Positions 1 through 35,341 of a DNA stretch of 35,341 nucleotides are shown piece after piece. The translations under genes and the position numbers were made by a program. The DNA lies in the NCBI GenBank assembly GCA_003221695.1, contig QHSX01000071.1, positions 1-35,341 of the forward strand, in the 5' to 3' direction. Source of the stretch: Candidatus Rokuibacteriota bacterium (lineage in GTDB: Bacteria > Methylomirabilota > Methylomirabilia > Rokubacteriales > CSP1-6). The notes under the pieces were generated by a model that was given only the letters and a program-made list of their open reading frames with translations, made no database searches and had not been told where the DNA came from. Numbering within the stretch: position 1 is the stretch's first letter; the number at the start of each line of letters is the position of its first letter.

Positions 1-159
1 CTCCAGGTCAGACACTCCCGTCGGACAGGCGAGCAGGATGCGTACCAACGCGACGAATTTTCGGATGTCGCGCGATTTCCTACGCTTGGCTGCGTGAATC
101 GCAACGCGCAAGCGATCGACGACACGTTTCTCGCCGGCGCGTTTTGTGCGTTCGGTCAC
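1..159 (-). CDS. Possible N-terminal fragment of a leftward gene
   Basis: An open frame runs leftward from a GTG at 159-157 off the left edge, giving 53 residues without a stop. The fragment is basic and looks helical (VTERTKRAGEKRVVDR at its start). I see no good Shine-Dalgarno sequence and recognise no domain. Stop-free frames are common at this GC content, so it may not be real. Its divergent placement against the TetR gene makes a gene start here plausible. No function is proposed. Confidence 0.3.
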   Translation of the reverse strand, partial: MTERTKRAGEKRVVDRLRVAIHAAKRRKSRDIRKFVALVRILLACPTGVSDLE

Positions 160-223
160 GAACTGGGCGGTTTCCGGAATTGCGCGCGATCGCGAGGTCA
201 CGGGTGACGCGCGGATCGCGGGG
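160..223. other. Short gap left of the regulator promoter
   Basis: I see no gene, RNA or clear signal in this stretch between the possible leftward fragment and the promoter at 224. A frame starting at 146 crosses it but only shadows the TetR gene. Confidence 0.4.
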
Positions 224-252
224 TTGATTCTGGACCCGCGCGTCCGTAGAAT
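224..252 (+). promoter_or_regulatory. Sigma-70-type promoter of the PHA/fatty-acid operon
   Basis: TTGATT (224-229) and TAGAAT (247-252) are separated by exactly 17 bases, close to the -35/-10 consensus. They lie just upstream of the ATG at 276. The expected transcription start is near 259, inside the palindrome at 252-265, so a bound repressor would block initiation. Confidence 0.6.
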
Positions 253-265
253 GAACCGCGGTTCA
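252..265. promoter_or_regulatory. Perfect 14-bp palindromic operator (TGAACCGCGGTTCA)
   Basis: TGAACCGCGGTTCA is a perfect palindrome that touches the last base of the -10 box and covers the expected transcription start. Its size and place fit a TetR-family dimer site, and the adjacent gene is a TetR regulator. Autorepression of the regulator and of the whole operon is inferred. I found no second exact copy in the window. Confidence 0.65.
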
Positions 266-275
266 GTCATCGGCA

Positions 276-852
276 ATGCGCGACCCCGACAAGCCGCAAG
301 CGATCATCGACGCCGCGATCCGCGTCTTCGCGCGCAACGGCTACTACAACTCGCGCGTCTCGGACATCGCGCGCGAAGCGGGCATCGCGAGCGGCACCAT
401 CTATCTCTACTTCAAGACCAAGGACGATATTCTCGTCCGGCTCTTCCGCGAGAAGATGGCCGAGTGGGTGGCACTCGTGCGGAAGGAGGTCGCCGCGGAG
501 GGCGACCCCCTCGCGAAGATCCGCAAGATCGTCGCGCTCCATTTCAGGAAGATCGAGGAGAGCCCGGACCTCGCGGAGGTCGTTCAGGTCGAGCTCCGCC
601 AGGGCCACAAGTTCTTCCGCGGGGCCTCGGCCCACGAAGTCTCCGCCTATTTCGACGTCATCCAGTCGGTGCTCGAGGAGGGCGTGGCAGCCGGACGCTT
701 CCGGCGCGACCTGCCGCTCAAGGTCGCCACCAAGATGCTCTTCGGCGCGATGGACCAGCTGGCGACGTCGTGGGTCCTCGGCAAGCGCGCCTACCGTCTC
801 ACCGACGCGGCCGCGCCGGTCGCGTCGATCTTTCTCAAAGGAGTCACGACCG

Positions 853-863
<11 letters not shown>
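276..863 (+). CDS. TetR/AcrR-family regulator, FadR-like
   Basis: This 195-residue DNA-binding repressor probably senses acyl-CoA and controls the operon it leads. The N-terminal helix-turn-helix is typical: an AAIRVFARNGYYNSRVSDIA stretch at about 13-32, then AGIASGTIYLYFKTKDDIL, the recognition region with the family's TIYLYF signature. The rest is the helical ligand and dimer domain, with a C-terminal half like FadR/YsiA-type fatty-acid regulators. Its own promoter carries a palindrome at 252-265. Its end overlaps the next gene by 11 bases, so the two are co-transcribed. The neighbours (enoyl-CoA hydratase, dehydrogenase, PHA synthase) suggest an acyl-CoA ligand. The family is certain; the ligand is inferred. 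Confidence 0.9.
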
Positions 864-1626
<763 letters not shown>

Positions 1627-1629
1627 GGG

Positions 1630-2379
1630 ATGGACCTCGGAATTCGCGACCGGGTCGCGCTCGTCACGGGTGGGGCGCGGAGCCTCGGCAAGGCCGACGC
1701 CGTCGCGCTCGCCGCCGAGGGCTGTCAGGTCGCGATCGTGGATCTCAATGCCGAGGGCGCCGAGGAGACCGCGCGAGAGATCGGGGCCGCGGGCGGCCGG
1801 GCGCGCGGCTACGCGTGCGACATCCGCGACACCGCGCAGGTGCAGGAGGCGGTCGCACGGGTCGAGCGGGACCTCGGCCCCGTCGACATCCTCGTGAACA
1901 ACGCCGGCATGATCTACACGGTCGGCCAGCTCAAGGACCTGCGCGACGAGGACTGGGAGCTGAACCTCGGTGTGAACCTGACGGGCACGTACAAGATGAC
2001 CAAGGCGGTCTTCTCCGGAATGCGCGAGCGGCGGTGGGGGCGCATCGTCTGCATGGCGTCGATCGCCGGACTCATGGGCGGGTTCGGGCAGACCGCGTAC
2101 GCCACGACGAAGATCGGCGTCATCGGGTTCGCGAAGTCCGTCGCCCTCGAGGGGGCGCGATACAACGTGACGTGCAACGCGATCGCGCCGGGGATCATCG
2201 CGCCCAACGCGAAGCTGTCCCCGCTCTACGACCGGATGGTGAAGCGCGTCGCGATGCAGCGGGAAGGCGAGCCCGAGGACGTCGCCAACGCCGTCCTGTT
2301 CCTCTGCTCGGAGCGGGCGCGGTACATCACCGGCGCCGTGCTCACCGTGACGGGGGGAATGGACCTCTTCACCTTCTAA
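1630..2379 (+). CDS. Short-chain dehydrogenase/reductase (FabG-like)
   Basis: A 249-residue classical SDR, probably acting on a 3-hydroxyacyl- or 3-ketoacyl-CoA in the same pathway as its neighbours. The Rossmann motif TGGARSLG is at 13-20, NNAG at 90-93, and the catalytic set is Ser144, Tyr157 and Lys161 (YATTK). Asp38 at the end of the second strand (VDLN) suggests NAD rather than NADP. It starts 3 bases after the hydratase stop, with a purine-rich AAGGGGAGG stretch as ribosome binding site. This implies hydration followed by oxidation, as in beta-oxidation, but classical SDRs have wide substrate ranges and the exact reaction is not readable. Confidence 0.88.
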   Translation: MDLGIRDRVALVTGGARSLGKADAVALAAEGCQVAIVDLNAEGAEETAREIGAAGGRARGYACDIRDTAQVQEAVARVERDLGPVDILVNNAGMIYTVGQLKDLRDEDWELNLGVNLTGTYKMTKAVFSGMRERRWGRIVCMASIAGLMGGFGQTAYATTKIGVIGFAKSVALEGARYNVTCNAIAPGIIAPNAKLSPLYDRMVKRVAMQREGEPEDVANAVLFLCSERARYITGAVLTVTGGMDLFTF

Positions 2380-2411
2380 CACCACTCGACGGTGCCACCA
2401 AGGAGACGACG

Positions 2412-2732
2412 ATGCCGACAGTGAAGGAGACGTTCGATGCAATGTCTGGCCGGTTCCGTGCCGACAAGGCGGCCGGGACGAGCGCAGTGATCCAGTACGA
2501 CGTGAGCGGCGACGGCGGCGGCACCTGGCACGCCGTCATCAAGGACGGCACCTGCACGGTGAAGGCCGGGTCCGCGCCGAGCCCCAACCTGACGCTCCAG
2601 ATCGCGGCGCCGGACTGGCTCGACATGCTCTCGGGCAAGCAGTCCGGCCAGATGCTCTTCATGTCGGGCAAGCTGAAGGTGAAGGGCGACATGGGGCTCG
2701 CGATGAAGCTCGGCTCGATGTTCCAGATGTGA
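2412..2732 (+). CDS. SCP2 sterol-binding-domain protein
   Basis: A stand-alone 106-residue SCP2 domain, a fold with a hydrophobic tunnel that binds acyl-CoA or other lipids. Recognisable parts are the WHAVIKDGTCTVKAG strand pair, the LTLQIAAPDWLDMLSGK segment and the terminal GKLKVKGDMGLAMKLGSMF, which ends in the usual hydrophobic helix. There is no signal peptide, so it is cytoplasmic. The start is set by AGGAG (2401-2405) seven bases before ATG. It ends four bases before phaC. The context suggests it presents acyl-CoA to the synthase or dehydrogenases, which is inference. A longer frame running into it from 1197 is only the shadow of the upstream genes. Confidence 0.85.
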   Translation: MPTVKETFDAMSGRFRADKAAGTSAVIQYDVSGDGGGTWHAVIKDGTCTVKAGSAPSPNLTLQIAAPDWLDMLSGKQSGQMLFMSGKLKVKGDMGLAMKLGSMFQM

Positions 2733-2736
2733 CGCG

Positions 2737-3771
2737 ATGGACTGGCAGGAAGAGCTCGGGAAGAACTTCCAGCGGCTCAGGAACCTGCACGGGCTGGTGA
2801 CCGGGCCCGAGCCGACGGTCGGCCAGACACCCCGCGAGGAAGTCTACAAGAAGAACAAGTCGCGCCTCTATCGGTACGCCTCGCCACGGCGCCAGGCGAC
2901 CCCGCTCCTGTTCGTCCCGAACCTCGGGATCAGCCGGCCGTACATCTTCGACTTGCTCCCGGGCGGGAGCTTCATCGAGCACATGACGCGCGAGGGGTTC
3001 GACTTCTACCTGCTCGACTGGGGCGTCTTCGGGCCCGAGGACAACGACCTCACGGTCGAGGACTGCGTGACGAAGATCCTGCCGAGGATGGCCGCGAAGG
3101 TCCTCGAGAGCTCCGGCGCGCCGGAGCTCTCCGTGCTCGGCTACTGCATGGGCGCGCCGATCTCGGCGTCGTTCATCGCGACGCGGCCCGAGATCCCGGT
3201 CCGGAGCTACGTCGATATGGCGGGCCCGATCGACTTCTCGAAGGTCGGCCTCTTCGGCCTCTGGCTCAAGAAGGAGTACTTCAACGTCGACCGCTTCGTG
3301 GACACGCTCGGCACCGTCCCGGCCGACCTGGTCCGCGCCGGGTTCAAGCTCATCAAGCCGACCATGGACCTGTCCACGAGCCTCAATCTCTGGTGGAACC
3401 TCTGGAACGACCAGTACGTGGAAGGTTTCCAGGCGCTCAACCGGTGGGCGAACGAGTACGTTGCCTTCCCGGGCGAGTTCTTCCGCCAATGGGTGCGCGA
3501 CTTCTACCAGGAGAACAAGCTCTACCGTGGTGAGCTCGTCATGGGCGGTCGTCCGGTGCGCCTCGAGAACATCGCCTGCCCGGTCTTCGTCGTCGGCGCC
3601 AAGGAGGACTACATCGCCCCGCCCGCGTGCGTGCGCGCGCTCGTCGACGTCGTCGGCAGCAAGGAAAAGGAGTACGTCGAGCTGCCCGGCGGCCACATCT
3701 CGCTCATCGCCGGGCGCGGGGCCGCCCGCCACTGCTGGCCGAAGGTCTCCGGCTGGCTCGCGCTACACTGA
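2737..3771 (+). CDS. phaC: Poly(3-hydroxyalkanoate) synthase PhaC, class III-type
   Basis: This enzyme polymerises (R)-3-hydroxyacyl-CoA into polyester at the granule surface. At 344 residues it matches the short class III/IV synthases (about 355), not class I/II (about 560-600). The lipase-like box is GYCMG with nucleophile Cys137; Asp291 (AKEDYIAPP) and His320 (PGGHISLIAG) complete the triad. FVPNLGISRPYIFDL near 59-73 and FDFYLLDWG near 88-96 are typical synthase segments. Class III/IV enzymes need a second subunit, and the next gene supplies a PhaE-like protein. It lies 4 bases after the SCP2 gene and 8 before the PhaE-like gene. Confidence 0.95.
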   Translation: MDWQEELGKNFQRLRNLHGLVTGPEPTVGQTPREEVYKKNKSRLYRYASPRRQATPLLFVPNLGISRPYIFDLLPGGSFIEHMTREGFDFYLLDWGVFGPEDNDLTVEDCVTKILPRMAAKVLESSGAPELSVLGYCMGAPISASFIATRPEIPVRSYVDMAGPIDFSKVGLFGLWLKKEYFNVDRFVDTLGTVPADLVRAGFKLIKPTMDLSTSLNLWWNLWNDQYVEGFQALNRWANEYVAFPGEFFRQWVRDFYQENKLYRGELVMGGRPVRLENIACPVFVVGAKEDYIAPPACVRALVDVVGSKEKEYVELPGGHISLIAGRGAARHCWPKVSGWLALH

Positions 3772-3779
3772 GGGGAGCC

Positions 3780-4295
3780 ATGGCTGACGCGACGCCCAAC
3801 CAGCTCTTCGAGTTGTGGCGGAAGCAGGTCGAGGAGTCCACCCAGGCGTGGACGCGCCTGGTCTCGCAGCGGGCCCCCACCGTGGGGCCGCCGGACCCGA
3901 CGGCGTTCTGGCGGCCGGTCCTGGACCAGGGGTTCGAGACCTGGGCCAAGCTCTTCGCCCAGACGCCCGCGACTCCCGAGCTCCTGCCGCAGTGGAAGCA
4001 GTTCCTCGACCAGTGGATCGAGGCGTGGTCGAAGGTCCTCGGTCAGGCGATGGGGACCGAGCAGTTCGCCAAGCTCCTGGGTCAGTCGCTCGATCAGTTC
4101 CTCGCGACGCACGGGCCCCTGCGGCGAGCCGCCGAGCAGCAGACCGAGCAGGCCCTGCAGGCGCTCCAGCTGCCCTCGCGCAGTCAGGTGACGGCCGTCG
4201 CCAAGATGATCGTGGAGCTCGAGGAGCGGATCGAGCGGCTCGAGGACCGCATCGACGCGGCGCTCAGGCGTCTCGACGGCAAGGAGCCCAAATGA
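3780..4295 (+). CDS. phaE: Short PhaE-like PHA synthase subunit
   Basis: A 171-residue protein rich in Trp, Gln and Leu, predicted helical, immediately downstream of phaC. The N-terminal part has repeated aromatic helices (FELWRKQVEE, FETWAKLFAQ, WIEAWSKVLG). The C-terminal part has LPSRSQVTAVAKMIVELEER and then a charged coiled coil to the end, the pattern seen at the C-terminus of PhaE and granule-associated proteins. Canonical PhaE is about twice as long, so this is closer in size to class IV PhaR (the Bacillus subunit, not the regulator). The start is ATG at 3780 after AGGGGAG. The stop overlaps the next start (ATGA). Assignment rests on context and C-terminal pattern. Confidence 0.65.
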   Translation: MADATPNQLFELWRKQVEESTQAWTRLVSQRAPTVGPPDPTAFWRPVLDQGFETWAKLFAQTPATPELLPQWKQFLDQWIEAWSKVLGQAMGTEQFAKLLGQSLDQFLATHGPLRRAAEQQTEQALQALQLPSRSQVTAVAKMIVELEERIERLEDRIDAALRRLDGKEPK

Positions 4296-4837
4296 TCGGG
4301 AAGACGATCGCTGAGGTGGCGGAGGGCGACTACGCGGAGATCGTCAGGACCGTACGACGCGAGGACATCGCTGGCTTTATCGACGCGGTCGGCGACCTCA
4401 ACCCCATCCACAGTGACGTCGCCCACGCAGCGACGACGCCCTTCAAGTCGCCGATCGCGCCCGGGATCTTCACCGCCGGGCTGGTCTCGGCGGTGATCGG
4501 CACCAGGCTCCCGGGGCCCGGCGCGATCTACCTCTCGCAGAGCCTCCGGTTCCTCAGACCCGTCAGGGTCGGCGACACGATCACCGCGCGCGTCGAGGCG
4601 CTCGAGGTCAGCCGCGAAAAGAACCGCCTTCGGCTCCAGACGACCTGCACGAACCAGCGGGGAGAGGAGGTCCTGTCGGGCGAGGCGTGGGTGATGCCCG
4701 CACGGACTCACATCGTCTACGAGGAGGAGCGGCGGGCGGCCGCGTCGCTCGCCCGCCTGGCCTTCGGGCCCTGGTCGTGGGCCGCCCGGGCGCTCGACGC
4801 CTGGGCGGCGATGGTCACATCAGTAGCCCGCCGTTGA
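4292..4837 (+). CDS. MaoC-like (R)-enoyl-CoA hydratase, PhaJ type
   Basis: A 181-residue hot-dog-fold hydratase expected to make (R)-3-hydroxyacyl-CoA from beta-oxidation enoyl-CoA, the monomer for PhaC. The catalytic hydratase-2 motif GDLNPIHSD has Asp35 and His40, followed by APGIFTAGLVSAVIG at about 56-70. The core ends near 140; about 40 more residues form an Ala/Trp/Arg-rich amphipathic tail absent from short PhaJ proteins, perhaps a membrane or granule contact (inference). Its ATG overlaps the upstream TGA (ATGA), so it is coupled to the PhaE-like gene. Its last 23 bases overlap the convergent reductase gene. Confidence 0.85.
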   Translation: MIGKTIAEVAEGDYAEIVRTVRREDIAGFIDAVGDLNPIHSDVAHAATTPFKSPIAPGIFTAGLVSAVIGTRLPGPGAIYLSQSLRFLRPVRVGDTITARVEALEVSREKNRLRLQTTCTNQRGEEVLSGEAWVMPARTHIVYEEERRAAASLARLAFGPWSWAARALDAWAAMVTSVARR

Positions 4838-5558
4838 TCGAGACCTCGGCCCCGGTGATGTAGTCGCCGTCGGCCGAGACCATGTAGACGACGGCGCGCG
4901 CGACCTCCTCCGGCGTCCCGAAGCGCTTGAGCGGGATCTGGGCGAGCAGCTTCTCCTTCACCTTGTCGGGGATCCCCCGGACCATCTCGGTTTCGATGAA
5001 GCCCGGCGCGATCGCGTTCACCGTCACGCCCTTGCCGGCGAGCTCCTTGGCGAGCGACTTCGTGAACGCCGCCACCCCCGCCTTCGACGCGGCGTAGTTG
5101 GCCTGGCCGAAGTTCCCGATCTGACCGATGACCGACGTCATGTTGACGACGCGCCCGTAGCCCTGCGTGAGCATCTGGTCGATGAACACCTTGGTGCAGT
5201 TGAACACACCGTCGAGGTTGATCGCGAGCACCTTCCGCCACGAGGCGTGATCCATCTTCACGAAGGTCTTGTCGGAGTTGATGCCGGCGTTGTTGACGAG
5301 GATGTCGAGGTGGCCGAGCTCTCTCAGCACGTCTTGCGCCATCCGGAACGTGTCGGGGAAGTCGCCGACGTCGGCCTGCGCGAGCATCGCGCGCCGCCCC
5401 ATCTTCCGGATCTGCTCGACCACATCCTTCGCCGCCGCCTCGCTCGAGACGTAGTTGACGGCGACGTCGGCGCCCTCGTCGGCGAGCGCCAGGGCGACGG
5501 CGCGGCCGATCCCGCGGGAGCCACCGGTGACGAGTGCGGTGCGACCCTTCAGCTTCAT
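4815..5558 (-). CDS. phaB: Acetoacetyl-CoA/3-ketoacyl reductase (PhaB/FabG type)
   Basis: A 247-residue SDR predicted to reduce 3-ketoacyl-CoA to (R)-3-hydroxyacyl-CoA for PHA synthesis. It shows TGGSRGIG at 11-18, NNAG at 89-92, and Ser142, Tyr155 and Lys159 as the catalytic set. PhaB-like signatures include the GQIGNFGQANYAASKAG segment, VTVNAIAPGFIETEMV, and an NAGINSD..F.KMDH..W run as in Cupriavidus PhaB. FabG has much the same motifs; the PHA setting favours PhaB. The start is ATG at 5558 with GGAGGAGGG upstream. It runs divergently from phaR and convergently with the MaoC gene. Confidence 0.8.
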   Translation of the reverse strand: MKLKGRTALVTGGSRGIGRAVALALADEGADVAVNYVSSEAAAKDVVEQIRKMGRRAMLAQADVGDFPDTFRMAQDVLRELGHLDILVNNAGINSDKTFVKMDHASWRKVLAINLDGVFNCTKVFIDQMLTQGYGRVVNMTSVIGQIGNFGQANYAASKAGVAAFTKSLAKELAGKGVTVNAIAPGFIETEMVRGIPDKVKEKLLAQIPLKRFGTPEEVARAVVYMVSADGDYITGAEVSINGGLLM

Positions 5559-5599
5559 GGTGCCCTCCTCCCGTGGCCGGCGGTCAGTCTAGCACGGCG

Positions 5600-5623
5600 C
5601 TCCGCGTGGCCCTTGACGCGGAG
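5600..5623. promoter_or_regulatory. 8-bp inverted repeat in the phaB-phaR divergent promoter region
   Basis: CTCCGCGT (5600-5607) and ACGCGGAG (5616-5623) form a perfect inverted repeat with an 8-base spacer. The right arm overlaps the TTGACG -35 box of the proposed phaR promoter. It could be an operator serving both divergent genes. The half site resembles the CACCGCGT copies upstream of the phasin gene. Confidence 0.5.
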
Positions 5624-5641
5624 TGTTATGCGATCCATCAT
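5613..5641 (+). promoter_or_regulatory. Candidate phaR promoter
   Basis: TTGACG (5613-5618, one mismatch from TTGACA) is followed after 17 bases by CATCAT (5636-5641), a weaker -10. The start of transcription would fall near 5648, just before the palindrome at 5651-5664 and the phaR ribosome binding site. Confidence 0.45.
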
Positions 5642-5650
5642 GACGCCAGG

Positions 5651-5664
5651 GGGGGACGTCCCCC
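5651..5664. promoter_or_regulatory. Perfect 14-bp palindrome before the phaR start
   Basis: GGGGGACGTCCCCC is a perfect palindrome ending 13 bases before the phaR ATG and directly abutting its AGAGGAG ribosome binding site. As DNA it could bind a dimeric regulator. As a hairpin it has no loop, so a protein site is the likelier reading. PhaR autoregulation is known in other PHA producers; here it is inferred. Confidence 0.5.
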
Positions 5665-5677
5665 GCAGAGGAGTGCC

Positions 5678-6193
5678 ATGGCGTACGTCATCAAGCGGTA
5701 CTCGAACCGGAAACTCTACGACACTCAGGAGAGTCGGTACGTCACCCTCGAGGAGATCGAGGAGATGATCCGCGCGGGTAAGGAGATGTCCGTGGTCGAC
5801 GCGGCGTCGGGTGAGGACCTCACCGGCGTGACCCTGACCCAGATTATCCTCGAGAACGAGCGTAGCCATCGCGGCGGTCTGCCGGTCGGCTTCCTTCACC
5901 AGCTCATCAAGCACGGCGAGGCCTGGCAGGACTTCCTGCAGCGCTCGATGAAGTCGAGCCTCGAGGGCATCGTCTCCAACCAGCGCGAGATGGAGCGCGT
6001 CTTCCAGGAGTGGATGAGTCGCGCGGGGTGGGGAACCATGATGCCCGGGGCCGGCCTCGGTGCCCGCGCCGAGGCCAAGCGCGACGGCGGGGAGCCCGAC
6101 GCCGAGCGTCTTCGCGAGGAAGTGTCCACGCTCCGCGAGCGTCTCAAGTCGCTCGAGGAGCGGCTGGAGAGGCGCAAGGCCCAGCCGAAATAG
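5678..6193 (+). CDS. phaR: PHA granule-associated transcriptional regulator PhaR
   Basis: A 171-residue PHB/PHA accumulation regulator. The N-terminal DNA-binding domain is unmistakable: IKRYSNRKLYDTQESRYVTL at 5-24, then VVDAASGEDLTG at 39-50 and QIILENER at 55-62. The middle part (about 66-115) is helical and amphipathic, and the C-terminus (about 140-168) is a coiled coil of Glu/Arg/Leu heptads. PhaR proteins bind both DNA and nascent granules, repress phasin genes when no polymer is present, and release DNA when granules form. The start ATG at 5678 follows AGAGGAG. It lies between phaB and a convergent phasin gene whose promoter carries inverted repeats. Confidence 0.93.
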   Translation: MAYVIKRYSNRKLYDTQESRYVTLEEIEEMIRAGKEMSVVDAASGEDLTGVTLTQIILENERSHRGGLPVGFLHQLIKHGEAWQDFLQRSMKSSLEGIVSNQREMERVFQEWMSRAGWGTMMPGAGLGARAEAKRDGGEPDAERLREEVSTLRERLKSLEERLERRKAQPK

Positions 6194-6195
6194 AA

Positions 6196-6223
6196 CGGCC
6201 CGGCGGGGTCAGGCGCCGGGCCG
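6196..6223. terminator. GC-rich hairpin between convergent phaR and phasin genes
   Basis: CGGCCCGGCG (6196-6205) pairs perfectly with CGCCGGGCCG (6214-6223) across an 8-base loop. It starts 2 bases after the phaR stop and lies 29 bases past the phasin stop on the other strand. There is no T-tract on either side, so it is a candidate bidirectional terminator or 3' stabiliser. Confidence 0.5.
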
Positions 6224-6252
6224 CTCCGATCGCGCGCAGAGCGAGCGCTCGC

Positions 6253-6702
6253 TCAGTTCTGCGCGTACATGTCCTTCAGCTTCGAGACGACGGCGGTGTA
6301 CGTCTCCTGGATGCTCTTGCTCACCTGCTCCCCGGAGGTCCCGAGCCGCTCGGCGGACCGGGTCACCGCCTGGGCCTGCCCTTCGAGGATTTTGAACGCC
6401 TTCTGCGCGCTCTCGACGCCCTCGGCGAGCGCCTTCTGGTAGAGCTGGACCGGGTCCTTCGCGCCGTCCTGCCACGCTGTCTGCCAGCGGAGCGCCGCGG
6501 CTTGCGAGTCGCGGAGCGCCTCGATCGCGGCCTGCTGCAGCTCGGCGTAGAGCTTCACACCCTCCTTCGCGCTCGACGCGCCGAGCTCGACCAGCTCGTG
6601 GACCACGCGCTGATGCGCATCGGCCCAGACCGTCATCGTCTCGACGGCCTTGCTACCGACCTGACCGAGGAATTCCTGAACCTTCTTGGGATCGTCCATC
6701 AT
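6253..6702 (-). CDS. Phasin family protein
   Basis: A 149-residue, almost wholly helical protein of the phasin type, expected to coat PHA granules and limit their fusion. There is no signal peptide. It is rich in Ala, Gln, Glu and Lys, with heptad-like spacing in VVHELVELGASSAKEGVKLY and ELQQAAIEALRDSQAAALRW, the usual phasin look. Two adjacent ATG codons (6702 and 6699) are possible starts after GGAGAAGG. Convergent with phaR. Its promoter region has a perfect inverted repeat between -35 and -10, fitting repression by PhaR. Phasin sequences are weakly conserved, so the call leans on composition and context. Confidence 0.8.
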   Translation of the reverse strand: MMDDPKKVQEFLGQVGSKAVETMTVWADAHQRVVHELVELGASSAKEGVKLYAELQQAAIEALRDSQAAALRWQTAWQDGAKDPVQLYQKALAEGVESAQKAFKILEGQAQAVTRSAERLGTSGEQVSKSIQETYTAVVSKLKDMYAQN

Positions 6703-6756
6703 GACCTTCTCCTCCTCGTCCTGGCTTCGCCATGCACGTCTTGTCCTTCTTATAGG

Positions 6757-6785
6757 AGATTAACGCACCGCGTTAGGGTTGTAAA
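6757..6785 (-). promoter_or_regulatory. Candidate phasin promoter with internal inverted repeat
   Basis: On the minus strand TTTACA (6785-6780) and TAATCT (6762-6757) are spaced by 17 bases. Between them is the perfect inverted repeat TAACGC-ACC-GCGTTA (6761-6775). A protein on this repeat would sit exactly where RNA polymerase binds. Confidence 0.45.
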
Positions 6786-6804
6786 GATAATTCTCGCACC
6801 GCGT
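6764..6804. repeat. Direct repeat CGCACCGCGT upstream of the phasin gene
   Basis: CGCACCGCGT occurs at 6764-6773 and again at 6795-6804, 31 bases apart, about three helical turns, so both copies face the same side of the DNA. The first copy is inside the inverted repeat of the phasin promoter. This looks like paired binding sites for one regulator, PhaR being the obvious candidate. Confidence 0.45.
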
Positions 6805-6849
6805 CACAACCGAGGTGTCGCCGCGAGAACATCTTCAGAATCGATTAGT

Positions 6850-7611
6850 TCAGAAGCGGAGCGATACGCCCACGAACGGCCCGGCGAGCCTCAGCTTCGC
6901 GAAGTCATCGCCGTCGTGCACGCGAAGGTCGAGGAGCCGGTAGCCCGCGGAAAGGCCGAAGAAGGGCAGCGGAAGAAAGCGCACGCCGGCCTCGGCATCG
7001 ACGATATGGCCGAGATCACCGGCGGGCAAGCCGGAGGCCTCCGCGAACAGGTGCAGCGTCCGGTACGGGGTCAGGTCGAGCGCGAGCCCGAGCGTCGGCA
7101 AGACGAGGGGCAAGGTGGCCGATTCCCTGGCCTGCGGCACGACCCCGCGCGTTTTGAGCGAGGCGTCAATGAGGAAGCCCTTGGCCTCGAGAATCCCGCC
7201 GAACTTGAGAACTCCGGGGATGCCGAGCGGTTCCCAGACCCAGCCGAGCCGGCCGTACTGGATATCGAGGTCGGTGGCCACGCGCGAGTTCGCCGTGAAG
7301 GTCTCGCCTTCGAACGTGATGGTCCGGCCGAGGGTCTTGTCGCCTTCGAAGTCGAGCCGGGTGTAAGCGAGGCGAATGCGGCTGTTGGGCCCGGCAAAGA
7401 ACGTCAGGCGGCCTTCAGGCGCGTTCTCAGACTTGAGCCCGAGATCGTCTCCCAGGTCGATGTCGGTTCCGGGCAGGGAGCCGCTCTTGGCTTTGGCGGA
7501 GGCGTTGAGATCGATGAACCAGTAACGCGCCTCGAGCTCGACGATTTGCCCGAAGGCCACTCCCTGGGCGAGGAGGACCGCGAGCGCCGTCAGCACGGCC
7601 GTCTGGAGCAT
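6850..7611 (-). CDS. Outer-membrane beta-barrel protein of unknown function
   Basis: A 253-residue exported protein. Residues 1-21 form a signal peptide (MLQTAVLTALAVLLAQGVAFG, cleavage near AFG-Q). The mature part has alternating hydrophobic and polar residues in strands (RIRLAYTRLDFEGD, YGRLGWVWEP, GVSLRF) and ends in Phe, the signature read by the Bam machinery. It resembles small 8-10-strand barrels of the OmpW/OmpA size class, without a specific family motif I can name. AGGAGGTG precedes the ATG at 7611. It is divergent from the acyl-CoA synthetase gene; long-chain lipid uptake is conceivable but nothing in the sequence shows it. Confidence 0.75.
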   Translation of the reverse strand: MLQTAVLTALAVLLAQGVAFGQIVELEARYWFIDLNASAKAKSGSLPGTDIDLGDDLGLKSENAPEGRLTFFAGPNSRIRLAYTRLDFEGDKTLGRTITFEGETFTANSRVATDLDIQYGRLGWVWEPLGIPGVLKFGGILEAKGFLIDASLKTRGVVPQARESATLPLVLPTLGLALDLTPYRTLHLFAEASGLPAGDLGHIVDAEAGVRFLPLPFFGLSAGYRLLDLRVHDGDDFAKLRLAGPFVGVSLRF

Positions 7612-7720
7612 TGGAGCACCTCCTGTCGTTGCCTTCGAGTGTAGTCAGCGTACCCCGGGGGGACCGGCGGTGCGACGCCTTGGCATCGGAGCCGCCGGAT
7701 CGGCGCTCGCCGTTTCCCGC

Positions 7721-7726
7721 TATAAT
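7721..7726 (+). promoter_or_regulatory. Perfect -10 box (TATAAT) before the acyl-CoA synthetase
   Basis: TATAAT lies 48 bases before the ATG at 7775, leaving room for a short leader and the GAGGGGGA ribosome binding site (7763-7770). No good -35 hexamer is visible 16-18 bases upstream, so an activator or a weak promoter is possible. Confidence 0.45.
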
Positions 7727-7774
7727 TCGCGCTGTCCGTCTGACCCGTTGAGATCGCTACGTGAGGGGGAGCGT

Positions 7775-9571
7775 ATGACTGCCGACACGTTGGCGCGGCT
7801 GTTCTGGGACCGCGTGGAGCGGAGCGCCGGCCGCCCTGCTCAGTCGTTCAAGCAGGGGGCGGAGTGGAAGACCATCACCTGGCGCGAGGTCGGTGACGTC
7901 GTTCGCCAGCTCGCTCTGGGTCTGATCGCCCTCGGACGACAGCAGGGCGACCGGGTCGCGCTCCTCTCGACGAGCCGCGCCGAGTGGGTGCAGGCGGACT
8001 TTGCGATCTTCACCGCCGGGTGCGTGACGGTGCCCGTCTACCCGACCTATCCGCCCGACCTCATCGCCTACGTTGTCAACGACTCCGAGGCGAAGACCCT
8101 GATCGTCGAGGACCCGGCCCAGCTCGCCAAGGCGCTCCAGGTCCGGGACAAGACGCCGGGCCTCGAGCAGATCGTGGTCATCACGGGCTACGACGCCCCC
8201 CAGCCGCCGAAGATGGTGATGACCTGGCAGTCGCTCACGAGGTTAGGACGCGAGAGCGAGGCGGCCCACAAGTCGACGCTCGCCGAGCGGGTGACGACGA
8301 CCCGGCCCGAGGATCTCGCGACGATCGTCTACACCTCGGGGACGACCGGGCCGCCGAAGGGCGTGCTGCAGACCCACGGCAACCACATCGCCGCCGTGGA
8401 CGCCTCCAGGCAGTCCACGCCCGTGGAGGAGGGCTGGGTGCACCTTCTGTTCCTTCCGCTCGCTCACTCGTTCGCACGCCTGGAGTCGTTCCTCGGCGTG
8501 GCGCACGGGCTCACGACGGCCTTCGCCGAGAACCTGGACAAGGTCGGTGAGAACCTGAGAGAGGCGCGCCCGCACTTCATCTGCAGCGTCCCGCGCGTCT
8601 TCGAGAAGGTCTACGCGAAGATTCTGTCCGGCGTCGAGGCGGGCTCGCCCGTGAAACGGAAGATCTTCCACTGGGCCGTCGGGGTCGGCCGCGACGTGAG
8701 CCGCCACCAGCAGCGCGGCCAGCCGGTGCCGTTCGGGCTCGAGCTCCGGCGCAAGCTCGCCGACAGGCTCGTCTTCGCGAAGCTCCACGCCGCGCTCGGC
8801 GGGCGGCTCCAGTGGGCCGTCTCCGGCGGCGCGCCGCTCTCGCGGGACATCGCGGAGTTCTTCCACGCGGCGGGGATCCTGCTGCTCGAGGGGTACGGGC
8901 TCACCGAGACGTGTCCCGCCCTGACCTTCAACCGCCGGACCAGCTTCAAGTTCGGCTCCGTCGGCCAGCCCCTGCCGGGAGTGGAGCTCAAGATCGCGCC
9001 CGACGGCGAGATCCTCGCGCGCGGCCCCAACGTCGCCACGCGCGGCTACTTCAAGCAGCCCGAGGCGACGAAGGAGGTCTTCGAGCCCAACGGCTGGTTC
9101 CACACGGGCGACATCGGCGTGCTCGACTCGGACGGGTTCCTCTTCATCACCGACCGGAAGAAGGACCTCATCGTGACCGCCGGCGGCATGAACATCGCCC
9201 CCCAAAACATCGAGAACATGCTCAAGGCCGACCCGTTCATCAGTCAGGTGATGGTCTACGGCGACCGGCGCCCGTACCCGGTGGCGCTCATCACGGTCAA
9301 CCCCGAGGAGCTGACCAAGTTCGCCCGCGCGCAGGGGATCCTCGTCAACGACCCGATGGTGCTCGTCAAGCATCCGAAGCTCGTCGAGCGCGTCGGACGC
9401 ATCGTGGAGGAGAAGAACACGCAGCTCCAGTCGTACGCGAAGATCAAGAAGTTCGCGGTGCTCCCGGGAGACTTCACGCTCGACGGCGGCGAGCTGACGC
9501 CGACCCTGAAGGTCAAGCGCAAGGTCGTTGCACAGAAGTACCAGGGCGCGATCGAGGAGCTCTACCGCTGA
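7775..9571 (+). CDS. Long-chain fatty-acid-CoA ligase (AMP-forming)
   Basis: A 598-residue adenylate-forming enzyme activating fatty acids to acyl-CoA via acyl-AMP. Motifs: VYTSGTTGPPKGV at about 185-197 (ATP phosphate loop), EGYGLTETCPA, GWFHTGDIG, and ITDRKKDLIVTAGGMNIAPQ with the hinge and the lysine region; the C-terminus carries TPTLKVKRKVV with the catalytic-type lysine. Length and motifs fit the FadD15/long-chain synthetase branch with an inserted helical region. The start is ATG 7775 after GAGGGGGA; an in-frame ATG 105 bases earlier lacks a ribosome binding site and adds a non-conserved stretch. It feeds beta-oxidation and the PHA genes, and is coupled to the following SDR. Confidence 0.92.
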   Translation: MTADTLARLFWDRVERSAGRPAQSFKQGAEWKTITWREVGDVVRQLALGLIALGRQQGDRVALLSTSRAEWVQADFAIFTAGCVTVPVYPTYPPDLIAYVVNDSEAKTLIVEDPAQLAKALQVRDKTPGLEQIVVITGYDAPQPPKMVMTWQSLTRLGRESEAAHKSTLAERVTTTRPEDLATIVYTSGTTGPPKGVLQTHGNHIAAVDASRQSTPVEEGWVHLLFLPLAHSFARLESFLGVAHGLTTAFAENLDKVGENLREARPHFICSVPRVFEKVYAKILSGVEAGSPVKRKIFHWAVGVGRDVSRHQQRGQPVPFGLELRRKLADRLVFAKLHAALGGRLQWAVSGGAPLSRDIAEFFHAAGILLLEGYGLTETCPALTFNRRTSFKFGSVGQPLPGVELKIAPDGEILARGPNVATRGYFKQPEATKEVFEPNGWFHTGDIGVLDSDGFLFITDRKKDLIVTAGGMNIAPQNIENMLKADPFISQVMVYGDRRPYPVALITVNPEELTKFARAQGILVNDPMVLVKHPKLVERVGRIVEEKNTQLQSYAKIKKFAVLPGDFTLDGGELTPTLKVKRKVVAQKYQGAIEELYR

Positions 9572-10317
9572 CGCTCGCGGGCCGGGTTGCCGTCGTCACC
9601 GGTGCCTCCCGCGGGCTCGGGCGCGCGATCGCCGTGGCACTCGCCGGGGCCGGTGCCGACGTGGCCCTCGCGGCGCGCTCGAAGGGGGACCTCGAGGAGA
9701 CCGCAAGGCGCGTGCAGGCGGCGGGCCGACGCGCCCTCGTTGTTCCCACGGACGTCGCGGTCTACGCCGAGGTCGAGGCGCTCATGGCGCGCGCCATCCG
9801 CGAGCTGGGCCGCCTCGACATCGTGGTCAACAACTCGGGCGTCGCCAAGGTCGCGCCGCTCGCCGAGCTGACCGCGGCGGACTGGCGCATCATGGTGGAC
9901 GTGAACCTCACGGGCGTCTTCAACGGTTGCCGCACGGCCGCCCCCCACCTCATCGCGCAGAAGTCGGGCAAGGTCATCAACATCGCCTCGGTCCTGGGGC
10001 AGGTGGGGCTCCCGGGCTACACGGTGTACGCCGCGACGAAGGGCGGCGTGATCGCGCTCACGCGCGCCCTCGGCGTGGAGTGGGCCCGCCACGGGATCCA
10101 GGTGAACGCGATCGCCCCGGGCTGGTTCAGGACGCCGATGACCGACGAGGCGTTCGCGGACCCGGGGATCAACGCGCGGCTGACGCGCGACATCCCGATG
10201 CGCCGGATCGGGCGGCCCGAGGAGATCGGCCCGCTCGCGGTCTTCCTGGCTGGGTCCGCGTCCGACTTCATGACGGGCCAGACCATCTTCCTGGACGGCG
10301 GCCACTCCGCCGCCTGA
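9568..10317 (+). CDS. Short-chain dehydrogenase/reductase with apparent CTG start
   Basis: A 249-residue classical SDR: TGASRGLG at 11-18, NNSG at 88-91, and Ser141, Tyr154 and Lys158 (YAATK) as the catalytic set, with the IFLDGGHSAA C-terminus usual for 3-oxoacyl reductase-like members. The Rossmann strand (GRVAVVTGA) begins only four residues in. No ATG, GTG or TTG in frame precedes it without stretching far into the upstream gene; the best start is CTG 9568, overlapping the synthetase stop as CTGA, with GAGGAG (9554-9559) eight bases upstream. Starts further in would cut off the first strand. Translational coupling with the acyl-CoA synthetase suggests an acyl-CoA substrate. Confidence 0.85.
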   Translation: MTLAGRVAVVTGASRGLGRAIAVALAGAGADVALAARSKGDLEETARRVQAAGRRALVVPTDVAVYAEVEALMARAIRELGRLDIVVNNSGVAKVAPLAELTAADWRIMVDVNLTGVFNGCRTAAPHLIAQKSGKVINIASVLGQVGLPGYTVYAATKGGVIALTRALGVEWARHGIQVNAIAPGWFRTPMTDEAFADPGINARLTRDIPMRRIGRPEEIGPLAVFLAGSASDFMTGQTIFLDGGHSAA

Positions 10318-10332
10318 GACGGTGCGGCGCGC

Positions 10333-11109
10333 CTACGAGCCGAAGCGGCGGTCGCGCTGCTGGAACGCGCGCACGGCCCGCAGGAAATCGATCCTCCTGA
10401 ACGCCGGCCAGTGGACGTCGCAGAAGTAGAACTCGCTGTACGCGCTCTGCCAGAGAAGGAACCCGGACAGGCGCACCTCGCCGCTCGTCCGAATGATGAG
10501 ATCCGGGTCGGGCAGATCGGGCGCGTAGAGGTACCGGGCGAGCGTCTCCTCCGAGATGCCCTCGATGATCGTCTCGAGGTCCTCCCCCTGCTTGGCCTTC
10601 TCGCGGAGCATCGCCTGCATCGCGTCGATAATCTCCTGGCGCCCGCCGTAGGCGACGGCGATCGTCAGCACCGTCCCGCGGTTGGCTGCCGTGGCGTCCT
10701 CGGCCTCGCGGATCGCGGCGACGACCGAGTCCGGGAGGAGATCGAGCTTGCCGACGGCGCGGACCCGCACGCCGAGGCGGTGGGTCCGCGGATGGCGGGC
10801 GAGCTGGACGAGCTTGGCCTCGACCGTCTTCAAAATGCCGGAGACTTCACTCGCGTCCCGGCGAAAGTTCTCCGTCGAGAAGACCCAGAGGCTCACCGCG
10901 GGGATCGACAGCTCGCCGCACCAGAGGAGCACGTCGTCGAGCTTCCGCGCGCCGAGCGCGTAGGCCTCGAGCGGGTCGACGAACCCGCGCTCGATCGCGT
11001 AGCGGCGGTTGCCGTCGAGGATGATACCGACGTGCCGGGGAACGGGGCGCCCCCGGATCTCCCGAAGGAGGCGCCGCTCGTAGAGGTAGTAGAGGAACGA
11101 GATCATCAA
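10333..11109 (-). CDS. Cis-prenyltransferase (UppS family), short-chain Z-FPPS-like branch
   Basis: A 258-residue cis-prenyltransferase that condenses isopentenyl diphosphate in Z configuration. Catalytic Asp32 is in HVGIILDGNRRYA, and VFSTENFRR at about 76-84 and RTSGEVRLSGFLLWQSAYSE supply diphosphate- and Mg-binding residues. It departs from housekeeping UppS: GNRR replaces GNGR, and the GH..G motif after the catalytic loop is missing (GFVDPLEAYALGARKLDDVL). The N-terminal YYLYERRLLREI and the LLWCGELSI segment recall mycobacterial Rv1086 (Z-farnesyl diphosphate synthase). The product may therefore be short-chain; that is inference. Two adjacent ATGs (11109, 11106), no clear ribosome binding site. 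Confidence 0.8.
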   Translation of the reverse strand: MMISFLYYLYERRLLREIRGRPVPRHVGIILDGNRRYAIERGFVDPLEAYALGARKLDDVLLWCGELSIPAVSLWVFSTENFRRDASEVSGILKTVEAKLVQLARHPRTHRLGVRVRAVGKLDLLPDSVVAAIREAEDATAANRGTVLTIAVAYGGRQEIIDAMQAMLREKAKQGEDLETIIEGISEETLARYLYAPDLPDPDLIIRTSGEVRLSGFLLWQSAYSEFYFCDVHWPAFRRIDFLRAVRAFQQRDRRFGS

Positions 11110-11145
11110 CCGTTCGAACGCAGGCTACCACCGACCCCGGCCGTC

Positions 11146-11178
11146 ATTCTAGGAAAAAACCGGGGAGTGGGGTACATT
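11146..11178. promoter_or_regulatory. Divergent -10 boxes between the prenyltransferase and alcohol dehydrogenase genes
   Basis: On the minus strand TAGAAT (11151-11146) faces the prenyltransferase gene with a leader of roughly 30 bases. On the plus strand TACATT (11173-11178) ends only 7 bases before the GTG at 11186, so the dehydrogenase mRNA would be leaderless. Neither has a convincing -35 box. Confidence 0.35.
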
Positions 11179-11185
11179 CTCCCGC

Positions 11186-12190
11186 GTGAAAGCCGCGATT
11201 CTTCACGGCCCGCGCGATTTGCGCGTCGAATCGGCGACGCGACCCGAGGTCCGGGGGGACGAGGTCCTCGTCCGCGTCGCCATGGCCGGGCTCTGCGGGA
11301 CCGACTATCGGATCTGGTCGGGCGACCGGCCCGTGGCCTACCCGCGGGTGATGGGGCACGAGTTCGTGGGCCGCGTCGAGGCGGTCGGCGCCGACGTGAC
11401 GCGTGTCGCGCCCGGGGACCGCGTCGCGGTCGAGCCGAATTACTCGTGCGGGACGTGTCCGCTCTGCTGGGAGGGTAACAAGAATCTCTGCCTGGCACGC
11501 ACCGCGGTCGGTATCGACGTGGACGGCTGCTTCGCCGAGCTCGTGCGCGTCCCGGCCCGCTGCTGCTGGCCGGCCCCGGCGGGGGTCGCCGACGAGGACC
11601 TGGTCCTCACCGAGCCGCTCGCGGTGGCCGTCCGCGCCGTCGGCCGCGCTGACGTACGCTCGGGGGAGACCGTGGCGGTTGTGGGCGCGGGGACGATCGG
11701 GCTCCTCGCCGTGCAGGTGGCGCGCGGTCACGGGGCGCGCGTCCTCGTCGTCAGTCGCAGCGGGCGGCGCTTCGCCCTTGCCAAGGACCTCGGCGCCGAG
11801 GCGACGCACGCCGTCGGTGGAGGGCCGCTCGAGGCCCAGGCGCGCGCCTTCTCGGGGCGCGAGGGCGTGGACTGCGTCGTCGAGACGGCGGGCACCGCGG
11901 AGGCCGTGAACTACGCGCTCGCCCTCGTCCGGCCGGGCGGGCGGGTCGTCCTCACCGGGCTGCCCCACGAGCCGACGCCGGTCGAGTTCTTCTCCGTCGT
12001 CCGCCGCGAAATCACCATCCTGGGCTCGATGATCTACCAAGACGAGTTCGCCGAGGCGATGCGCCTCGTCGCCGACGGAACCGTCAGGACGCGGCCCCTC
12101 GTCAGCCACCGCTTCGCGCTCGACGCGATCGGCGACGCCTTCGTGACTCACGCCCAGCCTGACTCCATCAAGGTCGCCCTGGTGATCTGA
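11186..12190 (+). CDS. Zinc-dependent medium-chain alcohol/polyol dehydrogenase
   Basis: A 334-residue MDR-family NAD(P)-dependent dehydrogenase of the threonine/sorbitol dehydrogenase type. Catalytic zinc ligands are Cys37 (GLCGTD), His58 and Glu59 (MGHEFVG). Structural zinc is held by Cys88, Cys91, Cys94 and Cys102 (CGTCPLCWEGNKNLC). The nucleotide-binding VVGAGTIGLLAVQVA begins near 164, and SRSGRR at the second strand end hints at NADP preference. The start is GTG at 11186 with no ribosome binding site, matching a leaderless transcript. It overlaps the hydrolase gene by one base (TGATG). Substrate unknown; a small alcohol or polyol is usual. Confidence 0.88.
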   Translation: MKAAILHGPRDLRVESATRPEVRGDEVLVRVAMAGLCGTDYRIWSGDRPVAYPRVMGHEFVGRVEAVGADVTRVAPGDRVAVEPNYSCGTCPLCWEGNKNLCLARTAVGIDVDGCFAELVRVPARCCWPAPAGVADEDLVLTEPLAVAVRAVGRADVRSGETVAVVGAGTIGLLAVQVARGHGARVLVVSRSGRRFALAKDLGAEATHAVGGGPLEAQARAFSGREGVDCVVETAGTAEAVNYALALVRPGGRVVLTGLPHEPTPVEFFSVVRREITILGSMIYQDEFAEAMRLVADGTVRTRPLVSHRFALDAIGDAFVTHAQPDSIKVALVI

Positions 12191-13002
12191 TGCCCTACGC
12201 GGTCATCAACAAGATCCGGATGCACTACGAGACGGCCGGGCAGGGGGCGCCCGTCCTCTTGATCAACGGCCTCTCGGCGCCCTCCGTGGGCTGGGTCTTA
12301 CAGGTGAAGGCGCTCGCGCCACACTTCCAGGTGGTCACCTTCGACAACCGCGGCGTCGGTGAGACGGACCTGCCCTCCGAGCCCGTGTACTCCACCGCCC
12401 AGCTGGCGGACGATGCGGCCGCGCTCCTGCACCACCTCGGAATTTCGCGCGCCCACGTCCTCGGCCCCTCGATGGGCGGCACGATCGCGATGGAGCTGGC
12501 GCTCCGGCATCCGCGGCTCGTTCGCTCGCTCACGCTCGCGTGCACGTGGGCGTACGCGGACCCGCGGTTCCTCCACACGATCGAGGCATGGATCTCGCTC
12601 GCCTACCGCGTCCCCGTGGAGGAGCGCTATCGCCACGTCGTCTATCCCTGGATCTTCTCGCCGGAGTTCCTCGCCCAGAAGGAGAACGTGGAGCAGGCGC
12701 TGCAGCGCGCGCTCGCCTACCCCCACCAGACCAAGCCCGAGGCGATCGAGCGCCAGGCGCGCGGGATCCTCGCGTGGAACGGGACTCGAGTGGAGCGGCT
12801 CGGGTCGATCCGCGTGCCGGCGCTCGTCCTGGTCGGCAAGGACGACATCCTCACGCCGCCCGCGTTCTCGACGTTTCTCGCGACGAAGCTCCCCCGCGCG
12901 CGCCGCGTGGTGCTTCCGGGCGGCCACGGCTTCTTCCTCGAGCAGGCCGACGCCTTCAACCGGGCGGTGCTGCGCTTTCTGAAGTCGGTCCGCTCGAAGT
13001 AG
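12190..13002 (+). CDS. Alpha/beta-fold hydrolase
   Basis: A 270-residue serine hydrolase. The nucleophile is Ser94 in GPSMGG, the oxyanion region is INGLSAPSVGW near 25-35, and the acid and base are Asp218 or Asp219 (GKDDILTPP) and His246 (PGGHGFF). FDNRGVGETDLP near 51-62 is the usual conserved turn of this family. It resembles the esterase/3-oxoadipate enol-lactonase-like branch; the substrate cannot be read. There is no signal peptide, so it is cytoplasmic. The first base of its ATG is the last base of the dehydrogenase stop, implying coupled synthesis and perhaps successive steps of one degradative pathway. Confidence 0.88.
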   Translation: MPYAVINKIRMHYETAGQGAPVLLINGLSAPSVGWVLQVKALAPHFQVVTFDNRGVGETDLPSEPVYSTAQLADDAAALLHHLGISRAHVLGPSMGGTIAMELALRHPRLVRSLTLACTWAYADPRFLHTIEAWISLAYRVPVEERYRHVVYPWIFSPEFLAQKENVEQALQRALAYPHQTKPEAIERQARGILAWNGTRVERLGSIRVPALVLVGKDDILTPPAFSTFLATKLPRARRVVLPGGHGFFLEQADAFNRAVLRFLKSVRSK

Positions 13003-13023
13003 GACGCTCAGTCGCGGCGACGG

Positions 13024-14205
13024 TCACACACGCATCTGGCGGGGCGCCGCGCGCTCGACCCCGCGGAAGAGCGCGAGCCCGAGAACCGTCGCGGCCATCA
13101 CGAGCGCGGCGAAGGCGATGGGCGCCGCAGGGTTGCCGGAGAGGTCGCGCACGGCGCCCGCGGCGGGCTGCGCCAGCGCCATCACGACGTAAAACACCGT
13201 GTAATAGACGCCGAGGGCGGTGGCCAGGCGCTCGGCGGCGACCGCCTTGGGCAGGAGCGCCATCATGGCGCCGGGCGGAGCTCCGATCGCCAGGCCGAGT
13301 AGGCAGAACGCCAGGAGCGGATGCGGGAGGGCGGGGAGCAGCAGCGTGGCGAGCGCCGCGGTGATGCTGCCGGCGACGATCACCAGGTTGGCCCGGCCGA
13401 GGCGGTCGGTGAGAAGCCCGCCGAGGGGCACCGAGAGAATCGTCACCCAGATCGCCAGGCTCACGATGAACCCGGCGTCGCCGAGCGAGGCGCCGCGCGC
13501 CATCAGCATCCCAGGGCCGAAGGCAATGACGGCGACGAGGCTCGCGTTGAAGCATCCCCAGGCGAAGCCCGCGCTCACGGCGAGCTTGACCTCCCGGCGC
13601 GGGAGCGTTGCGCGGCGGTCCGCTGGCCCGGACGCTCCGCCCGGCGCACGCGGCGGGTCGCGGTACACGAAGGCGATCAGCACGAGCCCGAGAGCGGCGG
13701 CGAGCCCCGTCGCGACGATCGCCATACGCCACGACGAGCGGGTGGCCAGGCCGCCGAGGGTCGCGGCGGCGAGGCCGAGCCCGACCGGCCAGCTCGAGAG
13801 CATGACGGCCATCGCCGTCGTCAGCTCGCCCTCGGCGAACCAGTCGGCGACCATCTTGGCGAGCAGGATGTTCATGAGCACGGCGCCGGCGCCGCTCAAC
13901 ACGCGCCCGGCGGCGGCGACGGCGAAGCCGTGACTCGCGGCGGTGACGAGGCCGCCCGCGACCATGAGCGCGAGGCTCGCCACCACCGTGCGGCGCTCGC
14001 CGAACCGCTGGCCGAGCATCCCGCCCGGCAGGGCGAAGAAGGCGCCCGGCAGCATGTAGAGGCCGATGAGCGTGCCGAGCTGCGCCCAGGTGAGCCCGAG
14101 CGCGGGGACGAGGAGCGGGCCCACGGAGGCGACGGACTGGAACTGGTAGCCCATCGACGTGCGCGTGACGAACACGATCGCGAGCGCGACCCAGCGATTG
14201 TTCAC
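13024..14205 (-). CDS. MFS transporter
   Basis: A 393-residue inner-membrane major facilitator protein with about 12 hydrophobic segments. The GGMLGQRFGERR loop near 70-80 between helices 2 and 3 matches the MFS signature, with a second copy-like GGLLTDRLGR in the C-terminal half, and a charged central loop near 205-215 divides the halves. The start is GTG at 14205 (VNNRWVALAI), overlapping the MoaD-like stop as GTGA; a longer frame from 14289 would add an Arg-rich stretch from the neighbouring gene. Last of three coupled genes. Substrate unknown; it may export or import whatever the BNR/MoaD pair works on. Confidence 0.85.
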   Translation of the reverse strand: MNNRWVALAIVFVTRTSMGYQFQSVASVGPLLVPALGLTWAQLGTLIGLYMLPGAFFALPGGMLGQRFGERRTVVASLALMVAGGLVTAASHGFAVAAAGRVLSGAGAVLMNILLAKMVADWFAEGELTTAMAVMLSSWPVGLGLAAATLGGLATRSSWRMAIVATGLAAALGLVLIAFVYRDPPRAPGGASGPADRRATLPRREVKLAVSAGFAWGCFNASLVAVIAFGPGMLMARGASLGDAGFIVSLAIWVTILSVPLGGLLTDRLGRANLVIVAGSITAALATLLLPALPHPLLAFCLLGLAIGAPPGAMMALLPKAVAAERLATALGVYYTVFYVVMALAQPAAGAVRDLSGNPAAPIAFAALVMAATVLGLALFRGVERAAPRQMRV

Positions 14206-14504
14206 GTGTCGCGTCGGCCGCCGCTCACGGCGGGCAGGATCGAGATCTCGGCGCCGTCGGGCACCGGCGTCGCCAGGCCCCCGCTCCACCGGCTGCTCTC
14301 GGTGCCCACGAAGACGTTCACGTGGGGACGGACGTCACCCTGCTCGGTCAGCACTCGGTCTCTGACGCCGGGGTAAAGCGCCCACAGCGCGTCGAGCGCC
14401 TCGCCGAGTGACGGCGCGCCGCGGGGGACGTCGACGTGGAGTCGGCTCCGCCCCTCGGTCAGCGGCTGCAGGGCGGCGGGGATGAGAAAGGTGACCCGCG
14501 TCAC
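14202..14504 (-). CDS. MoaD/ThiS-family sulfur-carrier-like protein with C-terminal extension
   Basis: A 100-residue ubiquitin-like beta-grasp protein. VTFLIPAALQPLTEG starts it, LGEALDALWALYPGVRDRVL is the central helix region, VRPHVNVFVG and the terminal EISILPAVSGG are typical of MoaD-like carriers. Carriers normally end at GG, which is adenylated and thiocarboxylated. Here RRDT follows, so the protein would need trimming or does not act as a carrier. The start is GTG at 14504, overlapping the BNR stop (GTGA), and the end overlaps the MFS start likewise. No MoaE or ThiF partner is in the window. Pairing of such carriers with BNR-repeat proteins recurs in bacteria, role unknown. Confidence 0.75.
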   Translation of the reverse strand: MTRVTFLIPAALQPLTEGRSRLHVDVPRGAPSLGEALDALWALYPGVRDRVLTEQGDVRPHVNVFVGTESSRWSGGLATPVPDGAEISILPAVSGGRRDT

Positions 14505-15640
14505 CGCTGTCGGCTGGCTCGATCGACCACCACCGCACGCACGCAGACCACGGGCGGGAGCCCCTCGACGGCGAGGCGCCACGAGCTGCCGCCGTCCCTC
14601 GACGCGAAGAGCTTCCCGTTGCGCGTGGCGAAGTAGACGCCGACGGGGTCGAGGGTATCGGTCGCCATCGCGTCGCGCAGGATCGTCTCGTACGCCCCCT
14701 GCTGAGGCAGCCCGCGGCTCTGCGGCTGCCACGACCGGCCGCCGTTCCGCGTCCGGTAGACGCGGAGCTTCGCGCCGGGCGGGCAGCGGAACGTGTCGGA
14801 CTCGAGCGGGAGGACGTAGACCGTGTCGGGCTCGCGAGGATGGATGGCCATGGGGAAGCCGAAGTCGGACGGCACGCCGTGGGCCACGTCCTGCCACGAG
14901 TCACCCGCGTCGTCCGATCGGTAGAGGCCCCAGTGGTTCTGAAGGAACAGCGTCGCCGGACGCTCCGCGTGGTGGACGACCTTGTGAACGCACTGGCCGA
15001 ACTCCGGGTACTTCTCGGGAAGGAACTCGGCGCGGATCCCGACGTTTCGCGCCTTCCACGTGCGGCCGCCGTCGTCCGTGCGATAGACGCCGCCCGTCGA
15101 GACACCGACCCAGATGCGTGACGCCCGCACGGGATCGAGCACGATCGTGTGAAGGCAAAGGCCGCCGCCGCCCGGCGTCCAGCGCGGGCGGTGCGGGTGG
15201 TCGAGCAGCCCGCTCAAAGCGTTCCATGTCCGCCCGCCGTCGGTCGACCGGAAGAGCGCCGCGGGCTCGACGCCGCAGTAGAGGGTGTCGGGCTCGGCGG
15301 CGCGGCCGGGCGTGATCTGCCAGATCTGCTTGAGCGCGAGCCCGCTCTCGACCGGAAACTTGACGTTGGCCTCCTGAGGGTCCGTCCATGTCCGGCCCCA
15401 GTCGTCGGTCGAGACGAGCACGGCGCCCCAGTGCATGCTCGCTGCGCTCGCCCAGATCCGCGCGCGGCCCGCTCGGCCGTCATGGGCCAGCGCGTAGACG
15501 GCTCGGCCCGCGAGGTACGGCCCTCCCACTTCCCAGGTGGCCCGCGTGGCTGGCGCGCGCAGAAGGAAGGCCCCCTTCAGCGTGCCGACCAGCAGCACGA
15601 CGTCTCCGCCCTTCACCGTGATGGCCCGTGTCGTCACCAT
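14501..15640 (-). CDS. BNR/Asp-box beta-propeller protein
   Basis: A 379-residue propeller with at least six Asp-box turns: STDDWGRTW, STDGGRTW, TDDGGRTW, SDDAGDSW, TRNGGRSW and SRDGGSSW, spread at about 50-70 residue intervals. Annotation as a sialidase-like exo-glycosidase would be tempting, but there is no signal peptide, and the sialidase arginine triad and FRIP motif are not evident. It is probably cytoplasmic. A conserved-looking WTPGGGGLCLHTIVLDP centre and a His/Cys-bearing FGQCVHKVVHH segment could bind a ligand or metal. It starts at ATG 15640 after GGAGG and leads the BNR-MoaD-MFS operon. Function unknown. Confidence 0.8.
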   Translation of the reverse strand: MVTTRAITVKGGDVVLLVGTLKGAFLLRAPATRATWEVGGPYLAGRAVYALAHDGRAGRARIWASAASMHWGAVLVSTDDWGRTWTDPQEANVKFPVESGLALKQIWQITPGRAAEPDTLYCGVEPAALFRSTDGGRTWNALSGLLDHPHRPRWTPGGGGLCLHTIVLDPVRASRIWVGVSTGGVYRTDDGGRTWKARNVGIRAEFLPEKYPEFGQCVHKVVHHAERPATLFLQNHWGLYRSDDAGDSWQDVAHGVPSDFGFPMAIHPREPDTVYVLPLESDTFRCPPGAKLRVYRTRNGGRSWQPQSRGLPQQGAYETILRDAMATDTLDPVGVYFATRNGKLFASRDGGSSWRLAVEGLPPVVCVRAVVVDRASRQR

Positions 15641-15718
15641 GGCGTCCTCCGATGGGTTCTCGCGGGTTCAAGCCTACGTCATGTCGTGGCGTTCGTGTGA
15701 CGCGCGTCCTCCCCCTGC

Positions 15719-15724
15719 TAGAAT
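15719..15724 (+). promoter_or_regulatory. -10 box (TAGAAT) giving a near-leaderless transcript
   Basis: TAGAAT ends 9 bases before the ATG at 15734 and no ribosome binding site lies between, so transcription would begin at or just before the start codon. No clear -35 hexamer is seen. Confidence 0.4.
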
Positions 15725-15733
15725 CCCTGGTCC

Positions 15734-17305
15734 ATGAGGCGTCACGGCTCCTTCCCGGACCTGGCGATCGCGGTCGCCGTCGTCTCTGGCGCCGCCGGGA
15801 TGGTCGGCGTGTATCTCGACACCGCGTGGCACCGCACCGTCGGCCGCGACTCGTTTTTCATCCTGCCACACGTCTTCATCTATTGCGGCGGGCTCGGTGT
15901 CCTGGGCGCTGCCCTCGGGAGCGTCACCCACGCGACGCTCGGTCGCGCCGCAGACTTCGGCGGTCCGATTCTCCGCCTCTGGCGCCTCCAGCTGCCTCTG
16001 GGCTTCGCCGTCACCGCGCTCGGGATCAGTGTGATCACCGCGGCCGCGCCGGTGGACGCGTGGTGGCACGACACCTTCGGCAAGGACGTGCTCATCTGGA
16101 GCCCGCCCCACCTTCAGCTCCATCTGGGGGCCGGCATCGCGGCGATCGGCCTGCTCTTCGCCGTGGCCGCCCAGCGCGGCCGCGGCGCGCTCGCCGGCGC
16201 GTGGCTGTGGCGGGGCGCGATGCTCGCCGTGCTGGTGGATCTCGTCCACCGCGGCCATTTCATTCTCGCTCACTACACGATGCTGGACCATGCGCGCACG
16301 CCCGACCTCTACCCGTTTCTCGTCGCCCTCCTGGTCCCGGTCGTCCTGGTTGCCGCGGCGCGCGCCGTCGGGCCGTGGGCGCCGACGCTCGCGTGTCTCC
16401 TGTTCCTCGGCGTGACGTGGCTCATCGACGTGATGTTGCGAGCGATCGAGTTCGAGCGCTACACGCTGACCCCGATCCTGGCCCTCCCCGCCGCCGTCCT
16501 CTCGCTCGTGTTCTGGGGCGCGGAGCGTTCGCGCGACGGTCGTGGGCGGGCGCGGGCATGGCTCGCCGCCGTGGCCGGGGTGGGGTTCGTGCTCGCCTTC
16601 GTGACGATCGAGACTGCATGGATGCGCTGGGTCGTCGGCCGCCCGTGGCCGACCGAGCGCGTGCTCGCGGCGCTCCCGCGTGTCCTCGTGACCGGCGCGC
16701 TGAGCGCCTGGGTGGGATGGGTCCTCGGCGGCTTCCTCCACGGCGTCGGCTCCCCCGGCGGCGTCGTGACCGAGTTCGGCGGCGGCGGGCGGGCCCGCGC
16801 CGCGGCGACCGCCGCCGTCCTGCTCGCCGTGGTCGGCCTCGCGGCGTCCTACCAGCCTCAACGCTACGGCCCGTCGATGACCGTGGACGAGCTCGGGCTC
16901 GTTCCGCTCTCGACGTTCCCGTATCAGGAGGCGATCTTCTGGAACGCGCTCCTCGCCGAGGGGTGGCCCTCGGCGCCGCGGATCGAGGCGCGGAGCGAGG
17001 GGATCATCGACGGCCTTCCCATGCCCGTCGGTCCGGCGTGGTGTGCGCCGACCGCGGCGGCGCTGACGACGGCGCTCGCCGGTACCCGCTTCGGCATGGA
17101 GGTGAACGGCACGTCGGTGGATCTCGCGCCGTACCCGCTCGTACGCCTGCGCCTCCGCGACGGCGCGCAGTGTGCCTGGCTGGGCGTCGCCTCGGCGTTC
17201 CAACGAGCGAGCCAGAACCGATTCGTCTACTCCATCGAGCGCCGAGCGCCTGGCCGAGAGCTCACGACGCGAGTCGTGCTCCTGGTCACCTTCAAGGACC
17301 CGTGA
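15734..17305 (+). CDS. Histidine-rich multipass membrane protein, paralogue 1, unknown family
   Basis: A 523-residue inner-membrane protein with roughly ten hydrophobic segments up to about 372, then a soluble tail of about 150 residues. I do not recognise the family. Motifs shared with the paralogue at 18969-20474: WHRTVGRDS (32-40), PH (45-46), WWH (110-112), GKD..IWSPPHL (117-127), VH (171-172), HYT (180-182), RTPDLYPFL (188-196), VGRPW (301-305) and, in the tail, GPAWC (433-437), AGTRF (449-453) and VDLAPYP (462-468). Six histidines at membrane-segment positions are invariant between the two, suggesting metal or haem ligation. The start has a -10 box 9 bases upstream. It converges with the Wzi-like gene, 3 bases apart. 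Confidence 0.8.
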   Translation: MRRHGSFPDLAIAVAVVSGAAGMVGVYLDTAWHRTVGRDSFFILPHVFIYCGGLGVLGAALGSVTHATLGRAADFGGPILRLWRLQLPLGFAVTALGISVITAAAPVDAWWHDTFGKDVLIWSPPHLQLHLGAGIAAIGLLFAVAAQRGRGALAGAWLWRGAMLAVLVDLVHRGHFILAHYTMLDHARTPDLYPFLVALLVPVVLVAAARAVGPWAPTLACLLFLGVTWLIDVMLRAIEFERYTLTPILALPAAVLSLVFWGAERSRDGRGRARAWLAAVAGVGFVLAFVTIETAWMRWVVGRPWPTERVLAALPRVLVTGALSAWVGWVLGGFLHGVGSPGGVVTEFGGGGRARAAATAAVLLAVVGLAASYQPQRYGPSMTVDELGLVPLSTFPYQEAIFWNALLAEGWPSAPRIEARSEGIIDGLPMPVGPAWCAPTAAALTTALAGTRFGMEVNGTSVDLAPYPLVRLRLRDGAQCAWLGVASAFQRASQNRFVYSIERRAPGRELTTRVVLLVTFKDP

Positions 17306-17308
17306 GGT

Positions 17309-18952
17309 CTAGCGGAAGGAGCGGGTCAGCTCGAGACGCACGAGGTGATCGAGGCCGTCGTCTCCGGGCCTGAACTGTCGATTCTTGACGTCGCTGATCA
17401 TGTATTGGGCGAAGAGGGAGTAGCGCCCCCAGAAGCGGTACGAGACATCGACGGACCCGCCGAGGCGCTTCTCCTGGGGGCCGGGGAAATTCTTCGCCGT
17501 GCTCCCGATCACGGCCCGGTCGAGGTCGAGCCCCACCATCAGATTCGGCGTGACGCGCGCGGCGAGGCGCCCGAAGTAGTCGGTCCCGTCCGTGCCGATG
17601 AAGTCCGAGATGACATGCCCTCGCGTCCAGTATCCGCTCGCGAACTGGTCGTGGTTGAGGGAGACGGGGGAGGTCCTCGCGTACTCGAACCTGGCGTCCA
17701 ACCAGTCCTGGCCGAAGAGCTCGAGGAAATGCACGCCGCCGACACCGCCCGTGGTCCTGCCCTTGGGGAGAAGATTCGAGGCGAACCAGTGGCCGACGCC
17801 GGTGCTCGGCCCGCACTCTCCACACGTGTCGTCCCAGTAGAACTCCCCGTAGAGCCTGAGATCGCGGCTCGGGAAGCGGTAGCGGTCGACATCGTGGAGG
17901 CGGAGATCGGCGTCGAGCCCGGAGAGACCGTTGGTGCGCTCTTCCGGGTGCGTGCGGACGTCGCCGAACCCCGGGTTGAAGATCGCCTCGGGGTACTTGC
18001 GGAGCGGCAGGTCGGGGCCCAGCCCGTCGAACAGCACCGTGTGGCTTGCGCCGAGCTCCAGGAAGGTGGCTGGCGCGAAGGTCAGCCGCATCCCGGACAG
18101 CTTCGTGTAGGCATGGTCACGCCGCTCTTCGAGCTGGGCCAGGAAGATCAACGCCTTCATCGGCCCCACCCACTTGCCGATCCAGGGGAGCAGGAACGGC
18201 TCGGCGGCGCCGATCTTGATCTGGTCGAGCGGCGCCGCGTTGTTGGTGAGGAGCAGTCCGTTGTGATACCCAGGGCCCCAGGCCAGACTGTCGCGCCCCA
18301 CGAGCAGCTCGACGTTCCCGACGGTGAGCTTTGCGTACCCCGTCGCGAGCCGCGCGGCGTCGTAGTCCTCGTTCTCGAGCAGCTCCGGCTGGAGGTAGAC
18401 GGAGAGGAAGTCCCCGATCTGGGCGCGGCTCTCGAACGTCAGGCCGCCGTTGGCTCCGCGCTTGAGGGTCCGCCCCTGACTCTGGACGAGAGAGAACCGC
18501 CGATTCGCGTAGGCGCCAAACGCCTGCGCGCGATCGATCGGGGAGAATGCGAAGAACCCGGGCGCCGTCGCGCCCCCTGACGTTCCGGCGCCGAGGCTTG
18601 CCAGCTCGACCCTGAACTCCTCCATCAGTCGATCGAGGACGGGCTCGAGGTCGCGCCGCGCGTTGAGGGCGCCCGTGTCGTCGCCGCGGATCTTCTCGAT
18701 GGCGCGGGCGAGGATCCTCGCGACCTCCACACGGCTCAGCGGACGCGTGTTCAGGAGGACTCGGTCGGCGAGCCCGGCGGTGACCAGTCGCTCGAGATCG
18801 TCGTAGACGGCGTCGCGGAACTCCGAGAATCCACCCCAGTTCTTGAGCGGCACGTTGGTGCGATCGGCGGCGGTCGCCGCGGGAATCGACGCGAGGCTCG
18901 CGAGCATGAGGAGAACCACGGTGCGCGCGAGGGCTTGCCCCGGCGGCGACAT
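17309..18952 (-). CDS. Capsule-assembly Wzi-like outer-membrane protein
   Basis: A 547-residue exported protein. Residues 1-28 are a signal peptide (VVLLMLASLASIPAATAA). Residues about 42-90 form a small helical domain (FRDAVYDDLERLVTAGLADR, PLSRVEVARIL) often found before such barrels. The barrel part has the Wzi-type signature VGRDSLAWGPGYHNGLLLTN at about 218-237 and many amphipathic strands, and ends LTRSFR. Wzi proteins help attach surface polysaccharide. The start is ATG 18952, which places the signal peptide at the N-terminus; an upstream in-frame start at 19135 lies inside the divergent gene and is rejected. Only 16 bases separate it from the divergent paralogue-2 start. Confidence 0.78.
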   Translation of the reverse strand: MSPPGQALARTVVLLMLASLASIPAATAADRTNVPLKNWGGFSEFRDAVYDDLERLVTAGLADRVLLNTRPLSRVEVARILARAIEKIRGDDTGALNARRDLEPVLDRLMEEFRVELASLGAGTSGGATAPGFFAFSPIDRAQAFGAYANRRFSLVQSQGRTLKRGANGGLTFESRAQIGDFLSVYLQPELLENEDYDAARLATGYAKLTVGNVELLVGRDSLAWGPGYHNGLLLTNNAAPLDQIKIGAAEPFLLPWIGKWVGPMKALIFLAQLEERRDHAYTKLSGMRLTFAPATFLELGASHTVLFDGLGPDLPLRKYPEAIFNPGFGDVRTHPEERTNGLSGLDADLRLHDVDRYRFPSRDLRLYGEFYWDDTCGECGPSTGVGHWFASNLLPKGRTTGGVGGVHFLELFGQDWLDARFEYARTSPVSLNHDQFASGYWTRGHVISDFIGTDGTDYFGRLAARVTPNLMVGLDLDRAVIGSTAKNFPGPQEKRLGGSVDVSYRFWGRYSLFAQYMISDVKNRQFRPGDDGLDHLVRLELTRSFR

Positions 18953-18968
18953 GCGGGGAGGATAGCAT

Positions 18969-20474
18969 GTGCGCTCCGGCCTCCATCCGGTCACGGTCGC
19001 GCTCGCCCTCGCGCTGGGCGCAGGCTGGCTCGGCTTCCCCGGCCTCCTCTGGGACGTCGCGTGGCACCGCACGATCGGACGCGACAGCCTCCTCTCTCCG
19101 CCGCACGTCCTCATGTACGCGGGCGTCGTGGTCAACGGCCTCGTCAGCGCGTGGGCGCTCGTGTGGGGGCGCCGGCGTTACGGCGCGCCCGGCGGCCTGC
19201 TCCTCGGCGGCGTCGGATTTCTCCTGGCCGTGGCGGGCGCCGCGCTCGACGAGTGGTGGCACGCGAACGTCGGCAAGGACGTGAACCTCTGGAGCCCGCC
19301 CCACCTCGTCGGCCTCGCCGGCGCGGCGCTCATCGCCGTCGGGCTCGTCCTCGCCGTCGCCGCCCACACGCGCTTCGCCGAGACGCCCCGCCGGCGCTTG
19401 CCGCGCGTGATCCTGCTCCTCGGCTTCGCCGACCTCGTCCACAAGGCGATGGTGGCCCTCGACCACTACACCCTCGACGCCTGGGGACGCACTCCCGACT
19501 TCTATCCCTTTCTCCTGGCGCTCTTCCTGCCGGCCATCTTCATGGCGGCGACCCGCGCTCTCGGCCCCGGCGCCGCCGCGGCGACGGCCGCGATCTTTAC
19601 CGCCGAGCACGTCCTGATCCTCCTGGCGCTTCTCGCCTTCGGCATGCGTGTCCCGACCTTCACGCCGATTCCGCTCCTGCCCGCGCTGGCGATCGAGCTC
19701 GCCGTCGCCGCGCTTCCCGTTCCGAGTACCTCTGGGCTGGCGGCGTTGTTCGCCGGCGCTCTCTTCGCCCTCGTCATGTACGCGCAGGAGGCCGCGTGGA
19801 TGGCGTGGGCCGTCGGGCGGCCGTGGGAGCTCGGGCGCGTCGCCCTCGCGTTCCCCGGCGTGCTTCTGACAGCCGTCGGGAGCGCGTGGCTTGGCCGGGT
19901 CGTCGGCACGGTGGTGGCGAGCGCTGCGATGGGGCGTCCGGCGGGCGCTGCGTTCGGGAGCCCGGCGCGCGCCCGGCTGACCCTCGCCCTGGCGGCGGCG
20001 CTCGGCACAGTCGGGATCGCCGCCGCGTACCGCCCCTCGCGCGCGGAGCCCCCCTCGACCGTCGCCGCGCTCGGGCTCGCGCCGGATACGAGCTTCGACC
20101 ACCGCGACGCGGTCTTCTGGGAGGCGCTCCTGCCCGACGGCTGGCGCGCGCCGGGAACGCACCACACGTACCAGGAGGCGATCGTCGACGGACGTGGGAT
20201 CCCGCTCGGGCCCGCCTGGTGCGCGCGCGACGGTGCCGGGCTCGCCCGCGAACTGGCGGGCACGCGGTTCACGCTCAGCATCAACGGGGAGCCGGTGGAT
20301 CTCGCGCGCTACCCCCGAGCGCGCCGGCGCACGCGAGACGGCTCCATCTGCGAGTGGGTCGGCGTCGCGGCGACGACCCCGCGCCCGGGACTCCAGGAGC
20401 TCTCCTACACGCTGGAGCGCGACTCGCTGCCGCCGTCCGCCATCATCGTGCGGCTCAGGGTCAAGGAGCCTTGA
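18969..20474 (+). CDS. Histidine-rich multipass membrane protein, paralogue 2, unknown family
   Basis: A 501-residue relative of the 15734-17305 product with the same plan: about ten membrane segments and a soluble C-terminal tail. Shared motifs: WHRTIGRDS (32-40), PHV (45-47), WWH (96-98), GKDVNLWSPPHL (102-113), VH (157-158), HYTLD (166-170), RTPDFYPFL (174-182), VGRPW (282-286), GPAWC (414-418), AGTRF (430-434). GRDS and GPAWC are unbroken in both. Spacing between the first two blocks is 14 residues shorter than in paralogue 1. The start is GTG 18969 after GGGGAGGA (18955-18962); an ATG at 18967 is in another frame. Its last 14 bases overlap the convergent methyltransferase gene. Confidence 0.8.
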   Translation: MRSGLHPVTVALALALGAGWLGFPGLLWDVAWHRTIGRDSLLSPPHVLMYAGVVVNGLVSAWALVWGRRRYGAPGGLLLGGVGFLLAVAGAALDEWWHANVGKDVNLWSPPHLVGLAGAALIAVGLVLAVAAHTRFAETPRRRLPRVILLLGFADLVHKAMVALDHYTLDAWGRTPDFYPFLLALFLPAIFMAATRALGPGAAAATAAIFTAEHVLILLALLAFGMRVPTFTPIPLLPALAIELAVAALPVPSTSGLAALFAGALFALVMYAQEAAWMAWAVGRPWELGRVALAFPGVLLTAVGSAWLGRVVGTVVASAAMGRPAGAAFGSPARARLTLALAAALGTVGIAAAYRPSRAEPPSTVAALGLAPDTSFDHRDAVFWEALLPDGWRAPGTHHTYQEAIVDGRGIPLGPAWCARDGAGLARELAGTRFTLSINGEPVDLARYPRARRRTRDGSICEWVGVAATTPRPGLQELSYTLERDSLPPSAIIVRLRVKEP

Positions 20475-21075
20475 CGGAGCACACGATGACTTCACGTCCG
20501 CCGGGGGTGCGGTCGAGACGGCTCACCGGAATCCCGCAGCGCCGATAGAGCTCGAGGAGCGTCGCCTCGGTATAGCGGAACGTGTGGACACGGTCGTCGG
20601 TCCCTGTCAGGATCCGCGCGAGCCAGCGGGCGACGGCGGAGCGCGACTGCGACACGTTGCGCACGGGCTCGGCGATGAGGAGGAGACGCCGAGCGGCCGC
20701 CCAGAGACGTGGAAGCAAGATGTCGGCGATGTCGTGGAACTGATATAAGCTTGCCTGCATGATGACCGCGGCGGCTGTGGGCAGCACGCCACCAGCGCGC
20801 ACGTCGAATGCGCGCACGTCGACCCCGCGTCGGCGGGCGAGCCGCAGCATGGCGCACGACTGCTCGAGGCCGAGATACGATCCAGCCAGTCCCCGGCGCG
20901 CGAGATGCTGGTAGAGCGCCAGGTCGCCGCAGCAGAGCTCCAGGACGTCACCGCGGTGCCCGATCCCGTCGGCGACGAGATCGGTGACGAGCGCGTGGCG
21001 CCGCGCGTAGTCCCGCCCGTAGCCGACGCGCATCGCGAGCCGGTAGAGGGCAGGGAACCGGTAGATGGTCAGCAT
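20461..21075 (-). CDS. Class I SAM-dependent methyltransferase
   Basis: A 204-residue methyltransferase. The SAM-binding motif I is VLELCCGDLALYQHL at 44-58, with LGLEQSCAMLRLA (68-80) holding the acidic residue after strand 2 and AAVIMQASLYQFHD near 102-115 as motif IV-like. The substrate is not readable; the neighbouring GtrB-type glycosyltransferase hints at a lipid or sugar. The start ATG at 21075 shares a CATG with a possible ATG of the divergent glycosyltransferase, so the two genes are divergent with overlapping starts. Its 3' end overlaps paralogue 2 by 14 bases. A longer frame from 21156 would lie inside the glycosyltransferase gene. Confidence 0.78.
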   Translation of the reverse strand: MLTIYRFPALYRLAMRVGYGRDYARRHALVTDLVADGIGHRGDVLELCCGDLALYQHLARRGLAGSYLGLEQSCAMLRLARRRGVDVRAFDVRAGGVLPTAAAVIMQASLYQFHDIADILLPRLWAAARRLLLIAEPVRNVSQSRSAVARWLARILTGTDDRVHTFRYTEATLLELYRRCGIPVSRLDRTPGGREVIVCSVKAP

Positions 21076-22033
21076 GACTAGCGACGGTATGGTGTCCGTT
21101 GTCGTCCCGCTCTGCAACGAGGAGGCGAACCTCCCGGCGCTGCGTACCCGGATCACCGCGGCGCTCGGCGATCACGCGTTCGAGTGCATCCTGGTGGACG
21201 ACGGCTCGACCGACGGCACGGCCACCATGATCCGGGACATCGCACGCGAGGATCCGCGCTTCAAGTTCGTGAGCCTCTCGCGCAACTTCGGGCACCAGGC
21301 GGCGATCTTCGCCGGGCTCAGCTTCGCCCGGGGCGTGTGCGTGGCCGTGATGGACGGCGACCTGCAGGACCCGCCCGAGGTCATCCCCGAGATGGTGCGC
21401 GTGTGGCGGAAGGGCGCCGAGGTGGTCTACGGCGTCCGGACCGCGCGGAAGGAAGGGTGGTTCACGCGCGCGACGGCGGCGATCTTCTACCGCCTGCAGG
21501 CGCGCCTCACGAAGACCCGGATGCCGCTCGACACCGGCGACTTCGCCGTGATGGACCGCCGCGTCGTGGATCTGATCGTCTCGATCGGCGAGCGCCACCC
21601 CTACGTGCGTGGGCTCAGGAGCTGGGTCGGCTTTCGCCAGGTCGCGTTTCCCTACGAGCGAGACCGTCGGCGCAAGGGCCACCCCACGTACACGGTCTGG
21701 AAGCTCCTGGATCTGGCCGTCGCGGGGATCGTGCCGTTCTCGGTCGTCCCGCTCCGGTTGGTGGGCCTCGCGGGCGCGGCCATCTCGGCGCTCGCACTCA
21801 CGGTCGGCCTGCTCGTGCTGCTCGGATGGATGTCGTACGTCGCCGGCGTGGTGGCGGCGCTGGCCTTCCTCTTCGGCCTCCAGCTCCTCATCATCGGCCT
21901 GCTCGGTGAGTATGTCGGCCGTGTCCTCGAGGAGGTCCAGAACCGCCCGATCTTCGTCGTGGACGAGGTCGTCGGGCTCGATTCGACCCACGTGCCGCGC
22001 GAGCGAGGGCGGAGCGGGCCGGAGACGAGCTGA
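21065..22033 (+). CDS. GT2 glycosyltransferase, GtrB/DPM1-like, membrane-anchored
   Basis: A 322-residue family-2 glycosyltransferase that would transfer a sugar from a nucleotide-sugar to a polyprenyl phosphate. The catalytic domain shows VVVPLCNEE (12-20), DDGSTDGT (45-52), LSRNFGHQAAIFAGL (71-85) and MDGDLQDPPE (96-105, containing the DXD). Two hydrophobic helices near 225-250 and 260-290 anchor it (LVGLAGAAISALALTVGLLV, and GLQLLIIGLLGEYVGRV), the GtrB/ArnC pattern. Possible ATGs are 21065, 21074 and 21089; the last gives a start directly at the first strand. The lipid-linked sugar could feed the ArnT-like transferase nearby. Confidence 0.85.
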   Translation: MVSMTSDGMVSVVVPLCNEEANLPALRTRITAALGDHAFECILVDDGSTDGTATMIRDIAREDPRFKFVSLSRNFGHQAAIFAGLSFARGVCVAVMDGDLQDPPEVIPEMVRVWRKGAEVVYGVRTARKEGWFTRATAAIFYRLQARLTKTRMPLDTGDFAVMDRRVVDLIVSIGERHPYVRGLRSWVGFRQVAFPYERDRRRKGHPTYTVWKLLDLAVAGIVPFSVVPLRLVGLAGAAISALALTVGLLVLLGWMSYVAGVVAALAFLFGLQLLIIGLLGEYVGRVLEEVQNRPIFVVDEVVGLDSTHVPRERGRSGPETS

Positions 22034-22048
22034 GCCGAGGGCCGGACG

Positions 22049-22756
22049 ATGCCTGCGAAAGGGTTGCTCTTCGTCGTGTCGCGTGACGCCCCCGACCGCT
22101 ACGAATATCTGAAGCGAGTCTTCGCGGGCGACAGCCGAGTGAGGGTCATCCTCGACCGGCGTGCCGTGGAGCGTCGGAAGACACCGTTCCCGCCCGGTGG
22201 CGAGCGTCGCCGCGCCGATCGACGCTCGAAATCCGAGACCGAGGACCGCCTGCGACAGCAGGGCTGGGCCATGGTGCGTGTCGAGCTCCCGCTGGACGCT
22301 CCGGTCCCGGCCAGCGGCGACGCCGTGAGGCCCGTGGAGCCGGAGCCCGTGACCACGGCGGAGCCCGTGAGGTCGGTCCTGGTCGTCGACGACGATCCGA
22401 GGCTGACGCGCCTGCTCGAGGACGTCCTGAGGGGCGACGGATACCGCGTCGCGACCGCGCGGAACGGCGTCGACGCGCTCGCGCTCCTCGTCGACCAGGC
22501 CTTCGATCTCCTCCTGGTCGACATCCGGATGCCCGAGCTCGACGGCCCGTCGCTCTATCGCGAGCTGGCGCGACGCACTCCCGAGCAGGCTCGCCGCGTG
22601 ATGTTCATGACGGGCGGGGCGGTGGACGCGGATACGGCGGAGCTCCTGTCGACGAGCCGGTCTCCGGTCCTGCGCAAGCCGCTCGAGGTCAATGAGCTCC
22701 GCGGGACGGTCAAGCGGTTCCTCCTCGCCGCCGACAGCTTCCGTCGCCGCCGCTAG
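22049..22756 (+). CDS. Receiver-only response regulator with N-terminal extension
   Basis: A 235-residue two-component protein. Residues 109-225 are a receiver: acidic pocket Asp114-Asp116 (VVDDDPRL), phosphoacceptor Asp158 (LLLVDIRMPELDG), switch Thr188 (MTGG) and Lys210 (LRKPLE). No DNA-binding or enzymatic output follows; the protein ends in RRRR. The first about 80 residues (LFVVSRDAPDRYEYLKRVF, then RRAVERRKTPFPPGGERRRA) form a basic region of unknown role. It may act through protein contact, like CheY. No histidine kinase is adjacent. It starts 15 bases after the GT2 stop, so they are probably co-transcribed, and it overlaps the convergent ArnT-like gene by 4 bases. Confidence 0.85.
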   Translation: MPAKGLLFVVSRDAPDRYEYLKRVFAGDSRVRVILDRRAVERRKTPFPPGGERRRADRRSKSETEDRLRQQGWAMVRVELPLDAPVPASGDAVRPVEPEPVTTAEPVRSVLVVDDDPRLTRLLEDVLRGDGYRVATARNGVDALALLVDQAFDLLLVDIRMPELDGPSLYRELARRTPEQARRVMFMTGGAVDADTAELLSTSRSPVLRKPLEVNELRGTVKRFLLAADSFRRRR

Positions 22757-24471
22757 CGGTTCGAGTAGAGCCAGCGCGAGCCGTAGCGCCCGAGGTCGTG
22801 AACCCCGCCCGACGGCAGGGCCGCGACGACGCTCGCGCCGCGCTCGCGTCGCACCACGAGGAACACGCGACGTGAACCCTCCCACAACCGGATGAATTCC
22901 CGGGTGTCGAGGAAGACGCCCTCCGCCTCCGGGAGGTGCGAGGCGAAGGAGAAGTAACCGACGGCCCCGTTCACGAGAAGCACGCGGCGCCCCGTGTAGA
23001 ACGGGATTGCCGGGCTGTATTCGAGTGAACCCTCGACCGCGATCACGTCGGTCGGTCGGAGCTCGGCCGTGATCGCGGTCGAGACCTCCTTCGCCGAGTG
23101 ATGGGGCTGGACCACGTCGAGGAGCTGGAAGACGAGCACCGTGATCACGCCGGCCACGATCACGAGCGAGACGAACGCGCCTCGGCGCCGGTCCCACAGC
23201 CAGCAGACGGCGGCCAGGGCCCAGCCGACGATCAACGTCAGCCCGAGGCCGAGGAGCAGCCGACTGAACGGACGGGGCGACGCGAACGGGAACGGGGCGC
23301 CCTGATCGCGGAGAATCCGGTAGTACACGTTCAGCTCGGCGAGGCCGCTCATCACCTGTGCCGGCGTGAGCCCGACCCCGAGCCAGAGGGCCCAGGCGCC
23401 GACGACGCTGCACCCGAGGAGGCCGATCCCGAGCCAGCTGCTGATGTCCCGGCCGCTCGCCCAGCCAGCGCCCACGAGAATGGCCAGCGCCGGGAACGCC
23501 GGCAACCCGTAGTACTCGTGCTTGAAGCGAGAGAGGGAGAAGAGCCCCACGATCACGAGCGCCCAGGCCGGGATCACCGGTCGCCAGCGCGCGATGGGAG
23601 ACGAACCCGGCGCCGGCCGCGCCGGCAGGAAGATCCCCCAGGGGAACGCCCAGAGAAAGGTCGCGACGAGAAAGCCCAGCGTCGAGATCGGCACGTCGTC
23701 TTCCACGAACCGCCGGGCGTTCAGGAAGCGGAGCAGGTGGTTGTCGAGGACGTAGAACTCGAAGAGCGTCGGCGAGCGCTGCGCCGCGAGCACATGCCAG
23801 GGCGCCGTGATCACGACGAAGACCGTCGCCCCGAGCGCGGGGTTCAGCTCGCGGAGCGACAGGGGGCGCACCCACGCGAGGCCGATCACCACGATCAGGA
23901 GCGGGAACACGAGGCCGAGGAACCCCTTGGCCAGCACGCCCAGCGCCGCACCGACGTAGAGCAAGAGAAACCGGGTCCAGCCCCGATCGGGACGCTCGAC
24001 GTCGCGCAAGAACCCGTACATGGCGAGCGTGAGACAGAAGATGAAGAGCTGATCGGTGGAGGCTTTCCGCACGTACAGGGCGTTTCCCACGAAGGTGGCG
24101 AGCGCGATTCCGGCCAGGAGACCGGCGCGCGCGCCGTAGAGCAGCCGCCCGATCCGCCAGGTGAGGAGCACGGCGCCGAGCGTGGCGAGCGCCGACCAGA
24201 GGCGCACCGCCCACTCCGTCGGGCCCACCAGCCAGAAGGTCACGGCGGTCAGCCAGAAGTAGAGCGGCGGCTTCTCGAGATAGGGCAGACCGTTGATGTG
24301 GGGGATGACCCAGTCGTCGCGTTGGAGCATCTCCTGCGCGATCGACGCATAGAGCCCTTCGTCGGGATCGAGAAGGGGCATCCCGAGCTTGAGGAAGAGG
24401 AAGGGGAGGCTGAGCGCCATGAGCAAGGCCAGGTCGGCGGGCCGCGTGGACCGTAGCATCGGCGCGCTCAC
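22753..24471 (-). CDS. ArnT/PMT-type membrane glycosyltransferase
   Basis: A 572-residue GT-C-fold enzyme with about 12 membrane segments, of the ArnT/GT83 or PMT type, using polyprenyl-phosphate-linked sugar to modify lipid A or another acceptor in the periplasm. The first periplasmic loop has LDPDEGLYASIAQEM at 34-48, with the catalytic-type Asp35, Asp37 and Glu38, followed by PYLEKPPLYFWL, the classic ArnT signature. A soluble C-terminal domain of about 130 residues follows. The start is GTG 24471 or ATG 24459; a TATAGT box at 24486-24481 suits a leaderless GTG start. With the GtrB-like gene it could form a sugar-transfer pair. Confidence 0.85.
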   Translation of the reverse strand: MSAPMLRSTRPADLALLMALSLPFLFLKLGMPLLDPDEGLYASIAQEMLQRDDWVIPHINGLPYLEKPPLYFWLTAVTFWLVGPTEWAVRLWSALATLGAVLLTWRIGRLLYGARAGLLAGIALATFVGNALYVRKASTDQLFIFCLTLAMYGFLRDVERPDRGWTRFLLLYVGAALGVLAKGFLGLVFPLLIVVIGLAWVRPLSLRELNPALGATVFVVITAPWHVLAAQRSPTLFEFYVLDNHLLRFLNARRFVEDDVPISTLGFLVATFLWAFPWGIFLPARPAPGSSPIARWRPVIPAWALVIVGLFSLSRFKHEYYGLPAFPALAILVGAGWASGRDISSWLGIGLLGCSVVGAWALWLGVGLTPAQVMSGLAELNVYYRILRDQGAPFPFASPRPFSRLLLGLGLTLIVGWALAAVCWLWDRRRGAFVSLVIVAGVITVLVFQLLDVVQPHHSAKEVSTAITAELRPTDVIAVEGSLEYSPAIPFYTGRRVLLVNGAVGYFSFASHLPEAEGVFLDTREFIRLWEGSRRVFLVVRRERGASVVAALPSGGVHDLGRYGSRWLYSNR

Positions 24472-24480
24472 GATGGCGGG

Positions 24481-24486
24481 ACTATA
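24481..24486 (-). promoter_or_regulatory. -10 box (TATAGT) of the ArnT-like gene
   Basis: Reading leftward, TATAGT ends 9 bases before the GTG at 24471, so transcription would start close to the start codon. No clear -35 hexamer is seen. Confidence 0.35.
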
Positions 24487-24564
24487 GCGTACTCGGGGTG
24501 CCGAGCTTTGGAGAACCGCGAGCCCGTTGCGAGCCCGGTGGATGATGGTAGGCTAGGGGCCACC

Positions 24565-27090
24565 GTGTCCCTGCGCCGTGCCTCGGTTCTTGCCTTATCC
24601 TCTGTCGCCTTGGCGCTGGTGGGCCGAGCGCCGGCCCTCGCGCAGGTCCCCGGTGGCTTCCTCGAGCTCGCGACCGGCCTGAACGTCCGCCCCCTGCTGA
24701 CCCCGACCGAGATCCAGCTGCTGATCCCGGAACGGGGTCTCTTCACGTTTCCGCCCCCGTACCTGACCCGGGCGGTCCGGCTCACGAACTCGAGCGATTG
24801 CGGCGGAACCGACTGCGTGATCTATGTCGGCTACTCGTACTGGCGCAACATGAACAACCACGTGGGCAGCGACACGATGCTGATCTTCCTCACGCTCGAC
24901 CGCGCCCGTGGCGGCAGCGGCCCGACGCTCTTCAGCTACAACAAGGTCACCGACGCGCTCACCAAGGTTGGGCCCCTCTTCGATCCGGCGAGCCCCCTCA
25001 GCTGGGCCACCGGCGAAGGCTGGTACTTCAGCGCCACCCGGCCGACGACCCTCTATGTCATGGCCGGTCCGAAGCTCCTGCGCTACGACGTCATCGCCAA
25101 GACCTTCGAGACGGTCCTGGACGTCTCGACCCAGCCCGCTCTGTTCGGGACCAACCGATTCGTCTGGCAGACGCACTCGAGCAACGACGATCGCGTCCAT
25201 TCCGCAACCCTGAGGGACGCAACGACGTACCGCGACCTCGGCTGCTTCGCGTATCGCGAGGACACGCAGCAGTTCTTCTACTTCCCTCAGCTCGGCTTCG
25301 AGTACGACGAGTGTCAGATCGATAAGAGCGGCCGCTGGCTCCTGATCAAGGAGAAGCTGGGCACGGATCCCTCTTCCGAGGTCGACAACCGCATCATCGA
25401 CCTCACGACCGGCGTCGAGACCGATCTGCTCGACCGCAATGGCGCCGGTGGCCACTCCGACGACGGCTTTGGCTACATGGTCGCCGCCGACAACCGGAAC
25501 GTGCGACCGAACGCCATCCGGTTGTGGAAGTTTGGCTCAAATCCGCTCGCGCCCGGCCTCGTCGTGTACTACGACCCCCAGTGGATACCTCCGAGCATCG
25601 ACCACATCAGCCACGCCAACGCGATCGCCGGAGTCCCCCCCGAACAGCAATATGTGTGCGGAAGCGGCTCCAGCGCCCTCAACGGTCCGCGCGTCAACGA
25701 GATCGTCTGCTTTCTCCTCGACGGCTCGTTCCGTGTGCTGGTCGTCGCCCCCGTGATGACCGACATGAACGCGTCGGGGGGCGGCGCCAGGTACTCGAAG
25801 TACCCCAAGGGCAACCTCGACGTGACCGGGCAATATTTCATGTGGACGAGCAACCTGGAGGGCTCGCGGCTCGACGCCTTCATCGTCAAGGTCCCGTCCC
25901 AACTGCTGACGGACGGCATCGACCGGGTTCCGCCGACGGCGTCGATGACGGCGCCGATCTCGGGGACGACGGTCACCGGCACGGTCACGACGTCCGCCAC
26001 CGCGGCCGACAACGTCGGCGTCGTCGGTGTCCAGTTCCAGCTCGACGGCGGAAACCTGGGCGCCGAGCGCACGAGCGCTCCGTACTCGTTCGCGTGGGAT
26101 ACGACGACGGTCGCCAACGGCGCCCACACCCTCACCGCCGTCGCCCGCGACGCGGCCGGCAACACCGCCACCGCCAACCCCGTCACGGTCACCGTCAACA
26201 ATCCCGATCTGACGCCGCCCGCGGTCGCGATCACCTCGCCCACCCCCGGTCCGACCTACACCACGAGCAACCCTCTCCTGACGCTCGCGGGGACCGCGTC
26301 CGACATCTTCGGCGTGACCCTGGTGACCTGGGCGAACAACTGGGGCGACATCGGGACGGCGACCGGGACGACGAGCTGGACGGCCAGCGGGATCGTCCTC
26401 AAACTCGGGACGAACGTGTTCACGGTGACGGCGCGGGACGCCGCCGGCAACACCGGAAAAGCCAGCCTCACGGTCACCTTCGTCGACACCGCACCGCCCG
26501 CGGTCGCGATCACCTCGCCCAGCTCCGGTCCGACCTACGCCACGAGTAGCCCTCTGCTGACGCTCGGAGGGACGGCGTCGGACAACGTCGGGGTGACCCT
26601 GGTGACGTGGGCCAACGACCGCAGCAGCGGTGGGACGGCCATCGGGACGGCGAGCTGGACGGCCAGCGGGATCATGCTCCTGCCCGGAACGAACGCGCTG
26701 ACGGTGACGGCGCAAGACGCCACGGGCAACACGGCGACGGCCAGGCTGACGGTCACGCTCGGGACGTTCGAGTTCACCGATGACCCACTCGTGGCGCAGG
26801 GGACGCCCGTCAGGGCGGCGCACATCATGGAGCTCCGGGCGGCGACTGACAGCGTCCGCATGGCCCGCGGGCTGACGCCTTTCGCCTGGACCGATCCCAC
26901 GCTCACGCCGGAGGTCACCCCGGTCAGAGTGGTCCACGTGACGGAGCTCCGGTCAGCGCTGGACGAGGCCTATCAGGCGGCGGGCCGGACGCTTCCCACC
27001 TACACTGATCCCGCGATCGTGGCCGGGCTGACGATCATCGAGGCGATCGACCTGAACGAGGTGCGGGCCGCCGTCCGCGCTCTCGAGTGA
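24565..27090 (+). CDS. Secreted propeller/Ig-repeat protein with C-terminal repeat module
   Basis: An 841-residue exported protein of unknown function. Residues 1-27 are a signal peptide (RRASVLALSSVALALVGRAPALAQ). Residues about 30-450 look like a beta-propeller of short strands (TLFSYNKVTDALTKVG, LLRYDVIAKTFETVLD, RIIDLTTGVETDLLD). Three bacterial Ig-like domains follow at about 454-545, 548-640 and 642-731, each ending GNTATA/GKA-type strands. The last about 108 residues are the module shared with the 28177 gene and the protease. The start is GTG 24565, placing the signal peptide at the N-terminus; an in-frame ATG 57 bases earlier would bury it. There is no c-di-GMP riboswitch in front of this gene. 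Confidence 0.8.
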   Translation: MSLRRASVLALSSVALALVGRAPALAQVPGGFLELATGLNVRPLLTPTEIQLLIPERGLFTFPPPYLTRAVRLTNSSDCGGTDCVIYVGYSYWRNMNNHVGSDTMLIFLTLDRARGGSGPTLFSYNKVTDALTKVGPLFDPASPLSWATGEGWYFSATRPTTLYVMAGPKLLRYDVIAKTFETVLDVSTQPALFGTNRFVWQTHSSNDDRVHSATLRDATTYRDLGCFAYREDTQQFFYFPQLGFEYDECQIDKSGRWLLIKEKLGTDPSSEVDNRIIDLTTGVETDLLDRNGAGGHSDDGFGYMVAADNRNVRPNAIRLWKFGSNPLAPGLVVYYDPQWIPPSIDHISHANAIAGVPPEQQYVCGSGSSALNGPRVNEIVCFLLDGSFRVLVVAPVMTDMNASGGGARYSKYPKGNLDVTGQYFMWTSNLEGSRLDAFIVKVPSQLLTDGIDRVPPTASMTAPISGTTVTGTVTTSATAADNVGVVGVQFQLDGGNLGAERTSAPYSFAWDTTTVANGAHTLTAVARDAAGNTATANPVTVTVNNPDLTPPAVAITSPTPGPTYTTSNPLLTLAGTASDIFGVTLVTWANNWGDIGTATGTTSWTASGIVLKLGTNVFTVTARDAAGNTGKASLTVTFVDTAPPAVAITSPSSGPTYATSSPLLTLGGTASDNVGVTLVTWANDRSSGGTAIGTASWTASGIMLLPGTNALTVTAQDATGNTATARLTVTLGTFEFTDDPLVAQGTPVRAAHIMELRAATDSVRMARGLTPFAWTDPTLTPEVTPVRVVHVTELRSALDEAYQAAGRTLPTYTDPAIVAGLTIIEAIDLNEVRAAVRALE
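25927..26758 (+). repeat. Three Ig-like repeats in the 24565 gene
   Basis: Domains encoded at about 25927-26200, 26210-26490 and 26491-26758. The last two are close copies (PAVAITSP..GPTY, GTASD..GVTLVTWAN, TTSWTASGI, LTVTA.DA.GNTA) and share DNA blocks with the repeats of the 28177 gene, such as GGGACGGCGACCGGGACGAC. Confidence 0.8.
26767..27087 (+). repeat. C-terminal repeat module, copy 1
   Basis: About 107 residues built from three tandem units of 28-38 residues with the pattern TDP-L-(x)-T-VRA-H(I/V)-ELR-A-D. Copies: HIMELRAATDSVR, HVTELRSALDEAY, DLNEVRAAVRALE. The third unit lacks the His. A second copy ends the 28177 gene product and a third begins at 35282. Confidence 0.75.
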
Positions 27091-27247
27091 GGCGATTCCT
27101 CGCGCGGTAGGCGTGTCAGAATGCGCCTCTCTACCGTCGAAGGCGATCCTGCATGTCACTCGCGCCTTCCGCGGCCGATCGGGCGCAACGCGAACGCTTC
27201 CCCGCGATTTCCGGTTATTGCGCGCCCGGATCCGACACGGCCCCTGC
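27091..27247. other. Intergenic stretch upstream of the sigma-54 promoter
   Basis: No gene is visible. A weak stem (GGTAG near 27106 with CTACC near 27131) could end the upstream transcript but has no T-tract. Enhancer sites for a sigma-54 activator would be expected here; I cannot pick out a convincing inverted repeat. Confidence 0.4.
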
Positions 27248-27264
27248 TTGGCACCCTCCCTGCA
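27248..27264 (+). promoter_or_regulatory. Sigma-54 (RpoN) promoter
   Basis: TTGGCAC (27248-27254) and CTGCA (27260-27264) match the -24/-12 elements (TGGCAC, N5, TTGCW) with one mismatch. GG (27250-27251) and GC (27262-27263) are exactly 10 bases apart, the strict sigma-54 rule. Transcription would start near 27275, a few bases before the riboswitch. An RpoN activator of the NtrC type would be needed. Confidence 0.7.
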
Positions 27265-27287
27265 CTAATCCACTACGGATAGAAGAC

Positions 27288-27377
27288 CCCTCCCGATAAG
27301 GGCACACCCGTCGCGAGACGGGGCCGCAAAGCCACGGGTCAAGCAGGGCGCTTGACGGCCGGGCTACCGAAGGAGGG
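27288..27377 (+). promoter_or_regulatory. Cyclic-di-GMP-I (GEMM) riboswitch aptamer
   Basis: Helix P1 pairs CCCTCC (27288-27293) with GGAGGG (27372-27377). Inside are GATAAGGGCAC, a P2 stem CCCGTC/GACGGG (27307-27312, 27317-27322) capped by the GNRA tetraloop GCGA, the hallmark GCAAAGCC (27326-27333), a P3 stem GTCAAGC/GCTTGAC (27338-27344, 27350-27356) and the conserved GGGCTACCGA (27361-27370). These match the class I c-di-GMP aptamer in order and spacing. It lies in the leader of the operon at 27428-31662 directly after a sigma-54 promoter. Confidence 0.88.
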
Positions 27378-27392
27378 CGCAGCACACCTCCC
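27372..27392 (+). promoter_or_regulatory. Alternative hairpin: riboswitch expression platform
   Basis: GGAGGG (27372-27377), the 3' strand of P1, can instead pair with CCTCCC (27387-27392) over a 9-base loop. The two pairings exclude each other. When P1 forms, CTCCC (27388-27392) is free to pair with GGGAG (27417-27421) in the ribosome binding site. This predicts translational repression by c-di-GMP; the sign is inference. Confidence 0.6.
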
Positions 27393-27399
27393 GGGCATT

Positions 27400-27427
27400 G
27401 GTGGTCTTCATCGGAAGGGAGACCACC
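27400..27427 (+). promoter_or_regulatory. Hairpin holding the ribosome binding site in its loop
   Basis: GGTGGTCT (27400-27407) pairs perfectly with AGACCACC (27420-27427), which abuts the ATG at 27428. The GGAAGGG ribosome binding site (27413-27419) is in the 12-base loop. It may present the site to ribosomes in the on state. Confidence 0.55.
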
Positions 27428-28180
27428 ATGTCACCACGTACGACGAGCAGGCGCAGGCTCGTCATCATCACGCTCGTCGCCCTCGTCGCGCTCCCGGCTC
27501 TCGCCCTCGCCACGATCGTCTCCGATCCCATGCGCGTCTTCACGGGGCAGGTGGGCATCGGGGGCACCGCTCCGGCGCTGGCGCGGCTGGACGTCCGCGG
27601 GGACGCCGACACGCGGATCCGGATCGACGGCAGCAAGACCTCGGGCCTCTATTTCACGCGGGCGGGCATCGATGCCGGCACCTTCCGATCCACGGCCACG
27701 GGTCTGGAGGTGTGGACTAGCAACGTCACACTCGCGCTCGCGCTGCAGGGCACCGGAGCCCATTTCCTGGGGAATCTACAGACAGACGGCAACATCAGCT
27801 CGAGATACCAGGACGTCGCGGAGTGGGTCACGGGGCCGCCGTTGCCGGCGGGGACGGTGGTCGTGGCGCAGGACGCGAACCGGGCGATCGCCAGCGACAC
27901 GGCGTACGACACGCGCGTGATCGGCGTCGTCTCTGACCGGCCCGCGCTCCTGCTCGGTGAGCACGGGGCGGACAAGATCAAAATCGCCCACAGCGGTCGC
28001 CTCCGCGTGAAGGTCGTGGCGCCGGTCGCCCCGGGCGACCTCCTGGTAGCGAGCTCTATCTCCGGCCACGCGATGCGCTCGTCACCTCGGGAAGTCAGGC
28101 CCGGGACGATCCTCGGCAAAGCGCTGGAATCCCTGGAGGTGGGACGGGGCGCGGTCCTGACGCTGCTGACACTGCAGTGA
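27428..28180 (+). CDS. Secreted tail-fibre-like protein (VGIG repeat plus chaperone-like C-terminal domain)
   Basis: A 250-residue exported protein, first gene under the c-di-GMP riboswitch. Residues 1-28 are a signal peptide (RRRLVIITLVALVALPALALA). QVGIGGTAPALARLDVRG at 41-58 is the VGIGT-type strand repeat common in phage-tail and adhesin-like proteins. Residues about 127-250 (SSRYQDVAEWV, YDTRVIGVVSDRP, APGDLLVASSISGHAM, PGTILGKALESLEVG) form a beta domain widespread in secreted fibres and resembling phage endosialidase/G2-type C-terminal domains. I cannot tell whether it cleaves itself. The ATG at 27428 follows GGAAGGGAG; a TTG at 27398 is inside the hairpin. It overlaps the next gene (GTGA). 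Confidence 0.78.
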   Translation: MSPRTTSRRRLVIITLVALVALPALALATIVSDPMRVFTGQVGIGGTAPALARLDVRGDADTRIRIDGSKTSGLYFTRAGIDAGTFRSTATGLEVWTSNVTLALALQGTGAHFLGNLQTDGNISSRYQDVAEWVTGPPLPAGTVVVAQDANRAIASDTAYDTRVIGVVSDRPALLLGEHGADKIKIAHSGRLRVKVVAPVAPGDLLVASSISGHAMRSSPREVRPGTILGKALESLEVGRGAVLTLLTLQ

Positions 28181-31100
28181 GCCGCACCGGTCTCGCGCTC
28201 CTCGCCGCGATTGTCGCGATCCTGGCGTGCCCGGTGGACGGCGTCGCGCAGAACGGGACCACGCCCGGGCAAGTGCTCACCTATTCCACGATTCGCTCCA
28301 TCGGGGTCGAGTGGGACATTTCGGGAGACGCCAACCACAACGCCCGAGTCAGCGTCCAGTATCGGGTCCAGGGCACGCCCGCGTGGAGCGCCGCCCTGCC
28401 GCTCGTTCGCGTCGACTACAACGGCTTCAACGGCCTCGCAGGGAGCGTCCTCTTCCTCGATCCCGACACGACCTATGAAGTGAAGCTCGATCTGCTCGAC
28501 CCGGACGGCGGCGCGGCGAGTCGGACCGTGATGGTCGCGACGCGGCCGTTGCCCGCCCTGCCCACGAGCGGCCGGACCTTGCATGTGGTCCCGGGGGCGG
28601 GAGGTGGTGACGGCTCGGCGGCGAACCCGTTCAAAGGGATCGCGGCGGCACAGGCCGTCGCCCAGGCGGGTGACACCTTCCTCGTCCACGCCGGGAGCTA
28701 CAGCGGCCGGACCGCATTCACCAAGCCGGGCATCGACCGCAACTACCTCGTCTGGAAGGGCGCGGGCGATGGCGAAGCGCTCTTTGTCGATGGCATCGAC
28801 GTGTCGGGAAGCCATGTGTGGCTCGAGGGATTGACGGTCAGGAACCTGCCGTATGCCTTGATGTCGAAGAACTGCCCGACCGATGTGGTCCTGAGCCGGA
28901 ACGTGTTCATCAACAACCACTATTCGATCTATCTCCAGCAGGGCGGGAGCTACTGGTACATCGCCGACAACTCCATCACCGGAGACACGCCGGCCGCCAC
29001 CGGGAGCTTCTCCGGTGAAGGCATCGAGATGAACCAACCGTTCTCGGCGTGCGGCTCGAACGGCCACACGGTCGCCCACAATCGGATCACGAATGTGGCC
29101 GACGGGATGTCCTATCCCGGCACCAACGTGGACATCTATGGCAACGACATCTTCGACACCGCCGACGACGGCATCGAACTCGACGAGGGCGGCGCCAACG
29201 TCCGCGTGTGGGGCAACCGCATCCATAACGCCAACCACAACGGCATCGCGTTTCAACCGCAGCAGGGCGCGCCCTGGTACATCATCCGGAACCAGATCGT
29301 GATCAATTCGGAGTCCCCGTTCAAATTCCGCACCACCGATCGGTTCGTGTTGCTGCACAACACCATCGTGGGGTGGGGCAAGATGATCTGCTGCAACGAC
29401 GACCACCTCCTGAGGTCGTTTTCGCGAAACAACCTCTGGATCTCCGCCAACGGCGGCCAGATGTGGTGGTTCCCGGTCGGGGGCGACTGGCGGACGGACC
29501 TCGACTACGACGGGTTCGACTGGGGGTCCGCGTCGGCGCCCTTCACGTACGCAGGCGTCAGTTTCCCGAACCTCCTCGGCCTGGCGGGCGTGGGCCTCGA
29601 GAAAAAAGGTCTCCGCATCGACAAGAACGCCTGCTTTCAGACCTTCAACGTGCCGGGGAATTCGCCGACGACGATCCCACCGCAGTTCATGAGCCTGAAG
29701 GCCGGATGCAACGCGATCGACGCGGGCGCGCTCCTGCCCAACATCAACGACGGCTTTCTCGGAAGCGCGCCGGACCTGGGCGCCTACGAGTTCGGCCAAC
29801 CGCTGCCCGTCTATGGGCCGCGGGCAGTGGGCGATCCGCCGCCGCCGCCGCCCCCGCCGGCCCCGGCCTTGAAGGTGTACCGCGCCGGCGCCCCGATCAC
29901 GCTGGACGGCCTCCTGGGTGAGTGGAGCGGTAGCGACGCAGCCTCGTTCAGCGGGAGCTCCAGCAGCGCCAGCGCGGCCCTGCTGTGGGACGACACGAAC
30001 CTCTATGTGGCGTTCCAGGTGAATGACACGCGGTTGAATGCGACGCAGACGGCCCGCGACGCGGGCACGCTGTACCTGGACGACAGCATCGAGATCTACC
30101 TCGACACCGGCAATGACCGGGCGAGCGCGATGCAGCCCGACGACTACCAGCTCCTGGTGAACCTGAACAACGCCCAGGGGGATCTCCGCGGGACCGGCAC
30201 CGGCAAGGACGCTGCCTGGAACGCGGTCTGGCAGAGCGTGGTCCGGCTCCAGGGCACCCTGAACAATGACGGGGACACCGACAGCGGGTACACCGTCGAG
30301 ATCGCCATTCCGTGGGCGCAGCTCGGCGTGACGCCGACGAGCGGCATGGTGCTCGGGCTGGACCTCGCGGTCGACGACAGCGATCCCACGAGCCCCACCA
30401 CCTACGAGACCTTCGACTGGGCCGGGCTCGCCCCGAATCCCTATGCCCAGCCGTCCCTGTGGAAACAGGTCCAGCTGGTGGGGACGCCGCCCCCGCTCGC
30501 CGACACCACGCCTCCGTCGGTCGCCATCACTGTCCCATCCTCCGGCGCGACCGTGTCGGGGACGGTGACGGTGACGGCGAACGCCTCGGACAACGTGGGC
30601 GTGCTGGGCGTGCAGCTGAGGCTCGACGGCGCGCCGCTGGGCGCGGAGGACACCACGACGCCCTACACCGTCGCCTGGAACACGACGTCAGCGCTCAACG
30701 GGGTTCACACGCTCACCGCCGTTGCCCGCGATGGAGCCGGCAACACCGCGACCTCCGCTCCCGTCGTCGTGACGGTCGGCAATGCCGACGTGACCCCGCC
30801 GACCGTCGCGATCACCTCGCCCACTTCCAGTCCGACCTTCACCACGAACACCTCCTCGATGGCGCTCGGGGGCACCGCGTCGGACAACGTCGGCGTGACC
30901 CAGGTGACGTGGATGAACAGCCGGGGCGGCAACGGGACGGCGACCGGGACGACGAGCTGGACGGCCAGCGGGATCGGCCTCCAGATGGGCACAAACATGC
31001 TGACGGTCCAGGCGCGGGACGCTGCGGGCAACACCGCGACGGACATGTTGACGGTCACGCGGACCGACACCGCGCCACCCACCGTGACCATCAGCGCGCC

Positions 31101-31662
31101 CACCTCCGGTCCCACCTTCACCACGAGCACCTCCTCGCTGACGCTCGCGGGGACCGCGTCGGACAACGTCGGCGTGACCCAGGTGACGTGGATGAACAGC
31201 CTGGGTGGCAACGGGACGGCGACCGGGACGACGAGCTGGACGGCCGGCGTCGCCCTCCAGACGGGGGCAAACGTGCTGACGGTCCAGGCGCGGGACGCCG
31301 CCGGCAACACCGCGACGGCCACGTTGACGGTGACCCTCACGGATACCTTCGCGTTCGCCGATGACCCGCTCGCGGCTCAGAGCACGATGGTCAAGGCGGT
31401 GCACATCCTGGAGCTTCGAGCGGCCATTGACAGCGTCCGCGTGGCCCGCGGGCTGACGGCCTTTGCCTGGACCGACCCCACCCTCACGCCCGGGAGCACC
31501 ACGGCCAGAGCGGTCCACGTGACGGAGCTGCGGTCAGCGCTGAACCAGGCGTATCAGGCGGCGGGCCAGGCGCTGCCGACGTACACCGATGCGCCGGCGG
31601 GAGCCGCCGCGATCAAGGCCACCCACCTGAACGAGGTGCGCACAGCCGTCCGCGCTCTGTAG
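28177..31662 (+). CDS. Large secreted beta-helix/CBM9-like/Ig protein with C-terminal repeat module
   Basis: A 1161-residue exported protein. Residues 1-25 are a signal peptide; about 30-127 an FN3-like domain (TTYEVKLDLLDPDGG); about 135-545 a right-handed parallel beta-helix of the pectate-lyase/NosD type, with repeated short N- and G-rich turns (NVDIYGNDIFDTADDGIELD, NVRVWGNRIHNANHNGIAFQ); then an eight-proline linker (about 554-562); about 565-768 a CBM9-like domain (ITLDGLLGEWSGSDA, LYLDDSIEIYLDTGNDR); three Ig-like domains; and the shared C-terminal module. A polysaccharide-binding or -cleaving surface protein is likely, but no catalytic residues can be assigned. GTG start, coupled to the upstream gene. 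Confidence 0.85.
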   Translation: MSRTGLALLAAIVAILACPVDGVAQNGTTPGQVLTYSTIRSIGVEWDISGDANHNARVSVQYRVQGTPAWSAALPLVRVDYNGFNGLAGSVLFLDPDTTYEVKLDLLDPDGGAASRTVMVATRPLPALPTSGRTLHVVPGAGGGDGSAANPFKGIAAAQAVAQAGDTFLVHAGSYSGRTAFTKPGIDRNYLVWKGAGDGEALFVDGIDVSGSHVWLEGLTVRNLPYALMSKNCPTDVVLSRNVFINNHYSIYLQQGGSYWYIADNSITGDTPAATGSFSGEGIEMNQPFSACGSNGHTVAHNRITNVADGMSYPGTNVDIYGNDIFDTADDGIELDEGGANVRVWGNRIHNANHNGIAFQPQQGAPWYIIRNQIVINSESPFKFRTTDRFVLLHNTIVGWGKMICCNDDHLLRSFSRNNLWISANGGQMWWFPVGGDWRTDLDYDGFDWGSASAPFTYAGVSFPNLLGLAGVGLEKKGLRIDKNACFQTFNVPGNSPTTIPPQFMSLKAGCNAIDAGALLPNINDGFLGSAPDLGAYEFGQPLPVYGPRAVGDPPPPPPPPAPALKVYRAGAPITLDGLLGEWSGSDAASFSGSSSSASAALLWDDTNLYVAFQVNDTRLNATQTARDAGTLYLDDSIEIYLDTGNDRASAMQPDDYQLLVNLNNAQGDLRGTGTGKDAAWNAVWQSVVRLQGTLNNDGDTDSGYTVEIAIPWAQLGVTPTSGMVLGLDLAVDDSDPTSPTTYETFDWAGLAPNPYAQPSLWKQVQLVGTPPPLADTTPPSVAITVPSSGATVSGTVTVTANASDNVGVLGVQLRLDGAPLGAEDTTTPYTVAWNTTSALNGVHTLTAVARDGAGNTATSAPVVVTVGNADVTPPTVAITSPTSSPTFTTNTSSMALGGTASDNVGVTQVTWMNSRGGNGTATGTTSWTASGIGLQMGTNMLTVQARDAAGNTATDMLTVTRTDTAPPTVTISAPTSGPTFTTSTSSLTLAGTASDNVGVTQVTWMNSLGGNGTATGTTSWTAGVALQTGANVLTVQARDAAGNTATATLTVTLTDTFAFADDPLAAQSTMVKAVHILELRAAIDSVRVARGLTAFAWTDPTLTPGSTTARAVHVTELRSALNQAYQAAGQALPTYTDAPAGAAAIKATHLNEVRTAVRAL
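29838..29874 (+). repeat. CCG-rich tract coding a polyproline linker
   Basis: A run of proline codons (eight in a row) separates the beta-helix from the CBM9-like domain. It looks like an ordinary flexible or stiff interdomain linker. Confidence 0.7.
30788..31340 (+). repeat. Near-identical tandem Ig-domain repeats in the 28177 gene
   Basis: Two units with a period of about 279 bases (93 residues). Long DNA blocks are identical between them, for example ACCGCGTCGGACAACGTCGG and GTGACGTGGATGAACAGC, including synonymous positions, pointing to recent duplication or gene conversion. The same blocks recur in diverged form in the 24565 gene. Confidence 0.8.
31348..31659 (+). repeat. C-terminal repeat module, copy 2
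   Basis: Same module as 26767-27087: FADDPLAAQ start, then HILELRAAIDSVR, HVTELRSALNQAY and HLNEVRTAVRAL units. The DNA is also similar (CGGTCAGCGCTG, TATCAGGCGGCGGGCC), so the modules share recent ancestry. Confidence 0.75.
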
Positions 31663-31696
31663 CGGTCTCGATCGTCCGCCCCCTCGAGCAATTTCC

Positions 31697-31723
31697 AGTA
31701 GGGGCAACCCCCACTTGTTTTTT
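31697..31723 (+). terminator. Rho-independent terminator of the riboswitch operon
   Basis: AGT-A-GGGG (31697-31704) pairs with CCCC-C-ACT (to 31715) with one internal A-C mismatch over a CAA(C) loop, and is followed by TTGTTTTTT (31715-31723). It is the clearest intrinsic terminator in the window and separates the beta-helix operon from the PrcB-protease pair. Confidence 0.75.
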
Positions 31724-31763
31724 CCCTTTCGTCTGGCATTGTGATTGCGAACGAGGGGGCTCG

Positions 31764-32249
31764 ATGGTTCTCAGGACGACGTCTACGGTAATCACCGGAG
31801 GCGTCCTCATGTTCGTGGCGGCGTGTTCCGTCCGGGCGGTCGGTCAGGCGGCATCGGAAACCACGGGGGTGCCGTTTGCCACCGTCGCGGGAGGATTCTC
31901 CAGCGGGATCCGCGAGCCGACCCAGATCGTGATCCGGACTCACGACGAGTGGGTCGCGTTCTGGGGGCGACACACACGGACCCAGGTCGCCCCGCCAGTC
32001 GCCCCCGCGGTCGATTTTTCGCGCGAAATGGTCGTCGGCGTCTTCCTGGGGGAGCAGGCGACGGGCGGCTACGAGGTCAAGATCACCAAGGTGGAGCGGA
32101 CCGGCTCCGAGCTTCGCGTGCACTACCGCCGTAAGGCGCCCGATCCGGGCGCCATTCTGGTCCAGGCGCTGACCCAACCCTATCACGTGATCAAGGTGTC
32201 GCGGGATCCCGGCCCCCTGGTCTTCTTCCGCGAGAGTTTGGTGCGATGA
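31764..32249 (+). CDS. PrcB-family protease-complex lipoprotein
   Basis: A 161-residue exported protein with a PrcB C-terminal-type domain. A signal sequence runs to a lipobox-like VAAC with Cys21, so it is probably a lipoprotein (Ser at +2). The domain shows the family pattern: THDEWVAFWGRHT near 59-71, VDFSREMVVGVFLGEQATGGY with the conserved TGGY near 82-102, and ALTQPYHVIKVSRD near the end. In Treponema denticola PrcB joins PrcA and the subtilisin-like PrtP to form dentilisin. Here the next gene, overlapping by ATGA, is a subtilisin-like protease. A role in folding, anchoring or inhibiting that protease is inferred. GAGGGGG precedes the ATG. Confidence 0.82.
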   Translation: MVLRTTSTVITGGVLMFVAACSVRAVGQAASETTGVPFATVAGGFSSGIREPTQIVIRTHDEWVAFWGRHTRTQVAPPVAPAVDFSREMVVGVFLGEQATGGYEVKITKVERTGSELRVHYRRKAPDPGAILVQALTQPYHVIKVSRDPGPLVFFRESLVR

Positions 32250-35200
32250 GCGCCGGCCGCATTCGGTCGCGCGCGCTCGCCCGGCGCCTGCTCGTGGCGT
32301 CGTTCCTCTTCCTGTTATTGCTCGTCCCGGACTCCAGCGCGCTTGGCCAACCGCCGCCCCGCCACGCTCCCGACACCATCCTGGTAAAGTTCAGCCCCTC
32401 GGCGCTGCCGGTCGACAGAGCCCTGGCTCACGCGTTGGTGGGCGCCCACGCCTACAAGCGCTTCAAGATCGTCGAAGGCCTTCAAGCCGTGCGCATCCCG
32501 CCCGGGATGCACGTCAAAGAGGCCCTCGAACTCTACCGGCGCCGTCCCGACGTCCTCTATGCGGAGCCCAACTGGATCGTCGAGACGCGGGGGACTCCCG
32601 ACGATCCGAGCCTCGGTAGTCTCTGGGGGCTTCAGAATACGGGCCAGAACGGCGGGACCCCGGGTGCAGACATCGATGCCCTCACGGCGTGGGACGTGAC
32701 GACGGGGAGCAAAGACGTCGTCGTGGCGGTGATCGACACGGGGATCGACTACACGCACCCGGACCTGTCCGCGAACATGTTCCGCAACGAGCCGGACTGC
32801 AATAGCAACGGGATCGACGACGACGGGAACGGGCAGATCGACGACTGCTTCGGCATCGACACCGCCAACAACGACTCGGATCCCATGGACGACAACCACC
32901 ACGGCACCCATGTCGCCGGCACGATCGGCGCCGTCGGGAACAACGGCCTCGGCGTCGTCGGAGTCAACTGGACGGTCCGCCTCATGGCGTGCAAGTTCCT
33001 GAGCGCCTCGGGTTCCGGGACCACGGCCGATGCAATCGATTGCCTGGAGTACGTGAAGCTCATGAAGGATCGAGGGGTCAATATCGTCGCGACCAACAAC
33101 AGCTGGGGCGGCGGCGGATTTTCCCAAGCCCTGTTCGACGCCATCGAGGCGCACCGAGCGCGCGGGATCCTCTTCATCGTCGCCGCGGGCAATGAGTTCT
33201 CGAACAACGACACCACGCCGTCGTATCCCGCCAGCTACTCGCTCTCGAACATCCTCGCGGTGGCCGCGACGACGCGCACCGACGCGCTGGCGTCGTTCTC
33301 GAATTTCGGCAGGCGGTCCGTGCATCTGGGAGCGCCCGGGAGCGAGATTCTCAGTACGACTCCGGGGAACACCTACTCCATATTCAGCGGGACCTCGATG
33401 GCCACGCCCCACGTGACGGGGGTGGCGGCGCTCCTCGCCGCCCAGGACCCGACGCGGGACTGGCGGGCCATCAAGAACCTGATCCTGGCCGGCGGCGACA
33501 CCCTTCCCTCGCTGGTAAATACCATCACCCAGAAGAGGCTCAATGCCCGGGGCGCCTTGGCCTGTTCCGACTCGACCGTGCTCTCCCGTCTCACTCCGGT
33601 CGGCAACGCCATCAGCGGCTCCGTCGGAACGCCCATCGATCTTGCCGTCCTGCACATCAACTGTGCCCAGCCGAACGGAGAGGTTTCCGTCACGGTCGAT
33701 CCGGGCGGACAGATCGTGTCCCTCGTGGACGACGGTCTCGGACCCGATCAGGCGGCGGGGGACGGCATCTATTCGGCGCGTTGGACGCCCGCCGCGGGAG
33801 GGAATTACACGCTCACCTTCCCGGGGGGCGACGTCGTGACGGTGCAGGCCCTGGCCCTGGCGAACTACACCGCGACGCCGACGGACTTCAACTATCGGAG
33901 TATCACGGGCACCAATCTCAACCTGACCGACGATTCTGCCGCGTCGATCACGTCGCCGTTTCCGATCCTGTTCGGCGGCGGGAGCTTCGGCACCCTCTTC
34001 GTCGGCAGTAACGGGAACGTGAATTTCAGCGGCGCGTTCGCCAACTATTCGAATGCGTCGATCCCCACCGCGCAGATCGTTACCCTGGTGGCTCCATGGT
34101 GGGACGACTTTTTCCCGCTGCCGGGGACGAACCAGAACGTCTTTTGGGCCGTGACGGGAACCGCCCCTGACAGGGAGCTGGTCATCGAGTGGAGAGACGT
34201 CCGGCATTTCGATTGCCGTTCGAGCACCACGGCCACGGTGAAGTTCCAGGTCGTGTTCTTCGAGGGGAGCAGCAATGTTCTGTTCAACTACGCCGATGCC
34301 ACGTTCGGCGGAGCGTGCGCGGTTGACGACCGGGGCGGGTCCGCGACCGTTGGCGTTCAGGCGAGTCCAAGCCTCGGGGTCCAGTGGAGCTTCAATACCC
34401 AAAGTCTCGGCGATAACACCGCACTGTTGTGGACGGCGAGCGGGGCATCACCGGCGCCGTCCATCAGCGTCACCCCGAGCTCGCGGACATTCGGCAATGT
34501 TCCCGTCGGGAGCTCGGAGGACCGAACCTTTACCGTGCAGAACACTGGCGGCGGCGTCGTCAGCGGGACCGCGACCGCCAACGCCCCGTTCCTCGTCACT
34601 TCCGGCGGGTCCTATTCTCTCGCCGCGGGCGAGAGCCAGCGGGTCAGCGTGCGTTTCAGCCCGACGTCGACCGGAACCTTCGCCGGCAGCGTGACCTTCA
34701 GCGGAGCCGCGGGGATGACCCGGACGGTCACGGGGACCGGCATTTCGGTGTCCCCGATCGCCCCGTCCGGCCTGACGGCGACGGCGGCGTCCTCGAGCCA
34801 GATCGATCTCGCCTGGCAGGACAACAGCGGCAACGAGACAGAGTTCCGCATCGAGCGGAAGACCGGGTCAGGGGGGACGTCGGGGCAGGTCGCCACGGTC
34901 GGGACGAACACGACGGGGTTCTCCGACACGGGCTTGAGTCCCGGCACCCCCTACGTGTATCGGGTCCAGGCGTGCAATGCGGTCGGGTGCTCGGGCTATT
35001 CCAACGAGGCGACGGCGACCACTCCAAGCGACGTCGCCTTCACGTTGACCGTGGCGATCCGGGGCTCGGCCGGTGGGACCGTGACGAGCGCTCCGGCCGG
35101 CATCATCGGCTGCGCGTCGAGCTGCTCGGCGAGCTTCCGGGCGGGAACCATGGTCACGCTGACGGCCAAGCCGGAGAGTCAGGCGAGCTTCAAGACCTGG

Positions 35201-35341
35201 CGGGGGGCCTGCAGCGGCACGGCGACGTGCAGGCTGGCGATGAGCGGCGTCCAGTCGGTGACGGCGGCGTTCTCGATGATCTTCTCGGACGCGACCGTGA
35301 GCCCGGGGGACACGACCGTCAAGGCGGTCCACGTCACCGAC
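32246..35341 (+). CDS. Subtilisin-like S8 protease with C-terminal surface domains (cut by window end)
   Basis: An exported serine protease, 1032 residues visible, no stop. Signal peptide about 1-35; propeptide of the inhibitor-I9/fervidolysin type about 42-115 (TILVKFSPSALPVD, DVLYAEPNWIVE). Catalytic Asp164 (AVIDTGIDYTHPDL), His222 (HHGTHVAGTIGA), oxyanion Asn315 (AAGNE) and Ser383 (SGTSMATPH) are intact. An Asn/Asp-rich insert (NSNGIDDDGNGQIDD, 186-200) is a likely calcium site. Later come a globular beta region, an ASPM/Hydin-like domain (SVTPSSRTFGNVPVGSSED), an FN3 domain (LTATAASSSQIDLAW) and a Cys-bearing GGTVTSAPAGIIGC repeat. The last residues open the shared C-terminal module. The ATG overlaps the PrcB stop. 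Confidence 0.9.
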   Translation, partial: MSAGRIRSRALARRLLVASFLFLLLLVPDSSALGQPPPRHAPDTILVKFSPSALPVDRALAHALVGAHAYKRFKIVEGLQAVRIPPGMHVKEALELYRRRPDVLYAEPNWIVETRGTPDDPSLGSLWGLQNTGQNGGTPGADIDALTAWDVTTGSKDVVVAVIDTGIDYTHPDLSANMFRNEPDCNSNGIDDDGNGQIDDCFGIDTANNDSDPMDDNHHGTHVAGTIGAVGNNGLGVVGVNWTVRLMACKFLSASGSGTTADAIDCLEYVKLMKDRGVNIVATNNSWGGGGFSQALFDAIEAHRARGILFIVAAGNEFSNNDTTPSYPASYSLSNILAVAATTRTDALASFSNFGRRSVHLGAPGSEILSTTPGNTYSIFSGTSMATPHVTGVAALLAAQDPTRDWRAIKNLILAGGDTLPSLVNTITQKRLNARGALACSDSTVLSRLTPVGNAISGSVGTPIDLAVLHINCAQPNGEVSVTVDPGGQIVSLVDDGLGPDQAAGDGIYSARWTPAAGGNYTLTFPGGDVVTVQALALANYTATPTDFNYRSITGTNLNLTDDSAASITSPFPILFGGGSFGTLFVGSNGNVNFSGAFANYSNASIPTAQIVTLVAPWWDDFFPLPGTNQNVFWAVTGTAPDRELVIEWRDVRHFDCRSSTTATVKFQVVFFEGSSNVLFNYADATFGGACAVDDRGGSATVGVQASPSLGVQWSFNTQSLGDNTALLWTASGASPAPSISVTPSSRTFGNVPVGSSEDRTFTVQNTGGGVVSGTATANAPFLVTSGGSYSLAAGESQRVSVRFSPTSTGTFAGSVTFSGAAGMTRTVTGTGISVSPIAPSGLTATAASSSQIDLAWQDNSGNETEFRIERKTGSGGTSGQVATVGTNTTGFSDTGLSPGTPYVYRVQACNAVGCSGYSNEATATTPSDVAFTLTVAIRGSAGGTVTSAPAGIIGCASSCSASFRAGTMVTLTAKPESQASFKTWRGACSGTATCRLAMSGVQSVTAAFSMIFSDATVSPGDTTVKAVHVTD
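35282..35341 (+). repeat. C-terminal repeat module, copy 3 (truncated by window end)
   Basis: FSDATVSPGDTTVKAVHVTD at the end of the protease matches the opening of the modules at 26767 and 31348 (F-DDP-L, T-VKA-VH). About 80-90 further residues would be expected beyond the window. Confidence 0.65.

Follow-up and report, generated by a model that had tools for sequence, protein, structure and literature searches.

A Predicted Two-Input Control Region

A sigma-54 promoter followed by a c-di-GMP riboswitch with a helix-X expression platform probably forms a two-input control region ahead of two genes for secreted-looking proteins (probability about 0.78). The region lies in a 35,341-nt stretch of Rokubacteria DNA (the window), and the same two-lock arrangement appears to be the rule for c-di-GMP-I aptamers across the Rokubacteria order. 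The promoter, the aptamer, the conserved platform and its pairing potential were all established at the level of sequence and its comparison between loci. The source genome, that of an uncultured soil bacterium, comprises 4.6 Mb in 109 contigs. Promoter and riboswitch together occupy the 337 bp that separate the gene of an 860-aa Ig-domain protein (24508-27090) from the overlapping genes at 27428-28180 and 28177-31662; all features described below are on the plus strand.

In the proposed mechanism, RpoN-RNA polymerase would occupy the -24/-12 element and would require an AAA+ activator, which probably uses the ATTTCCGG region. The RNA would start at about 27275 with a short leader, followed by the c-di-GMP aptamer. 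When the ligand is absent, the leader and the P1 5' strand would pair with CGGG...GGTCTTC (helix X) while the ribosome-binding site is yet to be transcribed, and the site would stay open. When c-di-GMP is bound, P1 would be locked and the freed GGTGGTCTTC element would fold onto the ribosome-binding site, and this masking would switch off translation of both secreted proteins.

Promoter and Aptamer

The -24/-12 element TTGGCACCCTCCCTGCA (27248-27264), TTGGCAC-N5-CTGCA with TGGCAC and TGC boxes, has the strict GG-N10-GC spacing described in the first-pass annotation. Only five sites on the two strands of the 35-kb window reach 9 bits, and this one scores highest; the matrix was built from sigma-54 consensus values, and with it the contrast with controls matters and absolute bits do not. 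The predicted transcription start (27275) is 12 nt past the -12 C (27263) and 17 nt 5' of the aptamer. The genome encodes one rpoN, about 20 sigma-54 activator domains and GGDEF proteins. We infer both the RpoN dependence of the promoter and the identity of its activator.

A class I c-di-GMP aptamer was found by cmscan at 27292-27372, with 70.2 bits for RF03167 (E = 7.8e-15 over the window, 4.7e-17 locally) and 67.7 bits for RF01051, the Rfam GEMM model against which the annotation had proposed to check it. The GNRA-capped P2 (GUC-GCGA-GAC), GCAAAGCC and CTACCGA are each present, as had been noted. The description of a full class I aptamer thus stands with regard to score and specificity bases, except that the best model is RF03167 and not plain GEMM. 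In the numbering of PMC3764141, the window has G20 at 27301, A47 at 27328 and C92 at 27367, and these are the ligand-contacting bases in Vc2 (PMC3764141, PMC4744006). Because the three bases are canonical, c-di-GMP is the expected ligand of the window aptamer.

Promoter-Aptamer Coupling across the Order

All eight aptamers of the genome have a GG-N10-GC element upstream, about 40-55 nt away at a nearly constant distance, so chance can be excluded for the pairing seen in the window. Two of the genome's aptamers (L006 and L007, on contigs C20 and C48) are identical, lie at contig ends and have near-identical promoters; they represent a recently duplicated riboswitch locus that the assembly has probably split.

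We then considered 60 Rokubacteria genomes, 38 of which had aptamers; 97 aptamers were read, 96 with enough upstream sequence. An element of at least 12 bits was present in 70/96 (73%) and one of at least 8.9 bits in 86/96. Among these 86 elements, 84 start between -31 and -62, and hence 84/96 aptamers are coupled. The 12-bit score was reached in 0.3% of dinucleotide shuffles. No 12-bit element was found in the reverse strand, downstream or far-upstream control stretches of the order aptamers, nor upstream of any of 30 cobalamin riboswitches of the same genomes. Genome-wide, the promoter motif was not enriched (10 sites versus 25 for the reversed pattern), and 5 of the 10 sites lie directly before aptamers. 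The earlier proposal of two inputs in series is supported by the coupling, by its absence at cobalamin riboswitches, and by the presence of rpoN, activators and GGDEF proteins.

A scan of 84,980 genomes returned the joint promoter-aptamer pattern in 93 places, many of them in Desulfobacterota; we rejected it as evidence outside Rokubacteria, given a rough chance rate of 0.2-0.5% of aptamers. A sample from the class Desulfobacteria gave elements of at least 12 bits at 5/30 aptamers versus 0/30 in far-upstream controls, which indicates that the coupling is present there but is not the rule. All five of these elements (sample L262-L290 and L208) precede GGC/CGCAAAGCC-like cores and none precedes a GCC/CGGAAAGCC core.

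Promoter Classes and Candidate Activators

The order promoters fall into class A (47 promoters; TTGGCAY...(G/C/A)TGCA) and class B (39 promoters; TGGCRCGG..TTGCT). The textbook sigma-54 -12 box is TTGCA. That of class A is GTGCA or CTGCA instead, which we counted against our preferred explanation. Genes behind class A promoters encode secreted Ig, fibronectin-type and beta-helix proteins. Those behind class B encode receivers, a receiver-PilZ-GAF protein, an MlaC-like protein and a glycosyltransferase, with a prepilin-type protein in this genome. The L045 aptamer precedes a receiver-PilZ-GAF protein, as a domain scan showed, and the protein behind the L077 aptamer begins alike; this kind of protein, downstream of an RNA sensor of c-di-GMP, is likely to be a protein sensor of the same messenger.

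The motif ATTTCC(A/G)GA occurs at -46 to -38, about 42 bp 5' of the -24 box, in 19/47 class A promoters, compared with 0-2 in control windows and 0/39 in class B. It may well be an activator site. Its copy in the window, ATTTCCGG (27207-27214, 42 bp 5' of the -24 element), is a candidate site for the sigma-54 activator or for another DNA-binding partner.

The class A module also occurs without a riboswitch. A second module in the window (31691-31749; ATTTCCAG, then TGGCATTGTGATTGCG, spacing 43) is followed by two genes, one for a PrcB-like protein, with its likely start at 31809 behind the SD sequence GGAGG, and one for an S8 subtilase that is cut off by the contig end. Another module (contig C11, position 73813) lies ahead of a beta-helix-like secreted protein. 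Promoter and riboswitch are therefore separable inputs. The second promoter copy, the upstream motif and the expression platform go beyond the first-pass annotation.

Ten aptamers have no good element. For four of them (L043, L048, L071 and L078), the gene immediately downstream encodes a sigma-54 activator of the receiver-AAA+ (NtrC) type, a pattern that was noticed post hoc at four loci, two of which are close relatives. Contig C5 encodes a 374-aa AAA+/HTH_8 activator without a receiver domain, close to and 5' of a class A aptamer; its neighbours are a receiver protein and one that matches GGDEF very weakly. Relatives sharing 66-80% identity are encoded close to class A aptamers in G002 and G019, and at 10 kb from one in G014. 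We treat it as a candidate class A activator and as a lead only, since the density of activator genes makes some such neighbours expected. Tentatively, the c-di-GMP-I riboswitch might be an obligate RpoN partner in an order-wide feed-forward circuit, with one layer of riboswitches controlling sigma-54 activator genes and another placed behind sigma-54 promoters of surface, pilin and receiver genes; we hold this to be possible but somewhat doubtful. If it is true, c-di-GMP would act on sigma-54 activators as well as on their targets.

Expression Platform

Class A loci share a layout of leader GGGAAGACC, aptamer, P1 3' strand, CACCCC, CGGGACA, GGTGGTCTTCC, AAGGGAGACCACC and start codon, in which the leader and P1 5' strand are complementary to CGGG...GGTCTTCC (helix X). 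In the window, the crossed-pair duplex test places the 5' arm of helix X at 27282-27295 (leader GAAGACC plus the P1 5' strand). Pairing and folding place the 3' arm, which is also the anti-P1 element, at 27387-27409 (CCTCCCGGGCATTGGTGGTCTTC; GGTCTTC at 27403-27409). A predicted hairpin, GGTGGTCTTC / GGAGACCACCA (27400-27428), conserved in class A, would mask the ribosome-binding site GGAAGGGAG (27413-27421) up to the start codon; the ATG at 27428 lies 6 nt beyond that site.

Helix X arms taken from the same locus paired better than arms crossed between loci (z = -4.2 for class A, z = -6.35 for all loci, in a test that ignores the kinship of the sequences). With kinship ignored in the same way, real partners were also better than crossed ones for the P1 3' strand and CACCCC (z = -2.5). 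The negative controls of the crossed-pair test gave no pair-specific complementarity. When class A RNAs were folded as transcripts ending before the ribosome-binding site, helix X formed in 33/35, compared with 14/35 when leaders were shuffled. It formed in only 5 full-length RNAs, because there the masking hairpin takes GGTCTTCC. For the window RNA, the computed energies were -69.5 kcal/mol for the X state, -69.9 kcal/mol for P1 plus the hairpin, -70.9 kcal/mol for the unconstrained minimum and -60.7 kcal/mol for P1 combined with X. The two alternative states fall within 1.5 kcal/mol.

Equilibrium folding, with P1 forced or free, gave no indication of the regulatory sign. In nearly all full-length RNAs the masking hairpin wins at equilibrium, whether P1 is forced or not; thus only a kinetic switch would fit, and the sign does not follow from folding alone. 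In 42 class A loci the leader motif mostly begins at +5 to +10 from the predicted start, which would explain the fixed distance between promoter and aptamer.

Alternative Explanations

As for the sign alone, we infer from the modelled states, with reasonable confidence, that c-di-GMP turns translation off. The same architecture with the opposite sign, in which c-di-GMP turns translation on, seems unlikely. Bound P1 could, for example, stack with a helix formed by the leader and GGTCTTC and leave the ribosome-binding site free. Leader and GGTCTTC can pair outside P1 with little overlap, and their complementarity is pair-specific (z = -2.8, crossed-pair test, kinship ignored). Furthermore, higher levels of surface proteins are a common effect of c-di-GMP. 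However, the state with P1 plus the leader helix costs about 9 kcal/mol in the window relative to the alternatives, and the P1 5' strand shows complementarity of its own to the downstream element (z = -2.5, again with kinship ignored), a pairing incompatible with P1.

That the aptamer binds another ligand, either the GGC-variant family's own or 3',3'-cGAMP, is very unlikely. RF03167 is its best Rfam model, and relatives with A20, the cGAMP-type (GEMM-Ib) base, make up 4/97 order aptamers, one of them at L097, the orthologous locus of another genus. Nevertheless, the bases of the window are those of Vc2: G, not A, stands at 27301, and A at 27328, where the model alignment puts the consensus G of RF03167, so that the G replacing A47 in GGC variants is absent. 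The letters GGC in the family name may denote positions 20/47/92, on a reading from the model consensus, and the RF03167 label of the window aptamer probably reflects overall sequence likeness. The four A20 aptamers (L073, L085, L089 and L097) occur in the same order behind the same kind of promoter. It is also highly improbable that GG-N10-GC is a repressor or activator site and that another sigma factor drives the gene. A GCAC...GTGC inverted repeat, which could be such a binding site, is frequent in class A elements, but class B lacks the repeat and still has GG-N10-GC, with TTGCT, and the spacing is exact in both classes; a repeat-based site in place of a promoter was rejected for its absence from class B. 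The genome's single rpoN with many activators, and the four element-free aptamers that precede sigma-54 activator genes, likewise favour a promoter.

Downstream Genes

The first gene behind the riboswitch (27428-28180) encodes a 250-aa protein that is likely secreted, judging from its N-terminal hydrophobic segment. Its family matches are only weak, with a C-terminal part weakly like Peptidase_G2, and neither PHROGs nor NCBIfam yielded a usable name. The AlphaFold model (mean pLDDT 36) did not confirm a fibre-like fold. An orthologue in another genus (L097) is 77% identical and also stands behind a promoter and an aptamer, the latter with A20. The second gene (28177-31662), overlapping the first by 4 bp, encodes a 1161-aa protein with beta-helix, CBM9 and Ig domains that looks secreted. 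The suggestion that both products are exported therefore agrees with our analysis, as does the beta-helix assignment, while "fibre-like" is still a guess in view of the weak family matches.

A C-terminal domain of about 100 aa, with repeated 'DPTLTPG..VKAVHxTELRTALN' units (window 26773-27084 and 31354-31659), is common to both large Ig-domain proteins of the window and to other riboswitch-controlled secreted proteins. We found no Pfam family for it. The genome holds nine copies, including those at the C5 and C49 riboswitch loci, and it is possibly a sorting or anchoring domain.

Implications and Comparison with Known Systems

Riboswitches are usually studied separately from the promoter of their RNA. 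Here, the promoter type is tied to the sensor in 84/96 cases of an uncultured order, and a fixed spacing puts the predicted start a few bases ahead of the switching leader. This arrangement would be a natural logic gate of activator signal AND second messenger. It also allows a c-di-GMP/RpoN regulon to be predicted in a lineage that has no genetics, and riboswitch-free genes with the same promoter are built-in controls. The single parts are known. Our literature search, largely of openly available papers, did not find a pairing of a sigma-54 promoter with a c-di-GMP riboswitch, and as far as the searched literature goes the order-wide pairing appears to be new.

Sigma-54 control of the bacterial exterior has been described, with RpoN promoters before surface genes (PMC3162934). 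That account has such promoters as here, and its abstract mentions no riboswitch in series. GEMM riboswitches of Geobacter have surface and fibronectin-type genes downstream (PMC2996986). The cGAMP (GEMM-Ib) riboswitches of this genus share the scaffold with the window aptamer, which has G20 and not A20; our literature search found none of them described as coupled to sigma-54. The c-di-GMP-I-GGC family (RF03167) gives the best covariance-model score, yet the window does not carry the family-consensus G at the A47 position. Vc2 of Vibrio cholerae (GEMM-I, RF01051) shares with the window the aptamer sequence, the fold and the bases G20/A47/C92. Unlike Vc2 and RF01051, the Rokubacteria aptamers are coupled order-wide to a sigma-54 promoter and are followed by a conserved platform of helix X and a ribosome-binding-site hairpin.
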